This document shows, piece by piece, positions 1 through 64,000 of a DNA stretch of 64,000 bases. This DNA comes from Pseudoalteromonas sp. NC201. GTDB lineage: Bacteria; Pseudomonadota; Gammaproteobacteria; Enterobacterales; Alteromonadaceae. The stretch lies in the NCBI RefSeq assembly GCF_002850255.1, contig NZ_CP022522.1, positions 1,058,097-1,122,096 of the forward strand, in the 5' to 3' direction. A program made the position numbers and the translations under genes. The notes below the pieces were generated by a model, which did not search any database, was not told where the DNA came from, and worked only from the letters and a program-made list of their open reading frames with translations. Numbering within the stretch: the first letter of the stretch is position 1; every line of letters starts with the position of its first letter.

Positions 1-86
1 GCCGTAGTTTAGGTCTACTCACCATGGCGCTGTCCAAAACAGCAAGGGCGCCGCTGGCCAAGCAATTGATGGGATATAAAGGATAA
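1..86 (+). CDS. ubiH: UbiH, 2-octaprenyl-6-methoxyphenol hydroxylase, C-terminal end only
   Basis: Only the last 27 codons are present, in the frame starting at base 3 and ending in TAA at 84-86. The tail reads RSLGLLTMALSKTARAPLAK and so on, which resembles the C-terminus of UbiH-type flavin hydroxylases. The identification leans on position: in gammaproteobacteria ubiH commonly lies directly upstream of ubiI and the gcvTHP genes, as here. The stop is 10 bases before the ubiI start, so the two are probably co-transcribed. UbiH hydroxylates a ring carbon in ubiquinone biosynthesis. The fragment is too short to see any domain. Confidence 0.7.
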   Translation, partial: RSLGLLTMALSKTARAPLAKQLMGYKG

Positions 87-96
87 AGGAGTTGGC

Positions 97-1266
97 ATGC
101 AACAAGTTCAAGTTTGTATTGTTGGTGGTGGATGTGTTGGTTTAACGCTGGCGCTAGGGCTTGCGCTGCAAAATATCTCGGTATTAGTGCTAGACAGTGG
201 TGAAAAGCCAACACCATTGGCACAAGAATACAGCGCACGCGTGAGCGCGATAAGCGCTGCAAGTCAGGCTTTATTTGAGCGCTTGGGCGTGTGGTCTGAT
301 ATTAAAGCGCAGCGCGCCGCAGCATATACTCGTATGGATGTACGCGATAAAGACAGCTTTGGTAAAATTGCCTTTGATAATGTCTCGTTAGACTTACCTG
401 AGCTTGGTCACATCATTGAAAACGACGCCATTCGCTATGCCTTGTTAACAGCACTCGAAGCACAGCAATCGGCCAAACTGATGTGGAACACAAAATACCA
501 AAGCTTGCACCAAACAGACACCGATGTGTTGCTAACGTTGGCTACTGGTGAACCTGTGATGGCGAAGCTAGTGGTGGCGGCTGATGGCGCACGTTCTGCT
601 ATTCGCCAGCAGTTTAATATGCCAATCACGTATTGGGATTATGACCACCATGCGCTGGTTGCAACGATAAAAACCGCAGCGCCACATGATGCAACGGCAA
701 GACAAGTGTTCCTCCCTGATGGACCGCTGGCCTTTTTGCCGCTTGATGATCCACATACTCATTCAATTGTATGGTCTACCGCACCGGATAAAGCAAAGCA
801 GCTACAAGCCATGCCGATAGAGGCGTTTAATAAAGCGTTGAGTGCTGCAATTGATATGCAGTGCGGTGTGTGTGAATTGATTAGCGAAAGACATGTTTTT
901 CCATTGACCATGCGTTATGCAAAACAATGGGTGCAAGGGCGGATCGTTTTAATGGGCGACGCGGCACATACCATTCACCCGCTTGCAGGTCTTGGCATGA
1001 ATTTAGGGCTAAAAGACGCTGCCTATTTGATCACCTTGTTATCAGCACCGCAAGAGCAATTTGCCAGCACACGGATACTGCGCCAATATGAGCGCAGCAG
1101 AAAAGCAGATGCTCAAAAGCATATTGCCATGATGCAAGGACTTAAAGAGCTGTTTGAAGGCAATCACCCGTTGAAAAAGCTAGTACGTGGCGTAGGCCTG
1201 AGTTTGGTCGACAACCTCGGCCCAATCAAACACCTGTTCGCCAAAGAAGCGATAGGCGGTAAATAA
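97..1266 (+). CDS. ubiI: UbiI/VisC-family FAD-dependent ubiquinone hydroxylase
   Basis: A 389-residue flavoprotein monooxygenase, the usual length for the UbiH/UbiF/UbiI family. The N-terminus carries the FAD-binding GGGCVGLTLALGLA fold (about residues 9-22). The second FAD motif GDAAHTIHPLAGLGMN lies near residues 287-302 and is typical of aromatic-ring hydroxylases. The family adds a ring hydroxyl during ubiquinone synthesis. UbiI is preferred over UbiF because of its place between ubiH and the gcv genes. GGAG lies shortly before the ATG, 10 bases after the ubiH stop, so the two form an operon. The exact ring position it hydroxylates cannot be read from sequence. Confidence 0.88.
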   Translation: MQQVQVCIVGGGCVGLTLALGLALQNISVLVLDSGEKPTPLAQEYSARVSAISAASQALFERLGVWSDIKAQRAAAYTRMDVRDKDSFGKIAFDNVSLDLPELGHIIENDAIRYALLTALEAQQSAKLMWNTKYQSLHQTDTDVLLTLATGEPVMAKLVVAADGARSAIRQQFNMPITYWDYDHHALVATIKTAAPHDATARQVFLPDGPLAFLPLDDPHTHSIVWSTAPDKAKQLQAMPIEAFNKALSAAIDMQCGVCELISERHVFPLTMRYAKQWVQGRIVLMGDAAHTIHPLAGLGMNLGLKDAAYLITLLSAPQEQFASTRILRQYERSRKADAQKHIAMMQGLKELFEGNHPLKKLVRGVGLSLVDNLGPIKHLFAKEAIGGK

Positions 1267-1274
1267 AAAGATTG

Positions 1275-1580
1275 CCGCGTAAAGCGGATCCCACAGAGGT
1301 TTTATATTGCTGGTAGGAGCGATTTTACATCGCGATCTTTTCAACAATCTCGTCGCGTAAAGCGTCTCCCACAGAGGTTTTATGTTGTTGGTCGGAGCGA
1401 TTTTACATCGCGATCATTTCAACAATCTCGCCGCGTAAAGCGTCTCCCACAGAGGTTTTATGCTGCTGGTGGGAGCGATTTTACATCGCGATCATTTCAA
1501 CAATCTCGCCGCGTAAAGCGGCTCCCACAGAGGTTTTGTGTTGTTGGTAGGAGCGGGCTTACCCCGCGATATTTTAACCT
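1275..1580. repeat. Four-copy tandem array of a 78-bp REP-like unit
   Basis: Four head-to-tail units begin at 1275, 1353, 1431 and 1509, exactly 78 bp apart; the last is incomplete and runs to the LysR stop. Each unit carries CGCGTAAAGCG, then CCCACAGAGGTTTT, a variable TGYTG stretch, then GGAGCGATTTTACATCGCGAT. The last copy differs at its right end (GGAGCGGGCTTACCCCGCG). GGAGCG...CGCGAT is a small imperfect palindrome of the same kind as other REP-like sites in the window. The array fills the whole gap between ubiI and the convergent LysR gene. Confidence 0.9.
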
Positions 1581-2419
1581 AACCTCAATGCGATAAACTC
1601 AGCGAGTTTATCTACGGCGTGGGCGGATTCTTGGGTGTTTTTGACAAGGCTGATACCGATTTGACCGAGTTCGGGTAATATTTGGGTTTGGGTCTGATAA
1701 GGCAGCTCTGCTGGCACGGTGCTTTTGGCTAGCACAGTGATCCCGAGTCCCTCTTTTAAAGCGGCGGTAAGGCCAGTTAAGTCGGCGTTGCTATATACGA
1801 TACGGTATTGTAATCCAGCTTGCTGCAGCGCCTCGATAGCGCGGCGGCGATAAATACAGCCCTCCGGGGCGGTGACTAAAGTGACAACCGAATGCTGCGC
1901 AAGCGATAAATCGCCAACCCAGACCAGTTGGTCTTGCATAAACACCGGGTACTTGGATGAGCTAAGCTCTTCATTAAGCGCTAGCACCAAATCAAACTGG
2001 TCTTGCCTTACTACAGAAAGTAAGTGTTTACTTAATCTTGATTTAACTTCCAGCGCCACATCAGGATATAAAGAAACGAAATCGCCAATAATCGAGGGTA
2101 AGATCCTCGCTGCAAATTCGCTGGGAATGCCCAAACGCACTCGGCCTGTCACACTCTCAGAGGTAAATTGTTGAATAATTGCATCGTTCTGCTGCAACAT
2201 TTGTTTGGCTAGGGGCAAAAGTAGCTCACCATATTGATTCAATACCTGTCTTTGGCCCTGCTTTTTAAACAGCTTGCAACCTAGCATGTCTTCTAAACGT
2301 TTGATTTGTAAGCTAACAGCTGGCTGAGATAAGCCAAGCAACTCACCGGCCTTGGCAAAGCCACCGACATCAACCACAGTGACCAGCGTTCTTAATCCAT
2401 CAATTGATAAGTTTTTCAT
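1574..2419 (-). CDS. LysR-family transcriptional regulator (LrhA/HexA-like)
   Basis: A 281-residue LysR-type regulator. The N-terminal winged helix-turn-helix spans about residues 4-62 (GGFAKAGELLGLSQPAVSLQ), followed by the periplasmic-binding-like effector domain from about residue 90. The helix-turn-helix region resembles LrhA/HexA/PecT regulators more than GcvA, which is a family impression only. It is transcribed away from the GcvT-like gene at 2549, with 129 bp between the starts, the usual layout for a LysR protein controlling its neighbour. A perfect 14-bp palindrome in that gap is a likely operator. Whether it also affects the gcv genes cannot be told. Confidence 0.85.
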   Translation of the reverse strand: MKNLSIDGLRTLVTVVDVGGFAKAGELLGLSQPAVSLQIKRLEDMLGCKLFKKQGQRQVLNQYGELLLPLAKQMLQQNDAIIQQFTSESVTGRVRLGIPSEFAARILPSIIGDFVSLYPDVALEVKSRLSKHLLSVVRQDQFDLVLALNEELSSSKYPVFMQDQLVWVGDLSLAQHSVVTLVTAPEGCIYRRRAIEALQQAGLQYRIVYSNADLTGLTAALKEGLGITVLAKSTVPAELPYQTQTQILPELGQIGISLVKNTQESAHAVDKLAEFIALRLG

Positions 2420-2462
2420 ATAAGGAAATGCAATTTATAAAACCCAAGTACATTAATATTAT

Positions 2463-2476
2463 TTATCAATTGATAA
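2463..2476. promoter_or_regulatory. Candidate LysR operator palindrome
   Basis: TTATCAATTGATAA is a perfect 14-bp palindrome in the AT-rich gap between the divergent LysR gene and the GcvT-like gene. It contains a T-N11-A arrangement as expected of LysR-type binding sites. A related CAATTGATAAG recurs at the beginning of the LysR coding sequence. Confidence 0.5.
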
Positions 2477-2548
2477 GTAAATACAATTTGTTGTTGAGTT
2501 TGCGCATCCTTATACTTTTGCTTATCGAAATTTCACTAAGGTAGTGCC

Positions 2549-3124
2549 ATGAGCGTCACGCCAATTATCTTTGCAAAGCACCGTCAGGGCAGTGTTCCGG
2601 CGCAAAACCATTACATGCCAACTGATGCTGTTGTTGTACTCGATTTCAGCGGCTTTGAGACCACGCCTTTCTTAAGCCAAATTCTTGCACTTAACTTGAA
2701 TAAGTTAATGGCACCGGGCTTAGGTTTTCAAGGCAAACTAGACAGTGGCGAAAATTTCGCCGTGTACTATTTTAGTGAAACGGCTTACCGTTTTGTTGTA
2801 AGTGAAAGCGCAGCTGCTGAGCTGGCAACACTGATTGATAGCCATGCTGACGAGTTTGATATTGAACTGGTTCGCCGTCATGATTTAGTTGCTGCTACCA
2901 TAAGTGGTGAGCTTGCGTTTGAGCGTTTAGTCAGTGACTTTACGTTAACGCCAGGCCTTAGGATCTCAGATAAAAATGCCTGCTATGGCAAGCAAAGCGG
3001 TGAAGTATTTATTACGACCTTGCTGGTGGACGAACAGCAACAGTATCAGTTGATTGCGCTAGCTGCTGTGTTAGATAAGTGGCAAACGACGCTCACTGAC
3101 GCTGGTTTTAAACTCGTTTCATAA
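2549..3124 (+). CDS. Short GcvT/YgfZ-like protein, function unknown
   Basis: A 191-residue protein that looks like one part of the folate-binding GcvT fold. Residues about 60-115 (GENFAVYYFSETAYRFVVS, then an ELATLIDSHADEFDIELV run) parallel the GcvT segment with [19 protein letters not shown] in the next gene. It is about half the length of a true aminomethyltransferase and lacks the GcvT C-terminal half, so catalysis as T-protein is unlikely. The gene starts 85 bp before gcvT, on the same strand. It may be a sarcosine-oxidase-gamma-like or YgfZ-like accessory domain, or an old partial duplicate of gcvT. Start chosen at the ATG after AAGGTAGTGCC. Confidence 0.6.
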   Translation: MSVTPIIFAKHRQGSVPAQNHYMPTDAVVVLDFSGFETTPFLSQILALNLNKLMAPGLGFQGKLDSGENFAVYYFSETAYRFVVSESAAAELATLIDSHADEFDIELVRRHDLVAATISGELAFERLVSDFTLTPGLRISDKNACYGKQSGEVFITTLLVDEQQQYQLIALAAVLDKWQTTLTDAGFKLVS

Positions 3125-3209
3125 ATTCCGTGCAGTTATCGTAAGCGCGATAACAATAACCCCCTCAGCGCCAACCGATGGCGGCTGAGTAAAAAAGTGA
3201 AGGATAAGT

Positions 3210-4292
3210 ATGACTTCTAAAACAGTACTACACGCGAAGCACCTAGAAGCTGGCGCGAAAATGGTAGACTTCCACGGTTGGGAAATGCCAATCAATTATG
3301 GCTCACAAATTGACGAGCACCACGCGGTGCGTACTGACGCGGGCATGTTTGACGTTTCACACATGACGATTGTTGATATCGAAGGTGTAGACGCAAAGGC
3401 ATTTTTACAAAAGCTTGTTGCAAACGATGTAGCTAAGCTTACTGTGGCTGGTAAGGCGCTATACACAGGCATGCTAAACGAGCAGGGCGGTGTAATTGAT
3501 GACCTTATCATTTACTTCTTCACTGAAACGCAATATCGCCTAGTAGTTAACTCTGCAACACGCGAAAAAGACCTTGCACATATCGGTGCGGTAGCAGCAG
3601 ATTTTGAAGTGACAGTTACTGAGCGTCCTGAGTACGCGATGATTGCGGTACAAGGTCCAAACGCAAAAGCAAAAACAGCAACTATCCTAGACGAACAACA
3701 ACAAGCGGCTGTTGAAGGCATGAAGCCATTCTTTGGTGTGCAAGCTGGCGACCTATTTATCGCAACAACGGGCTACACTGGTGAAGAGGGTTATGAGATC
3801 GTAGTACACAACGATGGTGCGGCGGACTTATGGCAAAAATTATTAGACGCAGGTGTGCGTCCAGCTGGCCTAGGTGCACGTGATACGCTACGTTTAGAAG
3901 CGGGCATGAACCTTTACGGCTCAGACATGGACGAGACGGTGTCTCCACTTGCAGCGAACATGGCATGGACAATTGCATGGGAGCCAGAGGAGCGTGACTT
4001 TATCGGTCGTGCAGCTATCACTAAACAACGTGCTGAGCAAAGCACTGATAAGCTGGTAGGTTTAGTCCTAGAAAGCAAAGGCGTATTACGTGGTGGTTCT
4101 AAAGTTATCGTAGAAGGTGGCGAAGGTGTTATTACTTCTGGTACATTCTCACCAACTTTAGGCTTCAGTGTAGCGCTTGCGCGTGTACCTCGTTCAATTG
4201 GCGAGACTGCACAAGTTGAAATGCGTAAGAAGCTAGTTGATGTTAAAGTAGTTAAGCCAAGCTTCGTTCGTAACGGCAAGTCAATTATCTAG
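3210..4292 (+). CDS. gcvT: Aminomethyltransferase, T-protein of the glycine cleavage system
   Basis: A 360-residue protein of standard GcvT length. It moves the methylene group from the aminomethyl-lipoyl arm of GcvH to tetrahydrofolate and releases ammonia. Visible family features are the N-terminal [17 protein letters not shown] near residue 48, YTGEEGYEI near residue 190 and the conserved C-terminal [16 protein letters not shown]. An AAGGATAAGT ribosome binding site precedes the ATG. An imperfect GC hairpin lies just upstream (3162-3189). gcvH and gcvP follow on the same strand, so all three subunits specific to glycine cleavage are present in order. The shared L-protein is not in this window. 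Confidence 0.97.
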
Positions 4293-4368
4293 TTTTTATA
4301 GATAATAAATAGAATAACATTGATGTCGCTCACGGGGTGACATCGCAACCGACCAAAGGAACAAAAAA

Positions 4369-4758
4369 ATGAGCAACATTCCTAGCGAGTTAAAGTACGC
4401 TACTTCACACGAGTGGGTTCGCGCTGAAGGCAATGGCGAGTACACAGTAGGTATCACTGAGCACGCACAAGAACTTCTAGGCGACATGGTATTCGTTGAA
4501 TTACCAGAAGTAGACGATGAAGTTGACGCGGGTGAAGACTGTGCAGTTGCTGAGTCTGTAAAAGCAGCATCAGACATCTACGCACCAATCGGCGGTACTA
4601 TCATTGCGGTAAACGAAGACCTAGAAGATGCGCCTGAAACTGTAAACAACGATGCTTACGGCGACGGTTGGTTGTTCCGTATTAAAGCGTCTGATGAGTC
4701 TGAGCTAGATAACCTACTAGACGCTGAAGGCTACGCAAATTCAATCGACGAAGACTAA
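4369..4758 (+). CDS. gcvH: Glycine cleavage system H protein
   Basis: A 129-residue lipoyl carrier of standard length. The lipoylated lysine is K65 in [12 protein letters not shown]. The protein shuttles the aminomethyl intermediate between GcvP and GcvT and is reoxidised by the L-protein. [20 protein letters not shown] is the usual N-terminal block. The codons are strongly biased, suggesting high expression. The 76-bp gap after gcvT holds a hairpin (GATGTCgctcacggggtGACATC). A good terminator follows directly, so gcvP may have its own promoter as well as read-through. Confidence 0.97.
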
Positions 4759-4770
4759 TTTGTTGATAGT

Positions 4771-4800
4771 AATAAAAGCCCCTTTTTAGGGGCTTTTATT
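4771..4800. terminator. Rho-independent terminator after gcvH
   Basis: Symmetric stem AATAAAAGCCCC / GGGGCTTTTATT with a TTTTTA loop, 12 bases after the gcvH stop. The T-rich arm makes it a strong candidate on the + strand. It lies between gcvH and gcvP and may lower gcvP expression relative to gcvTH. Confidence 0.85.
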
Positions 4801-4940
4801 GTTGCTTTTTGGGCAAGGGTGCTTGCTCAAGGTATGACGAGCTCATGCCAACGTTTTTAGAATACTGCCGTTACCAAGGTATCTCATTTAGATAAAAACA
4901 GTATTCACCTTTTTCATTTGGATCATAGGAACCTGGACTA

Positions 4941-7841
4941 ATGTCAAACGCCAAATCTCTTGAACAGTTAGAGCAAAAGCAAGATTTTATCCGCCGCCAT
5001 ATCGGGCCAAGCCCAGCACAGGTGAGCGAGATGCTAAGCGCTCTTGGAGTATCTAGTGTTGAAGAGCTGATCGGTCAAACTGTACCTGCTTCAATTCGTT
5101 TAGAAGAGGGCTTACAGATCGGTGAAAGCCGCACAGAAGTGGAAACCCTAAGTTACCTGAAATCAGTAGCAAGCAAAAACAAGGTTTTCAAATCTTATAT
5201 CGGTCAAGGCTACCACCCAACTCACGTACCTCACGTTATCCTACGTAACGTACTTGAGAATCCGGGTTGGTACACTGCTTACACCCCTTATCAGCCAGAG
5301 ATTGCGCAAGGTCGCTTGGAATCACTACTTAACTTCCAAACGCTGACTATGGACATTACCGGCCTAGACTTAGCCAGTGCATCACTACTTGACGAATCCA
5401 CCGCAGCGGCAGAAGCAATGGCGCTTGCAAAACGTGTATCTAAAGCGAAAAAAGCAAACATCTTCTTTATTGCCGACGACGTACACGTACAAACTATCGA
5501 CGTAGTATCTACGCGTGCTGAGCAGTTTGGTTTTGAAGTAGTAGTAGGTCCTGCTAGCGACGCTGCTAACCACGAGATTTTTGGTGCGCTATTCCAGTAT
5601 CCAACAACATCAGGTGAAGTGGTTGACGTTACTGACCTAATCGCACAAGTACAAGACAAAAAAGCGATTGCCTGTGTTGCCGCAGATATCATGAGCTTAA
5701 TGCTACTTAAAGCACCAGGAAAGCTAGGTGCAGACGTAGTGCTTGGTTCTGCACAGCGTTTTGGTGTACCAATGGGTTACGGCGGTCCACACGCGGCATT
5801 CTTTGCCACGCGTGATGCTTACAAGCGTTCACTACCAGGCCGTATTATTGGTGTGTCTAAAGACCGTTTAGGTAACGACGCGCTACGTATGGCGATGCAA
5901 ACTCGTGAACAGCACATCCGCCGTGAAAAAGCCAACTCAAACATTTGTACTGCACAGGTGCTACTTGCGAACATGGCTGCGTTTTACGCGGTTTATCATG
6001 GTCCTCAAGGTCTTAAGATCATTGCTGAGCGCATTAATCGCCTTGCAAGCATTCTCGCAACGGGTCTTAAAGCAAAAGGCGTGGCACTGAAGCACGATAC
6101 GTGGTTTGACACTATTACCGTTAAAGCGGACGACGCTGACAAACAAGCGGTTGTGGCGCGTGCAGTAGCAAAAGGCGTGAACTTTGCCCTTAACCACAAC
6201 GGCGAATACTCAATTGCAGTAAACGAAACCACAACGCGTGCGGACGTAGCTGAGCTATTCGACATCATTTTAGGCGACGACCACGGCCTAAATGTAGATG
6301 CGCTAGACGCACAAGTATCAGGCGAGAACATCACAGGTATTCCTGCAAGCCTAGTGCGCGACGACGAAATTTTAACGCACGCAAACTTCAACAGCTATCA
6401 CAGCGAAACCGAGATGCTGCGTTATATCAAGCGTCTTGAAAACAAAGATTTAGCACTAAACCACTCAATGATCTCATTGGGCTCGTGTACCATGAAGCTA
6501 AACGCAACCGCTGAAATGATCCCAGTAACTTGGCCTGAGTTTGCAGAGCTACACCCGTTCTGCCCAATCGACCAAGCACAAGGTTACAAGATCATGATGA
6601 CTGAGCTGCACGACTGGCTTGTGAACATCACAGGTTACGACGCAGTATCACTACAGCCTAACTCAGGTGCACAAGGTGAATACGCAGGTCTTATCGCGAT
6701 CCGTAAGTACCATGAGTCTCGCGGTGAAGGTCACCGTAATATCTGTTTGATCCCAAGTTCAGCGCACGGTACAAACCCAGCGTCTGCACAAATGGCAAGC
6801 ATGAAAGTGGTTGTGGTTGACTGTGATAAAAACGGTAACATCGATATGGAAGACCTACGCGCGAAAGCCGCAGACGTAGCTGAAAACCTATCGTGCATCA
6901 TGGTCACTTACCCGTCTACACACGGTGTATACGAAGAATCTATCCGTGAAGTATGCGACATCGTGCACCAGCACGGCGGCCAAGTATACATGGACGGCGC
7001 AAATATGAACGCGCAGGTTGGGGTAACTAGCCCAGGTTCAATCGGCTCTGACGTATCACACTTAAACCTACACAAAACATTCTGTATTCCACACGGTGGC
7101 GGTGGCCCAGGTGTTGGTCCTATCGGTGTTAAATCGCACCTAGCGCCATTTATGCCTAACCACAGCGTGATCAACGTGGAAGGCACAAACGTAGGTAACG
7201 GCGCGGTTTCTGCGGCACCTTACGGCTCTGCTGCTATTCTACCTATCTCGTGGGCATACATCGCGATGATGGGCAGCGAAGGCCTAAAACAAGCAACAGA
7301 AATGGCAATTGTAAACGCTAACTACCTAACGGCTAAGTTGAGCGAGCACTTCCCAATTCTATACCGTGGCCGTAACGACCGCGTTGCCCACGAATGTATT
7401 GTTGACCTTCGCCCACTGAAAGAAGCCACAGGCATTACCGAAATGGACGTTGCTAAGCGTCTACAAGACTACGGCTTCCACTCACCAACAATGTCGTTCC
7501 CAGTAGCGGGCACACTTATGGTTGAGCCAACGGAATCTGAGTCTAAGGTAGAAATCGACCGCTTTATCGAAGCCATGGTTTCTATCAAAGGTGAAATCGA
7601 CAAGATTGCATCAGGCGAATGGTCTATTGAAGACAACCCATTAGTATTTGCACCACACACGCAAGCAGACGTACTAAGCAACGACTGGAACCGTGCATAT
7701 GACCGCCTCGCAGCGGCATTCCCAGTACCAAGCGTAGCAAAAGACAAATTCTGGCCAACAGTAACCCGTATCGACGACGTATACGGCGACCGTAACCTAA
7801 TTTGTTCTTGCCCAGCGGTTGATACTTACCGCGATGCGTAA
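4941..7841 (+). CDS. gcvP: Glycine dehydrogenase (decarboxylating), P-protein
   Basis: A 966-residue single-chain P-protein, the full bacterial alpha-beta fused length. It decarboxylates glycine using pyridoxal phosphate and passes the methylamine group to lipoyl-GcvH. The PLP-binding lysine is K712 in [18 protein letters not shown], followed by the glycine-rich loop. The N-terminal half contains the duplicated pseudo-catalytic fold, including [11 protein letters not shown]. The gene is intact. The 182-bp gap before it holds the gcvH terminator and about 140 bp in which a separate promoter could lie. GGAACC precedes the ATG. Confidence 0.97.
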
Positions 7842-7852
7842 GGGTTTGTAAA

Positions 7853-7987
7853 TCGCGCTTTAGCGCGACTTAGCAAATATTGAAAAGCCGCCCTTTGTAA
7901 AAAAGGGCGGTTTTTTTGTGGGTGTGAATATGGTGAAGACTCATGTTTGACTCTTTTCTTGGTTTGTGGGAACGGCTTCACGCCGTG
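7853..7987. repeat. Left copy of the ~135-bp island-flanking direct repeat
   Basis: Begins 11 bases after the gcvP stop. It contains a TCGCGCTTTAGCGCGA hairpin, the gcvP terminator, a CTCTTTTCTTGGTTTGTGGG block and a REP-like palindrome ending near CACGCCGTG. It aligns over its whole length, by eye close to 88 percent identical, with 17030-17163. The two copies enclose the accessory operon. Confidence 0.85.
7887..7917 (+). terminator. gcvP rho-independent terminator
   Basis: Stem CCGCCCTTT / AAAGGGCGG followed by seven T residues, 46 bases after the gcvP stop. The same terminator is copied in the right-hand flanking repeat. Confidence 0.9.
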
Positions 7988-8440
7988 ATCTTCTTTGTTA
8001 CTGTCATGATTGACAGCAACTCCCTTCAACCGTAACTCGGGCTAAATAACTTGCTCGTTATGATGAGCTAGTTTCAGCATTCGCCTAATTGTTACGAATG
8101 AATAAGCAAATTTACCTGTGTCGCCCCAATATCAGGCTTTATCTTCAAATAGCGCATCCATGCGCTGGCATTACTCATCAATCGTTTGTTTTCAGGCATG
8201 ATAAAAGAGGGAGGAGATCGCCTGCGAGCTTTGTGTTTTGGGTATTCAATCACGTGTTGCATTGCATCATAAACCTGCTCGTCATAATGAACTTGTTTCG
8301 GAGTCTCGGTTGACCCTTCAGAAGTTTCTAAGTGCTGTTAGTCGAGAATGTGTTGCTTGATGAATACAACCTGTATATCTTGGTAACTTAAAACTTTATT
8401 AACATTAAAGGGACTCTGCAAAAAAGAGTAATAATCGAGG
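7988..8440. other. Intergenic left end of the island, with a gene remnant and the operon leader
   Basis: No intact gene is seen here. The reverse strand carries a coding-like remnant (8092-8337). The final ~100 bp, AT-rich with TTAAAACTTTATTAACATTAAA, should hold the promoter of the defence operon, but no clear -35/-10 pair stands out. A TGACAG-rich palindromic scrap (CTGTCATGATTGACAG, 8000-8015) follows the REP-like site. Confidence 0.5.
8092..8337 (-). pseudogene. Orphan C-terminal remnant of an unidentified protein
   Basis: On the reverse strand a frame stays open for 81 codons between two stops and has protein-like composition, with PPSFIMPENKRLMSNASAWM in the middle and a normal TAA at the end. 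There is no suitable start codon with a ribosome binding site, and the frame is cut by a stop on its upstream side. It therefore looks like the tail of a longer gene that lost its N-terminal part when the island formed. The RRR-SPPSF-MPENKRLM pattern is not recognised with confidence; a mobile-element protein is possible. The opposing + strand frame (8089-8313) is taken to be its shadow. Confidence 0.4.
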
Positions 8441-9172
8441 ATGACAAACAAAGGACGATTGCCAACTCTAGGCACTGATGACCCTGTTATCAGTGAAATA
8501 GCTTGGTTTATCAACACAATTTACCAACCCGCACAAGCTAAATATTCTAGGTTAAGCAAGTTAACTAGAACATTAAGTGCAGTCTCTATTCTGCTAGCTC
8601 TAGTATTTCTAAGCTACTTTGCTTTAAGTGTTTTGTTTCCAGAGCTGAAGCTATTCGCCACCTCCTTGATCTATGATGGTTATGAATATAACTTGGCTAT
8701 TTTCCCCTCACTGATGCTTTTTCTTGCTGCAATTATTCTGAGTTTACGGATTCAGATTGTAGAAAAAAGCTGGCGAAAAACTGTTTTAAATAGCATGCCG
8801 TTGGTACAAGCTAGCGCATTCCTTTTGCTTTTGATGTTTTGCTTTAACCAAGCCGTAGTGGCTGCAGCAGGGCTACTCAACTTAGTTTCCTTTCTGGTTA
8901 CTTACATGGTGAATCGGCTTTTTGGTTATACCTCGGCCGCTACGAGAAACCAAACTATGATTTATAACCTTAAGCGGTTGAAAAGAGAGTATGAAATAGC
9001 GAGTGTTGGCTGTGATGGATATGAGTTAGAAATTTTGCAAGAGGCAACATTCAAAGCTTTATTTCAACTAGAAAAAGATAACGTAAAGCGCTTAGATAAA
9101 GAAATTATGGGTGATCACTATACAGTTCACGACAGCGCGTTTAATGCATTAAAAGGATTAAGGAAGCCGTAA
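8441..9172 (+). CDS. RADAR-associated membrane protein (RdrC/RdrD-like, possibly SLATT)
   Basis: A 243-residue membrane protein with four hydrophobic segments at about residues 45-66, 85-103, 119-135 and 138-157. A charged, probably cytoplasmic helical tail of about 85 residues follows (NLKRLKREYE, then an EILQEATFKALFQLEKDNVK run). Some known RADAR loci carry a third gene for either a Csx27-like (RdrC) or SLATT-domain (RdrD) membrane protein. The basic KYSRLSKLTRTLS lead-in to the first segment and the tail look SLATT-like, but four segments are more than the usual two. Its stop overlaps the ATPase start in TAATG, which argues for coupled translation. A role in limiting or triggering toxicity at the membrane is inference. 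Confidence 0.6.
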   Translation: MTNKGRLPTLGTDDPVISEIAWFINTIYQPAQAKYSRLSKLTRTLSAVSILLALVFLSYFALSVLFPELKLFATSLIYDGYEYNLAIFPSLMLFLAAIILSLRIQIVEKSWRKTVLNSMPLVQASAFLLLLMFCFNQAVVAAAGLLNLVSFLVTYMVNRLFGYTSAATRNQTMIYNLKRLKREYEIASVGCDGYELEILQEATFKALFQLEKDNVKRLDKEIMGDHYTVHDSAFNALKGLRKP

Positions 9173-12141
9173 TGAGTGATAGCGATGAGTATATTTTTGA
9201 TTTAACTAGGGCTGAATATGATGACAGTTTCGGCGCTTCGAACAATTCACAAGAGCTCTGGCAAAAGTACGCTAAAGGTCAATTAGTTAACAATTTAAGG
9301 GCTATTTTAAAAGACGCAATAAGTTATGGCAATCAGCGAAATCAAAACAAGTCGGAAACTTGGTTATCCCATAACGCGATTTTAGTCACCAGCCCGAGAG
9401 GCTCAGGCAAAACCGTCTTTTTACGGAATTGCCAATCGATGTGGCAAAGCCGTGAGGGCAGCAAAGCGGACGAGTTTTCAGATGGCGACCTGTTATTTCT
9501 TGATGTTATCGACCCTACCATGCTGATGGCGCAAGATTCCTTTGCCAATGTTATCGTGGCGCAAATTTATCAGGTCGTGAGTAAAAAGCTTGATGAGTCA
9601 AATTGTTGTAATGACGAGGGAAGAGAGCAGCGCGATAAGTTTCACCGACGACTAAGGAAACTCGCGGATGCCATGGGTAAAACTAGTGAATTTAATGGTG
9701 CCAGTGGCATAGATAAAATTCTTAAATACAGCTCAGGTATACAGCTTGAAAACTATTTCCACTTATTTGTTGAATCCGCCATAAGCATACTTGGGTGCAA
9801 AGCGATTGCCGTTTCCATAGATGACGTTGATATGGCGATGGAGCGAGCATTCGAAGTCGTTGATGATGTTAGGCGGTTTTTAGGGTGCCCGTATTTAATT
9901 CCAATCGTCAGTGGTGAACTTAAGTTGTATGAGCATATGACCCAAAAGCATTTTGACGATAAAGCCTATGAGAATTTATGTCGGGATTCCGAATTGAAAA
10001 GAGAGGGGAAAAATATAAGTAAGGAATTAACAAAAGCCTACTTAACCAAGGTTTTCCCTTCACCAATGCGGATCACGCTTTTCTCAATTGAGCGTCTTCT
10101 AAATCGTATGCAGCTTAAATATGGTGATAAAAAGCAAGTCTCTTATTTAGATTATCAAGAGCATGTACTTAATCAGTTCTACTTTTTATGTCATAACCGA
10201 GATGCAAGAAGAAATTGGACACCGCCAAAGTCGGCTCGCGAACTGACTCAGCTGGTTCGAGCAATTCCACCACAGTATTTAACAGGGCTAGAAAGTGTAA
10301 GCAACATATCAAGTTACAGTGGCGAGAAAGAGGATGATGGTTATAAAGAACAGTTAATCCAAAAATATAGTAACTATAAAAACTGGGCATTACAGCAAGA
10401 AAATGGTGAAGCTCTATCCTTAGCCGAATCAGCAATCACTTTACTGCATGATAATGGTGGTTTATTCGATATTCGCAAGCTACTAGCATTTGACTTACTG
10501 GGTCAAACAGATGCTAATCTTTACCCTTGGGCAGAGTATAATGTTTTAGCCGAACAATTAGAGCGGTTGAATGAGTTACATAAACAAGGTGGTGATAAGA
10601 TCAATAATAAAAAACTACTGGAAGATGTACTGAACCATACTGAAAGAAATAATAGAAATTGTTTAAAGTCAATGCCTCCACTAGAACCTCTCATTGATAA
10701 ACTTTATATAACCCAGGGAGTGGCAAAGTATTATATAAAAAGATTGAAGACTAAAGAGGTAGATGAAAAAGAGTTACTTAAATCCGCCAATAAAATGGGC
10801 TGGAAAGTAGATTGGAAAGTAGAGGAAGAAGAAAAAATACCTATAAAGTATTATAATCCTGGTGAGGTGGTGCTTGACTTATATACAGAGTCAAGTGTTT
10901 ATTCTACATTGAATAATAACTTCAAATTTGCTTTTTTCAGCCGTGCTTTTGAAATTTTAGCATACTCTCTTTTAATTGATAACGAAGAGAAGTCATTGTT
11001 AATAGATGTTTACTATATTTTACAGAGAAAGCCGTTTTATAGTTTACTTAGTTTAGCGGAAACTAAAATTGCCTTAGAGGGCGAGTCTGACGAGGACTCA
11101 AGGGAAGAGCTTGACCTTACAGTCCAGACCAGTGCCTTGGTATTGAGTGTAAAAATAAAAGAATGGCGACAAGAATACCGTGAGCTATTTGAAAAGCTTA
11201 GACCCGAAAAGCTTTTGCCTCTTTTGTCTTATTGTTTTAATGGTGCGTTTACCGCCTTGCACGTTATTAAAGGAAACTGCAGTAATGAAAAGGGAGGCAG
11301 TCGTCAGAAAAATAAAAATTTTACAGATGAACATCTTTCTGACACAGTTTTGCGCTTTAAATATAATGTTTTGAATGCAATTTATCGTAGTGGAATCAGA
11401 GGTGAAGCTGTTTATGCAAATGTACTGGTAGGTGCAAAGTCTAAAACCGTTAGAGATAAAGAGCAATTAAAGAAATATGAAAGAACCTACTCCAGAAATA
11501 AAAAAATAATTGAAGAGGAGCTAGAAATAACTCGAGCTGAAAGCTGCAAGGGAAATGATCCTTATGATACGGGAGAAAAGAGTGTAAATGTAGAAATGGT
11601 GCGAGCTAAAAAGTCATGTGAAAAATTAAACTTGATAAGAAAACTCCACGATGCTGTAGCTAAACACCCCATATTTACAATATTTCCTGAAGATGAAAAG
11701 TTATTTATTCTAGGGGAAATTAATAATCCCATAGTGAACGAAACAATTGTAGTTAATAAGCTTGGTGCTATTGTAAAAGAGGTTAATAGCAATAGCGCTA
11801 TTTATACAATGCTTGAGAAAGTCGGAAATATATTGCCAAATGACAACCTTAATAAGGAGAGAGTTAAAACACTGGCGACTATATTAAGTAAGCATATTTC
11901 GGGCAATACAAGCAAACAAGCGACATTTTTAAGTTCAATTAAAAAATTGTTAGAGGAAGGCTCGCCGCTCACAGCAGCGGAAATTGAACGCTTACGCACG
12001 TCCCTTTTAAAGGTTCAAAGAGAACTAGAGGCAATGGGTGAAAGCTTTTTAAATTCAAAAGAGTTTGAAAAGCTAGACGAGAAACTTCAAAACCTAATTA
12101 AAGCAATTCTTAATTTGGATCTGGGTAATGATAAAGGTTAG
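9172..12141 (+). CDS. rdrA: RdrA-like ATPase of a RADAR antiphage system
   Basis: A 989-residue protein with an N-terminal STAND/AAA-type P-loop module. The Walker A motif is SPRGSGKT (residues 74-81). A Walker B-like AIAVSIDDVDMAM lies at 211-223, followed by IPIVSGEL near 243-250, which resembles a sensor strand. The remaining ~700 residues are helical, lysine- and glutamate-rich and not recognised. Length and its place directly before an RdrB-type deaminase fit RdrA, the ATPase that forms ring assemblies with RdrB in RADAR. The gene overlaps rdrB by 14 bases. AAA/ATA-rich codon use in the second half is unlike the gcv genes and supports transfer. Confidence 0.8.
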   Translation: MSDSDEYIFDLTRAEYDDSFGASNNSQELWQKYAKGQLVNNLRAILKDAISYGNQRNQNKSETWLSHNAILVTSPRGSGKTVFLRNCQSMWQSREGSKADEFSDGDLLFLDVIDPTMLMAQDSFANVIVAQIYQVVSKKLDESNCCNDEGREQRDKFHRRLRKLADAMGKTSEFNGASGIDKILKYSSGIQLENYFHLFVESAISILGCKAIAVSIDDVDMAMERAFEVVDDVRRFLGCPYLIPIVSGELKLYEHMTQKHFDDKAYENLCRDSELKREGKNISKELTKAYLTKVFPSPMRITLFSIERLLNRMQLKYGDKKQVSYLDYQEHVLNQFYFLCHNRDARRNWTPPKSARELTQLVRAIPPQYLTGLESVSNISSYSGEKEDDGYKEQLIQKYSNYKNWALQQENGEALSLAESAITLLHDNGGLFDIRKLLAFDLLGQTDANLYPWAEYNVLAEQLERLNELHKQGGDKINNKKLLEDVLNHTERNNRNCLKSMPPLEPLIDKLYITQGVAKYYIKRLKTKEVDEKELLKSANKMGWKVDWKVEEEEKIPIKYYNPGEVVLDLYTESSVYSTLNNNFKFAFFSRAFEILAYSLLIDNEEKSLLIDVYYILQRKPFYSLLSLAETKIALEGESDEDSREELDLTVQTSALVLSVKIKEWRQEYRELFEKLRPEKLLPLLSYCFNGAFTALHVIKGNCSNEKGGSRQKNKNFTDEHLSDTVLRFKYNVLNAIYRSGIRGEAVYANVLVGAKSKTVRDKEQLKKYERTYSRNKKIIEEELEITRAESCKGNDPYDTGEKSVNVEMVRAKKSCEKLNLIRKLHDAVAKHPIFTIFPEDEKLFILGEINNPIVNETIVVNKLGAIVKEVNSNSAIYTMLEKVGNILPNDNLNKERVKTLATILSKHISGNTSKQATFLSSIKKLLEEGSPLTAAEIERLRTSLLKVQRELEAMGESFLNSKEFEKLDEKLQNLIKAILNLDLGNDKG

Positions 12142-14668
12142 TGATAAAGCGGCTGTATTCGCCGCGTTTTTATCATCCGATAGGTTTGTTGTGCCAGACG
12201 TCCAACAAAGATTCGATGACAAGGGTTGTAAGGTGCTAACCAAAGCGATTTTAGATTATCAACCCTACATTCATCGCAAGCTTCGCACGGATGATGTAGA
12301 AGCAATGATACAGCTGTATCAGTTGTCTGACGCTAGCTGTAATTTTCGTCCTCTATTGTCCTCACTAGCAGAGGAGTTTCTGGAGTGGCAGGGCAATTGT
12401 TTTGTGGTGAAACCTGAACGATTAAACGATTGGTTAGCACTATTGTCATTAGTGGACGGCAGCTGGGTTATCGCCATGGCCTATGCCAATTTACATCTGA
12501 GTTTTGGGTTTTCATCCCATGAACTTTCGCATTGTATAGAATCATTTCAATGCCCTTTTTCGCTACCAAGACAGGCCACCAAAGCGTTTGCGGATAACCA
12601 TGTGCATCTAGGTGGACATGGTTATTTAGGTCCAAGTATGCTGAACTTTTGCTTATATGGTGCCAAAATTAATTCGGAAAGTTTTAAATGGCCAATACGC
12701 CCAGAATATACTGTGTTTGAAAGTGGCTTTATGGAAAAAGCAGACATTGCTGCTTATTGTGGATATCTTGGCGATGAGTTGGCTTATAGGGCTTTCTCCA
12801 CTAAAGAGCAGAAAAGTTGCTTTGAACTGTTGCCAATCGGAGCATTCGAGTATAAAACCCTTGACGCTCTTACTTGTCAGAAACTTACCTCTGAAGCGCA
12901 AAGATTTATCTCCAAGGCAAATTGCGAGGTTATCCCATCTGCTAAGCGCTGGTTATTATATTTAACGGGATTACTAGTTGAACCTAGTATTGATGCTAAA
13001 TCAATGCTGAGGTTAGTACGCTTTAGTAATATTTTGCGCAACTATATGGTGGTCTCTGGAGTTGGTCTTACGCAGTTTGTTAAAACCTTTGGTTTCAAGA
13101 GCAGAAAACAACGTGGTGATTACTTCACCTTACCAGATGGAGTAATAAATGAATCTTTAGCTGCTGATATCGATAGCGGTATTTACAGAGAGTTTCGCTC
13201 ATCACCAGATACGCTAATTAGTGAGGAAGAGAGTTACCACTTAAATGTAGATAGTTTTTCAAAGTCGCTAAAGCAATTATATTTTAAAGCTTTAGCTGAA
13301 AACGCCCATTTTGTCTTACACTTTACACGGTCGGGTGATCGCTTTGACAAACTACAAGAAAGTACTCGCCAAGTATTACGTCAAAAAGTAGAGCTACTGC
13401 AGGACTTTTCCCATTCAATTAGTTTCTCTGAGCACGAGTTAAAAACGCTTCCGCAACTAAAACACGCAACCAGTTTTGATTTACGTAAAGCGATCCGGGG
13501 CTATGATGTTGCTGGCAATGAGAATGAACTACCTGTCGAGGTGTTTGCGCCAGCACTAAGAGTTCTTAGAGATGGTAAATTCCCAGCTGCGGGCCTAAAG
13601 TTTAATCGCTTACCCAAACCTTTTATCACACTTCATGCTGGAGAAGACTTTAGTCATTTGCTATCTGGGCTTCGCGCTATTGATGAAGCTGTAGTTTTTT
13701 GTGACTACCGCTCTGGAGATAGAATAGGTCATGCGCTAGCCCTTGGAGTGTGTCCTGTAATTTGGGCGCATAGGCAACAGACGGCTTACTTAACCGTGGG
13801 AGACCACTTAGATAATCTTGTTTGGTGTCACCAAAAGGCGTTGTCGGTTATCCAGTCTGTGCCTGATATGGTTGGAGTGCTGCCGTTGCTACAAGAAAAA
13901 ATCCATTTTTGGAGCGAGTACCTGTATTTAGAAGCGCAACCACCAAAGCGTTTATATGATGCGTGGCTGTTAAGAAGAAATTGCCCAATTATTTTACAAT
14001 CAGATTCTCATAAACCACTAAAGCTGCCCATTGTTGGACAGAACGATCCTAGGTTAAGTGGCTGGGTTATTGACTTTTCAGATGATTCAAGCGGGCCAAA
14101 TCGAGAGAAGCATATTGAGCTTTGGGAAAAGTATATATTTGCGGGACAAGAGCCTGATTTTAATGCTCGACGAGATAAAGTGTTGAGTATAGATTGCACG
14201 GGACAAAGCAGTAGTGAGACTTTCGGTTTCAAACATGGTCGCTATTTCGACTCCGTTTCTGCTGCAGAATTAAACTTGTATCAGGCCATTCAAGATTGGC
14301 AAATGGAACATTATGCTAAAAAAGGTGTGGTATTAGAGGCGTGTCCAACTTCAAATATATTTATTGGACGCTTTGAGCACTACCATGAACATCCAATTTT
14401 CCGTTGGGATCCGGTAAATAAAGCTTGGTTAGAGCCAGGTGACAAATACAATTTGTTTGGGTTACGAAAGGGGGCCATTCCTACCTGCATTAATACTGAC
14501 GATGCAGCATTGATGCCAACCACTATTGATAATGAACACAGAGTGTTGAAGCAGGCTGCTAGTTCGTATTTTGATGTAGGTGAGACGGTTGCTGAGGATT
14601 GGATTGAACGAATAAGGCAAAGAGGCCTTGAAACGTTTAGAAAAAACCATCTTGACTGGAGTAATTAA
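12128..14668 (+). CDS. rdrB: RdrB-like adenosine deaminase of a RADAR antiphage system
   Basis: An 846-residue, much enlarged adenosine-deaminase-fold enzyme. All active-site motifs are present in order. H158 and H160 in NHVHLGG bind zinc. H503 and catalytic E506 lie in LHAGED. H535 is in DRIGHAL. EACPTSN spans 737-743. D791/D792 in INTDDAAL supply the last zinc ligand and a substrate contact. Ordinary adenosine deaminases are about 340 residues, and the extra ~500 residues of insertions match RdrB. Studied RADAR systems convert ATP and dATP to ITP and dITP during phage attack and stop growth. The whole catalytic set is intact, so this copy is probably active. Confidence 0.85.
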   Translation: MIKVSDKAAVFAAFLSSDRFVVPDVQQRFDDKGCKVLTKAILDYQPYIHRKLRTDDVEAMIQLYQLSDASCNFRPLLSSLAEEFLEWQGNCFVVKPERLNDWLALLSLVDGSWVIAMAYANLHLSFGFSSHELSHCIESFQCPFSLPRQATKAFADNHVHLGGHGYLGPSMLNFCLYGAKINSESFKWPIRPEYTVFESGFMEKADIAAYCGYLGDELAYRAFSTKEQKSCFELLPIGAFEYKTLDALTCQKLTSEAQRFISKANCEVIPSAKRWLLYLTGLLVEPSIDAKSMLRLVRFSNILRNYMVVSGVGLTQFVKTFGFKSRKQRGDYFTLPDGVINESLAADIDSGIYREFRSSPDTLISEEESYHLNVDSFSKSLKQLYFKALAENAHFVLHFTRSGDRFDKLQESTRQVLRQKVELLQDFSHSISFSEHELKTLPQLKHATSFDLRKAIRGYDVAGNENELPVEVFAPALRVLRDGKFPAAGLKFNRLPKPFITLHAGEDFSHLLSGLRAIDEAVVFCDYRSGDRIGHALALGVCPVIWAHRQQTAYLTVGDHLDNLVWCHQKALSVIQSVPDMVGVLPLLQEKIHFWSEYLYLEAQPPKRLYDAWLLRRNCPIILQSDSHKPLKLPIVGQNDPRLSGWVIDFSDDSSGPNREKHIELWEKYIFAGQEPDFNARRDKVLSIDCTGQSSSETFGFKHGRYFDSVSAAELNLYQAIQDWQMEHYAKKGVVLEACPTSNIFIGRFEHYHEHPIFRWDPVNKAWLEPGDKYNLFGLRKGAIPTCINTDDAALMPTTIDNEHRVLKQAASSYFDVGETVAEDWIERIRQRGLETFRKNHLDWSN

Positions 14669-14901
14669 AGTGATTTGATGACGTTAAAAAACAACGAAGT
14701 CAAATTTTACGTTGCAAACTTAAAAAGGAGGTCCCTTTTTTCTGATAATATTTACCTCATTACGCTTTGCGCTTCATTTTGTACTTTGTAATATCAGCAG
14801 TAGTCATTTTGATAAAGATATTCAGCCGCTGGTCGAATTTCGCGTCGCCTTTGCTTCTCACCATCACTTAAATCAATGAGGCTGGTTGGCCGTTGGTAAT
14901 T
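14669..14901 (+). pseudogene. Possible frameshifted 5' part of the small gene after rdrB
   Basis: This gap contains a perfect Shine-Dalgarno AAGGAGGT (14726-14732 region) but no ATG at the right distance; a CTG lies at 14742. The frame starting there is open for about 44 codons (14742-14875, LVEFRVAFASHHHLNQ near the end) and stops at TGA. Shifting one base forward at that TGA joins the next small frame without a gap (EAGWPLVIMK). A second short frame, from the ATG at 14678, runs into the same region. This looks like a small gene split by a one-base insertion. A translational frameshift or two separate small peptides are less likely. Confidence 0.35.
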
Positions 14902-15174
14902 ATGAAGTGTGGTAAAGGTGTTGCTGGTGCACCATGTGGATTTCTAACTTCTGGGCTTTGGCAATTAAAGACGCTGATAGCCAACCCTATACGTTTTGAA
15001 ACATTGGCTAAAGAGCGGGGGAAAGTCAACAATAATAAGTCCCTGTATGCTATGTTGTTTATGTTCTATTACACCAGCTGCATAGAGCTGGGGTTGCCTA
15101 AAAAGAGTAACCCAGATAGTCGAAATCGTTCACAGGTTTTAGGCCAATATAAAGAGAGTAATAAGGGGCGGTAA
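14902..15174 (+). CDS. Small unknown protein coupled to the 5'-nucleotidase gene
   Basis: A 90-residue frame from ATG (the frame is open from 14872). It contains CGKGVAGAPCGF near the N-terminus and a hydrophobic SLYAMLFMFYYTSCIEL stretch, then a polar basic tail. The stop overlaps the next ATG in TAATG, the same coupling used elsewhere in this operon, which is the best sign that it is translated. No ribosome binding site precedes the ATG, which suggests the true beginning lies upstream in another frame (see 14669-14901). No family was recognised. Confidence 0.4.
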   Translation: MKCGKGVAGAPCGFLTSGLWQLKTLIANPIRFETLAKERGKVNNNKSLYAMLFMFYYTSCIELGLPKKSNPDSRNRSQVLGQYKESNKGR

Positions 15175-16154
15175 TGGCACTTGATTTACGTAATACCTTA
15201 GTGGTGGGTATTTCAGCAACGGCACTTTTTGATATGAGTGCATCAGATAAAATATTTCGCGAAACCTATGCTGAAGACCCAAATACAGCGATTGAAGCGT
15301 ATCGGGATTATATGCTGAAGCATGAAGACGAACCGCTAAAACCGGGTACGGGTTATTACTTAATTAAAGCCTTGCTTGCTCTAAATAAATACCAAGACGC
15401 AGATGATAGATCGCCGCTTGTTGAAGTGGTGGTTATGTCGCGCAATAGCCCTGATACTGGTTTACAGGTACTTAATACTATTCGCCACGATAAACTCAAT
15501 ATTACGCGCTCAGCGTTTACCGCAGGTGAGTCAGTTGCAGACTATCTTGACGCCTTCGACGTAGATTTGTTTCTTACCACTAATATTGATGATGCGCAGC
15601 GAGTTATTGATTCAACCCAGTGCGCCGCGGCTGTTTTAAAAAATCCGCCAATAAATGCTCCTAAAATACCTGAAGGTCAGGTAAGAATTGCTTTTGATGG
15701 TGATGCAGTATTATTTTCTGACGAAAGTGAGCTGGTGTATAAAACTCAAGGTATGGCAGCTTTTCATGCTCAAGAAGATGAAAAACAAGATATTCCCATG
15801 CAAGACGGGCCGTATGCCAATTTATTAAGAAAATTGTCAAAACTGCAAGACAGACTTCCGATAAGAGTTGAGTATTCGCCTATTCGGATCGCTATTGTTA
15901 CTGCCAGAAATAGCCCATCAGAAATGCGCGTAATCAAAACGCTGCGGGAATGGGGTGTTTATGTTGATGAAGCGTTCTTTTTAGGTGGGGTAAGTAAAGA
16001 TAAAGTATTAAAAGCCTTTAACCCTCACATATTTTTTGATGATCAAGACGTGCACTTGGAGGCGGCTGCCAATATAGTGCCTTCAGGTAAGGTTCCTTAC
16101 CTCAGTAGTTCGGAAATGGCGGTAAAACAGCCTAAACCGGAAAAGAAAGTCTGA
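15174..16154 (+). CDS. Cytosolic 5'-nucleotidase I (cN-I)-type nucleoside monophosphatase
   Basis: A 326-residue protein of the 5'-nucleotidase family that includes eukaryotic cN-I (Pfam PF06189, by recollection), with a HAD-type active site. Visible motifs are FDGDAVLFSDESE (DxD at 175-177), VTARNSP (T243), K276 or K278 in SKDKVLK and FFDDQDVHLEAA (DD at 289-290). Characterised members remove phosphate from AMP and other nucleoside or deoxynucleoside 5'-monophosphates. It starts on the last base of the preceding stop and its own stop overlaps the next start (TGATG), so it is translated as part of the RADAR operon. A role in clearing IMP/dIMP or AMP produced around RdrB action is inference. 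Confidence 0.82.
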   Translation: MALDLRNTLVVGISATALFDMSASDKIFRETYAEDPNTAIEAYRDYMLKHEDEPLKPGTGYYLIKALLALNKYQDADDRSPLVEVVVMSRNSPDTGLQVLNTIRHDKLNITRSAFTAGESVADYLDAFDVDLFLTTNIDDAQRVIDSTQCAAAVLKNPPINAPKIPEGQVRIAFDGDAVLFSDESELVYKTQGMAAFHAQEDEKQDIPMQDGPYANLLRKLSKLQDRLPIRVEYSPIRIAIVTARNSPSEMRVIKTLREWGVYVDEAFFLGGVSKDKVLKAFNPHIFFDDQDVHLEAAANIVPSGKVPYLSSSEMAVKQPKPEKKV

Positions 16155-16864
16155 TGAAGTTACTACTCTCTGCCAGCAATGTATTAAATAAATGGCTTAA
16201 AACCGATCTGCCGAGATTACCAACGCGTGAAGGTAAACAAGCGGGGGTTAATACACTGAAATCAGATAGCACAGCTATGTGCTGGCAAGCTCATGTGATT
16301 GATAATCGATACAAGTCATATGAAAAAACCATTATTGTTTGTGAAGCTAATAGTCGCTTTGTCTTCTTTATACCAGTTACTGCACGACTAACTGTTGATG
16401 AGTTAACTAAGTTACTCACTATGGAGTGGCAGGCAATGTTGGCGGAAACATTGGAAAGCTATCAAAGCGCTGATGGAAGAATGCCTAGAAGTGAAATAGC
16501 CTTGTTGTTGAGTGAGTTATCAGACATAACATTTAACGTTGAGTGGGTTAAAAATACTGATTTAAGTATAAATGGGCATATTAGCGATGCAGGGATTTGG
16601 GTTGAACAAATTTTAAGAGAGCAAGGTGCATCCCAGTTATCAGCCCAGCAAGCGACTGAATTAGCTATTTACCTAAACACGTCCGTAAAACGAATAACAA
16701 ACAAAGAAACTAAGCGTAAAGAGAAGGTTATTCCGATAAAGGAGTTACTGGCCTATTGCCAAGCTTTGGTTAAAAGTGAGTGCCTTGGGGATGTGAACGA
16801 AGTTGCGTCACATGATGCTTGTGACTTATCCAACGTAGTGTATTTAAAGCATTATAGAAAGTAG
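16154..16864 (+). CDS. Unknown 236-residue protein, faintly DUF6933-like
   Basis: The last gene of the island operon, overlapping the nucleotidase stop by one base. The N-terminal half reads CWQAHVIDNRYKSYEK, IIVCEANSRFVFFIPVTA and ELTKLL, a strand-rich pattern that recalls DUF6933 proteins (WHA...D....VLF.N..T.Y.F). That assignment is weak. The C-terminal half is helical, with a lysine-rich TNKETKRKEKV stretch near residues 177-188. There is no signal peptide or membrane segment, so it is probably cytoplasmic. As the most distal operon gene it could be an immunity, sensor or adaptor protein for the nucleotidase; nothing in the sequence decides this. Confidence 0.65.
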   Translation: MKLLLSASNVLNKWLKTDLPRLPTREGKQAGVNTLKSDSTAMCWQAHVIDNRYKSYEKTIIVCEANSRFVFFIPVTARLTVDELTKLLTMEWQAMLAETLESYQSADGRMPRSEIALLLSELSDITFNVEWVKNTDLSINGHISDAGIWVEQILREQGASQLSAQQATELAIYLNTSVKRITNKETKRKEKVIPIKELLAYCQALVKSECLGDVNEVASHDACDLSNVVYLKHYRK

Positions 16865-16872
16865 AGTTGCTT

Positions 16873-16991
16873 ATCAAAAGGTAAAATTGCAGGTTGGATT
16901 TGAACAACATATCGCGACATAAAGTCGCTGCTACGAATTGTTCGTAGTCGCTGGCAAGCATCTAAAGATCGCGGCGTGAAGCCGCTCCTAC
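16873..16991. repeat. Right-end direct repeat, copy 1
   Basis: Starts at ATCAAAAGGT just after the operon's last stop and ends in the REP-like GCGGCGTGAAGCCGCTCC. It contains GACATAAAGTCGCTGCTAC and TTGTTCGTAGTCGCTGGCAA. A second, slightly diverged copy lies at 17273-17388. Between them sits the right island-flanking repeat. Confidence 0.85.
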
Positions 16992-17029
16992 ACGGCTTAG
17001 TTAAAATAGAAGAGCCAAGGGGTTGTTGG

Positions 17030-17163
17030 TCGCGCTTTAGCGCGACTTAGCAAATTTTGAAAAGCCGCCCTTTGTAATAAGGGCGGCTTTTTTGTGGGCA
17101 TGGATTTGGTGGAAGCTCGTGTTTGGCTCTTTTCTTGGTTTGTGGGAGCGGCTTTACGCCGCG
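17030..17163. repeat. Right copy of the island-flanking direct repeat
   Basis: Matches 7853-7987 from TCGCGCTTTAGCGCGACTTA through the gcvP-type terminator to the REP-like GGAGCGGCTTTACGCCGCG. The offset between the copies is about 9,177 bp, which gives the size of the enclosed segment plus one repeat. Single-base differences and two one-base gaps show that the copies have diverged since duplication. Confidence 0.85.
17061..17094 (+). terminator. Terminator of the island operon (copy of the gcvP terminator)
   Basis: Stem AAAGCCGCCCTT / AAGGGCGGCTTT followed by T residues, about 200 bp after the last operon stop and in the orientation that ends that operon. Confidence 0.8.
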
Positions 17164-17272
17164 CTCCCTTATAGCAACGCATAACTGCGACTTCACACCA
17201 AATCTCTGCGTAGGTCGCGATTTATGGCGACAAATAATATACCACTCTGGTTTTGCCTTGCCGGCGAAGCGA

Positions 17273-17388
17273 TATCAGGTAAAGTTGAAGGCTGGATTCA
17301 AAAACAAGTCGCAACATAAAGTCGCTGCTACAAATTGTTCGTAGTCGCTGGCAAGCTCCTGAAGATCGCGGCGTGAAGCCGCTCCTAC
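17273..17388. repeat. Right-end direct repeat, copy 2
   Basis: A near copy of 16873-16991: ATCAGGTAAAGTTGAAGGCT, then CATAAAGTCGCTGCTAC, TTGTTCGTAGTCGCTGGCAA and GCGGCGTGAAGCCGCTCC. Together with the flanking repeat it makes 16865-17460 a stretch without genes, built of repeats. Confidence 0.85.
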
Positions 17389-17460
17389 TCGGTTTGGCTC
17401 AACGCGATGTAGAATTGCTTAATACTTTAGTTGCAGGCCTTGTAGTGTGCATTTACCGCC

Positions 17461-17775
17461 TTAATGGACGGTAATAGGGAGGTCGTTTACTACTAACGAT
17501 TGGCCATTTTGCTGAGCTCGAAGAAAACTGGATACCAAAACGTCGTTGGATAGGGTGCTGATGTCGTTAACGGTTTCGACCATGCAAAACGTAATAGACT
17601 CCCAACCTAAATCTTTAATAAAGGCCTCAAGTTTATTGATGTTATCTTCATAGTTTTCGTCTGTGGTTAGCAGGCCGATGGAGTGTTTGTTACCGGGTTT
17701 GTATTTCCCTTGCTGAGTGATGGCGCATTTAGCGTAACCGCTCAACACATAAACTGTATTTGTGCTTTTGTTCAT
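17461..17775 (-). CDS. Conserved-looking hypothetical protein, 104 residues
   Basis: A small soluble protein with no signal peptide. YVLSGYAKCAITQQGKY near the N-terminus and ESITFCMVETVNDIS in the middle suggest an alternating strand/helix fold. It stands alone on the reverse strand beside the island's right edge, with more than 400 bp to the next start on its upstream side. The composition and the ATG start after an AT-rich leader look genuine, but no family was recognised and no ribosome binding site stands out. Confidence 0.6.
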   Translation of the reverse strand: MNKSTNTVYVLSGYAKCAITQQGKYKPGNKHSIGLLTTDENYEDNINKLEAFIKDLGWESITFCMVETVNDISTLSNDVLVSSFLRAQQNGQSLVVNDLPITVH

Positions 17776-18184
17776 ATTGGTGACATGCTTAAGTTTAATT
17801 CTGATTTTGATTTCAGATGCATTTTTTAAACCAAGCTTATAAATATTGCTCTGCTGTTTGCTTATATATTGAAAGTATTGAGAAAAATCATTGGTGATTT
17901 ATCTTAGGTGTTGATCCTATAAAAGGCGTCAATTTTTTGTGAGATGGAATGATAGGGATTGCGCTTGAATTGTGTTTGTATCTAAAGCTACGCTGAAAAC
18001 GAAGGGAGCTGAGGCATTATTTTTCGCCATAAATGGCGACCTACGGGGGCGTAAGGTTGTACTGCGAAATGCTGGCTTTGCTTTCTTTGTTTTGACAAGT
18101 TGCCTTAAACTATCTCGTTAACCTTGTTGCTGGTACGATGAGTTGTTACTCTCGAGTTCAATAAACAAAATTAAAGGCAACATC
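17776..18184. other. AT-rich intergenic stretch
   Basis: No gene seen on either strand. It holds the divergent promoters of the 104-residue gene and the thioesterase, and a small palindromic scrap TCGCCATAAATGGCGA near 18025. Confidence 0.5.
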
Positions 18185-18622
18185 ATGCAGGAATTTTTAG
18201 AAAAGTTTGCAATCACCACCAAAGTGAATGTGGTGTGGGGAGAAATGGATGCGTTGGGGCATGTGAATAACGTGTCGTATTTTCGCTATTTTGAAACCGC
18301 GCGAATCGATTTTTTGACTCAAACGGGCTTACTTTCTGTATTATCAGAACCTACCCATAGTCCGGTTTTACGTGATACATACGCGCAATATAAACGACCA
18401 GTTACGTTTCCAGATACCTTGTATATTGGCTCATATATTACCGATATCAAAGAAGATCGCTTTACCATGCGCTATGAGGCGTTTAGTGAATCGCAACAAG
18501 CAGTATGCACAACGGGGTATGCGAATGTGGTGATGTTTAATATGAAAACAGGGAAAAAATCGCCAATTCCAGAGAGCATGTTGGCCATTTTGAAGCAATA
18601 CGAGATGGACGATAGTCAATAG
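18185..18622 (+). CDS. Acyl-CoA thioesterase, hotdog (4HBT/YbgC-like) family
   Basis: A 145-residue hotdog-fold thioesterase. VVWGEMDALGHVNNVSYFRYFETARIDF is split here as the family motif W.EMDALGHVNN (residues about 19-30) and YFRYFETAR, the signature of 4HBT enzymes in which the conserved acidic residue attacks or polarises the acyl thioester. The start is placed at the ATG after AAAGGCAACATC rather than the TTG 42 bases upstream. It probably hydrolyses medium- or long-chain acyl-CoA in the cytoplasm. It stands alone, upstream of the broken desaturase, which is a loose link to lipid metabolism only. Confidence 0.85.
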   Translation: MQEFLEKFAITTKVNVVWGEMDALGHVNNVSYFRYFETARIDFLTQTGLLSVLSEPTHSPVLRDTYAQYKRPVTFPDTLYIGSYITDIKEDRFTMRYEAFSESQQAVCTTGYANVVMFNMKTGKKSPIPESMLAILKQYEMDDSQ

Positions 18623-18666
18623 AAGCGCGGAGTTTGGGTGTTTCGTTGCGTTGCTGTTTTAAAACT

Positions 18667-18690
18667 GTCGCGGCGTAAAGCCGCTGCTAC
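18667..18690. repeat. REP-like palindrome
   Basis: GTCGCGGCGTAAAGCCGCTG between the thioesterase and the desaturase remnant, with the same core as the sites at 7966, 16967, 17143 and 17364. Confidence 0.7.
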
Positions 18691-18744
18691 GGTAGTAGGA
18701 GTTTTCGTTATGATCTTGATATCAAAAGGTGAATTAAGTTATCT

Positions 18745-19750
18745 ATGCCAACATTAACGGCGAGGCAGAATATCAAAGCGATAGTGACTGCTATCCAAGC
18801 TGAAGAGCAGTCGCTTCGAACGCGTTATCCTATTTTAAATCAGCAAAACGGTATTGCTATGGTGATTTTGCTGTTGTCGTTAAGTGCGCTAATTGGTGTT
18901 GCCTCGCTTTACTATTTTGCCGTTATTCCTGCATGGCTGTGTATTATCTTGGCGGCTTTTATTACCTCTATTTCTCATGAACTTGAGCACGATTTGATCC
19001 ACAAGCAGTATTTTAGTGACCGCCCATTTGTATATCATTTTATGATGTTGACGGTGTGGCTTATGCGGTCAAATACGGTGAACCCTTGGTATCGCAGGCA
19101 AATTCATTTACATCACCATAAAGTGTCTGGTACTGAACAAGACTTAGAGGAGCGCTTGGTGGGTAATGGTATCCAATCTCCTTGGTTGCGAGCTGTGGTG
19201 GTTACAGATGGATTGCTAGGTTTATTATTGAATGCCAAGCGGTTTAGTCGAGAAATCAAGGGTTTTAAGTTTTTGCAGGTCTTTAATGCTGGTTTTCCGC
19301 TTGCCACGGCTTATTTTGCGACTTTATATGGTGTGATTACTTATTACGTACTGCAATTTATACAACCGTGAATTACCTAGGTGGGGAGCAGAGTTACTAG
19401 CGGTTGCTGAGTTCTTAATGGTGGTGCTGATTGTGCCTAATATGATCCGCTCAGCATCTTTAAACCTTGTCACATCTTCAATGCATTATTATGGCGGCGT
19501 GAGTAATGTGTTAGAGCAGACCCATGTGATCACCAGTCGCTGGTTTTTACCGCTTCAGTTATTTTGTTTTGATTTTGGTCGTACGCACACGATCCATCAC
19601 TTTGTGCCTAATCAACCATTTTATATTAGACAATTGATAAGTAAAAAAGTACGCCCGGTTATGGCCCTGTATGGCGTGCGCTTTAATGATTTACAGAGTT
19701 TAAGGCATGCAAATCATTATCCTGTCGAAAAGCCTGCCGCTAAAAGTTAG
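18745..19750 (+). pseudogene. Fatty acid desaturase, split by a frameshift
   Basis: Two consecutive frames encode the two parts of one membrane desaturase. The first (208 residues, stop at 19371) carries histidine boxes HELEHDLIH and HLHHH plus hydrophobic segments. The second continues without loss (YNRELPRWGAELLAVAEF onward) and carries the third box HTIHHF. The frame moves by one base near 19360, at ATTTATACAACCGTGA, consistent with a single inserted base. Intact enzymes of this family use the di-iron centre bound by the three boxes to introduce a double bond. Without the third box neither product should work. A sequencing error in the A/T-rich site is the main alternative. Confidence 0.8.
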
Positions 19751-19772
19751 ACAATGACTATTACTACATGCT

Positions 19773-20093
19773 TTAGGGTAGTGAGCGCATACTTTTGTCA
19801 GCACTATCATCAACATGCGAAAAAGGTTGCGCTTTTAATAACGTTATAAGCTGCTCTCCTAACCGGCTGGTGGGCTCAACTAACACTATCCATCCTTTTT
19901 GTACTTTCAGACAGTGGCTTTGTTTTGAAGCAACAATGGTCAAGCCATGTAAAGTGTTGCCATTTAACTCGTGCGTGTGTCCATGTTGCGGCCAGATGAC
20001 TTGCAGCGCAACATGTTGGTGATAATCCGCGTCTATGTGCGAGCCATAAATAAGCCCAACGCCCACATCTATCCATACTGTAGGTATTATCAC
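19773..20093 (-). pseudogene. AraC-type N-terminal sensor domain without DNA-binding part
   Basis: A 106-residue frame (GTG start at best) that looks like the cupin-type effector domain of AraC regulators: GLIYGSHIDADYHQHVALQV, then GWIVLVEPTSRLGEQL. The helix-turn-helix domain that should follow is missing, and the frame ends 22 bp from the end of the desaturase remnant on the other strand. The frame is open further upstream without any ATG, so both ends may be damaged. It is best read as the remains of a regulator; a free-standing sensor domain is possible but less likely. Confidence 0.5.
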
Positions 20094-20198
20094 TGCATTT
20101 GACCCTTGGGTCGTATTTTGAGTTACATAGTAATGTGCAGTGAGGCTCTTTACAACTTGCCTCAGGGTGTTATTGTTTGTACGCTCATCTAGAGGCGG

Positions 20199-20534
20199 TT
20201 ATTTCAGGTGCTGTGCTAAATCGTCGGGGATTGCCATTGGTTTGAATGGACTCACATTGGTGCCACCAGTATTCCCTTTGGGGATCCAGATTTTAGAAAA
20301 TAACATCGCAGCAATAATTCGGGCTATTTGTCCTATTATTTCTTTTTTATTCTTTGTTTTGTAACCAAGCTTAAGCATCCACCAATGGGATTGGGTGTGT
20401 GCAATCACAAAGGATTGCCCCAGAATATGTGCTCTTTCTAAGTGATAAAAACAGTCGCTATATTGAGCATGTTGATAGTGCTTGTTGGCTGCGGCCATTT
20501 CCGCTTGAAATGCTAACTTTAATGCAGGCTTCAT
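20199..20534 (-). CDS. DUF3703-family protein
   Basis: A 111-residue protein with the recognisable DUF3703 pattern: YHLERAHILGQSFVIAHTQSH, HWWMLKLGYKTKNKKEIIGQ, a hydrophobic stretch, then PKGNTGGTNVSPFKPMAIP. Its function is unknown; family members are short proteins seen mostly in proteobacteria. The ATG follows GAGGACACCTTCC. It lies upstream of the AraC remnant on the same strand, 105 bp away. Intact and probably expressed on its own. Confidence 0.75.
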   Translation of the reverse strand: MKPALKLAFQAEMAAANKHYQHAQYSDCFYHLERAHILGQSFVIAHTQSHWWMLKLGYKTKNKKEIIGQIARIIAAMLFSKIWIPKGNTGGTNVSPFKPMAIPDDLAQHLK

Positions 20535-21114
20535 GGAAGGTGTCCTCTTCGCTTATTCGGTTGCTGTGGATTTTTTATCAGCAAGTTTCAGTGTTTTTGC
20601 TTAACTTAATGTTACGCGCAAACTGCTCAGGTTAATTGAATAAACTGGCTATATATTTGTGCTTGTTTGCCACACAAATTAGGTTTATTCATCAATCTAC
20701 ACATTGTCGACAGCAAGAAGTGTGTAATTATACCAATTTGACTTAATATTTGCTCAATTTGAAGGAGTAAATCTGACGCTAACAGCGTTAAAATTTCTTG
20801 TTTAGAACAACTAAATAGCAAAATTTTTGCCTGGTTATCGACAAGATTTTCTCGCCTCAAAATAGACCACTTAGTTAAGAAAATTGGTATTAAATATTGC
20901 GTTTCACAGCAAATTCAACCACGCATTTTATTAGATATGTTTGGGGCCTGTTGGTCTTTAGTGTTTGATTTTTGTTCCCCCACAAGGGGGGAGGTAAGGT
21001 GACTTTGCAGAAGCACATAGTCGTTGTCGCCTGACTCACATAGAGTAACTATGCTACGTAGGCTCTGCCTTGTATAAGTACCAATCAAACTGCTGCAAAA
21101 ACAAACTTGAAAGA
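20535..21114. other. Intergenic region with a MITE-like element
   Basis: No convincing gene. Frames at 20627-20860 and 20915-21118 have low-complexity or repeat-derived composition. Beyond the MITE-like element the rest shows only AT-rich sequence and a CCCCCACAAGGGGGG hairpin near 20976. Confidence 0.5.
20730..20890. mobile_element. MITE-like element with ATACCAATT terminal inverted repeats
   Basis: A 161-bp non-coding unit with ends ATACCAATTT and AAATTGGTAT, which are inverted copies of each other. Inside are a GACGCTAACAGCGTT palindrome and the stretches TTAGAACAACTAAATAGCAA and TCGACAAGATTTTCTCGCCT. This arrangement matches, from memory, a sequence found many times in Pseudoalteromonas and Shewanella-type genomes. 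It encodes no protein, so it would need a transposase in trans. Confidence 0.65.
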
Positions 21115-22548
21115 TCATCCGGCCTTAATTAAGCGATGTCTTTGTGCCCATATAATAGCGGTAACTTTACCTTTTTTATCAGTTTCAACTTGGACTTTTA
21201 CGCCGGTATTTATTGCCACTAAACTGTCTTGTGCTTCGGCAATGAATTTGAACTTTCCTCCCTCTACGAGATTGTGTATTTCAAATGCGCCTTCTTTTCG
21301 CACGATGTGCATTTTAAATGTCTTGTCATGTTCCCAAACATATTCACCAATCAGATCATTACGTAGGGTGTCGCTCATATTAAAAGGCGTAACAAGCATA
21401 GGAGAAGAGAGATCCCAAGCGAAGTGATCGTTGATGGCGTTTTGTAACTCTGCTACCACTGGACGTGCTGAATCGCCATTGGTCATTACTATCATGCCAT
21501 CTGCTTTGTCTGCGTATGCGTTAAAGCGGTTGCTGTAGCCAAAGTTTTTTCCTGAATGTGCAAATATCAGTCCCTGTTTGCTTTTTCTAAGCTGAGGCCC
21601 TAACCCCATATCTTTGTGGTGCATAGTAAGCATGTCTTTTACTAGGCTTGGGGTGATAATACCTGTTGTTGTGCCTTGTTTGGCTTTTTGTACGGCAATA
21701 ACATATTTAGCGAGATCAGTTGGCGTTGTCCAAAGCCCTGCTGCGGCTTGTTCTGGTTGGTTAAACCAATCGCCTTGGTATTGCTTACCCTCGAAATTAA
21801 AAGCTGCACTTGCCTCATGCCACCGTGATTTGGGAAGCGGTTGAGCAAATGTACTTTGTGTCATACCCAAAGAAGTCAACACGGTCTTATCTACATATTC
21901 AGCAAATGATTTACCCGTCACATCTTGCAATAACACTTCCAAAACCATATAGCCGCCACCAGAGTATTGAAATTGTTGCCCAGCAGGTAGAGTGGCCGTC
22001 ACAGCAGTGCTATTGCCTTTACCATTGAGTATATCAACATCCGTAGGAAGTGCTTCCCCACGAGCATAACCTCGAAATGACGCAGTAGTCAGGCCAGATG
22101 TATGACTTAATAGGTGACGCAGCGTAATGATGCCAAATTCGCTTTTTGGAACTTTCCATGACCTTAGGTACGTGTTTACGTCTGTGTCTAAATCAACTTT
22201 ACCTAGTTGTGCCAAATGCAATATCGCAAGTGCAGCAATAGGTTTGCTGATTGAGGCTGCTTGGAATAAAGTATTGGTTGTAACGGGAGTATTGGTTTCT
22301 TTGTTAGCAATACCGTACCCCTTTGCCCATACAATCTGGCCATTTTTGATCACCGCTACACTTAAACCTGGTAGCTTATGTTTAGTCATTGAGGTCATTA
22401 TGCTATGAGGTTGGTATTGCTCTGTAATGATGCGAACATGCGGGTAGAGGTTAGAGGCGATATGTTCAATTTTATGGCTATTGGCTTGGCTTTGCTGCGG
22501 CAAAAGCCAAGCCGCCAACATTGCTAAAATTGAGAGCTGATATTTCAT
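21115..22548 (-). CDS. Secreted beta-lactamase-family serine hydrolase
   Basis: A 477-residue protein with a signal peptide (about residues 1-22) and the class C beta-lactamase/esterase EstB fold. The SxxK nucleophile motif is S99-I-S-K102, YSGGGY near residue 195 stands in for YxN, and HSGKNFGYSNR near 333 for the KTG box. The HSG form is typical of hydrolases acting on esters or D-amino acid peptides rather than of true resistance enzymes. The C-terminal ~100 residues form a strand-rich extra domain. It stands alone on the reverse strand and acts in the periplasm or outside the cell. The substrate is not predictable. Confidence 0.85.
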   Translation of the reverse strand: MKYQLSILAMLAAWLLPQQSQANSHKIEHIASNLYPHVRIITEQYQPHSIMTSMTKHKLPGLSVAVIKNGQIVWAKGYGIANKETNTPVTTNTLFQAASISKPIAALAILHLAQLGKVDLDTDVNTYLRSWKVPKSEFGIITLRHLLSHTSGLTTASFRGYARGEALPTDVDILNGKGNSTAVTATLPAGQQFQYSGGGYMVLEVLLQDVTGKSFAEYVDKTVLTSLGMTQSTFAQPLPKSRWHEASAAFNFEGKQYQGDWFNQPEQAAAGLWTTPTDLAKYVIAVQKAKQGTTTGIITPSLVKDMLTMHHKDMGLGPQLRKSKQGLIFAHSGKNFGYSNRFNAYADKADGMIVMTNGDSARPVVAELQNAINDHFAWDLSSPMLVTPFNMSDTLRNDLIGEYVWEHDKTFKMHIVRKEGAFEIHNLVEGGKFKFIAEAQDSLVAINTGVKVQVETDKKGKVTAIIWAQRHRLIKAG

Positions 22549-22656
22549 TATTCTTCCTTAATTTATTATTGTTTTTGAAATATACACGTTTTCTCTGTAG
22601 TTGTAATTAGGGGAGCTATTTAGAGTGGGTGACTGTGTGGATGGCGAAGACGACAA

Positions 22657-22685
22657 AGAGCGGCCTATTCCATGTAGGCCGCTCT
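22657..22685 (-). terminator. Terminator of the RNA methyltransferase gene
   Basis: Hairpin AGAGCGGCCTA / TAGGCCGCTCT with a 7-base loop, just downstream of the stop at 22695 on the reverse strand, followed there by TTTGTCGTC. Confidence 0.7.
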
Positions 22686-22694
22686 GAGTAAAAG

Positions 22695-23198
22695 TTAAGT
22701 CACAATCAAGCGATTATTTATGTCTCTACTGGTGAGTATCTGACTAGCATCAAATCCCGTTGAGCGTTTTGCCAAACGGTCGTATAACAACACGTTAACT
22801 GTCGCGGCTAAGTTCATGCAGCCTGTGGTTGGTACATACACCACGGCATCAGCGGCATCCACGATTTCTTGTGGCAGGCTGCCATCTTCAGGACCAAAAA
22901 TGTATAACGCGTTGTCGGGGTGAGCAAACTGTGGCAGTGGGGTTGCGCCCTCTACCAGCTCAACGCAGACAAGTGCACGGCCTGCTACTTTTAAACTGAT
23001 GAAATCATCAACTTGTTTGATGGGAATGTTGTCGGCAACGTTTTTTGTATCCGTATGATATTTTGCAGCTCTTGCGTAACGATTGCCGCTAAAGTAGATG
23101 GCTTGCGCATCATAACAACCTGCGGCCCGTAATACGCCACCCACATTGGTTGGTGATTTAGGGTTTACTAATCCGATTGCTACAAATGACTCGCTCAT
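22695..23198 (-). CDS. TrmH/SpoU-family RNA methyltransferase
   Basis: A 167-residue SPOUT-class methyltransferase. The three knot motifs are present: NVGGVLRAAGC (residues about 18-28), ALYIFGPEDGSLPQEIV (about 95-111) and MNLAATVNVLLYDR (about 127-140). These enzymes methylate a ribose 2'-hydroxyl in tRNA or rRNA with S-adenosylmethionine bound in a trefoil knot. There is no extra N-terminal RNA-binding domain, as in short TrmL-like members, but the target base cannot be assigned. It stands alone with its own terminator. Confidence 0.85.
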   Translation of the reverse strand: MSESFVAIGLVNPKSPTNVGGVLRAAGCYDAQAIYFSGNRYARAAKYHTDTKNVADNIPIKQVDDFISLKVAGRALVCVELVEGATPLPQFAHPDNALYIFGPEDGSLPQEIVDAADAVVYVPTTGCMNLAATVNVLLYDRLAKRSTGFDASQILTSRDINNRLIVT

Positions 23199-23310
23199 AC
23201 TTTTTAATTCTCACTATACCGGCAGTAGCGCCACCAAAAATTCGACGAGCGATTGTATCATGCGCGTGATTTTGTGCCAGTTGGTATTGTTGGGGCAGAG
23301 CAGGTGATGT

Positions 23311-23335
23311 TGTCGAGCTAAAGCTCGACCTACAG
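23311..23335. repeat. REP-like palindrome
   Basis: TGTCGAGCTAAAGCTCGACC followed by TACAGGAG, a variant of the REP-like sites elsewhere in the window, between two reverse-strand genes. Confidence 0.55.
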
Positions 23336-23344
23336 GAGTTGGGC

Positions 23345-23659
23345 TTAGTAGTCTTCTAACTCATCGTCAGATAAATCGTTTGATTTTCTATAGCCTGGCT
23401 TTGCTAAAATCTCAACATAAAAGGAAGTGAGGTTTTCAGTTTGCGTTTTATCAATCAACTTGTTTAGTTGTGATAGGTGCACCGGCTCGGCTTCTGCTTC
23501 TGTGTTACCAAACTTACAATCAAAATCCCAATAATCAGCGCCCGCTGGTAAAGTTTTGTTGCGCTCGCGCTTTAGGTATTTTTTAAGCTCATGCTTAACC
23601 GCGTCAACGCGTCTTTCAAGTTTGATTTTAGGGTGAATTAGTTCAAATGTCTTTTTCAT
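23345..23659 (-). CDS. DUF6172-like small conserved protein
   Basis: A 104-residue soluble protein read from the ATG that follows GAAGGCAACT; a TTG further upstream is a poorer start. KKTFELIHPKIKLERRVDAV, KKYLKRERNK, YWDFDCKFG and SFYVEILAKPGYR form a pattern I recall from DUF6172 proteins of marine gammaproteobacteria. Function unknown. The protein is rich in lysine and acidic residues, with an acidic DDELEDY end, and no membrane segment. It stands alone on the reverse strand. Confidence 0.75.
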   Translation of the reverse strand: MKKTFELIHPKIKLERRVDAVKHELKKYLKRERNKTLPAGADYWDFDCKFGNTEAEAEPVHLSQLNKLIDKTQTENLTSFYVEILAKPGYRKSNDLSDDELEDY

Positions 23660-23896
23660 AGTTGCCTTCAAGCAAGAAATACTCAATCGGCAAAACAGTA
23701 TGCCTGAGTAGATAATGTGTATTGATTTAAGCGTAAAGCTTACGCGCGAATAAATACAGGAATGTAATAGGATATTTTACGTTATATTTTGTGAACTGGC
23801 GAGGGACTTTGTGAATGCCGAAGAGAATAAAAGCTGAGTTGGTTGCGCGAGTTCGCTACCAACTCATATTGCTAATGTACCATTGATAATGGCGGA

Positions 23897-24670
23897 TTAA
23901 TTCGCTTTTGGTTGCGTTTGAGTTGTGGGGGCTGGTGCCAATTTACGCTCCAAACGCTCTAATTTTTCTGCCAGTGCGGTTTGTGTCATCTCTATTTGGG
24001 TAAGGCTTGCGCCGATCTCTATCTGTTTAGAGTCTCTGCTTTGCGCTTGAGACTTTAACTGATCAACATCGCCATTAATGGCTGCAATTTGATTTTTTAG
24101 CACACTAGCGGCTTGCTGTTGTTCTTCTAATAGCGATAGTTTTAGAGCAAGCTCTGTTTGACTCTGCGATAGTGTTTCTACTTTGGTAGTCGTACTGGTC
24201 TGGTTTTTAGCGTTATTACTTGCTTGCTCTTCGAGCTTTTTGATGTCTGATTGGTTTCTTCGCCACGCTGACGCCCATAGTTTATCCATCTGTGACCAAA
24301 GCTCGTCTGTGCGCTCGGTTAGTGTGTTCAATTTTGCTTGCATTGCACCCGCGGACAAGTCCATCTCTTCATCTGTGGCGGTGAGGGTATGTTCAAGCTC
24401 GGCAATGCGATTTGTTGATTCGAGTAATTGTGCCTGGGTTGTTAAGTTTTGTTGGTAGAGCGCAAACGCCGCAGCAGCCAACGCAATAATCGAGATTGCA
24501 CCCAACCAATTCATCATCCCCATACCTTTGGCGGGCTGGCTTGTTTGTTTGGTACTTTCTTTTGGTGCTGAGGTTTTACGGCTCGCTTGGGTGGTGGAGT
24601 TTTTATAGGCTTCAACCTGATCTAAATCTGGCGTAATACTGGGAAGCTCAGGTTCAATTCTCTTATCCAA
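23897..24670 (-). CDS. Membrane-anchored coiled-coil protein
   Basis: A 257-residue protein with a polar, Thr/Ser/Lys-rich N-terminal region (1-50), one membrane segment at about residues 53-72 (WLGAISIIALAAAAFALY) and a long periplasmic heptad-repeat region (about 78-245) rich in Gln, Leu and Glu. It ends in a Pro/Thr-rich tail. The topology is N-in, C-out. Such proteins are often linked to envelope or cell-division machinery, but no specific family was recognised. The start is the ATG after AAAAAAGAGGAAAGTACG. Confidence 0.7.
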   Translation of the reverse strand: MDKRIEPELPSITPDLDQVEAYKNSTTQASRKTSAPKESTKQTSQPAKGMGMMNWLGAISIIALAAAAFALYQQNLTTQAQLLESTNRIAELEHTLTATDEEMDLSAGAMQAKLNTLTERTDELWSQMDKLWASAWRRNQSDIKKLEEQASNNAKNQTSTTTKVETLSQSQTELALKLSLLEEQQQAASVLKNQIAAINGDVDQLKSQAQSRDSKQIEIGASLTQIEMTQTALAEKLERLERKLAPAPTTQTQPKAN

Positions 24671-24733
24671 CGTACTTTCCTCTTTTTTGAGATTTATAAG
24701 GAGCTTTAGCAGCTTACTTGAAAATAACGCAAT

Positions 24734-24895
24734 ATGGAATTTGCAATCGATAAGAACCTTTGGAGCTGGAGGATTGCAGTCAATAAGCTGAAAAAATCCA
24801 ATCCAAATGCAAAAGCATTTTTTGCTTTAAAGCAAGAACTCATTCCCAATCATCGTTTTAGCAATCAATTGTGGCGTCAACACTATGGCGAATGA
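24734..24895 (+). CDS. Small protein, 53 residues
   Basis: A complete ATG-to-TGA frame of 53 codons on the + strand between two reverse-strand genes. The composition looks genuine: tryptophan-rich (KNLWSWRIAVNKLKKS), basic, and ending RFSNQLWRQHYGE. No strong ribosome binding site is next to the ATG; AAGGAG lies about 30 bases upstream. It is the only sensible reading of this 287-bp gap. No family recognised. Confidence 0.45.
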   Translation: MEFAIDKNLWSWRIAVNKLKKSNPNAKAFFALKQELIPNHRFSNQLWRQHYGE

Positions 24896-24957
24896 GAGCT
24901 GTTAATATCGACTAGCCGAATAGCGTTCAGTTGTCCGGCTAGATTTTATCGCCCGTT

Positions 24958-25266
24958 TTAATCCTCGGGACCAAGCAAAGTAAAGGTTAAATGTTTACGC
25001 ATATCTTTTAAAATCACCCCTTTTTTCAGCATGGCAGCGCTTAAACGCTTTTGCCATTTAAGGAGATCTGGCTTTGCGGCTTCTAATGCTTGTTCATTCT
25101 CAAATTGGAAAAAGAGTATTAATGAGCCGGGGAACAAGTGATATTCCACATCAAACCAACATTGCACCATGCCGGGAATTTCTGCTCGAGCTTGTTCCTC
25201 GAGTTTGTCTGCAATGGTCAGTACCAAGGCTTGTTGTTTTTCTTGTACTTTTGAGAGCTTTTTCAT
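24958..25266 (-). CDS. Conserved hypothetical protein, 102 residues
   Basis: Read from the ATG of MKKLSKVQEKQ; the longer frame uses a TTG and is less likely. The protein is mixed helix and strand: an N-terminal helix KVQEKQQALVLTIADKLEEQ, then VQCWFDVEYHLFPGSLILFF, then a basic helix around KWQKRLSAAMLKKGVI. No signal peptide or membrane segment. It resembles a small stand-alone alpha-beta domain, family not recognised. It lies between a coiled-coil membrane protein and a pair of large inverted repeats. Confidence 0.6.
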   Translation of the reverse strand: MKKLSKVQEKQQALVLTIADKLEEQARAEIPGMVQCWFDVEYHLFPGSLILFFQFENEQALEAAKPDLLKWQKRLSAAMLKKGVILKDMRKHLTFTLLGPED

Positions 25267-25312
25267 AATGCTATGGATGTAAGAGGCCAAAAGCCTAATT
25301 ATACTCAAGCTT

Positions 25313-25389
25313 GTGGGCTATCAACAACTTTGTTGATGATAGCCCACTCTAAGTGAATTGCTTTTTCAATTCACTTAGAGTCGTTTTTT
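25313..25389. terminator. Two adjacent long hairpins, terminator-like
   Basis: GTGGGCTATCAACAA...TTGATgATAGCCCAC (25313-25347) is followed directly by CTCTAAGTGAATT...AATTCACTTAGAG (25347-25380) and then TCGTTTTTTT. The T-run makes the second a terminator for + strand transcription, yet both neighbouring genes are on the reverse strand, with the peptidase gene ending at 25395. Confidence 0.6.
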
Positions 25390-25394
25390 TCGAA

Positions 25395-26867
25395 TTACGG
25401 TGCTGACAGCGCAAGTTTTGGTAGCGGTAGTTGGATTGCTTCTGCACTGACGGGTTGTCCGCTTAAGAATGTTTGCATTCTGGCGAGCACCAAGGGTGAG
25501 CTTGTATAAAGGTTGTGGCCCGCATTGTTCACCATAATCTGGGTCAAATTTGTAAGTCCTCTCACAGCTTCAAGTTGTTCTTCCGGATACGTTCTACCGT
25601 CTAGACTACCTGTAAACAATAAAGTTGGGATGTTGGATAGGGGAGCGGTTCTAAAATCATCACCTAAATCTAGTTTTTTATCTATCAAGTGAAGTGTTGG
25701 CATTGGAAAGTTAAGCTTGTCGCCAAGCAAGGCTGTTGGCGATTGGTTTGTCATTTTTGCAAGGCGTTTAGCGGTGATCCCTGAAGCTACATCCATCGCC
25801 AGTGGCATCAATTTGAATGTAATGGGCTCATCGGTAAACATTCCACGCTGCAAAACATGCTTTAACAGCTCGGTATTGCCGTTATCTAAACCTAAATAAA
25901 CATGAATTAGCATGGCAAGATATTGGTTAGGATCGGCAATCATCATGCTAGCTAACGACTGAATATGATGCTTTTGAAATAACATGGGTGTTTTTGAGCC
26001 GTCTTTTTGTGTAATTTGAAGTGCAATAGGCTGTTGCTCAAGTTTACTGTGCACTCGGCGCATCAAAGCGGGTAGATCCGAAACTTGTTGTTTAAGTGCT
26101 TGCTGATTGATAATTCCTTGAACTCTTTCAAAGTATTGATCGGTTTGGTGAGGTAGTTTAACGGTCTGATTGAGCCCTTCAGCACTGGCGATAATTACTT
26201 TGTCAAGATGCGCTGGCATCGCTTTTATGGCACTGAGTGCCAGATGGCTGCCGTAAGAGATCCCCCAAAGTGATACTTTGTCAGCTTTTAGGTGTTTTCG
26301 TAAGTCGTTTATATCTAGCGCGTTTTGCTCGGTATTATAACCATATATATCAATGTCTTGAGACTTCCATTGAGTAAAGCATTCTAATGCAGCTTTGCGG
26401 TAACGGTCTGCAATTTGCGCTTCAGTGGTAACGGAATTAAGCGCAATGTGTTCACTAGACACGCAAGGAGTAGCTTGCTCTGACTGGCCCGTACCTCTTT
26501 GGTCTAGCGCAATAACATCACCAAACTCTCTTAGTGCTTGAAATAACGGAAATCTTCGCCACTTGGCAGTCGCGATCCCTGAACCGCCTGGGCCACCAGA
26601 TAAATACACGATAGGGGAACCTTTATTGTTACCGGTTGCAGGAAAGCGCACATAGTTAATTCTAATTTTTTTGCCTTTGGGGTTATTCCTGTTTTCAGGC
26701 ATCCAGAGGTGCCCAGCTATGGCATCCGTTGTTTCTCCGCTGTTGGCTTGAAACTCGATTGGTTGCTCATTGCTGTACAGCACTTGCTTATCGCTGCCTT
26801 TCTCAGCACTTACGCTTAAGCAAGTGAATAAGCTTAACGCGGCTATTAATGTGTGTGTTGATCGCAT
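25395..26867 (-). CDS. Secreted alpha/beta-hydrolase peptidase, tripeptidyl aminopeptidase-like
   Basis: A 490-residue exported hydrolase read from the ATG after AAGGAGTAATACT, with a signal peptide ending near VSAEKG. It has the oxyanion motif YLSGGPGGSGI, the nucleophile elbow WGISYGSHLALS (serine near residue 205 of this start), and a C-terminal TAP-like domain with FTGSLDGRTYPEEQL (Asp) and NNAGHNLY (His). The family (S33, tripeptidyl or proline aminopeptidases) removes short peptides from N-termini. It is divergent from a LytTR-type membrane regulator with about 146 bp between starts, which suggests control by that protein. Confidence 0.85.
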   Translation of the reverse strand: MRSTHTLIAALSLFTCLSVSAEKGSDKQVLYSNEQPIEFQANSGETTDAIAGHLWMPENRNNPKGKKIRINYVRFPATGNNKGSPIVYLSGGPGGSGIATAKWRRFPLFQALREFGDVIALDQRGTGQSEQATPCVSSEHIALNSVTTEAQIADRYRKAALECFTQWKSQDIDIYGYNTEQNALDINDLRKHLKADKVSLWGISYGSHLALSAIKAMPAHLDKVIIASAEGLNQTVKLPHQTDQYFERVQGIINQQALKQQVSDLPALMRRVHSKLEQQPIALQITQKDGSKTPMLFQKHHIQSLASMMIADPNQYLAMLIHVYLGLDNGNTELLKHVLQRGMFTDEPITFKLMPLAMDVASGITAKRLAKMTNQSPTALLGDKLNFPMPTLHLIDKKLDLGDDFRTAPLSNIPTLLFTGSLDGRTYPEEQLEAVRGLTNLTQIMVNNAGHNLYTSSPLVLARMQTFLSGQPVSAEAIQLPLPKLALSAP

Positions 26868-27013
26868 AGTATTACTCCTTAATAGTTTGTTTTTATTCAA
26901 TACCATGGCAACTTTATGGGGTAGCGAACTTCTATGAGAGGCAGATATTTATTGGCTTGTAGGCTCAGCGGTAGTAAAAGGCCGACGAACGGTTAAAGGA
27001 AAAGCGGCAGAGT

Positions 27014-28537
27014 GTGAATATTAATCTTGTACTTTATTTAGTGATGGCTGTGTGTTGCTCGGGCGCTCTAGGTAAGGCTTATGCCAGCCAACCTTTGTTG
27101 CCATTTTCTTATGATCAAGCCGTAACGGTTTGCCCATGGTCAGTCTTGCCAAAAGAAATTCCACAGTTTACTGAGCCGCAATGTCACCGAGCGAAGTTAT
27201 CTGAGGTTGATCCGCAAAATCAGGCTGTTTGGGTGTTAATCGAATTTGAGCGAGCGAAATTAGCCTCAATACCAAGGCCCGTAGGGTTGTATTTATTCGC
27301 TAAATCATCAAGCGAAGTCTTTTTAAATGGTAGTAAGGTGGGGAGCAGCGGTTTTCCTGCCGTAGATAAAGCTGAGCAAATAGGCAAAATGGACAGCGTA
27401 TTTTATTTGCCAGACTCACTTATAGAGAAAAGCAATCAACTGGTGTTTGGTCTGTCCGCGCAGCATAGCCTTATTTCATTAGGATACCCCATTCATTTTA
27501 TTGGGCTAGGGCAATTTGGCGATCCTAAGCAGTATATTCAATCATTTAGTGGCTTGGGCCTGATTTTGGTTGGTGCTTTTTTATTGGGCGCGTTGTACTT
27601 TATAAGTCTGAGCTTTGGTCGTTATGGCAATACAAGCGTTCGGATATTTGCCGCACTGTGCCTGCTTGCGGCAATGCAGCTCAGTGCTGAAATATCGCGA
27701 GGATTAATTGACTATAGCTATGTATGGCATGATATTCGACTGTTGACCGTGACGGGCTTATCGTTTTTATTTGGCACTTTGTTGCTTGTGTATAGTTCCT
27801 TAAAAGTTGCAGAAAAGCACGCTCTTCACTGGATTTATATCGGTACATTCGTCACGCTTATTGTTGTTATTTTTGCCCCAGGCTTTGATGCTAAAACTAC
27901 TGCCGGAGTCTTTGTGCCATTACTCGTTAGCTTAGTTCAACTAGGCTATTGTTGGCGATGCGCCAAAAACAATAATTTGGCGGCTTGGTTTGTGGTGCAG
28001 TCATTGGTGGCAGCAACCGTGCTCTTTGTTACATCAAGCTTTCATGAAATTATTCACTTTGTGATCATTGCCGTCTTGCTAGCTTACCTTTTCATTCGTC
28101 AAGCTAAAGAGTTTCGTGCTCAGCAAGTACAGCTGAGTAGTGAGCAAGCTCATATTGCCAAGCTTGAGTTTAAACTCGCGCAGAACAAACAACTTCAGTC
28201 TCCTTCTAAGCTGGAAGTCAGTATTGCAGGTAAAACTGACTATGTTGTGCTCACGGATATTGCGTTTTGTAAAGCCACAGGGGACTACGTTGAGCTGCAC
28301 ATGAAGGACACCACGCAGAAGCTGTTTACAGGTTCGCTAAAACAACTCGAACTTACTTTGCCCTCTATTTTTACAAAAACACATCGTTCTTATTTAACTA
28401 ATCTAAACGAAGTGGTGTCATTAGAAAGTGATAATAATCAAAGCAACTTGAAATTAACCAATGGAGCAAGTGTTCCCGTCAGTCGTCGGCTTGTCTCGTC
28501 GGTTAGAGCGACGCTTAAAGCGTCTACTAAACCTTAA
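27014..28537 (+). CDS. Membrane-embedded LytTR-family transcriptional regulator
   Basis: A 507-residue protein starting at GTG. A signal-like N-terminus (1-24) is followed by an extracytoplasmic sensor of about 140 residues. Then come roughly seven membrane helices (about 175-365, as in 7TMR-DISM sensors), a short coiled-coil linker (EFRAQQVQLSSEQAHIAKLE) and a LytTR DNA-binding domain (about 400-495, DIAFCKATGDYVELH and FTKTHRSYLTNLNEV). It should sense an outside ligand and bind DNA directly, without a phosphorelay. The divergent peptidase gene is the natural target. The combination is known but not common. Confidence 0.85.
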   Translation: MNINLVLYLVMAVCCSGALGKAYASQPLLPFSYDQAVTVCPWSVLPKEIPQFTEPQCHRAKLSEVDPQNQAVWVLIEFERAKLASIPRPVGLYLFAKSSSEVFLNGSKVGSSGFPAVDKAEQIGKMDSVFYLPDSLIEKSNQLVFGLSAQHSLISLGYPIHFIGLGQFGDPKQYIQSFSGLGLILVGAFLLGALYFISLSFGRYGNTSVRIFAALCLLAAMQLSAEISRGLIDYSYVWHDIRLLTVTGLSFLFGTLLLVYSSLKVAEKHALHWIYIGTFVTLIVVIFAPGFDAKTTAGVFVPLLVSLVQLGYCWRCAKNNNLAAWFVVQSLVAATVLFVTSSFHEIIHFVIIAVLLAYLFIRQAKEFRAQQVQLSSEQAHIAKLEFKLAQNKQLQSPSKLEVSIAGKTDYVVLTDIAFCKATGDYVELHMKDTTQKLFTGSLKQLELTLPSIFTKTHRSYLTNLNEVVSLESDNNQSNLKLTNGASVPVSRRLVSSVRATLKASTKP

Positions 28538-28551
28538 ACGCTGCAGGTCTT

Positions 28552-28983
28552 TTAAATTGGGTTTTGCAGAGCTGAAATTAAATACATCGCTCCGTTTGGC
28601 TCTATATGGCCGTCGCAGTTGCCGCTTTCTATTTGAGCGGTGCTCAATGCGGCTTGACCATCGGTTGGTAAATAAAGTGCCTTTGATACACGCCTGCAGC
28701 TCTTTGATTGGATAGTTTGCTGTTCGACGATAAGAATATGTGCACCACCTATCACGTAAGCGTTGGGAATGTTGGTTTGGGCTAGATAGGCGACTTTGCA
28801 GGCTTTATCGTTATTGAAACCGTTTGTTATTATCTCCTTCGAAGCAGGGGTTGAAACGGTAATAGCACATTTTTCACCAATGGATACAGCGTATTGTCCC
28901 AGTTGCCACTTTGCTGCTACTTCGTCTTGTGCAGCCGCTAAATTACTTATGCCTAGCGTTGCTATAAGTGCCAAATATTTCAT
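28552..28983 (-). CDS. Small secreted protein, possibly a protease inhibitor
   Basis: A 143-residue protein read from the ATG after GGAGGCTTTC, with a signal peptide (MKYLALIATLGISNLAAA). The mature part has WQLGQYAVSIGEKCAITVST, then NGFNNDKACKVAYL, which faintly recalls the Inh/AprI inhibitors of metalloproteases (W.L....C.I.L). Cysteines fall at regular points and could form two disulfides. It ends 14 bp from the end of the LytTR gene, convergently. The inhibitor reading is tentative; an unknown periplasmic protein is equally possible. Confidence 0.55.
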   Translation of the reverse strand: MKYLALIATLGISNLAAAQDEVAAKWQLGQYAVSIGEKCAITVSTPASKEIITNGFNNDKACKVAYLAQTNIPNAYVIGGAHILIVEQQTIQSKSCRRVSKALYLPTDGQAALSTAQIESGNCDGHIEPNGAMYLISALQNPI

Positions 28984-29088
28984 GAAAGCCTCCTTGCATA
29001 TCCTCATTAATCCTTTGATGGTCACTCAACATTAGTATCTCACCCAGCAGCTGAAAGCTACTAGGTTAGATATGCAATTGGTTGAGGC

Positions 29089-29994
29089 TTACGCTTCAAC
29101 CAATTGGCGCTGAAAATACCCTTTTAGAAAATCGAGCAGTAGTCGCACTTTTTTAGAGTTAGCATTGCCTTCTGGGAAAACGCCATAAACATGTATGTCT
29201 GGCAGCGTGTAATCTTCTAATACGGGAACCAAGGTACCGGCCTGTATTTTTGGTAATGCATCGTAAGTTGGAATTCGTCCAAGACCATGACCTCCCTCAA
29301 CAAAAGCAGTGCGTGCGGCGGCATTGTTGGTGCTTATATCGCCTTTCATCGTGATGCTATAAGCCCGAGCCCCTTTACTCAATGTGAGTGTCCCCGATGT
29401 CAGCTTGTAAATCACCCATTGATGCTGGTAGAGATCGGTAGGGTGTTTGGGGACGCCGTACTTTTGCAAATAGTCGGGCGATGCGCACAGGCAGGTTTTT
29501 AGCACTGAAAGTTTACTGGCTTGCAAACCTGAATCGGGAAGTGGGGCGCCTCGAATGGCCAGATCAATCCCTTCTTTGATGATATTGACGACTTCATCTG
29601 TAAGCATGATATCGAGCTGAATTTTTGGATACATAGCTCTAAATTCATTGAGTGCAGGCACTATGGTTTGCAGGCCAACATTCACAGGGCAGGTAAGCTT
29701 TATTAGACCGATTGGCTCTTTCTTTAAATTCTCAATTTGCTGGTTTGCAGCAAAGGCTTGCTCTGCAATCACACGGCAACGCTGATAATATTCGCGGCCT
29801 GCCTCTGTAAGTGAAATGGTGCGGGTCGAGCGATTGAGCAATTTTATGCCTAACTGTGACTCCAGTTTTTTGACATGATAACTCACCACTGCACGAGACA
29901 AGTTTAAATGCTTAGCGGCGCCGCTTAAGGTGCCTTGCTCAATAACTTGGGCAAAAACGACCATGCTTTTAAGTTGCTCAAACGAAATATCCAC
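29089..29994 (-). CDS. LysR-family transcriptional regulator
   Basis: A 301-residue LysR protein with the helix-turn-helix at about residues 5-63 (GTLSGAAKHLNLSRAVVSYH) and the substrate-binding domain from about 90. The arrangement EFRAMYPKIQLDIMLTDEVV and DLAIRGAPLPDSGLQ is that of the large CrgA/AaeR-like group. It is divergent from the DJ-1/CurA/GST operon, with 158 bp between the starts and a candidate operator inside, so it most likely controls that operon in response to an electrophile or aromatic compound. Confidence 0.87.
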   Translation of the reverse strand: MDISFEQLKSMVVFAQVIEQGTLSGAAKHLNLSRAVVSYHVKKLESQLGIKLLNRSTRTISLTEAGREYYQRCRVIAEQAFAANQQIENLKKEPIGLIKLTCPVNVGLQTIVPALNEFRAMYPKIQLDIMLTDEVVNIIKEGIDLAIRGAPLPDSGLQASKLSVLKTCLCASPDYLQKYGVPKHPTDLYQHQWVIYKLTSGTLTLSKGARAYSITMKGDISTNNAAARTAFVEGGHGLGRIPTYDALPKIQAGTLVPVLEDYTLPDIHVYGVFPEGNANSKKVRLLLDFLKGYFQRQLVEA

Positions 29995-30017
29995 GCATTA
30001 CTCCACAGGCTGAGATG

Positions 30018-30034
30018 AATTGATTGTATCAATT
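30018..30034. promoter_or_regulatory. Candidate LysR operator
   Basis: AATTGAT-TGT-ATCAATT, a perfect 7-bp inverted repeat with a T-N11-A core, 16 bases upstream of the LysR start and between it and the divergent operon. Confidence 0.5.
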
Positions 30035-30152
30035 GTTTGAACAAAGAGTTAGCTTTTGTCTGCATTGTTTAACTTGTCTTAAGTTCATACTTTTATATTT
30101 ATCCGCAGGTTAAATAGCCTGAAGTTTTAAGAAAGAATGAGAGGTAACTTTG

Positions 30153-30845
30153 ATGACAACAAAGAAAATTTTAATGGTGCTAACGTCACATGCAGAACTT
30201 GGCAACACAGGTGAGAAAACAGGGTTTTGGATTGAAGAGTTTGCCGCACCTTACTATGCCTTTGTAGATGCAGGGGTAGAAGTAACGCTTGCTTCACCAA
30301 AAGGTGGTCAGCCGCCAATTGACCCAAAAAGTGAACAGCCTGATTTCCAAACCGACAGTACTAAACGCTATTTTGATGATCAAAAAACGCAGGAACTGGT
30401 GGCAAATACGCTACCACTAGCTGAGGTGAGCGCGGCAGATTTTGACGCTGTGTTCTATCCTGGTGGTCACGGACCATTATGGGATTTAGCAACAGATACC
30501 AATTCAATCCAATTGATAAGCGCCTTTTTAGCAGCAGATAAACCAGTTGGTACGGTATGCCATGCAACCGCTGTGCTGATGGATGTAAAAACCACGTCGG
30601 GTGAGTATCTGGTAAAAGGCAAAGTGGTGTCTGGTTTTACGAATAGTGAAGAGGCGGCCGTTGGGCTGACTGATGTTGTGCCATTTTTATTAGAAGATGA
30701 GCTGGTTAAACGAGGTGCTGATTTCCAGAAAGTCGATGATTGGAATGTGTTTGCTGTTAGAGATGGCTTAATTTTTACAGGGCAGAATCCAGCGAGCTCT
30801 GAACTTGTCGCTGAGAAAATGCTGACGTACCTAAACCAGCTGTAA
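30153..30845 (+). CDS. DJ-1/PfpI-family protein (HSP31/glyoxalase-like)
   Basis: A 230-residue class I glutamine-amidotransferase-like protein read from the ATG of MTTKK, one codon inside the longest frame. Features are FWIEEFAAPYYAF near residues 24-36, the acidic FYPGGHGPLWDL near 104-115 and the nucleophile cysteine in GTVCHATAV near residue 136. This layout is that of HSP31-type DJ-1 proteins, which hydrate methylglyoxal or repair glycated molecules. AGAGGTAACTTTG precedes the start. It is the first gene of a three-gene operon with a reductase and a glutathione transferase. Confidence 0.85.
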   Translation: MTTKKILMVLTSHAELGNTGEKTGFWIEEFAAPYYAFVDAGVEVTLASPKGGQPPIDPKSEQPDFQTDSTKRYFDDQKTQELVANTLPLAEVSAADFDAVFYPGGHGPLWDLATDTNSIQLISAFLAADKPVGTVCHATAVLMDVKTTSGEYLVKGKVVSGFTNSEEAAVGLTDVVPFLLEDELVKRGADFQKVDDWNVFAVRDGLIFTGQNPASSELVAEKMLTYLNQL

Positions 30846-30869
30846 CCTGCTTATTAAAAGGAATAAATC

Positions 30870-31931
30870 ATGAGTAACGCAATAAACCAAGCTCAAAACG
30901 CACAAACGAATCGTCGCATTACCTTGGCGTCACGCCCACATGGTGCACCAACGCAAGAAAATTTCAATTATGAAGAAGTACAGATCCCAACGCCAAAAGA
31001 GGGCGAGGTGCTCCTTCGTACCGTCTTTTTGTCGTTAGATCCATACATGCGTGGCCGTATGAGCGATGCAAAATCTTATGCTGAGCCGGTTGCTATTGGT
31101 GAAGCGATGGTAGGTGGCACAGTATGCCGAGTTGAAGCGTCAAATAACCCTAAATTTACCAAAGGTGACTGGGTACTCGCGATGAGTGGCTGGCAAGACT
31201 ATAGCGTCTCGGATGGCACTGGCTTACTTAAGTTAGACAACAATCTACCTAACCCATCATATAGCTTGGGCGTGTTAGGGATGCCAGGCCTTACCGCTTA
31301 CATGGGACTGATGGATATCGGTCAGCCAAAAGCTGGAGAAACGGTAGTCGTTGCCGCAGCAACCGGTGCTGTAGGTAGCCTTGTTGGACAAATAGCAAAA
31401 CTGCAAGGCTGTAGAGTAATAGGCATAGCTGGTGGCGCCGAAAAATGCAGTTACGCTACCGAGACACTTGGCTTTGATGCCTGTCTTGATCACCGCAAGG
31501 ATGATCTCGCTGAGCAGTTAGCGCAGGCATGCTCATCGGGAATTGACGTCTATTTTGAAAATGTGGGTGGCAAGGTGTTCGATGCAGTTATGCCATTGCT
31601 TAACTCAAGTGCCCGGGTTCCACTTTGTGGGTTGATCTCTCAATATAATGCCACTGAGTTGCCATCGGGACCTGATCGTATGTCGATGCTGATGGCGACA
31701 CTGCTGATTAAGCGAGTGAAAATGCAAGGCTTTATTGTATTCGACGACTATGGGCATAGATACAACGAGTTCAGCGAAGCGATGCTGCCATGGTTAAACG
31801 CGGGCAAGATTAAGTACAAAGAGCACTTAGTCGAGGGGATGGATAATACAGTCGAGGCATTTATTGGCTTATTGGAAGGTAAAAACTTCGGCAAACTTGT
31901 CGTGCGCTTAGGTCCAGACGAACTCGTATAA
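30870..31931 (+). CDS. curA: NADP-dependent alkenal/one oxidoreductase, CurA-like
   Basis: A 353-residue zinc-free medium-chain dehydrogenase/reductase. RRITLASRPHGAPTQENF, SLDPYMRGRMSD, VLGMPGLTAYMGLMDIGQPK, the nucleotide loop AATGAVGSLVGQIAKLQGC and YFENVGGKVFDAV follow closely the E. coli CurA/YncB sequence that I recall. Such enzymes use NADPH to reduce the C=C bond of alpha,beta-unsaturated carbonyls. The start is 24 bp after the DJ-1-like gene, with AAAAGGAATAAATC as ribosome binding site. Its place between a DJ-1 protein and a GST supports detoxification of reactive carbonyls. Confidence 0.88.
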   Translation: MSNAINQAQNAQTNRRITLASRPHGAPTQENFNYEEVQIPTPKEGEVLLRTVFLSLDPYMRGRMSDAKSYAEPVAIGEAMVGGTVCRVEASNNPKFTKGDWVLAMSGWQDYSVSDGTGLLKLDNNLPNPSYSLGVLGMPGLTAYMGLMDIGQPKAGETVVVAAATGAVGSLVGQIAKLQGCRVIGIAGGAEKCSYATETLGFDACLDHRKDDLAEQLAQACSSGIDVYFENVGGKVFDAVMPLLNSSARVPLCGLISQYNATELPSGPDRMSMLMATLLIKRVKMQGFIVFDDYGHRYNEFSEAMLPWLNAGKIKYKEHLVEGMDNTVEAFIGLLEGKNFGKLVVRLGPDELV

Positions 31932-31954
31932 TTAGATTTATCAGGAAAAATTAG

Positions 31955-32563
31955 ATGTTAACTGTTCACCACTTAAACGAATCACGCTCGACAAGAGTAC
32001 TTTGGCTTTTACATGAACTCGACATGCCTTATGACCTTGTGGAGCACGAGCGAAACTCTGAAACGCGTCTTGCACCCGAAAGCCTAAAACAGGTGCATCC
32101 GCTTGGAAAAGCCCCCGTGTTGGTCGATGACAGCCTAGTCTTATGTGAGTCTGGAGCCATCATGGAATATCTGCTAGATAAGGCAGAAGACAGTAGTTTG
32201 CGACCAAGTGCGGGGACTCCTGAGTACTATCAATATCAAGAATGGTTGCACTTTGCTGAGGGATCATTGGCACTGCCGGTGATCGCATCTTTGATGATGA
32301 AGATGGAGCAGCGTACAGGCGATAAACCAATGGATGGTTACATTGCTAAAGAAGTCAATGTCGACTTTTCTTATATAGATACCACACTCGCCAAGCAAAG
32401 CTATTTCGCAGGCAACGACTTTACCGCCGCCGATATTATGATGACGGTGATGCTAGAAATCGCAGACAAAGTCGGTTTGCTCACAGCGCATGGCAATATC
32501 AAGGCTTATCTTGAAAAAGTGCAAGCTCGCGCCGCATATCAAGCTGCACGCAGCTACGGTTAG
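31955..32563 (+). CDS. Glutathione S-transferase
   Basis: A 202-residue cytosolic GST. The N-terminal thioredoxin-like domain has NESRSTRVLWLLHELDMPY (catalytic serine region near residues 8-11) and the glutathione-binding HPLGKAPVLVDDSLVLCESGAI block. The C-terminal helical domain contains GNDFTAADIMM. It conjugates glutathione to electrophiles. It starts 23 bp after the reductase gene and ends just before a strong terminator, completing the LysR-linked operon. Confidence 0.9.
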   Translation: MLTVHHLNESRSTRVLWLLHELDMPYDLVEHERNSETRLAPESLKQVHPLGKAPVLVDDSLVLCESGAIMEYLLDKAEDSSLRPSAGTPEYYQYQEWLHFAEGSLALPVIASLMMKMEQRTGDKPMDGYIAKEVNVDFSYIDTTLAKQSYFAGNDFTAADIMMTVMLEIADKVGLLTAHGNIKAYLEKVQARAAYQAARSYG

Positions 32564-32570
32564 GCTGTTT

Positions 32571-32597
32571 AAAAGCCAGAGGTTTGCTCTGGCTTTT
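32571..32597 (+). terminator. Terminator of the DJ-1/CurA/GST operon
   Basis: AAAAGCCAGAG / CTCTGGCTTTT with a small loop, 8 bases after the GST stop; it could also act on the convergent acyltransferase gene. Confidence 0.85.
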
Positions 32598-32631
32598 GCG
32601 AAAGTAACTTTCGCACGCCGACTTCCTCTAC

Positions 32632-33816
32632 CTAAGATCGCGCCGTCAACATGCCTGCTTTTTCATTTTTTTGCTTGGCTTTTCGGCCGTTTAATAAGAT
32701 ACCAATCACCGTATTTCTAACCAAATAATGGTAGCTAATAATGCCTATCGTCACCGTCAGAGATAGAGCAATAATAAACTTGACGAAGACAGGTACTTCA
32801 AGGTTCGTAAGAGGAAGTTGAATATACATAAGTACGGGAATATGGATGAGATAAATCCAATAGGATGCGTCTGAAATATAGCGACTTTGTTTGTTAAATT
32901 GATTTAACCATTTGAACCCAGCTAAATAAGCGACAGCAGTCCAACTGAGAATGGCGATGGTTTGAACTACAACGCTGATCAAATTGATTTTTTCAGGCGT
33001 TGCGTCGCCTGTTTTGACCGCGATGATGACTTTTTCAAGCGACGGTGATGGCGGCAAAAAGTAAAAGTATGCAACCAATGAAGTGCAGGCAGTAATTAAT
33101 AACCAATTGAATTGTTTTGAGTAGCGAGTTACCACTTCATGATGATGAAATAGTCCTGCTCCCAACAAAAATAAAGAGCCATAAAACCCGTAAGCCCACC
33201 AATGAGGTTGCAGTTTATCAGGAGCTGGAAATGGCACCATCAAATTGGACATAGATGCCGTGATGATAACCGGCAATATAACGCATAAAAAGACTGGTTT
33301 AACAACGATAGCGAGAGTGTGTTGATAAAACTTTGGAAACTTGTGTAACAGCCAAAATAACACACAGAACTGGCTTAAATACCATAAGAACCATAAATGC
33401 ATGCTTGTCACCTGTGGCTCTTTTATCTGCTGCATAACACCAAATAACGGTGGTGGGGTGCTGGCAACGCTGCTGCCCCAATGCATCGCATGTAATAACA
33501 CCAGTAAGGTGAGCGGTAGGAAAATAATAAAGGGAATGAGTAGTCGTTTTAACCTGTTTTGAATATAAGCTTTACCACCACGTTTTTGAATAAGCAGGGC
33601 GGCACAAAAGCCGGCGATGATAAAAAATAGTGGCATCCTGAATAGGTGCGTCCACATGGCGAGGTAGTTAAAAAAGACATTTTTGTCTGGATCGACACTG
33701 ATCCAAAGGTTATGAAAATAAGGGCCGTATGCTAAGGCCGCATGAAAAACAACACCAAGCAATAGTGCCAAGCCTCGCATATTATCAATATAATGAAACC
33801 GCGCGTTATTGTGCAT
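32632..33816 (-). CDS. Acyltransferase-3 family membrane protein (OpgC-like)
   Basis: A 394-residue integral membrane acyltransferase with about ten helices. The N-terminus RFHYIDNMRGLALLLGVVFHAALAY is split by the family as YIDNMRG and the catalytic-type histidine in VFHAAL. FFIIAGFCAALLIQKRG follows near residue 66. Members move acyl groups onto glucans, lipopolysaccharide or other surface sugars; the FRMPLFFIIAGF region resembles OpgC, which succinylates periplasmic glucans. It stands alone and convergent with the GST operon. The substrate is unknown. Confidence 0.85.
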   Translation of the reverse strand: MHNNARFHYIDNMRGLALLLGVVFHAALAYGPYFHNLWISVDPDKNVFFNYLAMWTHLFRMPLFFIIAGFCAALLIQKRGGKAYIQNRLKRLLIPFIIFLPLTLLVLLHAMHWGSSVASTPPPLFGVMQQIKEPQVTSMHLWFLWYLSQFCVLFWLLHKFPKFYQHTLAIVVKPVFLCVILPVIITASMSNLMVPFPAPDKLQPHWWAYGFYGSLFLLGAGLFHHHEVVTRYSKQFNWLLITACTSLVAYFYFLPPSPSLEKVIIAVKTGDATPEKINLISVVVQTIAILSWTAVAYLAGFKWLNQFNKQSRYISDASYWIYLIHIPVLMYIQLPLTNLEVPVFVKFIIALSLTVTIGIISYHYLVRNTVIGILLNGRKAKQKNEKAGMLTARS

Positions 33817-34016
33817 TCTGTTATCCCTACATTGGATGCTTTATCAGGTGGTTATACTATATTTTCTGCCTACTAAAATATTGAAGAAAAGCGACTCTTC
33901 AGGCTGAATCGTTGTTACGAGAACATTTAATAACAAATAAAGTGGCTGACCGACTTTATTTTTATCCTGTCTTGGACTCAAAATAGAGACTTTATCTTGC
34001 TGGAAACGGAGCCAGA

Positions 34017-34682
34017 ATGAAAGCAAAATTGATATTTGCAAGCGCAGCATTAGCAGTAGGGTTAGTGGGGTGTAATAGCGACAGTAGTGGTCCTGATGAT
34101 GGTCAATGTGGTGGTGTTGGTAACTCAAGGTTTGATATAACCGGCTTTAACCTCGGTGAGTTTAGCGCTGATCAGGTAGATGAGTGGGTGAACACTGAAT
34201 ATGATGGCGTTGAACCTATTTCGTATCAAACGCTCGTATTTCAGCTTAAAGCTGACACGCAGTCTGTAGCGCAGTTAAGTGCACCGAGTTTTAAGTTTTC
34301 TTTAATTAGCACCGCTTATGCCTGCTCACCTGTTCCCCCGTATACCAATGAAAAAATCACGGATATAAATATTACCTCTAGCGCTGCGTTTAGTGACGAG
34401 TTACCTGCAGGTTCAAGCTTAAATGAGGTGTTCGACATCGTGTATATCGGTTCCGATTACTCTAATCAGGTTGATTATCGTAGGCTGGATAATGGTGAAA
34501 ATGACTACTTTTCAATATCCGAGTTTTTAGATATGGAAGATAAAAATGCGAGCGAATTTATCCAGTTTGCACTGAACAGTGAACCTACTTACAAACAGAA
34601 CCATGTATTTTATATTGAAATTTCACTGGATACCGGCGAGCAATTTTCGCTTGAATCTCAGGAGCTTAGTTTTGCCGAGTAG
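34017..34682 (+). CDS. Unknown lipoprotein, 221 residues
   Basis: A lipoprotein: signal peptide MKAKLIFASAALAVGLVGC with the lipobox LVGC at residues 16-19, then a Ser/Asp/Gly-rich linker. The mature part is acidic (DITGFNLGEFSADQVDEWVN, NGENDYFSISEFLDMEDK), with further cysteines in ACSPVPP. No family recognised. GGAAACGGAGCCAGA lies before the ATG. It stands alone and ends at a bidirectional terminator shared with the prolyl oligopeptidase gene. Confidence 0.7.
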   Translation: MKAKLIFASAALAVGLVGCNSDSSGPDDGQCGGVGNSRFDITGFNLGEFSADQVDEWVNTEYDGVEPISYQTLVFQLKADTQSVAQLSAPSFKFSLISTAYACSPVPPYTNEKITDINITSSAAFSDELPAGSSLNEVFDIVYIGSDYSNQVDYRRLDNGENDYFSISEFLDMEDKNASEFIQFALNSEPTYKQNHVFYIEISLDTGEQFSLESQELSFAE

Positions 34683-34692
34683 GTGAAATGAG

Positions 34693-34723
34693 AAAAGCGC
34701 TCAATATGAAGTTGAGCGCTTTT
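34693..34723. terminator. Bidirectional terminator
   Basis: AAAAGCGCTCAA / TTGAGCGCTTTT with a 7-base loop, between the convergent lipoprotein and prolyl oligopeptidase genes. Confidence 0.85.
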
Positions 34724-34749
34724 AACGTACTAGATAGTAAAATTTAAAG

Positions 34750-36825
34750 CTATTTGAGTCTGTCCATGAGGTAAACAAACTCAAGGCTATTTACCATCGC
34801 TCGCTGTTCATTGTTTGCAGCGCCTGCATGGCCACCTTCGGTATTCTCAAAATACAGAACTTCAAATCCCATATCTTTCATTTTAGCAACCATTTTACGT
34901 GCATGGCCTGGGTGAACACGGTCATCTCGGGTTGAGGTTGTGAAAAATACTTTCGGATATTGTTTGTCTTTACTTAGGTTATGGTAAGGCGAGTACGTTT
35001 TAATGTATTCCCACTCTTCAGGAACATCTGGATTACCATATTCGCCCATCCAACTTGCGCCAGCGAGTAGTTTATTAAAACGCTTCATATCGAGTAATGG
35101 CACTTGGCAAATAACGGCGTTGTAAAGTTCAGGCCTGCGAGTGAAAGCGGCGCCCACTAGCAATCCGCCGTTACTACCACCTTTAATACCTAAATGTTGA
35201 GGTTTGGTTACTTTATCTGCTATCAGCTGCTCTGCTACGGCTTCAAAGTCTTCATACGCCTTGTGGCGATTTTCTTTTAGTGCTGCTTGGTGCCAGCTTG
35301 GTCCATACTCACCGCCGCCACGAATATTCGCAAGCACATAAACACCGCCTTGTTCTAACCAGTTTTTACCAGTTGATGCCGAGTAGTACGGCTGCATAGA
35401 AACTTCAAAGCCACCATAGGCATATAATAAAGTAGGATTGCTACCATCTAACTTGATATCTTTCTTATGAACAATAAAGTAAGGCACTTTTGTACCGTCT
35501 TTTGATGTCGCAAATTTTTGCTGGGTAACAAACTTATCTGCGTCGAAATGTGATTTATTACCTTTGAGTCTGGTTGTTCCAAGTGATTTACCATCGACTA
35601 AGTAAAGACTGGTCGGTGATAAAAAGTCCGTGTAGGTGACAAAAAAGTCGTCTCTATTGGGATCAGTATCAAAAACGGATAATGAACCGGTATCAGGAAA
35701 GTTCACTGGGTCTATTTTCCACTGCCCATTAGCTTTAGGCATATAGCGGAAAACCTTATTCTTTACATCATCTAACACGGTAACTAGTATGGCTGATTTG
35801 GTAAAACTCAAATTTTCTATTGAACGATTTGTTGTTGGCTTGATTAAGCTTGTAAACTGGATATTTTTAGAACCCAAATCGTTAATGTTGGCATATATTA
35901 CTTCTGCTTGTGAAAAGTGCTTCCAAGCAGATTTTAGCTGGATAAAGAGCATGCCATTGTTTAATCCGAGGAGGCTTGCATCGCTAGGCACTGGAATTTT
36001 TATCTGCTTATCACCTTCGAGTTTATAGACGTCGCGAGTATAAAAGCTTGTAGAATCGTATAGAAAGTGATTTGTGTTGCCTTGATCGTATACCGTAAAG
36101 CCTCCGGCACTGATAGAACTTTTATTTGCCTGATAGACCGTTTTAGCGTCGTCCAGCAGCGTACCGCGTTGCCACACTTTAACCGTTCCAGCATAACCTG
36201 AGTCAGTTAATGAGCCTTCTCCAAAATCTGTTGCAACAAATATTGAATTCTCGTTGAACCAAGATACTGAGGTTTTTGCTTCAGGTAAATAAAACCCATT
36301 TTTTACAAAAGATTTGCTTGGAATGTCGAACTCTCTCACGACTTTTGCATCAGCACCACCGCGGGATAAGTACACCAAACAGCGTTCATACTTTGGATAG
36401 TGACAGTTCATTCCGCCATAAACCCAGTTTTCGTCTTCAGCTTTTGCTAGCGCATCTAAGTCGAGAATGGTTTCCCACTTAGGATCCGCTTTTTTATACT
36501 CTTCAAGAGTTGTTCTGCGGTATATGCCTCTTACATGCTCCGCATCTCTCCAGAAATTATAGTAATAACCTGCACGTTCAGTTGCGTACGGAATACGAGA
36601 CCGATCATTGATAATATCTAATGTATTTTGAAAGATATGATTATATTGGCTGTGGCTTTTGAGTTGTTTTAGTGAGCTATCGTTTTGTGCCGTTACCCAC
36701 TCTAGCGCTTGTTTGCCTTCAATCTCTTCAAGCCATAGGTATGGATCTTTTTCTAATGCTATCGATTTACCAGCAAAGGTGGTGAGCATACATAGTGTCG
36801 CAATATTAGTAATTTTTTTTCTCAA
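34750..36825 (-). CDS. Prolyl oligopeptidase (S9A family), exported
   Basis: A 691-residue peptidase with a signal peptide (about 1-23). The N-terminal DPYLWLEEIEGKQALEWV opens the family's seven-bladed propeller, which covers roughly residues 75-420. The catalytic alpha/beta-hydrolase domain contains YAYGGFEVSM, GIKGGSNGGLLVGA (nucleophile serine near 547), TSTRDDRVHPGHARK (aspartate near 631) and EGGHAGAANN (histidine near 667). These enzymes cut short peptides after proline. The full length and all three catalytic residues are present. It is consistent with peptide feeding in a marine heterotroph. Confidence 0.93.
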   Translation of the reverse strand: MRKKITNIATLCMLTTFAGKSIALEKDPYLWLEEIEGKQALEWVTAQNDSSLKQLKSHSQYNHIFQNTLDIINDRSRIPYATERAGYYYNFWRDAEHVRGIYRRTTLEEYKKADPKWETILDLDALAKAEDENWVYGGMNCHYPKYERCLVYLSRGGADAKVVREFDIPSKSFVKNGFYLPEAKTSVSWFNENSIFVATDFGEGSLTDSGYAGTVKVWQRGTLLDDAKTVYQANKSSISAGGFTVYDQGNTNHFLYDSTSFYTRDVYKLEGDKQIKIPVPSDASLLGLNNGMLFIQLKSAWKHFSQAEVIYANINDLGSKNIQFTSLIKPTTNRSIENLSFTKSAILVTVLDDVKNKVFRYMPKANGQWKIDPVNFPDTGSLSVFDTDPNRDDFFVTYTDFLSPTSLYLVDGKSLGTTRLKGNKSHFDADKFVTQQKFATSKDGTKVPYFIVHKKDIKLDGSNPTLLYAYGGFEVSMQPYYSASTGKNWLEQGGVYVLANIRGGGEYGPSWHQAALKENRHKAYEDFEAVAEQLIADKVTKPQHLGIKGGSNGGLLVGAAFTRRPELYNAVICQVPLLDMKRFNKLLAGASWMGEYGNPDVPEEWEYIKTYSPYHNLSKDKQYPKVFFTTSTRDDRVHPGHARKMVAKMKDMGFEVLYFENTEGGHAGAANNEQRAMVNSLEFVYLMDRLK

Positions 36826-36930
36826 AACTTAGTCCCTATTTTATAGTTATTTATTACGTTTTATCATCAAGTCGTCAAAATAGGAATGTGTGCTGATTAA
36901 AAAACGTGATCTGCTTACATCGATTCACAC

Positions 36931-38556
36931 TTAATCTGCTTGCGATGGAGAGAGTTGTGCTTCAATGGCGTGGATCAGCAACATCGCTTTATGCCACTGC
37001 TGTGAAAGTTGCCACATCTCCGCCAGTGTATTGATATTGCTTACCATCTTATCTATCGCCAGTGATGCGTGAGTACCTGCTAGAATTAAGTCGTCTTTCA
37101 CATCGTCATGTAAACGTTGCAATGTCTCTTGCGCCTGCAACAGCTCTGCAGGTGTTATGCTTTGCCCATGTAAACTGGTTTTCATGAAGTGGCTAAGCTG
37201 GGCTTGGTATTCATTCAATTGCGCATGCAAGTCATGATGCTCTGCGAGTTGCTTATATGGAGCGTGTTCCGTTAATTGTTCTACACAGTGGCTACAAGTA
37301 AACAAATACTGCTCAATACGCATGAGTTTAGCGAGTAGTGAGGTGGTCTGTGATGATAATGCTGATTGCTCTACCGACACAATAAAAAGGCTAATTTGCT
37401 GACATAGAGATTGAACTGCATGAAGTGCCTGTTCAACCGCGAGCTTATCGGTCGGGAGTAGGCATTTATCAAATTGGGCCAACACCTTATCTGCAACGAG
37501 TTTGGACTCAAGCAATAACGCATTGATTGCAAGCTCTGGCGTTTGGGCGATGGTATTATCTAAAAAGCGTGGCCTCGAAGCCGTCTCCTCGGCACTGCAA
37601 AAGCGTTTCATTAAAAAGCCCGCGAGCCTGTCATTGAGTGGAAAGATGAGTAGCACGCCCAAAATATTAAACAAAGTATGAAAAAGTGCCAATGACAACG
37701 CGGGATCGGCAGTGACGCCGAAAAGCGCGGTAAAATAGTTGATGAGATAAAACAACACAGGTAACACCGCAAAAGCGACCATCGCGGTGAACACATTAAA
37801 CATTACCTGAGCCGCCGCGACGCGTTTGGCATTAGCTGTTGCGCCAATGGATGCCAGCATAGATGTTGACGTGGTACCGACGTTTGCACCGATGACCATC
37901 GCGCCTGCGGCATATAACCCAATCATGCCACTAGCAGCGGCGGTAATGGTCAAGGCGATGGAAGCACTGGAGGATTGAGTAAGGGTTGTCATCACCATAC
38001 CTACCAGCAAAAAGGTCAACATGCCGTTTATTCCCTCTGCGGTAAATTGGCTTAAATCAAAAGCCGCAACAATATGCTCAAATGCGCCTTTGAGAATATC
38101 AATACCGATAAAAAATAGCCCAAAACCAACCAAGGCCATGCCTGCCGATGCCAGTCGCGAGCGAGGAAGTAGCAACTTCATCAAGGCACCAATGCCTATC
38201 AAGGGAAGTGCGATAGCTTGGATATTAAATTTAAATCCAACTGCGGCTACCAACCAGCCAGTGATGGTGGTGCCAACATTGGCGCCATAGACAATACCAA
38301 GCGCCTGATGCATGGTAATAAGACCGGCATTTACAAAGCCCAAAGAGGCCACGGTAACCGCACTGGATGACTGCACTAAGGCTGTCATGCAAAAGCCAGA
38401 TGCAATACCGCGCTGAGGGGTTTTGGTCCACACTCCAAGCACTCGGCGCAGTGACGATCCGGCCGCTAGTTTCAGGCCGTCTGTCATCATGCTTATCGCA
38501 ACTAAAAATATCCCCAAACCGCCGAGTAGCGTTCCTGCAAGTTGAAGTGTTTCCAT
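36931..38556 (-). CDS. Na/phosphate symporter (NptA/PhoU-domain type)
   Basis: A 541-residue membrane transporter. It has the family's two inverted halves with the repeated QSSSAVTVASLGFVNAG (near residues 62-78) and QSSSASIALTITAAASGM (near 195-212). The GANVGTT motif occurs twice (near 91 and 222). The C-terminal ~200 residues are a soluble helical PhoU-like domain (QALHAVQSLCQQISLFIV). Bacterial members move phosphate with sodium. It stands alone, next to the AraC gene whose stop is 48 bp upstream of its start; a shared transcript is possible. Confidence 0.88.
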   Translation of the reverse strand: METLQLAGTLLGGLGIFLVAISMMTDGLKLAAGSSLRRVLGVWTKTPQRGIASGFCMTALVQSSSAVTVASLGFVNAGLITMHQALGIVYGANVGTTITGWLVAAVGFKFNIQAIALPLIGIGALMKLLLPRSRLASAGMALVGFGLFFIGIDILKGAFEHIVAAFDLSQFTAEGINGMLTFLLVGMVMTTLTQSSSASIALTITAAASGMIGLYAAGAMVIGANVGTTSTSMLASIGATANAKRVAAAQVMFNVFTAMVAFAVLPVLFYLINYFTALFGVTADPALSLALFHTLFNILGVLLIFPLNDRLAGFLMKRFCSAEETASRPRFLDNTIAQTPELAINALLLESKLVADKVLAQFDKCLLPTDKLAVEQALHAVQSLCQQISLFIVSVEQSALSSQTTSLLAKLMRIEQYLFTCSHCVEQLTEHAPYKQLAEHHDLHAQLNEYQAQLSHFMKTSLHGQSITPAELLQAQETLQRLHDDVKDDLILAGTHASLAIDKMVSNINTLAEMWQLSQQWHKAMLLIHAIEAQLSPSQAD

Positions 38557-38604
38557 ATCCCTTCCACGTATTACATTTTTACTCTGTTTGCTTGTTGCAC
38601 AATA

Positions 38605-39657
38605 TCACTTTTGTTGTGCTTTACTTTGTTTAACGTCAACTTTTACCGTAGAACTCAAACTCTGCAGAAATTGCATAGGCGTTACGCCGTTCCACGACTT
38701 AAACGCACGTATAAAGCTACGCTCATCTGAAAACTGTAGCGTATGCGCCACGTCATACAAACTGCTGCCTTGAGTCAGTCGCAGTTTGGCCTGCTTGTTC
38801 TGTACGTTATTTTTGAGTTGCCTAAAACTGGTTTGATACTCAGCGAGCCTTCGTCTTAATGTTGCCGGACTGATATTGAGCTTGTCAGCCATTTGTTCTT
38901 GGCACAGTGTTCCCGCGTTAAGCTCACTATAGACTTTGTCGAGCAAGTTAGCATGGTCGTTGATCGACTGCTGGTGATGGAGTGTGTTTGCGAGCGAATG
39001 ATAAATGGTATTGAGCGTTAGGTGCTCTAGCTTCGCCAAATCCAATGATTGATTCGTTTCTTGGTATTGATAGGTGAGTAAATAGCGATTACTTAAGGGT
39101 TTAATGGGAATGTGGGTGATAACCGAGTTTAGCAGCGAGCTTGAGTCACTTTTGGTCTGCACTTGTGTCAGTTGAACTCGGGTGGTTTCGGCGCACACAT
39201 ATTTTACGAGGCCATGGATCAATATCAGCATGCTATCTAACATACAGCGAGAAAATTGTGCGTCAGCGGCTGTGGCGTAGTCAAAGGCTGCATCATCAAT
39301 TATGTAACTCACTTGAGAGTGTGACACCTCGCAGAAATTGTAGGTCCCCGCGTGGATAAAGTTATAGCCACGGGCAAGCTCCTGTAAGAGCTGAGTAATG
39401 GTGCGGCAATGGCGCAGACTATTGAATACAAATTCGTTAGTGCCAGGCAGAAGCTTTTTGCGGTTGAGGTTTAGGCTTTCGTCATTGAGCTCGACAGCAC
39501 AGTGTTCCATCACGCGCATAAACTCAATGGCATCTAGGGCGTCAATAGCTTTATTGATAGCCAAATACTGCGCGACCGCAGCAAATTCCAGTTTTGCTGC
39601 GGTGAGTGTGTGCTGCATCAATTGCACGTAGCAAGGTGCAATGGCGGTGTTTGACAT
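38605..39657 (-). CDS. AraC-family transcriptional regulator
   Basis: A 350-residue AraC regulator with an N-terminal effector domain of about 200 residues (type seen in OruR/ArgR-like regulators: LLQELARGYNFIHAG, then NFCEVSH) and a C-terminal double helix-turn-helix. The two helices are seen as QEQMADKLNISPATLRRRL (near 259-277) and the family signature LYDVAHTLQFSDERSFIRAF (near 299-318). It is downstream of the TonB receptor, esterase and lipase genes on the same strand, with a 120-bp gap, and is probably their regulator. Confidence 0.87.
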   Translation of the reverse strand: MSNTAIAPCYVQLMQHTLTAAKLEFAAVAQYLAINKAIDALDAIEFMRVMEHCAVELNDESLNLNRKKLLPGTNEFVFNSLRHCRTITQLLQELARGYNFIHAGTYNFCEVSHSQVSYIIDDAAFDYATAADAQFSRCMLDSMLILIHGLVKYVCAETTRVQLTQVQTKSDSSSLLNSVITHIPIKPLSNRYLLTYQYQETNQSLDLAKLEHLTLNTIYHSLANTLHHQQSINDHANLLDKVYSELNAGTLCQEQMADKLNISPATLRRRLAEYQTSFRQLKNNVQNKQAKLRLTQGSSLYDVAHTLQFSDERSFIRAFKSWNGVTPMQFLQSLSSTVKVDVKQSKAQQK

Positions 39658-39778
39658 AAATACGTAAGCTCATCCTGTCACTCTCAACAATTCAGTTAAT
39701 CAACATCAACTCAAGATAGCAATAGTTTTGCGTTGCAACTTTAGTGCAGTATTTTGTCACCATCCGCCGAGGGAGCTG

Positions 39779-41020
39779 CTAGGGTGCACTTAACCAATTT
39801 TTGATTTGGTTGATTGCACTGGGTTCCCAGCCAAGCTCTAGGTGGTTGGTGGCCACAACCGCCGAGCCCGCCAAGTTACTTATTCCTGTGCTGTCGATGC
39901 AGCTACTGATAAATACAACGCCATCGGAAGGGCCGGTATGTTCATTGTGAATAAATGCCATATCGGCCTGATCGCCACAAAGATTATAAACTTGAACGCT
40001 GCTGTCGGTGCCAGCGCTACGAACTTGGTCTACCAGTGAGTTGACCGTAAACGCTGCGATACCTCGGCCTTTGCTCACAAACCCTAAGCCACCGTAGTAA
40101 GTGGTGTACCAATCTTGCTCTGTGGTGGGCAGTGCATATTTATCATCTAGTGCTTTTAACATCTGCGCGGAGCCGGGAAAGTAAGGCGAGTCGTAAACCC
40201 ACTCGGAACTCGAATACCACAGGCCAAAACATAATATTTGATCATGCGCAGTAGGCCCATTTATGCTGCCGCCACATTGCGAATAAGCACCATAGGTATG
40301 ATTAACGCCGTGACGAAATGACCAATCAATGCCATTGTTGGGGGCGCCGAGCATCACCAGTTTGCGTACATCACTGTTAAATTTAGTGCTCCAAGCATTG
40401 GTCAAAGAAGAAATATACATGCGGGCATTAAACGCGCTTTTTGACCAAGTGACTAAATCGACTTGCGTTGCCCCCGTCTTATTTTTAACCTGAGCGATGG
40501 CATTGGCTATCTGCTCCGCCCAGATAAAGCCATCACCATTTTTATGCGCCAAATTTAAGGCAAAAACCTTGTAATCATCATTGGCAAGCGCTTGCATTAA
40601 GCCTTGCGAAGGGCAGTTTTGTCGACCACAACCGTAACTACCGGCCTCGTTTGGATTTGCCCAAGCCAAATCGGCATCTTGATTGGCACCGTGGATCAGC
40701 AACACCGGTGTTTGGCGGCTGTTACTATCCCAACCCGGTGCATGATAAAGCAGAAACTGCGCAGAGCTTGGTTGGCTAGATGCAAAGAAAGTAGCACGCT
40801 GACCTGATTGATCGCCACGGCCGTCAACAGGAAAACTTTCATTGCCGATATGCCCTGAGCTATCTCGCCATCTTTCAACCTTTTGCCAGCCATTGTTAAT
40901 ACCCGTGGTATAGGTGGCTTCAAGTGTCGCTGAAGCGTGCGCTACACCACTTGCTGCGAGTGAGATAAAAACGAGCAATCCATAAGTGTGAGTGCGCAAA
41001 GTCGTGTTTGTATTTTTCAT
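39779..41020 (-). CDS. Secreted lipase-like alpha/beta hydrolase
   Basis: A 413-residue exported protein (signal peptide about 1-30). VLLIHGANQDADLAW carries the oxyanion turn; the probable nucleophile lies in DLVTWSKSAFNARMY near residue 194, a T-x-S-x-S elbow instead of the usual G-x-S-x-G. LVMLGAPNNGIDWSF and a late NHLELGWEP (histidine near 393) follow the pattern of class 2 lipases and related esterases. Cysteine pairs (GCGRQNC, CGDQADM...SSC) suggest an extracellular disulfide-bonded enzyme. It starts 10 bp after the HSL esterase gene, in the same operon as a TonB receptor. The substrate is not known. Confidence 0.75.
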   Translation of the reverse strand: MKNTNTTLRTHTYGLLVFISLAASGVAHASATLEATYTTGINNGWQKVERWRDSSGHIGNESFPVDGRGDQSGQRATFFASSQPSSAQFLLYHAPGWDSNSRQTPVLLIHGANQDADLAWANPNEAGSYGCGRQNCPSQGLMQALANDDYKVFALNLAHKNGDGFIWAEQIANAIAQVKNKTGATQVDLVTWSKSAFNARMYISSLTNAWSTKFNSDVRKLVMLGAPNNGIDWSFRHGVNHTYGAYSQCGGSINGPTAHDQILCFGLWYSSSEWVYDSPYFPGSAQMLKALDDKYALPTTEQDWYTTYYGGLGFVSKGRGIAAFTVNSLVDQVRSAGTDSSVQVYNLCGDQADMAFIHNEHTGPSDGVVFISSCIDSTGISNLAGSAVVATNHLELGWEPSAINQIKNWLSAP

Positions 41021-41029
41021 ATTTTTACC

Positions 41030-41980
41030 CTAGGTCAAGTCATGTTTTAACTGATTGGCGATATTACTGCGCGCGAGCTTGCAGACGTCGAGCACGGCGA
41101 AGGAGAAAAACGCATGTATGGTATTTTCAAAGCAAGTTAGGGTATTAAGCACACCCGCTTGCTTTAGTTTTTTGGCGAGCAGTATTCCCTCATCGTAAAG
41201 TGGATCGCAGCCGGCAAGCAGCACACTGGTGGCAGGAAGATGTGTCATGTCTTCAATAAATAATGGCGAGACATTGACGTCCGCCGCGCTTTGCTCGGGT
41301 GCGAGATACCAGTTGCAGGTGTCTTTAATTGCCTCTCTGGTTAGCAACAAGTTTCCATCGCCATACTGCAAGCGTGACGGGTAGGTTTCATGGGGAGAAA
41401 AAGAGTCAACTACCGGATAAACGAGGTATAAGTTACTTAGGGTGTTTGGCTGTTGTTGATGTAAGTTATGCGCTGCAACAAGCGCTAAGTTACCACCGGC
41501 ACTGTCGCCCATCAGTGAAATCTTAGTGGGGTCTAGCTCCAACTGCTGGTGGTTTTCTTGCAGCCAATCTACTACGGCTATTACTTGCTGCAGGGCGCAT
41601 GGAAACTTATGCTCGGGCGCGAGGCTGTATTCGACACTGAAAAAAACGACACCGGATTGCTGGCATAAGTCTTTTACCAGACCGTCATAGCAGTCGACAT
41701 CTCCTAAAGACCAGCCGCCGCCGTGGACAAACACCACCGCGGGACTGGGGCTTGCCAAAGACTGCGCTGGGCGGTAACAGCGAACGCTCACGTGAATACC
41801 ATTGTGTTCAATGTGTAGGTCTTGGCTACTTACTTGTGCTTCAATCTCTCCCGCGAGTCCTAAAAACATCGCTCTTGCGCCTTGTCGAGAGGTCTCAATG
41901 GAGATTTCTATGTCATGAATGTCGCCAGCTTGAGCCGCGAGGTCGTCTAACAGTGCTTGTGTTTGTTTGTCTAATTTCAT
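41030..41980 (-). CDS. Hormone-sensitive-lipase (HSL) family esterase
   Basis: A 316-residue cytoplasmic esterase of family IV. VVFVHGGGWSLGDVDCYDGL contains the HGGGW oxyanion motif (near residues 85-89), VEYSLAPEHKFPCAL the conserved PEHKFP, and SLMGDSAGGNLALVAA the nucleophile (serine near 159). The acid and histidine are in AGCDPLYDEG and FENTIHAFFS. It hydrolyses short-chain acyl esters. It sits 2 bp after the TonB receptor stop and 10 bp before the secreted lipase start, so the three are one transcription unit: import of an esterified compound followed by internal de-esterification is a fair inference. Confidence 0.9.
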   Translation of the reverse strand: MKLDKQTQALLDDLAAQAGDIHDIEISIETSRQGARAMFLGLAGEIEAQVSSQDLHIEHNGIHVSVRCYRPAQSLASPSPAVVFVHGGGWSLGDVDCYDGLVKDLCQQSGVVFFSVEYSLAPEHKFPCALQQVIAVVDWLQENHQQLELDPTKISLMGDSAGGNLALVAAHNLHQQQPNTLSNLYLVYPVVDSFSPHETYPSRLQYGDGNLLLTREAIKDTCNWYLAPEQSAADVNVSPLFIEDMTHLPATSVLLAGCDPLYDEGILLAKKLKQAGVLNTLTCFENTIHAFFSFAVLDVCKLARSNIANQLKHDLT

Positions 41981-41982
41981 AA

Positions 41983-44253
41983 TTAAAACTTATATTTAAG
42001 GTTGATACCGTACGTTCTAGGCGCGCCGTAATAACCAAGTTGAACCCCAGGTGCTGCGCTAAGATCGAAGCCGTGTTGACGATAGCGTTTATCGCCTAAG
42101 TTTTTACCGTATAAACTGGCTTCCCAAGTATCGTCCGCGGAGCGGTAGTGTAGTGACATATCAAAGAAGGTGTAGCCTGACTGTGCGAGTACCTCAGAGC
42201 TGCTCACGGTGAGATAGGTTTTACTGCGATAGGCGGCACTACCACGTAGCGAAAATTCGCCTTGCGTAAAAGCGCTAAAGAAGTATTCAAAGCCTGCACG
42301 GCCATTCCATTTGGGTGAATTAACCAGCTCTCTTTCATCGCTGACTTCTTTCCCAAAGTCGCCGATGAGCTCATCATAACCGCCCCCTAAATAGCCCAAG
42401 TTGAGGTTCACAGTGAGGTTATCGGAAGCCACGGCTTCGAGCTCCATTTCTGCGCCATAAATGGTGGCTTTACCTGCATTTTCAAACAGTGATAAAAACG
42501 CGCCGGTGTCGGGGTCGATAGAAAAGCGGCTGAGCTGAAAGTTCTTATAGTCATTGAAAAAAGCCGCGGTATTTAAGCGAATATTCTGCTTATTCAATAA
42601 GGACTTAGAGCCAATTTCATAGCTCCACAAGGTTTCTGGTTCAAAAGGTTGTGCAAATGAGGTGATCCGGCCGTTAAAACCGCCACTTTTAAACCCTTTT
42701 CCGGCGCTCAGGTAAACCATGCTGTCGTCAGATATGGTGTAATCGAACACCACTTTTGGGGTAAACTCTTTCCACTCCTTGGATGCGCTGTAGCCTGTAG
42801 GGCTATAGCCAATGCCTGTGCCGAATACCGCTTCCATTTCCTCAGCCGTTGTTACACCGGTGCCAAAAAACTCCTCGCCTTTGGACGTGACTTCTTTTTT
42901 CTCTATGGTGTAGCGTGCGCCAAGCGTGACGTCGAGCTTTTCAGTCAAAGACCAAGAGAGGTTAGCGTAGAGGGCTGAGCTGGTATTTTCTTGATCGCGT
43001 TCTCCTGCGTTAATCACAGGCCAAGGCAGGTAAACATCTGGTGCCACCATAACGAAAAAGTCCGGAGCAACGGAGCCGCCAAAATTCAGATCGTCCTCAT
43101 TAAAGTAATAGAGCCCAGATACCAAGGAGAACTGGTCGTCTTTGTATAACCATTGAAATTCTTGGCTTATCTGCTGTTGATCTTCGAAATTAAAAATACC
43201 AAATGATGCATCGGGGGTGGCATCTAAGTCTAAGTGCGTGCGGTATTCCATTTCGCGTCGAGCAGTGATGGATTTAAATATCGAGTGGCCCGTGAGATAT
43301 TCAAGCGTTAAGCTCGCTCCCGAGGTATCCAGTTCTTCTAAATCGTTGTAGTTAACGTCAACGAGAAAAGGGTCTTCCTCGGGCGCATAGTAGCCTTCTT
43401 TTACCACCGAATAGATAGGCGTTTCTCTATGTGGGGTGCGTGAGCTTGAGGGGGATGCGTTCGAGCCGTCGACGACTAAATAGGCCGAAAAATTCTCACT
43501 TGGTTGATAAAGTAAACTGCCGCGCCATGCTAGGGTATCTTTGTCGTGGTCGTCACTATTGTTATAGCGATTCTCACTAAAACCATCTCGACTACTTTTG
43601 GCAATTGCAAAACGCCCAGAGAGCGTGTCTTCAATCAATGCGCCGTTGACGCTAGCTTTTATCGTTTGAGCATTATAATTTCCAAGCGCCACGCTGACAT
43701 ATCCTTCGTTGTCTTGCGAAGGTTTGGCACTACTGAAACGCACCGCGCCACCTATGGTATTGCGACCGTAAAGGGTGCCTTGTGGACCACGTAATACCTC
43801 GATTTGCTCAGGGTCGACCACATCTAAAAAGGCACCTTGAACGCGCCCAAGATATACGTCGTCGAGATACACACCAACGCCGGGATCGTTAAACGAGATA
43901 GAGTCAATTTGGCCAATTCCGCGAATATAAATGACGGCGTTGGAAGCATCACCTGAGTGCAGGTTAAGGTTTGGAACGTGAGATGCCAAGCCACCGAGGT
44001 CTTGTACGTTCATCTTCTCAAGCTCTGAGGCGGAGAGGGCGGTCACCGCAAGCGCGACATCTTGTAGATTTTCGGTTTGCCGCGTTGCGGTAACGCTGAT
44101 CCGCTCAATTTTTTTGCTTTGCTCATTGCTAAGCGTGGACTCCGCTTCGGCATAGCTATGGCCTGATAATACTGCCGCTATCAGAAGTGATAGTGTATGC
44201 CGTGGTATACCTTTGGTTGAACTGACTCTGTGCGATTGAGTTGCTGCAATCAT
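41983..44253 (-). CDS. TonB-dependent outer-membrane receptor
   Basis: A 756-residue TonB-dependent receptor. A signal region is followed by a TonB-box-like KKIERISVTATRQTENLQDV, the plug domain (GVGVYLDDVYLGRV, IEVLRGPQGTLYGRNTIGG near residues 125-170) and a 22-strand-type barrel ending in GINLKYKF with the terminal phenylalanine. The layout resembles receptors for small organic molecules in the iron-pesticin or FyuA-like group used for many substrates. It is the first gene of the esterase/lipase cluster. No iron-linked gene is near, so a carbon substrate is more likely than a siderophore. Confidence 0.92.
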   Translation of the reverse strand: MIAATQSHRVSSTKGIPRHTLSLLIAAVLSGHSYAEAESTLSNEQSKKIERISVTATRQTENLQDVALAVTALSASELEKMNVQDLGGLASHVPNLNLHSGDASNAVIYIRGIGQIDSISFNDPGVGVYLDDVYLGRVQGAFLDVVDPEQIEVLRGPQGTLYGRNTIGGAVRFSSAKPSQDNEGYVSVALGNYNAQTIKASVNGALIEDTLSGRFAIAKSSRDGFSENRYNNSDDHDKDTLAWRGSLLYQPSENFSAYLVVDGSNASPSSSRTPHRETPIYSVVKEGYYAPEEDPFLVDVNYNDLEELDTSGASLTLEYLTGHSIFKSITARREMEYRTHLDLDATPDASFGIFNFEDQQQISQEFQWLYKDDQFSLVSGLYYFNEDDLNFGGSVAPDFFVMVAPDVYLPWPVINAGERDQENTSSALYANLSWSLTEKLDVTLGARYTIEKKEVTSKGEEFFGTGVTTAEEMEAVFGTGIGYSPTGYSASKEWKEFTPKVVFDYTISDDSMVYLSAGKGFKSGGFNGRITSFAQPFEPETLWSYEIGSKSLLNKQNIRLNTAAFFNDYKNFQLSRFSIDPDTGAFLSLFENAGKATIYGAEMELEAVASDNLTVNLNLGYLGGGYDELIGDFGKEVSDERELVNSPKWNGRAGFEYFFSAFTQGEFSLRGSAAYRSKTYLTVSSSEVLAQSGYTFFDMSLHYRSADDTWEASLYGKNLGDKRYRQHGFDLSAAPGVQLGYYGAPRTYGINLKYKF

Positions 44254-44393
44254 GCTGAGTAACCTTTTCGTCGTTATTATTATGTTCTCCAGTATAGGAA
44301 TGAAGAAAATTCAATAGCTAGGACAAAAACAGTCAACTTGATGAGCAAATTAGCTCATTACGAACATGGATACCTTATTCATCCATTCAATTC

Positions 44394-45245
44394 AAACCTG
44401 TTCTACGGCTCAATGGGTGTTTATATTATGATGCTGATGAAAGTGGCTTAGAGTGTTCAAGTAATTCTTACGGTCAGGTTTTGTTTGATAAACAATACTA
44501 TCCTGATGACATTTCTTTGAGAGATGACAACTTATGTATCGTTGAAAGTGGTAAGTTGGAGTGTTTCGAGTTGGTAAAAGAATGGAGCCAAGAAGACCCT
44601 AAAATTCGACTGCAAGCGCGTCCAACAAATTTAGATTCTATTAGTAATGGAAGCGCAGCAAGAAAATCTTACCTTAGTTGGGAAGGTATTAGCGTATGCG
44701 CTTTATACACAGGTGGCTTTTTGTGTGACAGCGATAACTCTGGGGCTGATTGGAGTTATCCTAGTATGTATTTTGATAACATATTATCTCTGGATTTAAG
44801 TGATGACCGTATTTGCATGGTTAGAGGTTATCAGCAGATTAATTCTCGCTTTGTGCAATGTATCAAGGAGGGAACTCATGAAGAACTGTTTGTTCCTGGT
44901 GACTTATTAACTACAAAAAGTGTCTCAGTTGGTGCTATAGAAACATGTGTTTTAGAACTTGATAGAGCGGTGTGCTGGAATCGCGCTAATGATGTATATA
45001 GCAAACCACTCGTTAATCCGACGCAACTCAAAGTATACACTTACCAAGCTTGTGCAGTAGATGATAACGGTCTATCTTGCTGGCCCTTAGGGAGTAATGA
45101 AGGAAAGGGGATAACGCTTCCTTCGATTCAAAATGTGACGAAATTAATGGAAGATTCAACCTGTGCGGTGGGAGAAGATGGTCTATTTTGCTGGGATACT
45201 TTTCCTTATTATGGGTATGGGCAAAGAGACCGAGCACTATACTAG
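44394..45245 (+). pseudogene. RCC1-like repeat protein, 5'-truncated
   Basis: A frame without a credible start codon. Protein-like sequence is readable from at least LRLNGCLYYDADESGLECSS (about 44403 onward), before the first possible TTG start. It has at least six repeats of the form C-x(n)-G-L/F-x-C-W/F (LCIVESGKLECFE, VCALYTGGFLCDS, TCVLELDRAVCWN, ACAVDDNGLSCWP, TCAVGEDGLFCWD), as in RCC1/BLIP-II-like propellers with paired cysteines. The signal peptide and first repeats are missing, and the break falls close to the TonB-receptor cluster. It is best read as a remnant cut by the arrival of that cluster. Confidence 0.6.
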
Positions 45246-45457
45246 TTTAAAGGCATTGGACTGGGTTGAGCTCAGTCCATTGCACGCAACAAATTATCCG
45301 ATATGTAAAGATTGCATGCTAAGCCCTTAGTTAAAACTGAGCGAAAGAGTTATTTACAATTTTAGTATTTGCTGAATTATTGTTCTTTATCTCTAAAGGT
45401 GATACTTTGGGGTACTCTTGTAAAAAGGGTACAAATTATCAATAAGGAAAATAAAGA

Positions 45458-45640
45458 ATGAAATTGAAATTACAAAAAAAACCACTTAAATCTCTATCTA
45501 ATAATACCGAACTCAATGCGCAAGCGACTCCTCAAGTAGCAGGTGGCGTGAAGCAAACTGAGTGGTGCAGCATGGGTCCAAAATGTTTAGTTACCGGCAC
45601 TTGCTATCCTACGGATAAAGTTGCCTGTACGGAAATGTAA
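45458..45640 (+). CDS. Short double-glycine peptide with four cysteines, possible RiPP precursor
   Basis: A 60-residue peptide. The first 30 residues are a lysine-rich leader (MKLKLQKKPLKSLS, then TPQVAGG) ending in Gly29-Gly30, the place where double-glycine leader peptidases cut. The remaining 30 residues form a core with cysteines at 37, 43, 49 and 57, plus Trp36 and Tyr50. A good AATAAGGAAAATAAAG ribosome binding site and a hairpin after the stop mark a genuine gene. Leaders of this KLKL-K..LK.LS type occur in Pseudoalteromonas-type short peptides, by recollection. No modifying enzyme or peptidase-ABC transporter lies within the window, so any processing would be by genes elsewhere. Confidence 0.65.
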   Translation: MKLKLQKKPLKSLSNNTELNAQATPQVAGGVKQTEWCSMGPKCLVTGTCYPTDKVACTEM

Positions 45641-45648
45641 TATTGATT

Positions 45649-45690
45649 CGTGATGCGGACCTAGTTCGTATCACGTTTTATGCTTTTTTG
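45649..45690 (+). terminator. Terminator of the short peptide gene
   Basis: CGTGAT ... ATCACG stem (45649-45675) followed by TTTTATGCTTTTTTG, 9 bases after the peptide stop. Confidence 0.6.
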
Positions 45691-45800
45691 TATAAATAAC
45701 CTTAGCTTCGGATAGTTAATGCCATCCTAGCCGTCAGCTTTGGCGCTAACCGGATTGAGCTCACTTTCAATAACCAGCTATCGTCACGGTTAAGCTTCAT

Positions 45801-46415
45801 TTAAATCAAACTCTGGTTAATCGCCTTTATGACCGCTTGGGTTCTGTCTTTAACTTCAAGTTTTGCGAGTATTTGAGAGACATGGTTGCGAATGGTGCCT
45901 TCGGAATTGTGTAAGGTGTTGGCGATGATTTTGTTTGACATACCGAGAGATAAACAGCGCAACACTGCTTGTTCTTTTTCAGTCAATTTTTCTTGTGGTG
46001 CTAATTGCTGATCTAGAAGGTAAGTCGTCAAAGCGCTTTGTAGCACTTTTTTCCCTGCAATCACTTGTTGGATGGCGTCGATTAATGCCTCTAGTTCAAT
46101 ATTTTTAAGTACATAGCCCCGTGCACCAAGATTAATGGCCTTTACCAATACATCGCAATCTTCAAAGGTAGTGATAATCAAAACTGGAGTGGGTATTGCG
46201 TTAGTGCGCAATGCATTAAGTACACCTAGTCCATCTAAATTAGGCATGCGCATATCCAGTAAGACGATGTCAAATTGTTGTGAAGCGAGTAACTCAAGTG
46301 CCTGTATACCGTCTTCAGCTTGCCCTTTTATACAAATGTTTTCGTCAAGGTTAAGCAAGTTGGCTAGGCCTAACCTCACCAAGGTTTGGTCTTCCACGAG
46401 TAGGCAATTGATCAT
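45801..46415 (-). CDS. NarL/LuxR-type response regulator (DesR-like)
   Basis: A 204-residue two-domain response regulator. The receiver domain has the phosphate-accepting aspartate in VLLDMRMPNLDG (near residue 54) and the lysine in GYVLKNIELE (near 104). The C-terminal LuxR helix-turn-helix is LTEKEQAVLRCLSLGMSNKI and continues to RNHVSQILAKL. The start overlaps the end of the kinase gene by four bases (ATGA), so the pair is translated together. Target genes are unknown; the short peptide gene beside it is a candidate. Confidence 0.9.
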   Translation of the reverse strand: MINCLLVEDQTLVRLGLANLLNLDENICIKGQAEDGIQALELLASQQFDIVLLDMRMPNLDGLGVLNALRTNAIPTPVLIITTFEDCDVLVKAINLGARGYVLKNIELEALIDAIQQVIAGKKVLQSALTTYLLDQQLAPQEKLTEKEQAVLRCLSLGMSNKIIANTLHNSEGTIRNHVSQILAKLEVKDRTQAVIKAINQSLI

Positions 46416-47548
46416 GTAATATTCTCGGATAAAAGGTTAAGTTCGGGTACAGGTATGGTTATCGAGCTGATGAGCTTTTGATTTTCAATTTTTTGTGTGA
46501 ATGAGCCGTTAAGTAGTGCTAGTCGCTCATGTAGCCCAGATAAGCCATTGCCTTGTTTTGGCAAGCTAGACTCGCTTTGGTTGTGAAAGGCGCTAGCTTT
46601 TAGATTATGGTTTGCTGTGTCAATTACGACCTCAAAATTGATATGATTTGCTTTGGTATGTTTGAGCGTATTGCTTACCATTTCTTGACAAAAACGGATC
46701 ACGCAGAGTGAATGCGCTTGCGAAATTTGTTCTGATCCACGGTCTAGCTTTAAGGTGTAGCGCAAATTGGGTGTAGCCGTGAAAATTGCTTCTAGTGCTT
46801 GTTTCAAGAGTGTTTTATTGTGGCGCTGAGTGGATACGATACTTCTTACTTCCTCAAGCAAAGTTTGGCTTAGTTGATGGCAACTCGCTAGGGTTGGCTC
46901 CATATCTTCGCTTGCCGTTCTTTTTGCGAAATCAAGATTAATACTCAGTGCTGTGAGTTTATGGCCTAGTGAATCATGCAATTCTCGGGAAATATTGAGT
47001 CTTTCTTGCGCTGCTGACATGGCTCCCATCATGTGTTGCGCGGCTTTAAGCTCTTTGTAATTTTGCCGAGATTGGTAGTGCATATTGAGGCTCTCAACTA
47101 TGCGTCTGCTGACAAACCAGTTCATTGCACAAAAAAATAGCCAAACAGCAAAGGTGATCCAAGGTACGCTACCCTCCCACCTTGTATAGTGTGTAAATCC
47201 GTATACCAGCATAGCAAGTAACACGGCAGACAGAACTTTAGGGAATGAAAAGTGCGGACTAAAAATTGCAGAAAACATGACCAAATGAATAAAAACTAAT
47301 GAAGTTGTTGATACCTGCATAAGTAGCGCTATCAATACTAGGTAGGTACAGGCTGCCGCATGGACTCGCTTATTTGGGTTGTGAATGATAAAAAACAGCA
47401 ATGTCAAAATGGCACCGCTAATGATTAGCTGGCCGACCAATGCGAGCTGAGAGTTACGGTAATACATACATGCAAGTGTGACACCTAACCAAGAAGCAAG
47501 TGTTGAAAAACGCCAGTCTGTTGTATGGCGGATAGGAGAGTCCATCAT
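46412..47548 (-). CDS. DesK-like sensor histidine kinase (HisKA_3)
   Basis: A 378-residue sensor kinase with five or six membrane helices in the first ~165 residues and no large periplasmic domain. The HisKA_3 dimerisation box is NISRELHDSLGHKLTALSIN (phospho-histidine near residue 191) and the ATPase part has CQEMVSNTLKHTKANHINFE and a short GNGLSGLHERL. Kinases of this build (DesK) sense membrane state, for example fluidity or membrane-active compounds. It pairs with the downstream response regulator. Given the short peptide gene nearby, a peptide-stress role is possible but not shown. Confidence 0.88.
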   Translation of the reverse strand: MMDSPIRHTTDWRFSTLASWLGVTLACMYYRNSQLALVGQLIISGAILTLLFFIIHNPNKRVHAAACTYLVLIALLMQVSTTSLVFIHLVMFSAIFSPHFSFPKVLSAVLLAMLVYGFTHYTRWEGSVPWITFAVWLFFCAMNWFVSRRIVESLNMHYQSRQNYKELKAAQHMMGAMSAAQERLNISRELHDSLGHKLTALSINLDFAKRTASEDMEPTLASCHQLSQTLLEEVRSIVSTQRHNKTLLKQALEAIFTATPNLRYTLKLDRGSEQISQAHSLCVIRFCQEMVSNTLKHTKANHINFEVVIDTANHNLKASAFHNQSESSLPKQGNGLSGLHERLALLNGSFTQKIENQKLISSITIPVPELNLLSENIT

Positions 47549-47702
47549 TTCTGCGCAAAGTTTTTATTTTTGATTATTACAGAATCGCTATGGTGAGAAC
47601 AGTGATAATTGTCATAGTCAAAATATGAGATTTATCACTGGTGACGTGACATCACTTTACTAAGATAGTGATGGATATCGGTAATTCATATGAGGCTTAT
47701 TT

Positions 47703-48011
47703 ATGACGGATATGGCAACGATTTCTTCAATGGCTACTGTTCAATGTGGCGTCGCTCGTGCTGATGGAAGATTATGGGCGACGGTAGATACACTGCATTT
47801 TACTCCTTTCAATACCTTGCTGGGGCTAGGTCCATATCAAATTGATGTCGCTGATGTGATTAAGGTTGAACAGTGCCTTGGCAAAGGCGCAGGACTGCTT
47901 CCTCTTACAACTCAAGCGATCCAAATTACATTAAAGAGTAATCAAACGTTCAAATTTATTTTATCAGAACCTGAATCATGGGTAAGGTGGTTTAATTCTA
48001 TTAGCTGTTGA
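47703..48011 (+). CDS. Unknown protein, 102 residues, GRAM/PH-like
   Basis: A small cytoplasmic protein predicted to be almost all strand: CGVARADGRLWATVDTLHFT, GLGPYQIDVADVIKVEQCLG, QIALKSNQTFKF-like segments and a final amphipathic helix ESWVRWFNSI. That order (strand barrel plus C-terminal helix) resembles GRAM or PH domains, which bind lipids or membranes. It is divergent from the DesK-like kinase gene, with 154 bp between the starts, so the two may share control. Family not confirmed. Confidence 0.6.
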   Translation: MTDMATISSMATVQCGVARADGRLWATVDTLHFTPFNTLLGLGPYQIDVADVIKVEQCLGKGAGLLPLTTQAIQITLKSNQTFKFILSEPESWVRWFNSISC

Positions 48012-48243
48012 TTAAATGAAAAGGATTTAAACCCCACAATTTATAGATGGCTTTCTTTAAGTTGTTGTAAATTTTTAATTTTAATTTTTATTTTCCTGAT
48101 TGGTTTCATTTGGTAACTAGTTTGAAAAAAGGGATTGTTCAGTTTGGTAATTAACCTATAATTAATTTGGCAGGTAGAAATAAAGCTGATAACCTATTGC
48201 CCGTCTCAAAATAATCTCACTTAAACACAAGGATTATAGTGTT

Positions 48244-48492
48244 ATGAATGCTCAAAGATTGGAGCGCATATTAAGTGCGTTTTTACCTTCTTTTATTGCC
48301 AAGCAACTAGCTAAATCACCAAAACTTTTGCTGTTTGTTGTGCTATTTATCACCTTGCTCGTCATTTTTATTATTAAAGTCGCCTCTTTTGCTATTTACT
48401 CTTTGGTCGTGGGAGCTGTGTTATTCGGCTGTTGGATGGCGTGGAGTGGCACTAAACGCATCATGTCGAAGCGCAAGAAACGAGTGTCTTAA
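48244..48492 (+). CDS. Small membrane protein, 82 residues
   Basis: Two nearly merged membrane helices (about residues 27-45 and 46-66, LLFVVLFITLLVIFIIKVAS and YSLVVGAVLFGCWMAWSG) flanked by a basic N-terminus and a strongly basic tail (TKRIMSKRKKRV). Topology N-in, C-in. ACAAGGATTATAGTGTT before the ATG gives a ribosome binding site. It precedes a SHOCT-like coiled-coil gene by 128 bp on the same strand. Function unknown; size and tail suggest an envelope-stress accessory. Confidence 0.6.
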   Translation: MNAQRLERILSAFLPSFIAKQLAKSPKLLLFVVLFITLLVIFIIKVASFAIYSLVVGAVLFGCWMAWSGTKRIMSKRKKRVS

Positions 48493-48620
48493 AGTTAAAT
48501 CAAGATACTCTGGGTTTAATACCTATTACTTAATTAATCTGAAATATATTTTGTCTGTTTGTCTGCTGGACTAGATATTACATAAATTGAAAATCTCAAT
48601 CTATTTAAGGAAAAATAACC

Positions 48621-49187
48621 ATGAGTCTATTAAATAAATTCAAAACTCAAGCGCAATCTATTGGCAGTAGTATTGGTGAATCTACCAGTAAACTAAGCGG
48701 TGATATTGTGTCTTCAACGAAAGACAATGCAAAGCTTGCTGGTTTGAAATCAGATATCGCGTCAATCGATGGTCAACTTAATATTGCATACCAAGATATT
48801 GGCCGCAAATATATTGAGAACCTAATCAAAAACGATGGTGCAAATCTTGAAGCTGTATTGCAAGACACTATCGAGCGTATCGATCCGTTAATTAAGCGTA
48901 AAGACGATCTGGAAGCGGAAGTTATCGCTATTGAGAAGCAACTAAAAGATCAGATAGTTATCCAGGAAAAAGCGGTTTTCCAAAAAGAATTTGATGGTGA
49001 AAAAGAGAAGCTAGAAAAAGCGCTAAAGCTTGATGTTATCTCACAAGACGAGTTTGATACTAAGCTGGCTAAAGCACGTTTGAAACTAGACAATTTCGAT
49101 GAAATTCGTAAAACCAAAAAGCAGCACGAAATGGGTCTAATCAATAAAGAAGAATTAAAAGAAAAGCTAACTGCGTTAGGTGCGTAA
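48621..49187 (+). CDS. Coiled-coil protein with SHOCT-like C-terminus
   Basis: A 188-residue soluble, highly helical protein. The N-terminal quarter is Ser/Thr-rich (GSSIGESTSKLSGDIVSSTK). The middle (about 50-140) is charged heptads. It ends with two SHOCT-like helix pairs, KALKLDVISQDEFDTKLAK and HEMGLINKEELKEKLTALGA, the short oligomerisation motif found at C-termini of many membrane- or stress-linked proteins. AAGGAAAAATAACC precedes the ATG. With the two preceding small genes it may form a membrane-stress group near the DesK-like system. Confidence 0.7.
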   Translation: MSLLNKFKTQAQSIGSSIGESTSKLSGDIVSSTKDNAKLAGLKSDIASIDGQLNIAYQDIGRKYIENLIKNDGANLEAVLQDTIERIDPLIKRKDDLEAEVIAIEKQLKDQIVIQEKAVFQKEFDGEKEKLEKALKLDVISQDEFDTKLAKARLKLDNFDEIRKTKKQHEMGLINKEELKEKLTALGA

Positions 49188-49383
49188 TCTAACGCTTAAT
49201 TACTCCCTGATTAGCCAGCGCTAATAATTTAACAATTATATGAGCTGGCTACACTCTGCGTTATTGAAAAATCATATTCAAATCATTGCGTTTACGTTAT
49301 TCGCTTTAACCTTAAATTGGCAGCGATTGTTTAGTAAAGTGGAATACTCCACATGTAGATGCACATCAATTTAATTGGCTAAA

Positions 49384-49932
49384 TTACTCAATTCGAAGAC
49401 TCTTTATTGCAAGGCTTGCTTCGCCACCTTCTGTGTCTGTCAAGTCTGGTACAAAGTAAAGTGCGGAAACATGCTTGAGTATGACCCCTTTGTCTTTTGA
49501 CCAAGCAGGTGTCCAGTTGGGTCTGGCAAAATCATTCAGAGCTACGTTGATTGTGTGCCAAGTATCTGATGCTGGTAATTTAGTTTGGTAGTGAGCATAG
49601 CTTTTATCACCTGAGCCGCCATACTCCTGTTGCGATAACTTAACTATCAAAGCGTTATCACTTTTATACGTCAATGCAATGTTGAATTGAGAGGGGAGCT
49701 GTTTAGTGGGCAAGTCGTAAATAAGCTCTACCCAAGAGTTGTTTTGTTTATCGACTCGCGGCACGCGTTTAAACTGAATAGCAACTTGCTCTTCATTAAC
49801 AAGCGGGCCGTTCAGAATTGCTTGGCTGCCATGCGGATCGGTCGCATAACGCCATTGTTTTGGCTTTAAGTTCGGCTGAGTATAGCTACAGCCAGAAACC
49901 GCTATAACGAATAAAAGTGATAAAAAACGCAT
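49384..49932 (-). CDS. Unknown lipoprotein, 182 residues
   Basis: Signal peptide MRFLSLLFVIAVSGC with a lipobox (VSGC, Cys15). The mature part is predicted strand-rich (FNIALTYKSDNALIVKLSQQ, THTINVALNDF-like) in a pattern like carbohydrate-binding or CIA30-type jelly-roll domains: a pattern impression only. It ends in EGGEASLAIKSLRIE, a common jelly-roll ending. It stands alone on the reverse strand. Not assigned to a family. Confidence 0.65.
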   Translation of the reverse strand: MRFLSLLFVIAVSGCSYTQPNLKPKQWRYATDPHGSQAILNGPLVNEEQVAIQFKRVPRVDKQNNSWVELIYDLPTKQLPSQFNIALTYKSDNALIVKLSQQEYGGSGDKSYAHYQTKLPASDTWHTINVALNDFARPNWTPAWSKDKGVILKHVSALYFVPDLTDTEGGEASLAIKSLRIE

Positions 49933-50174
49933 AGAAAAATCCTTAGAACAACGTCCCTAAAATATAATTTTTTAGTTTATTTACAAGAAGGTAATATGAC
50001 AACGGGGCCCATGTGCATTTTTGGCCAATGTTAGAAAATTTCAAGTCATCATACTTCAATGTGGCTTGCTAAAGTTATGGCACCTATCATGAGAGATTGA
50101 TTTATTGGTGTGGTTGATCTCATACTGTTTCTAATACAGGTTAGCTAGGGTCTAGCAAACAAATAAGGAATCGT

Positions 50175-52856
50175 ATGGAAACGGAGTTTATCTCTTTTAT
50201 TTTTTATCTTTTTGTATTTATTGGCGCTGTTTTTGCTCTACAAGATAGACAAAGGCTTAAGCAACTTGTCAAAAAAGTACATCAGTTACAAAATACGATA
50301 GAGCAGCAAAGTCGCCGGATCTCGACACTTGAAGGTCGTGAATTCTCAGATCAAGCACGTTCAGAGAAGAAGCTTTCTGTGCGTGGACAAAGGAATGACG
50401 AAACAGCTGATAGCACATCATTAACTGCACGAACAGCATTGGGTGGCTCCATTGCAACAGCCAATCCTACACAACCTCAGCAGCCTGAAAGCGACAGTAT
50501 GGTGACTATAGCAAGAGCCAAGCCTAGTAAGAGTAAACCAGCCTTTGAATTTGACTTTACTTTAGATTCTTTATTAAAAGGGAATGGACTTTTTTGGATA
50601 GGTGCCGTAGTGCTAGCCTTAGGCGGCGTTTTTCTAGCGAAGTACTCTATTGAAGCCGGACTTCTTCCTCCTAGTGTGCGAGTGATACTGGGGGCCCTTT
50701 TTGGAGTTAGCTTGGTTACTGCCGCTGAAGTTGTAAATCGCTACAAAGAAAAGCTAAAAATTAATACGCCATACATTTCTGCAGCACTTGCCAGTGGTGG
50801 CGTGATCACTTGCTTTGCCATGACATTGGTTGCTTTTGATTTCTATCATTTTATACCGGCTAATATGGCCTTTGTTTTACTCGCCATTATTTCATTGGCT
50901 GCGACCTCTTTGGCACTGAGATTTGGCCCTGTGCTCGCAGGTATCGGCATCGTTGGTGCGTATGTCGTGCCTGCTTTGGTATCGACCGGTTCTAATAATA
51001 TCGGTGCGTTACTGCTGTATATCAGCTTTGTTTCACTCTCTGCGATTTGGGTTGCGGATTATGTGAAGCGCAAATGGCTGTGGTGGCAAAGCTTTGTTGG
51101 GCATTTCTTATGGTTTTGCACCGCGGTTGCGGTTGGTGGAAGCGGCGACTTTTGGGTGCTGCTGATTTTTGCGCTTATCTCTATGTACTTATATGTGTTG
51201 GTAGACGTACTGGGTTGGCGACTGACGAATTCAATGATAAGTCCGTTGCCTGTCAAAGATTTATTAATGCCAAGGAAAGAGCAGTTGGGAATTTTACTCC
51301 CACTGTTACTTATCGCATGTGCGCTAATAATAAAAACCCAAATCGATACGCTTATTTGGGCTAATGTCTTATTTGCTAGCGTGGTTTTGTGTGCGGCTTA
51401 TAGACATAGTGCATTGGATAGTTGGCCATTTTATTTACTATTGTTTGTACTTCTCTCATTCTACTTGATGCCCAAAGTGGGCACTTACGACGACGTACTT
51501 TTTCCTTTCACCGGTAAGTATTTGTTTATCCAAGTAGCAGTGGTCATCACGATGTTATTTAGCATGATGATGATTAAGCGATATCCATCAAGACTCGCTT
51601 ATTTGATGCTGTTGAACGTGGCACCACTTGCGCTTTACGGTGTAAGCTACGCTATTTCTCCTAGAGTCGCAGAAGCAATTTTATATCCTGTATGGGCGGT
51701 TGAGATGTTGGCCATCGGGCTCTTCGCTTCGTATTGTGCGATGAAAACGGATACTAATATTCAGCAGGTCACTTACCTTATTTTGGCGAATGCCATGCTG
51801 AGTTTGTGTTTTACGATGTTACTCTCGGCAAGCTCGTTGACTTTAGCGATTGCGGCACAAGTGGCGTCTATGAGTTATTTGAGCTGGAAGTACAAAGTGC
51901 GTATACCTGATTGGTTGTATAAGGCTGCACTTATTGCCGTTGTTACCCGTCTTACTTTTGCGCCTTGGCTTGCAGATTACAAGCACGAAACGATTTTAAC
52001 TATACATTGGACACTTGTGGTCTATCCGCTGGTGCTGGGCATCATTTGGTTTGCTACCAAACACAACCCTTCAAAGGCCCTGAACACTTGGTTTATGGGC
52101 GTCGCAATGCATATTGTGGCGCTTCTGGTTACGACCGAAACAAGTTATCTCGTGATTGGTGACTACCCTGATTTTACTAATCTCGGTTTCCAAGAATCCG
52201 TGTTGCTTGCTTTGAATTGGCTGGTGCTTGGCGCTGTATATCTGTGGCGAGGGCAGCTCAGCGACAAGGGCAACAGACTTTATCCGCTTGCAGCTAGCTT
52301 GCTATTACTTGGAAGCGCGTTGCTCCACGCCGATATTTCGTTTGCCAATAATCCGTTTTTTGACAGGCAATATATTGGAGACGGCGTGTTTAATTGGTTA
52401 CTTTTGCAGTGGTTGGTACCAGCATGCGTATTCGCTTTCATGCTCCAGTTTAAGTTAATACCACCGCAATTTAAGCGTTTGGTATACGGGCTGATAGCCT
52501 TGCTAGGGGTCTTGTTTATCAATGGTGAAATTCGGGCGTTATTTCATGAGGGTTTCCTTGTGCTGTCGATGCCGATGGAGCAATCCGAGTTATATACCTA
52601 TTCGATTGTTTGGCTATTGATTTCAACCGTATTAATTTTTGTTGCCAAGCGGGTAGAGCATAAAGTGCTGATTAATGCCGGTTTTGCAGGGCTAGCCATT
52701 GTTATTTTAAAAGCTTTTGTGGTCGATATGGCAACCCTCGAAGGCTTGCTGCGCGCCTTGTCTTTTATCGGTTTAGGCTTATGTTTGGTGGGAATTGGTT
52801 GGCTGTTTCAAAAAATGCAGGATCAGCCCAGAGAGGTAAAACCAACGGTGGACTGA
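50175..52856 (+). CDS. DUF2339 large membrane protein
   Basis: An 893-residue protein with an N-terminal helix, a short coiled coil (about 25-58, RQRLKQLVKKVHQLQNTIEQ), a polar linker to about residue 135, and then about 25 hydrophobic helices to the end. GNGLFWIGAVVLALGGVFLA near residue 140 and GILLPLLLIA are typical of the DUF2339 family, whose function is unknown. It ends 11 bp from the SDR remnant on the other strand. AATAAGGAATCGT precedes the ATG. No enzyme motif is seen. Confidence 0.85.
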   Translation: METEFISFIFYLFVFIGAVFALQDRQRLKQLVKKVHQLQNTIEQQSRRISTLEGREFSDQARSEKKLSVRGQRNDETADSTSLTARTALGGSIATANPTQPQQPESDSMVTIARAKPSKSKPAFEFDFTLDSLLKGNGLFWIGAVVLALGGVFLAKYSIEAGLLPPSVRVILGALFGVSLVTAAEVVNRYKEKLKINTPYISAALASGGVITCFAMTLVAFDFYHFIPANMAFVLLAIISLAATSLALRFGPVLAGIGIVGAYVVPALVSTGSNNIGALLLYISFVSLSAIWVADYVKRKWLWWQSFVGHFLWFCTAVAVGGSGDFWVLLIFALISMYLYVLVDVLGWRLTNSMISPLPVKDLLMPRKEQLGILLPLLLIACALIIKTQIDTLIWANVLFASVVLCAAYRHSALDSWPFYLLLFVLLSFYLMPKVGTYDDVLFPFTGKYLFIQVAVVITMLFSMMMIKRYPSRLAYLMLLNVAPLALYGVSYAISPRVAEAILYPVWAVEMLAIGLFASYCAMKTDTNIQQVTYLILANAMLSLCFTMLLSASSLTLAIAAQVASMSYLSWKYKVRIPDWLYKAALIAVVTRLTFAPWLADYKHETILTIHWTLVVYPLVLGIIWFATKHNPSKALNTWFMGVAMHIVALLVTTETSYLVIGDYPDFTNLGFQESVLLALNWLVLGAVYLWRGQLSDKGNRLYPLAASLLLLGSALLHADISFANNPFFDRQYIGDGVFNWLLLQWLVPACVFAFMLQFKLIPPQFKRLVYGLIALLGVLFINGEIRALFHEGFLVLSMPMEQSELYTYSIVWLLISTVLIFVAKRVEHKVLINAGFAGLAIVILKAFVVDMATLEGLLRALSFIGLGLCLVGIGWLFQKMQDQPREVKPTVD

Positions 52857-52867
52857 TCCTTACATTT

Positions 52868-53059
52868 TTACAAGCAGTAACCACCGTCAACAGTGATGTG
52901 CGCGCCGCGCATTGCTGTTGCTTGTAACATGCGCCCTAATGGAATCGACGCCAACCCTGCATTGAACTCAGCTATTTGTTGCTCGCTCATTCCCGCTTTG
53001 TTTTGGATTTCAGTATTGGTCACACTGGTTAAACGCCGTTTGGTGTTGGGTTCAATCAT
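52868..53059 (-). pseudogene. Short-chain dehydrogenase remnant, internally deleted
   Basis: A 63-codon frame that matches the last part of classical SDR enzymes: SVTNTEIQNKAGMSEQQ, then IPLGRM, and the terminal HITVDGGYCL. Between IPLGRM and ITVDGG a normal SDR has about 20 residues (PEEIANAVAFLAS type); only LQATAMRGAH remains. The Rossmann domain and catalytic Tyr-Lys are gone. It is the decayed 3' end of an oxidoreductase gene. Confidence 0.6.
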
Positions 53060-53111
53060 TTCAGCAGAACTGGTATTCTACGCGGCATACTGAGTAAGTG
53101 AGAGTAAAGAG

Positions 53112-53360
53112 ATGATCAACGATAAAGATATCATTGAAACTTTGGACGAGCTGGAAGCTTTTTTGTTGCTAATTGATAACGATGGCTTAGGGTTGCAAAA
53201 CGTGGCTGGTGTGGCACTGGCAACGAACAACAGCGATGGCAGACCATTTATTGCGATTTTGGATGATAAACACCAATTGTTGTTGGGTCGTTGGGTATCT
53301 CAAGACGTGTATGAAAACGGCAGAGACATGGTTCGTTACGGACCAAAGAAAGCACATTAA
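53112..53360 (+). CDS. Unknown protein, 82 residues
   Basis: A small acidic soluble protein: DIIETLDELEAFLLLIDNDG, then a strand-turn-strand RPFIAILDDKHQLLLGRW, and a basic tail. GTGAGAGTAAAGAG before the ATG is a moderate ribosome binding site. It lies 52 bp from the SDR remnant and ends before a convergent terminator. No family recognised. Confidence 0.55.
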   Translation: MINDKDIIETLDELEAFLLLIDNDGLGLQNVAGVALATNNSDGRPFIAILDDKHQLLLGRWVSQDVYENGRDMVRYGPKKAH

Positions 53361-53392
53361 TATCCTTTGAGTAGCCGCATGGCTGGATTTAA

Positions 53393-53424
53393 GATTGGAG
53401 TGCAGGATAAACCTGCTTCCAATC
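53393..53424. terminator. Convergent terminator hairpin
   Basis: GATTGGA-GTGCAGG-ataaa-CCTGC-TTCCAATC followed by CGTTTT, between a + strand and a reverse-strand gene that converge. Confidence 0.7.
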
Positions 53425-53460
53425 CGTTTTGTCGGTGGTTATACGAAGCTGCGTCAGTGC

Positions 53461-54846
53461 TTAAGCGTCGTTTTCAATATAGACGGAATCGCTTGCCATA
53501 AGCTCTATGGCGACGATTTCGGAGCGGTTCATGGTGAGTTTATACCTTTCTAACTGTATTCCTTGAGAAGATTTAAACCGCATTACCAAGTTGATTTGAT
53601 AGCGACGTTCAACTGACTTTTTCGAGACCTTTTTCCCTTCAAGGCTATAAAGCTTTCCTGCGCCTTTTTTTAGATAGCGTACAAACGAACTCATGTTAAA
53701 GGTGATACGTTGCTGTACTTCTTCGTAACCGGGTAAAAACTCATCAATATGTACTTGGTTTTTACAGCAAAAATGCAGTAGATGCGCAGCTTGTTTATTT
53801 TGTTGTCGACGTTTTTTTAGCAGCTTATCAACGTCTTCTGGTAGGTCTTTTTTGCGAATATGTTCCAGCCATATCGTTTGTGTACAAACGATGGCGTCCG
53901 TTACTGAGTTTTTAAACTTGTTGCGCCACTTTGGCCGGCCGCGTTGAATATGACGCCATGCCCACTGGGTTAAGTCTTCTTTGAACGTTTCTCTAAGGCC
54001 ATAAATTACGCCAAGCAAAGCAATAAGGGCGACGGTGACTTCTTGAAAGTTAGAGCGGGCGTTGAGCACAATAAACATCACAAAGGCCATGATAATACCA
54101 GTAACCACTCCGCGAACTAAACGCTTTAAATTGGTACTTAAGTCGATGGTTTGTTTGTTAAAAACAACGCCATATTCAATGAGCCTTTCAAGCAATTTCA
54201 TTTTATTGGTAATACGGTTTGGGTCATCCAACGTGACTTGCGAGTTGTAGCTCTGCTCCTCGCGGTATTGGCTCTCTCGTTGACAGAAACTAACAATACA
54301 GCTTCGCTCATGACTAAAGTCGCTTGACTTAGGCCCGCTAGCGATGAGTTTTAAAAACGCTTGCTCAGTATGCCAACTGAGGTAGTTATCTGCGTTTTGA
54401 TAGTAAGGCTTAAGCTTATTGTCCGGTGGCGTGTAACGCCTGAGTTTTTTCAATAGGCGTTCGGTTTCTTCCACTAATAATTGTGCGGCTGGATAAAACT
54501 CATCGGCCTCTTTTAGCTTCAATGTCTGTTTTACATCGGCATCTAGTGCAATGCGGATCTGGTAGCAAAATAGGTTTAGATTAACGCGGTAATCGGTTTT
54601 TTGACCTTTGCTTTGGCTGATAAAGCGGCTACGTACCAAGGGGAGATGAAGCTGCTCCGAGTAATATGCACTGTGACTTTTTATATTGGCATTAAAGTAG
54701 TCTACTTCGTTCAACGTGTTGGTATTAATCCCCATATCGGTTGGGATTGAAAAATACAGGTCGAGTTGGTTTGTCTCTTTGGGAAGGAGTTGATAGTTGA
54801 TTTTAAAAGATAAGCTTTCGTCTTGACTTAGTTTGGCTCTGCTCAC
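53461..54846 (-). CDS. Unknown cytoplasmic/membrane protein with two membrane helices
   Basis: A 461-residue protein with long basic soluble regions on both sides of two adjacent membrane helices (about residues 248-266, VVTGIIMAFVMFIVLNA, and 270-288, VTVALIALLGVIYGL). Charged segments such as LLKKRRQQNKQAAHLLHF and KKLERLIEYG-like pieces surround it, with a cysteine-bearing HFCCKNQ. Both ends should face the cytoplasm. No family recognised; the length and intact frame argue for a working gene. It is divergent from a secreted protein gene. Confidence 0.7.
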   Translation of the reverse strand: MSRAKLSQDESLSFKINYQLLPKETNQLDLYFSIPTDMGINTNTLNEVDYFNANIKSHSAYYSEQLHLPLVRSRFISQSKGQKTDYRVNLNLFCYQIRIALDADVKQTLKLKEADEFYPAAQLLVEETERLLKKLRRYTPPDNKLKPYYQNADNYLSWHTEQAFLKLIASGPKSSDFSHERSCIVSFCQRESQYREEQSYNSQVTLDDPNRITNKMKLLERLIEYGVVFNKQTIDLSTNLKRLVRGVVTGIIMAFVMFIVLNARSNFQEVTVALIALLGVIYGLRETFKEDLTQWAWRHIQRGRPKWRNKFKNSVTDAIVCTQTIWLEHIRKKDLPEDVDKLLKKRRQQNKQAAHLLHFCCKNQVHIDEFLPGYEEVQQRITFNMSSFVRYLKKGAGKLYSLEGKKVSKKSVERRYQINLVMRFKSSQGIQLERYKLTMNRSEIVAIELMASDSVYIENDA

Positions 54847-54979
54847 TCGGGTATGGTGCCTCCTGATATTGTGCGCTTAAATATTACCATAAAATATTAG
54901 ATAAAATGAGTGTAATTAAATTGTAATTACCTGTTCTTTTGTTTATTTTATGTAATCTTATATTTAAAAGGAAAGTTAA

Positions 54980-56350
54980 ATGAAATTATCATATCATCTA
55001 GTTGGTCTCTTGGCTTTTGGTGTGGGTTTTAATTGTGTCGCTGCTGCGCATGAACTCCCATCAATGGGAGAGATTGGACAGTTTAATGTAGATGAAAGAA
55101 TGCGAACTCTATTTACAAATCCATCAAACGTTAAGCCGCTTCAGAAAGTATCATTTGCGATTAAAGAGAGTGTGGCGCAAATAACACCAGCATGTCCAAC
55201 ATTACATACTGGAAACCTATATACGTTAACAAATTCTCAGGCTGGGAATATAAATTGCTACCATTTTGAAATTACGGAACGAAGTAAGACCACTGCTATT
55301 TTAGTGGATCAAGTTGGTGCTACTAATGTAGATCTTTCTATTCTACGCCATAACAATGACGATACATATACGTTACTGGGTTCTTCGAAAAATCCCGGAA
55401 ATCAGGATGAATCAGTTGTTATATTGACGGAACCTGGGCATTATTACTGGTATATCGAAGTTGTGGAATCAGATGGTACACCATTTAACTTCGGTGCTGC
55501 AGTTGCAACTGAGCTTGATGCAAATGAATTCAATGATACAGTCGCTTCATCAACGATTTTACCTGATAGACAAAATAATATTGTCGGGAACATGGATAGT
55601 ATTACGGACATAGATTATTTTCAGTTTACAGCTGTTCGAGGACAAGATCTTTCTTTGAAGCTTGAAAGTACAAACATTAATGAATATATTTTCGAGATTT
55701 ACAATAATGGGTGGATGCCAATAGATAAAGGTAAATATATCCCAGTTACAGGTCTGCAGGAAAATCAACCAATCAACATCAGGGTTAGGGCTAACACAGC
55801 TATTTCGGCTAACCCGAGTAACACCTACAGTTTGCAAGTTGCTTCTATCATCACCTCATTTAGCAATCACGTTGTTTCTGGGGAAAATGGTGTAATTCGC
55901 ATCCCTTATTCCGCATTTAGTAACCCATACCTCACAACTCAAGCTTATCACAAACTGAATTGGTCATTAGTGCTACAAGATTCTACAGGAGCACCGGTTC
56001 AGGGAGCTACGGCTACATTGAAGTTTGTAAAGGATTGGTACAACCCAGTTGACAGTATGGTAGGTCATCAGCAAACCTCTAATTCGGATGGTATAATTTC
56101 CGGGCTAGTTGATCTGAATCTCTGCGATGAAAACGAAGCGCGAGTTAGGCATGTCGACTATAGTATGGGCTATAAAAATACTTGGGAGTCGCAATTTGAA
56201 CGAGGTGCATGGCGAATCGAGATACCTACCAATGTTGACTTAAATGATGATGAAGAAGTGGATTTGATAGGTGTTGGCGGTGATAACTTTCCATGGGTAC
56301 ATTTCGCACATATATGTTACCAAAGGTTAGTTTCCAGTACGCCTTCATAG
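54980..56350 (+). CDS. Secreted protein with PPC-like domain
   Basis: A 456-residue exported protein (signal peptide about 1-23, ending VAAAHE). Residues about 75-165 and 175-285 look like two pre-peptidase C-terminal (PPC) beta domains: NEFNDTVASSTILPDR, then DIDYFQFTAVRGQDLSLKLE is the usual pattern. The last ~165 residues are a further strand-rich part (LNWSLVLQDSTGAPVQGATA) like an immunoglobulin or Tat-like surface domain. No peptidase motif is present, so it is a binding or structural secreted protein rather than an enzyme. Base composition is more AT-rich than its neighbours. Confidence 0.7.
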   Translation: MKLSYHLVGLLAFGVGFNCVAAAHELPSMGEIGQFNVDERMRTLFTNPSNVKPLQKVSFAIKESVAQITPACPTLHTGNLYTLTNSQAGNINCYHFEITERSKTTAILVDQVGATNVDLSILRHNNDDTYTLLGSSKNPGNQDESVVILTEPGHYYWYIEVVESDGTPFNFGAAVATELDANEFNDTVASSTILPDRQNNIVGNMDSITDIDYFQFTAVRGQDLSLKLESTNINEYIFEIYNNGWMPIDKGKYIPVTGLQENQPINIRVRANTAISANPSNTYSLQVASIITSFSNHVVSGENGVIRIPYSAFSNPYLTTQAYHKLNWSLVLQDSTGAPVQGATATLKFVKDWYNPVDSMVGHQQTSNSDGIISGLVDLNLCDENEARVRHVDYSMGYKNTWESQFERGAWRIEIPTNVDLNDDEEVDLIGVGGDNFPWVHFAHICYQRLVSSTPS

Positions 56351-56402
56351 ACCAAAGGTATATTAGAGGCTTTAACGGATATTAGAGCCTCTTGATTAAA
56401 GA

Positions 56403-57125
56403 TTAAGAATACCTAACCGTTGCATTTTGTCCCAGCTGCTCAGCAATATTTTGAATAAATCCATGCCCAGTCAATTGTCTTCCTAGTGCTAGAGTCGTTT
56501 GTTGTGTTTCTCTAGGACCATCCATCAGTGCTTTGAAGTCGATTATATCTGCGAAATTTTCGCTAGTAACATCATACTTTCCCCAGAGTTTACTGGTGCC
56601 GCCATTATCGTCTCGTTCCATCTGCGTATATTGTAAGAAGTTGGCTTTTACTTCATTTGCAAGGTTGACTAGTGCCTTATTGCTATTGAGCTTTCCTTCT
56701 AAATAAGTAATATCTTCAGCCGAGATATTACCTGTCACCTTCAATTCGCCCTGTTCGTTGACTGAAAACCCCCACTCATTTTCAGTCAGTTCAGGTCGTT
56801 CAGTGGCAATATCCGAGAGTGTTTTGTCATATTCTTTAGACATGCTATCCGCCGATTTAAACATGCTGCCACCCAGATAAAGCTCGGCGATTGCTTCACC
56901 AGTCATAACGCTTGCACTTTTTATCGTTTGCTCGACCTCTTTTGATACACCTATCGTTATTGGTCGCTCATAAACTGGTGGGGTCACATGCTTAGCTGTT
57001 TGAGAAAATGTATCATTTTTCAGTGCGTCTCCGGATCTCTCGACTTTAGTCTGAGCAACTGTATCTGAGCTTACAGTTGATAGACTGTTTACCAACGTTT
57101 CTCTTGGTTGATTTATAATCTTCAT
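56403..57125 (-). CDS. Unknown protein, 240 residues
   Basis: A soluble protein without signal peptide. The first ~80 residues are Ser/Thr-rich and probably disordered (SLSTVSSDTVAQTKVERSG). The rest is helical, with a segment EWGFSVNEQGELKVTGNISA near residues 118-137 that resembles the short NEQGELKV...I..ED strands of uncharacterised Vibrio/Pseudoalteromonas proteins. No known domain. It stands alone on the reverse strand. Confidence 0.6.
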   Translation of the reverse strand: MKIINQPRETLVNSLSTVSSDTVAQTKVERSGDALKNDTFSQTAKHVTPPVYERPITIGVSKEVEQTIKSASVMTGEAIAELYLGGSMFKSADSMSKEYDKTLSDIATERPELTENEWGFSVNEQGELKVTGNISAEDITYLEGKLNSNKALVNLANEVKANFLQYTQMERDDNGGTSKLWGKYDVTSENFADIIDFKALMDGPRETQQTTLALGRQLTGHGFIQNIAEQLGQNATVRYS

Positions 57126-57225
57126 ATATTTCCTTATCTACGTATAGGTAACGATCTTTTATCGACAACTTAGAATTATAGTTTAATGTTATTTTTATGT
57201 AATCTGACTATGGTGCCTTTTTGGA

Positions 57226-58314
57226 TTAGAGATGGACTTTTTCGCCTTCATTTAAAATATACAGTGGCGTTTTGGCTTTTAGCACTTGTTGCATATGCAG
57301 TAAGCGGAAAAGCGCTGAATGTGAGGTTTTATCTCCCATTTTCCAACTAGCATTGCCATAGCCCCAAGGCACCATGACTTTACAGCCGAGCTCTTTTGCG
57401 GCAGTCAGTGCATCTTCTGGTGTGGTGTGTACTTTACGATACCAATCAGGATGTTCTTCGCTGTAGTATGAGGCAATTGGAAGTAGGCACACATCAATAT
57501 CACCATATTTTTCTTGAATATCTTTGAAATGTGGTGAATATCCCGTATCTCCAGCAAAAAATAGAGTCTTGCCTTGGTGTTCTAATATCCAGCCACCCCA
57601 TAGTGCAGCGCCATGATCTTCGTATAAAAACGGCACCCAAATACGGCTGCTAAAGTGATTTGCAGGCACAAAGTGTGCAGTTACTTCACCAAGTTGTTTG
57701 CTTGAATACCACTCCATTTCAGAAACCTTGTATCCATCTTCAGGAAAGTGCTCTGCAAATCCAAGTGGGGTGAGGTAATTTGGCCCAGTACCAATCGCTT
57801 CGATATCGCGCTTGTTAAAATGATCGTAATGAATGTGGGAGTACATTACGGCATTGGTTTGTTGTAACTCTGTTTGACTGAGCTGTGCAGGTTGATTGCG
57901 ATTAAACCCTTCTGAGAGGCGAAATGCCCAGTTTACAGGCCAGTCAAATTGAGCCGTGACGGGGTCAAACAAAAACTGTTGCCCATCTTTGGTGTTGACT
58001 TTAAAACTCGCATGTCCGAGCCATTGGATAGCAAAGCCGGTATTGAGCGAGAGAGTGGGGTTGTTGCCAACGTACGTGCAATCTTGCATTTCGGACTGAC
58101 ATTGAATTTGTTGGGTGACTGGATAGCAGTTTTCTTCGCAGGTCACGGGATAATCTTTAAACTTATTGTAGATGTTGGAATATCTATCTTCATACCCTTC
58201 TACAGAGCTATGTTTTACCACGGAAGACTCAGATTTTATTCGCTCTACAACATTACTATTACTGCAGCCTGTTAATGTGATTATGACTGCCAAAGTAAGC
58301 CTTTTCATGCCCAT
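57226..58314 (-). CDS. Lipoprotein metallo-beta-lactamase-fold hydrolase (UlaG/NAPE-PLD-like)
   Basis: A 362-residue lipoprotein with lipobox LTGC (Cys17 region) and an MBL-fold domain. WLGHASFKVNTKDGQQFLFD, the zinc motif SHIHYDHFN (HxHxDH, near residues 157-163), VPANHFSSR (His near 213) and FFAGDTGYSPHF (Asp near 252) are in order. This set resembles the NAPE-PLD/RomA branch, which acts on phospholipids or other lipids, rather than antibiotic-hydrolysing enzymes. It sits at the outer or inner membrane on the periplasmic side. It is upstream of neither kinase gene but on the same strand. Confidence 0.85.
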   Translation of the reverse strand: MGMKRLTLAVIITLTGCSNSNVVERIKSESSVVKHSSVEGYEDRYSNIYNKFKDYPVTCEENCYPVTQQIQCQSEMQDCTYVGNNPTLSLNTGFAIQWLGHASFKVNTKDGQQFLFDPVTAQFDWPVNWAFRLSEGFNRNQPAQLSQTELQQTNAVMYSHIHYDHFNKRDIEAIGTGPNYLTPLGFAEHFPEDGYKVSEMEWYSSKQLGEVTAHFVPANHFSSRIWVPFLYEDHGAALWGGWILEHQGKTLFFAGDTGYSPHFKDIQEKYGDIDVCLLPIASYYSEEHPDWYRKVHTTPEDALTAAKELGCKVMVPWGYGNASWKMGDKTSHSALFRLLHMQQVLKAKTPLYILNEGEKVHL

Positions 58315-58400
58315 TCCTTTTTATAATTATTAGTTATTTTTTGGAGTTTACCAATAAAAGGGAATGGGGTGTAGCGGTGAATTAAGCCTTAGGTGAGAGA

Positions 58401-59099
58401 CTAGGAATTACGTTCCTGCGCCTCAAACTTATATCCCGCTCCGTAAATAGAGTGGATAAAGTCGTATTTAGGCGCGATGCTTTGCAGCTTTTTACGAATA
58501 TTTTTAATATGGCTATCTATGGTTCTGTCGCTAACAATGTGGCTGTCATCGTAGATGTGATCCATCAATAAGTCGCGGCTATAAATTCGGCACGGGTGTC
58601 CGTACATCGCCTTTAAGAGCATGAACTCGACATAAGTGAACGTCGCTCTCGCGTCGAGGAAGGAGACAAACAAGCTCTCTTCGTCTAGTTTAAGTTTGCT
58701 CTCTGTTTCTGACACTGTGCCGCGCTCGTTTAGCGTCACGCGTCTTAAAATCGCCTTCACTCTTGCGACGACTTCTTTTGGACTATAGGGTTTACACACA
58801 TAATCATCAGCACCCACTTCAAGACCAAGGAGACGATCGATTTCTTCTACTTTGGCGGTGATCATGACAATTGGTACGTTAGAATAAGCTCTGATCCGCT
58901 TGCAAATTTCGATACCGTCAAGATTAGGCAGCATGAGGTCGAGTAAGATAAGGGCAGGTTGCTGTTGTTTAAAAGCCTCTTCAGCTAAAGCGCCATCATG
59001 AACACAATGGCTGGTATACTCGGCTTGAGCCAAATACTTACTTAAAATATCGGCAAGTTTTGGTTCATCTTCGACGATTAAAATATGTTTGTTTGGCAC
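58401..59099 (-). CDS. OmpR-family response regulator (BaeR-like)
   Basis: A 232-residue regulator with a receiver domain (aspartate near residue 55 in LILLDLMLPNLDG, lysine in DYVCKPYSPKEVVARV) and a C-terminal winged helix (IYSRDLLMDHIYDDSHIVSD). It is on the same strand as the kinase and 15 bp after it. BaeR-type regulators answer envelope stress, but the target here is likely linked to the adjacent cytochrome peroxidase. Confidence 0.9.
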   Translation of the reverse strand: MPNKHILIVEDEPKLADILSKYLAQAEYTSHCVHDGALAEEAFKQQQPALILLDLMLPNLDGIEICKRIRAYSNVPIVMITAKVEEIDRLLGLEVGADDYVCKPYSPKEVVARVKAILRRVTLNERGTVSETESKLKLDEESLFVSFLDARATFTYVEFMLLKAMYGHPCRIYSRDLLMDHIYDDSHIVSDRTIDSHIKNIRKKLQSIAPKYDFIHSIYGAGYKFEAQERNS

Positions 59100-59114
59100 G
59101 GGGGAAACTCATTA

Positions 59115-60584
59115 TTATTTCAGTTCAATAATAATAGCGAGACCACCCAGTTCGCTCAAGTCCGCAGTGATTTTTCCGTTGTGGGCAGCAACAATACTTT
59201 GGCAAATGGCTAAACCAAGGCCAGAGCCACCCGTTTTTCTACTCCGCGCTTCCTCTACTCGATAGAGCCTATCAAATAGTTTGTTTAGCTGTTCTTGTGG
59301 TACAGAAGGGGCGCTGTCCTGCCAGTAAATTATCGTTTTATCTTGTCGTTGTATGACTTTTACATCGAGATTTCCCGGTTGTTCAACTGAGGAGTCTGTG
59401 TAACGCAAAGTGTTTTGCAACAAGTTGTCGAATAGCTGCCCAAGGCGCTGCTCGTCACATTCTAAGGTAAAATGCTCATCGCATTGCAAGGAATAAGCAA
59501 GATGGTGCTTTTCAATTTGGTGACTACTTTTTGCGAATGTGCGTGAGAGCAGGTCGTAAAGGTTTTCTTTATCCATGTTGTAAGTAAGTGCACCGCGGTC
59601 TGACAGCGATAGTTGATGTAAATCGTCCACCAGCCGAGTCAATCGTTGGATCTCTTCGTTAAGCGACATAAGTTGTTCGGGATTGCTTGCGATAATGCCA
59701 TCAATCATTCCCTCAAGTTCCGCGCGGATCACGGCAATCGGCGTGCGGAGCTCGTGCGAAATATCCGCTATCCACTGCTGCCTAGCTATTTGGTTCTGCG
59801 CTAATGTGTCTGCCAAACGGTTCATATCTCTGGCAAGCAAACCGAGTTCGTCTTTACTCGCGATATCGACGCGAGCATCGTAATTTCCTTGTGTCAGTGT
59901 TTTTGCATTACGGCGCAACAACACGATTGGGTTGACCATATATTTACTAAAAGGCACAGCAATCACTAAAGTAACCAACAGGGCGACAAGCGCAATGATG
60001 ATGAACTGTTTACGTTGTTGCTCTGCAAACAGTTGGTCGAAGTCATTGCGTACCAAGCCACTTTGCTCGACACCTAAGTAGGCGATAATCTGTTCGCGTT
60101 TAGGCTGCGCCAAGTGGTCGCTTTGATAGACAGGGAACCACAGCGAAGTCTGCTTACTTTTCGGTGTGCCCATAATAATATTGCCTTGTGTGTCTTTGAT
60201 AAGCAGGCGTTTTTTATTGTCCAAACGTGGTGGGGGGCCATCACGTCTTCGTGGCCCTCCTTCGCCTCTTTCACGATGTCTTGGTGGTGGACGAGAATGT
60301 AGCCTATCTCGTGGGCGCTCATCCTCAGAAAGACCATAGAAGCTACGTACTATGCTATCCCAATCCTCTGAGCCTCGATACACCCAGTTCAATGAACCAT
60401 GGCGTGCGTAAGTCTCGGCAACTTGCGTTACCACCTCTTTGAGTTGCGCCCGAGAGGTATTTTCAAGATAGGCCGTAAAGCTTTTTTCAAACGCTAATTT
60501 ATTGGCGATATAGATAGCCAGCACCAATGTGGTGTTGGCTATCAAAATTATCAGCAATAGTTTGACGCGAATGGTCATTTTCAT
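59115..60584 (-). CDS. Sensor histidine kinase with Arg/Pro-rich periplasmic insert (BaeS-like)
   Basis: A 489-residue kinase with two membrane helices (about 8-30 and 190-212), a HAMP domain, HisKA (ISHELRTPIAVIRAELEGM, His near 280) and HATPase (LFDNLLQNTLRYTDS, then GGSGLGLAICQSIVAAH). The periplasmic sensor contains an unusual Arg/Pro-rich stretch at residues 90-120 (RPPPRHRERGEGG then PRRRDGPPPR), which could bind an anionic ligand, metal or haem-related compound. It begins 20 bp after the di-haem peroxidase stop, so peroxidase, kinase and regulator appear to be one operon. Confidence 0.9.
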   Translation of the reverse strand: MKMTIRVKLLLIILIANTTLVLAIYIANKLAFEKSFTAYLENTSRAQLKEVVTQVAETYARHGSLNWVYRGSEDWDSIVRSFYGLSEDERPRDRLHSRPPPRHRERGEGGPRRRDGPPPRLDNKKRLLIKDTQGNIIMGTPKSKQTSLWFPVYQSDHLAQPKREQIIAYLGVEQSGLVRNDFDQLFAEQQRKQFIIIALVALLVTLVIAVPFSKYMVNPIVLLRRNAKTLTQGNYDARVDIASKDELGLLARDMNRLADTLAQNQIARQQWIADISHELRTPIAVIRAELEGMIDGIIASNPEQLMSLNEEIQRLTRLVDDLHQLSLSDRGALTYNMDKENLYDLLSRTFAKSSHQIEKHHLAYSLQCDEHFTLECDEQRLGQLFDNLLQNTLRYTDSSVEQPGNLDVKVIQRQDKTIIYWQDSAPSVPQEQLNKLFDRLYRVEEARSRKTGGSGLGLAICQSIVAAHNGKITADLSELGGLAIIIELK

Positions 60585-60604
60585 GGTTGTTGTTATTCCA
60601 CCGG

Positions 60605-62101
60605 TTAACGTTGTGCACGCAAGCGTAAATTATCAGGGTCTGGTGTGCGACGGTTTGGCATCCATTTTCTTACGCACCGTTGGTCTTTTGCACACTTGTC
60701 TGTCAAGGCATGTAAAAACGCAACGAGATCCTGCTTTTGTTGTGGCGCTAAATTGGCGGCAACAAAGGGTGATTGGCGCAGTAACGTTAACGCCGCTTCA
60801 CTATTTTCTCTCGCTTGTAGGTTTAGTGTGTCACACTGAGCGGTTAAGGAAAACTGCTTTAATCCACAAGCACCACCACGTTGAAAAAATTGCTCGACGG
60901 TTTGCTCAGGATTTGAGTAATGATTGACCACTTGTTCTAACGACTCGTAGGCTCCTGCGTGACCATATGGCGCAGTCAGGGCAACATTTATTAAGCTAGG
61001 GACTCTAAACGCAAATTGGTTGCGAGGCGAGGGGTCAATTGCAGCGCGTCCGATATCGGCCTGATTATCTTGTGTACCAATACCATACTGTGGAAAGGCG
61101 AGGTTAAAGAAACCATCGTTAGTGAAACGTTCACCGCTGTGGCACCCAACACATCCTGCACCGCCTTCAGCTATAGGAGTAAAAAAGAGTTTAGCACCAC
61201 GCTTTTGTTTGTCGCTGAGTGCGCCACGGTCACCTCGGGCATAGCGATGCCAATTGGTATCCACCATCACAAATGACGCTTGATACTGGCCGAGTGCAAA
61301 AGCGATACTATCAAAGGTAATTAAGGTTTGCGCGTCAGCTTGCGAGTTGAATGCTTTTCTAAAGGCTTGAAGCCAATCATTGGTGGCCAAACCTCCTGCC
61401 TCTTCACCGTAATCGCCAATACGCTGGGCTAAGTGTGAGCGGACTTGTTCATTGGTTTCGGCACTTTCGAAAGCCTCTCCACGCATTTCTTCACGAGAGG
61501 TGACAGGAAAGCGAGACAGGGTTGCAACTAGTGAATCTGCCGCGTTTACATCTGGTTGGTTAAAACCTGAATCAGGCGTACTGATAAAACTGCTTTCATT
61601 GCCTTGGTCGTCAGTGATAGTCACACGTTGAACACGGCCGTCCCAAAATAAAGCGTTGTTGGCAAATCCGGTATTAAAAATGGTGGGAGAGTTACGTGGA
61701 ATATTGATGTCATCGTTGATTGCTTGACGACCTGGGCCTACCACATCACTTTCTACTGCGTTTGTACCTATTGGCAACGAAAGGCCATCGGCACCACCGA
61801 GCCTTGGATCGTGACAGCTTGCACAGGCGACTGATTTTTCTCCCCCAAGGGCCTTGCTAAAGAATAACTGCATGCCGAGCTGAGCAATGGGATCTGAGAT
61901 CCTCGGCAGTTGTTGTGCACCTGCTACTCTGCCAGTAATACCGCGAGCACGCATAATTTGTGAGAGTTCATCATCCAGTGCCGAGTTTGGTTGTGGCTGG
62001 CCTGGAGGCGGAGGTGGTAGAGGCTTATGTTGTGCTGCTATTGGTAAACTTGCCACAGCGGTAACAAGTGCCATTGCACGTAGAAAGTTCGCGTTGTTCA
62101 T
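60605..62101 (-). CDS. Di-haem cytochrome c peroxidase / MauG-family protein
   Basis: A 498-residue periplasmic protein read from the ATG of MNNANFLRAMA with a signal peptide (about 1-24). Two haem c sites are visible: CASCHD near residue 94 and CVGCHSGERF near 320. The linker LPPPPPGQPQPN follows the signal peptide. Family members reduce hydrogen peroxide or carry out long-range oxidation. KDQRCVRKWMPNRR near the C-terminus is an extra cysteine-bearing tail. It is first in an operon with a sensor kinase and regulator; the two-component system may sense the peroxidase's substrate or redox state. Confidence 0.87.
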   Translation of the reverse strand: MNNANFLRAMALVTAVASLPIAAQHKPLPPPPPGQPQPNSALDDELSQIMRARGITGRVAGAQQLPRISDPIAQLGMQLFFSKALGGEKSVACASCHDPRLGGADGLSLPIGTNAVESDVVGPGRQAINDDINIPRNSPTIFNTGFANNALFWDGRVQRVTITDDQGNESSFISTPDSGFNQPDVNAADSLVATLSRFPVTSREEMRGEAFESAETNEQVRSHLAQRIGDYGEEAGGLATNDWLQAFRKAFNSQADAQTLITFDSIAFALGQYQASFVMVDTNWHRYARGDRGALSDKQKRGAKLFFTPIAEGGAGCVGCHSGERFTNDGFFNLAFPQYGIGTQDNQADIGRAAIDPSPRNQFAFRVPSLINVALTAPYGHAGAYESLEQVVNHYSNPEQTVEQFFQRGGACGLKQFSLTAQCDTLNLQARENSEAALTLLRQSPFVAANLAPQQKQDLVAFLHALTDKCAKDQRCVRKWMPNRRTPDPDNLRLRAQR

Positions 62102-62345
62102 CGTTATTCCAAACCTTATTGTGATTCGAGTTTTAAAATTGGCAGGCAAAAGTGCAGAGAATGTGAAAATGGAAATTTTTGTTTTGGATGAAGGGTTATC
62201 GAACGTAAAATATTTAGAAGTGATTTGTATTTTAGTTTTTATTTTAGCTAAAACATTGTGTTAGCATAAGCCACGAACGCTTTATGATGATTAACTTTGT
62301 TCGTGGCGTGAAGATCTTATGCAATTAGCAAAGAATTACACTGTA

Positions 62346-62978
62346 TTATCTGTTTACATAGTTTCCGCGATATAGCCACATTGAATCCATGTTTTCATTG
62401 TGATTAACAAGGCCAACACCTGTAACAACAGAGTTATTACCTGATGCTGGTGGGAAATATGAAACTTCAATACCGCCACTTCCTGGGTCATAGCAGGTTT
62501 TTGATTGGTTCGTTGATTTAACTCCCGTTCCGTAGAATATCTCAGAGCCTAGATTTCCTTGACTATCAAATTTTCGGTAACTCACCCGCAGCGCTGCAAT
62601 ATCATCTGAACCATTGATGCGCCACTCCATACCTGTAATTGCGATATTGTCGGATGTATTTACGTACTGACATTCAAGTTCGTGACTTGGTTTGCTGCCG
62701 TAGTTTTTGCTGTAAATCTGACCAAATTCACCATTGCCTAATATTTGACGATACCACAAGGTGATGGTAGTTACCGTTGTTTTTCCGGCTCGAGCACCAA
62801 TGCCAACTAAGACGTGATCAGGAATTAACATTGGGATTGGATTTTGCTCAGGAACCATAGTTGCACGTTCACCATACTTATATACATCGACATCAGTAAT
62901 ATAGTAACCCGAGTTATTTGCTTGTACTAACGGTGAGAGTAATAAAGCCGCGACCGGCAAGATATGTTTATTTTTCAT
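62346..62978 (-). CDS. Unknown secreted protein, 210 residues
   Basis: Signal peptide (MKNKHILPVAALLLSPLVQA), then a strand-rich mature part: YYITDVDVYKYGERATMVPE, GIGARAGKTTVTTITLWYRQ and GVGLVNHNENMDSMWLY. The repeated G-I/V-G-A/L pattern and aromatic ends suggest a beta-rich lectin-like or adhesin-like fold. One internal cysteine pair (near 102 and 160) may form a disulfide. No family recognised. It stands alone. Confidence 0.6.
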   Translation of the reverse strand: MKNKHILPVAALLLSPLVQANNSGYYITDVDVYKYGERATMVPEQNPIPMLIPDHVLVGIGARAGKTTVTTITLWYRQILGNGEFGQIYSKNYGSKPSHELECQYVNTSDNIAITGMEWRINGSDDIAALRVSYRKFDSQGNLGSEIFYGTGVKSTNQSKTCYDPGSGGIEVSYFPPASGNNSVVTGVGLVNHNENMDSMWLYRGNYVNR

Positions 62979-63133
62979 AGTATAAGTCCTTTAATTAAAA
63001 TATGAACAAAGAAGTTTGGCATCATTTCATATTTATTTACATATGTAAATAAAATGAATATTATTTGTTTTTTTAGATCTTATTCATATTTCCTATTTAA
63101 AGCTAAAGAAGTCCCACCACGTATTTTATTGAG

Positions 63134-64000
63134 TCATTCGCTTAACCGATATTTAGCTCGTGTAAGTGGGATTTGTATGCGACGTATTGAGCTTGGGAAG
63201 GCTGATAGAATCATCGGCTCAACAGCGCTAATATCAAATGCGTATGCTGGCGCATTGTCATATTCGCCGAATAAGGCGGTAACCTGAGAAAAAGACGTAG
63301 GTACAAGCTTGTATGGCGCTAGCGATTGCGGTATATCAAGTTGATATTGATATGCTTTCACGAGTTGTAATGCGTGATCAAAGTGGCAAATATTCCAACT
63401 TTGATTTTCATTGTTTAGCTGCAAAGCCCACACCCCATTTTTATCGGTAGCAACAGAGTATGGGTTTTCACAAGGCGCAGGTAGTGACTGTGTGTTACTG
63501 CGCTGCCAAATACCCTGATGATTCAGACAGAGATTCTCTTTGCTATTAAGCGTCACGACTCGTGTGCTGAGCCTTGCTTTACAAGCATCTTCCACTGGTA
63601 ACCAATAAGCGGGTTTGGTGGTGGATAATACCATAAATCCGGCAGGTCTTTCTGGGTCGTGCGAGGTCCATCCAATAAAATAGTGGTTGTCTACGCGCCA
63701 CTGATCATAGCTTAACCGACCTCGTTGGTATTGACTAGCTAAAGGCAAAGCGCCTTGTCGGTCAGCAAACTGGCAATGGATGGTGTCACTCTTCAGTTTA
63801 CAGGCTGACTGAACCTTATCGAAATTGAGAGGTATTGCAGCATCTGGATAGTTTGGCGTTAGAGGTTCTACATATTGTCGCACTGGGCGCAGGTTTGCAT
63901 TTTTATCCTGTGAAAAATAGCAATCAGGTTTTGAAACAGAAGGGATGACGGCAATCGTTTTTGCTACAACAGCTAATTCACATCCCAGCACACTGAAGCT
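63134..64000 (-). CDS. Unknown protein, 5' end outside the window
   Basis: The frame is open to the window edge, so the true start lies beyond base 64000. The visible 288 residues begin SFSVLGCELAVVAKT; the FSVLGC could be a lipobox or a membrane-helix end. The rest is a soluble domain with regularly placed cysteines (KPDCYF, SACKLKSDTIHCQF, EDACKARLS, NLCLNHQG, PCENPYSV, NICHFDHA), suggesting a disulfide-rich extracytoplasmic part. Strand-rich segments such as QYRGRLSYDQWRVDNHYFIG-like repeats hint at a propeller. Family not recognised; a membrane-anchored regulator with a periplasmic sensor is one possibility. Confidence 0.5.
   Translation of the reverse strand, partial: SFSVLGCELAVVAKTIAVIPSVSKPDCYFSQDKNANLRPVRQYVEPLTPNYPDAAIPLNFDKVQSACKLKSDTIHCQFADRQGALPLASQYQRGRLSYDQWRVDNHYFIGWTSHDPERPAGFMVLSTTKPAYWLPVEDACKARLSTRVVTLNSKENLCLNHQGIWQRSNTQSLPAPCENPYSVATDKNGVWALQLNNENQSWNICHFDHALQLVKAYQYQLDIPQSLAPYKLVPTSFSQVTALFGEYDNAPAYAFDISAVEPMILSAFPSSIRRIQIPLTRAKYRLSE

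Follow-up and report, generated by a model that had tools for sequence, protein, structure and literature searches.

The closest described system to the locus reported here is RADAR, in which RdrA and RdrB, during infection, produce ITP from ATP and dITP from dATP according to the part of PMC9994260 that was available to us. Csx27-associated and SLATT-associated RADAR (rdrABC, rdrABCD) are named as subtypes in the accessible part of PMC7699616. The word nucleotidase was absent from the available part of PMC9994260, and our literature search found no paper linking RdrA and RdrB to a nucleotidase. We analysed a window from Pseudoalteromonas sp. NC201 (by window we mean the whole 64,000-nucleotide stretch of DNA), in which a preliminary description had read five successive genes as one RADAR operon extended by a cN-I type 5'-nucleotidase and a further protein. 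Our analysis favours, at a probability of roughly 0.86, two independent defence units lying next to each other in a cargo hotspot of the Pseudoalteromonas chromosome, bounded by gcvP and a thioesterase-like gene. The first is a RADAR operon made up of a SLATT-like membrane protein, rdrA and rdrB; in the second, a cN-I nucleotidase of HAD type and a DUF6933-like protein would be translationally coupled. No result obtained here gave any sign that the second unit needs the first.

Gene layout and the RADAR core

All five open reading frames of the preliminary description were recovered at the same positions and lengths (Table 1). A TAATG was common to the membrane gene and rdrA, rdrA and rdrB overlapped by 14 bp, and a TGATG was common to the nucleotidase and DUF6933-like genes. 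The rdrB stop (14668) and the nucleotidase ATG (15174) were 505 bp apart with no translational coupling. The tight coupling proposed for the whole row therefore held for the membrane gene with rdrA and for the nucleotidase with its downstream neighbour, but not between rdrB and the nucleotidase, where we rejected it because the TAATG at the nucleotidase start is the end of a 93-aa ORF that begins with TTG and not the end of rdrB. This short ORF was itself rejected as a sixth gene, having no family match in Pfam, PADLOC, NCBIfam or PHROGs and no tblastn match in 61 other RdrB loci (see below) or in a further set of 18 loci. A terminator-like site was looked for in the gap 3' of rdrB and none was found, so co-transcription across the gap is possible; two promoter-like sites were observed in it, one per strand, versus 1.8 expected. 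The genes thus form two tightly joined groups, membrane gene-rdrA-rdrB and nucleotidase-DUF, rather than a single five-gene group, and the overlaps, which had been taken as a sign that all of the products act together, instead divide the genes in two.

Table 1. Positions of the genes, repeats and neighbouring features within the window.
Feature	Position	Strand	Basis or remark
151-bp repeat, left copy	7840..7990	+	just 3' of gcvP
SLATT-like membrane protein gene, 243 aa	8441..9172	+	5' of rdrA; hydrophobic stretches
rdrA, AAA+ ATPase of RADAR, 989 aa	9172..12141	+	PADLOC, NCBIfam, motifs
rdrB, ATP/dATP deaminase of RADAR, 846 aa	12128..14668	+	NCBIfam, PADLOC, residues
Gap between the two gene groups, 505 bp	14669..15173	+	contains most of the 93-aa ORF (14893-15174)
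cN-I type 5'-nucleotidase, 326 aa	15174..16154	+	PF06189, PADLOC PDC-S08
DUF6933-like protein, 236 aa	16154..16864	+	PF22016 below cut-off, PADLOC PDC-S63 weak
151-bp repeat, right copy	17017..17166	+	3' of the DUF gene
Hotspot, gcvP to thioesterase-like gene	7838-18143
106-nt stretch and its repeat	16900-17402		3' of the DUF gene
Desaturase-like gene in two ORFs	18745-19750		looks frame-shifted

Judged by its protein matches, the first group is a RADAR operon of known kind, as had been described. RdrB scored 903.1 bits against the NCBIfam RdrB model (cut-off 800) and matched RdrB in PADLOC at 5.3e-238, while RdrA matched PADLOC RdrA at 3.2e-156 and the whole NCBIfam model at 2.7e-174, its 581.6 bits being slightly below the cut-off of 600. 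The motifs noted previously were also present. RdrA carried its Walker motifs A and B as GSGK and IDDVD, and the 846-residue RdrB carried the adenosine-deaminase active site, i.e. the zinc-binding histidine tetrad and the catalytic glutamate (H158, H160, H503, E506 and H535), each invariant across 8 aligned RdrB proteins. An RdrA-family gene directly 5' of rdrB gives the window the same families and gene order as RADAR, although its proteins are distant from the solved chains: RdrA matched chain 8hr7_A at 4.4e-22 and RdrB matched chain 8fnv_A at 1.1e-19, both over part of their length, and we take both PDB entries to be RADAR structures. The zinc ligands and catalytic glutamate are spaced, to one residue, as in E. 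coli RdrB, where the counterparts given in the available part of PMC9994260 are H152, H154, H498, E501 and H530. An RdrA match was also observed in P. caenipelagi (NZ_JABBPG010000008.1, locus L056), and a search of viral contigs found no RdrB relatives. If it behaves like its studied homologues, RdrA would respond to infection and assemble on RdrB, and membership of the RdrB family suggests that the latter would deaminate ATP and dATP to ITP and dITP, with phage replication halted as a result.

In 11 of the 61 RdrB loci, the gene immediately 5' of rdrA encoded a relative of the membrane protein. The protein had no Pfam match at E <= 1, but its C-terminal part aligned by hhalign with two families that lie 3' of rdrB elsewhere (87.8% and 93.8%), and the one member of the 87.8% family that was scanned matched SLATT_2 at 5e-12. 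Because of this likeness, and because SLATT and Csx27 subtypes have been named, the protein is most likely a RADAR accessory of known sort. It differs from the SLATT- and Csx27-associated forms, as far as these are set out in the accessible part of PMC7699616, in that its gene stands 5' of rdrA and in that none of the 11 members of its family had a Pfam SLATT match.

The nucleotidase and the DUF6933-like protein

Assignment of the fourth gene to a cN-I type family was upheld by a full-length PF06189 match (2.8e-118, residues 1-312). Residues D175, D177, T243, K275, D289 and D290, which we read as HAD catalytic motifs, were invariant among 16 aligned homologues, and for this reason the protein is very likely an active monophosphatase. 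It agrees with cN-I in both respects, whereas phmmer at E <= 0.001 returned no solved relative and its substrate is putative. Within PADLOC the nucleotidase matched PDC-S08 (1.8e-131) and the last protein of the row matched, weakly, PDC-S63 (2.4e-6). These are separate candidates there, and the 'S' presumably stands for single-gene. The literature searched contained no experimental test of either. According to the available part of PMC10855318, PDC-S08 is split evenly among phage-resistant and phage-susceptible P. aeruginosa strains, which is neutral as to a defence role.

The nucleotidase of the window is the sole PF06189 match in its genome. Relatives of it were observed in 46 plasmid records, those at 74-79% identity coming from E. 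coli, Klebsiella and P. putida. Among 5426 E. coli genomes, 67 held a relative of the E. coli plasmid nucleotidase, and in 57 of these the match covered at least 80% of the gene. The annotated surroundings were inspected in 5 of these 67 genomes and in 6 of the 46 plasmid records. We also fetched 19 nucleotidase loci of 5 to 25 kb each, including 11 with a nucleotidase more than 70% identical to that of the window (74-83%), and rdrA, rdrB and the membrane gene were absent from all 19. Close relatives of the nucleotidase were observed to have type I restriction-modification genes no more than 10 kb away. An hsdM match was found in eight of the 11 close loci (L163, L166, L008, L012, L211, L212, L213 and L215; six of the eight from E. 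coli), being partial in L012 and L212, and a ninth locus (L214) carried annotated hsdS pieces. With the same hsdM and hsdR queries, 2 of the 61 RdrB loci gave a match, a contrast that is lenient and favours the nucleotidase loci, since the queries were taken from two of them, and that includes seven E. coli loci among the 11 which are not independent. Other neighbours included Dsr1, a SIR2 protein together with a TIR protein, TerY-P, a phosphorothioated-DNA endonuclease, and integrases beside tRNA genes. Five IMG/VR viral contigs (L216-L220) also carried PF06189 relatives, at 43-66% identity, and in L217-L219 these were observed at the contig end.

The most likely substrates of the nucleotidase are (deoxy)nucleoside monophosphates, which it would dephosphorylate. 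The company it keeps with DNA-degrading systems suggests that it would starve phages of monophosphates recycled from degraded DNA, possibly as a nucleotide-removing partner of DNA-degrading defence, and that it would be a solitary defence gene travelling with type I restriction-modification islands. It may have a defence role, for which it is a candidate by neighbourhood alone.

Alternatively, the nucleotidase could serve nucleotide salvage as a metabolic gene and play no part in defence. In a sample of 394 genomes from the order (the window genome included), 34 of the 63 genomes bearing PF06189 came from a single family (f7), and the four f7 proteins compared were 42-47% identical to the nucleotidase of the window; given this share and these identities, some of PF06189 may simply belong to inherited metabolism. 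Such a role is nevertheless unlikely for the gene in question. Only one of the 35 other genomes from the same genus had a match, and this was a broken copy (G028), while close relatives were carried on plasmids and on integrase-borne islands with type I restriction-modification, Dsr1, SIR2 or TerY-P.

The last protein scored 20.9 bits against PF22016, below the gathering cut-off of 27, and DUF6933 was matched at E <= 0.01 by 10 of the 15 members of its alignment, itself included. It was found in 3 of 40 genomes from the genus and 22 of the 394 from the order (window genome included in both), and no relatives were found in viral contigs. The TGATG join would be expected if this gene and the nucleotidase formed a conserved two-gene system rather than two touching solitary genes, and the two do adjoin in G028, at the same locus as in the window, while in G155 (83% identity for the nucleotidase and 50% for the DUF protein) some 0.5 kb separates them. 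However, the order in G155 is reversed and coupling is absent, and the two families were not associated across the order, occurring together in 2 of 393 genomes when a 59-aa fragment in G079 is counted (odds ratio 0.55, p = 0.55). The DUF protein was also found without PF06189 in G026, G218 and G228, and the DUF genes of the window and G028 showed 8 amino-acid-changing versus 6 silent codon differences, so that strong constraint was not evident. We regard a conserved pair as improbable.

Comparison with other RdrB loci

The proposed extension of RADAR was compared against 61 other RdrB loci, of which 59 were obtained by a profile scan of genome contigs with an RdrB alignment and two were on plasmids. 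The 59 scanned loci ranged from 68% identity to weak partial matches, and an rdrA match was present in 56 of the 61. The nucleotidase and the DUF protein were sought by tblastn, and the nucleotidase also by a 39-sequence HMM in all six frames. Neither was found in any of the 61 loci within the DNA fetched, which extended at least 3 kb 3' of rdrB in 57 of them, with the other four kept in the count. The nucleotidase search does work, as its query recovered all 19 of the known nucleotidase loci supplied as a control. Across the 394 order genomes, rdrB was observed in 7 and PF06189 in 63 (window genome included). Both were present in just two genomes, that of the window and G369, and in G369 a single contig carries them at a distance of 3.2 Mb (0.36 Mb should the contig be circular). 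With the window genome left out there was no association (Fisher odds ratio 1.07, p = 1).

Recurrence of cN-I 3' of rdrB, which an extended subtype would have implied, was thus seen in none of the 61 loci, while other families did recur there. The first 3' ORF was on the rdrB strand and within 100 bp in 13 of the 61 loci, and on that strand within 500 bp in 27. Recurrent families on this strand included proteins of 183-248 aa (seven loci), 245 aa (three loci) and 186-200 aa (three loci), and a Ham1-SIR2 pair (two loci); two Pectobacterium RdrB loci also had their next two 3' genes in common.

An extended RADAR would have the nucleotidase turn IMP, derived from the ITP and dITP of RdrB, into inosine, so that the adenine pool would not be rebuilt, with the DUF protein modulating the process. 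The nucleotidase would suit this step, as cN-I enzymes act on monophosphates, and the genes share one strand and one repeat-bounded block. A Ham1-family gene follows rdrB in 2 of the 61 loci elsewhere, and the scheme is chemically sensible given the production of ITP and dITP by RdrB (PMC9994260, in the part available). Against it stand the missing coupling to rdrB and the abundance of PF06189 without RADAR in order genomes, E. coli genomes and nucleotidase loci. Absence of the nucleotidase beside rdrB in related loci was the check set beforehand, and it was absent from all 61; together with the lack of a genome-level association and of RADAR in the 19 nucleotidase loci, this led us to reject an extended subtype, and we consider such a role for the nucleotidase very unlikely. 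A lineage-specific add-on, by which a captured cN-I would drain the IMP left after RADAR and convert a reversible nucleotide change into an irreversible loss of the purine pool, is just as hard to credit.

The Ham1-SIR2 pair was observed after rdrB, on the same strand, in Enterovibrio sp. ZSDZ35 (L088, 12161-13503) and Rahnella inusitata (L090, 5900-7254), whose RdrB proteins are 44% identical. The Ham1-family gene of L088 matched PF01725 at 2.4e-40 and its L090 counterpart was 49% identical to it; the gene directly joined to Ham1 was labelled SIR2-like by reading of its sequence, not by a family scan. The Ham1 family is of the inosine-triphosphate pyrophosphatase kind, and KomB and KomC of the Kongming system are HAM1 and SIR2 proteins. 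In the available part of PMC12948488, dITP is described as switching on KomB and the NAD-depleting KomC. Because RdrB makes dITP, RADAR could by analogy feed a Kongming-like HAM1-SIR2 effector, an arrangement seen beside RADAR in only 2 of the 61 loci. The pair was also found in G132 and G302, both without an rdrB match, and a literature search found no paper joining Kongming and RADAR.

The gcvP hotspot

The flanking genes named here (gcvP, thioesterase and desaturase) were identified by our reading of their sequences. A 151-bp repeat flanks the whole block of five genes, and its two copies there are the only ones in the 5.38-Mb genome. With all five on one strand and the repeat pair found nowhere else, the genes may have arrived together. 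In G014, the end of gcvP was 100% identical to that of the window, the contig ended 196 bp 3' of gcvP, and rdrB, PF06189 and the DUF protein all lacked a match; this genome is equally compatible with one-step and two-step arrival of the block. In G028, where the end of gcvP was 98% identical, the nucleotidase survives as its C-terminal 151 residues (98.7% identical), together with the DUF gene (96.6%) and the genes after it, and no RADAR match was found by a family search that was positive in the window genome. G028 thus shows the right-hand part of the block without RADAR. To treat it as proof of separate histories would be too strong, since its nucleotidase is truncated from the left side and the truncating event may have removed RADAR too.

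The interval from gcvP to the thioesterase-like gene was observed to be a cargo hotspot in Pseudoalteromonas, with defence genes that differ among species. In 7 relatives the two flanking genes shared a contig and were separated by less than 15 kb, the distance being smallest in G027 (1.55 kb) and largest in G009 (14.4 kb); in G028 it was 33.5 kb. Cargo included a DdmDE-like pair in G004 (locus L204), a reverse transcriptase-nitrilase gene in G013 (L207), and genes for TniQ, a TniB-like ATPase and HamA in G028 (TniQ and HamA genes, L173/L168). Two smaller features were observed at the right-hand side. A 106-nt stretch 3' of the DUF gene recurs 397 bp on at 87% identity, with more copies in G028. 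The desaturase-like gene is present in two ORFs in different frames, and is a single ORF of 331-344 aa in the relatives G014, G018 and G023.

The novelty of an extended RADAR is therefore unsupported; the RADAR described here adds a member to a known system, and the nucleotidase pair is its neighbour. Genes arranged head to tail within a defence hotspot are not necessarily one system. The locus adds a divergent Pseudoalteromonas RADAR with a membrane accessory, documents a cargo hotspot 3' of gcvP, and presents the PF06189 nucleotidase as a defence candidate that accompanies type I restriction-modification. For an extension of RADAR that would use inosine nucleotides, the HAM1-SIR2 pair beside RADAR is the better lead.
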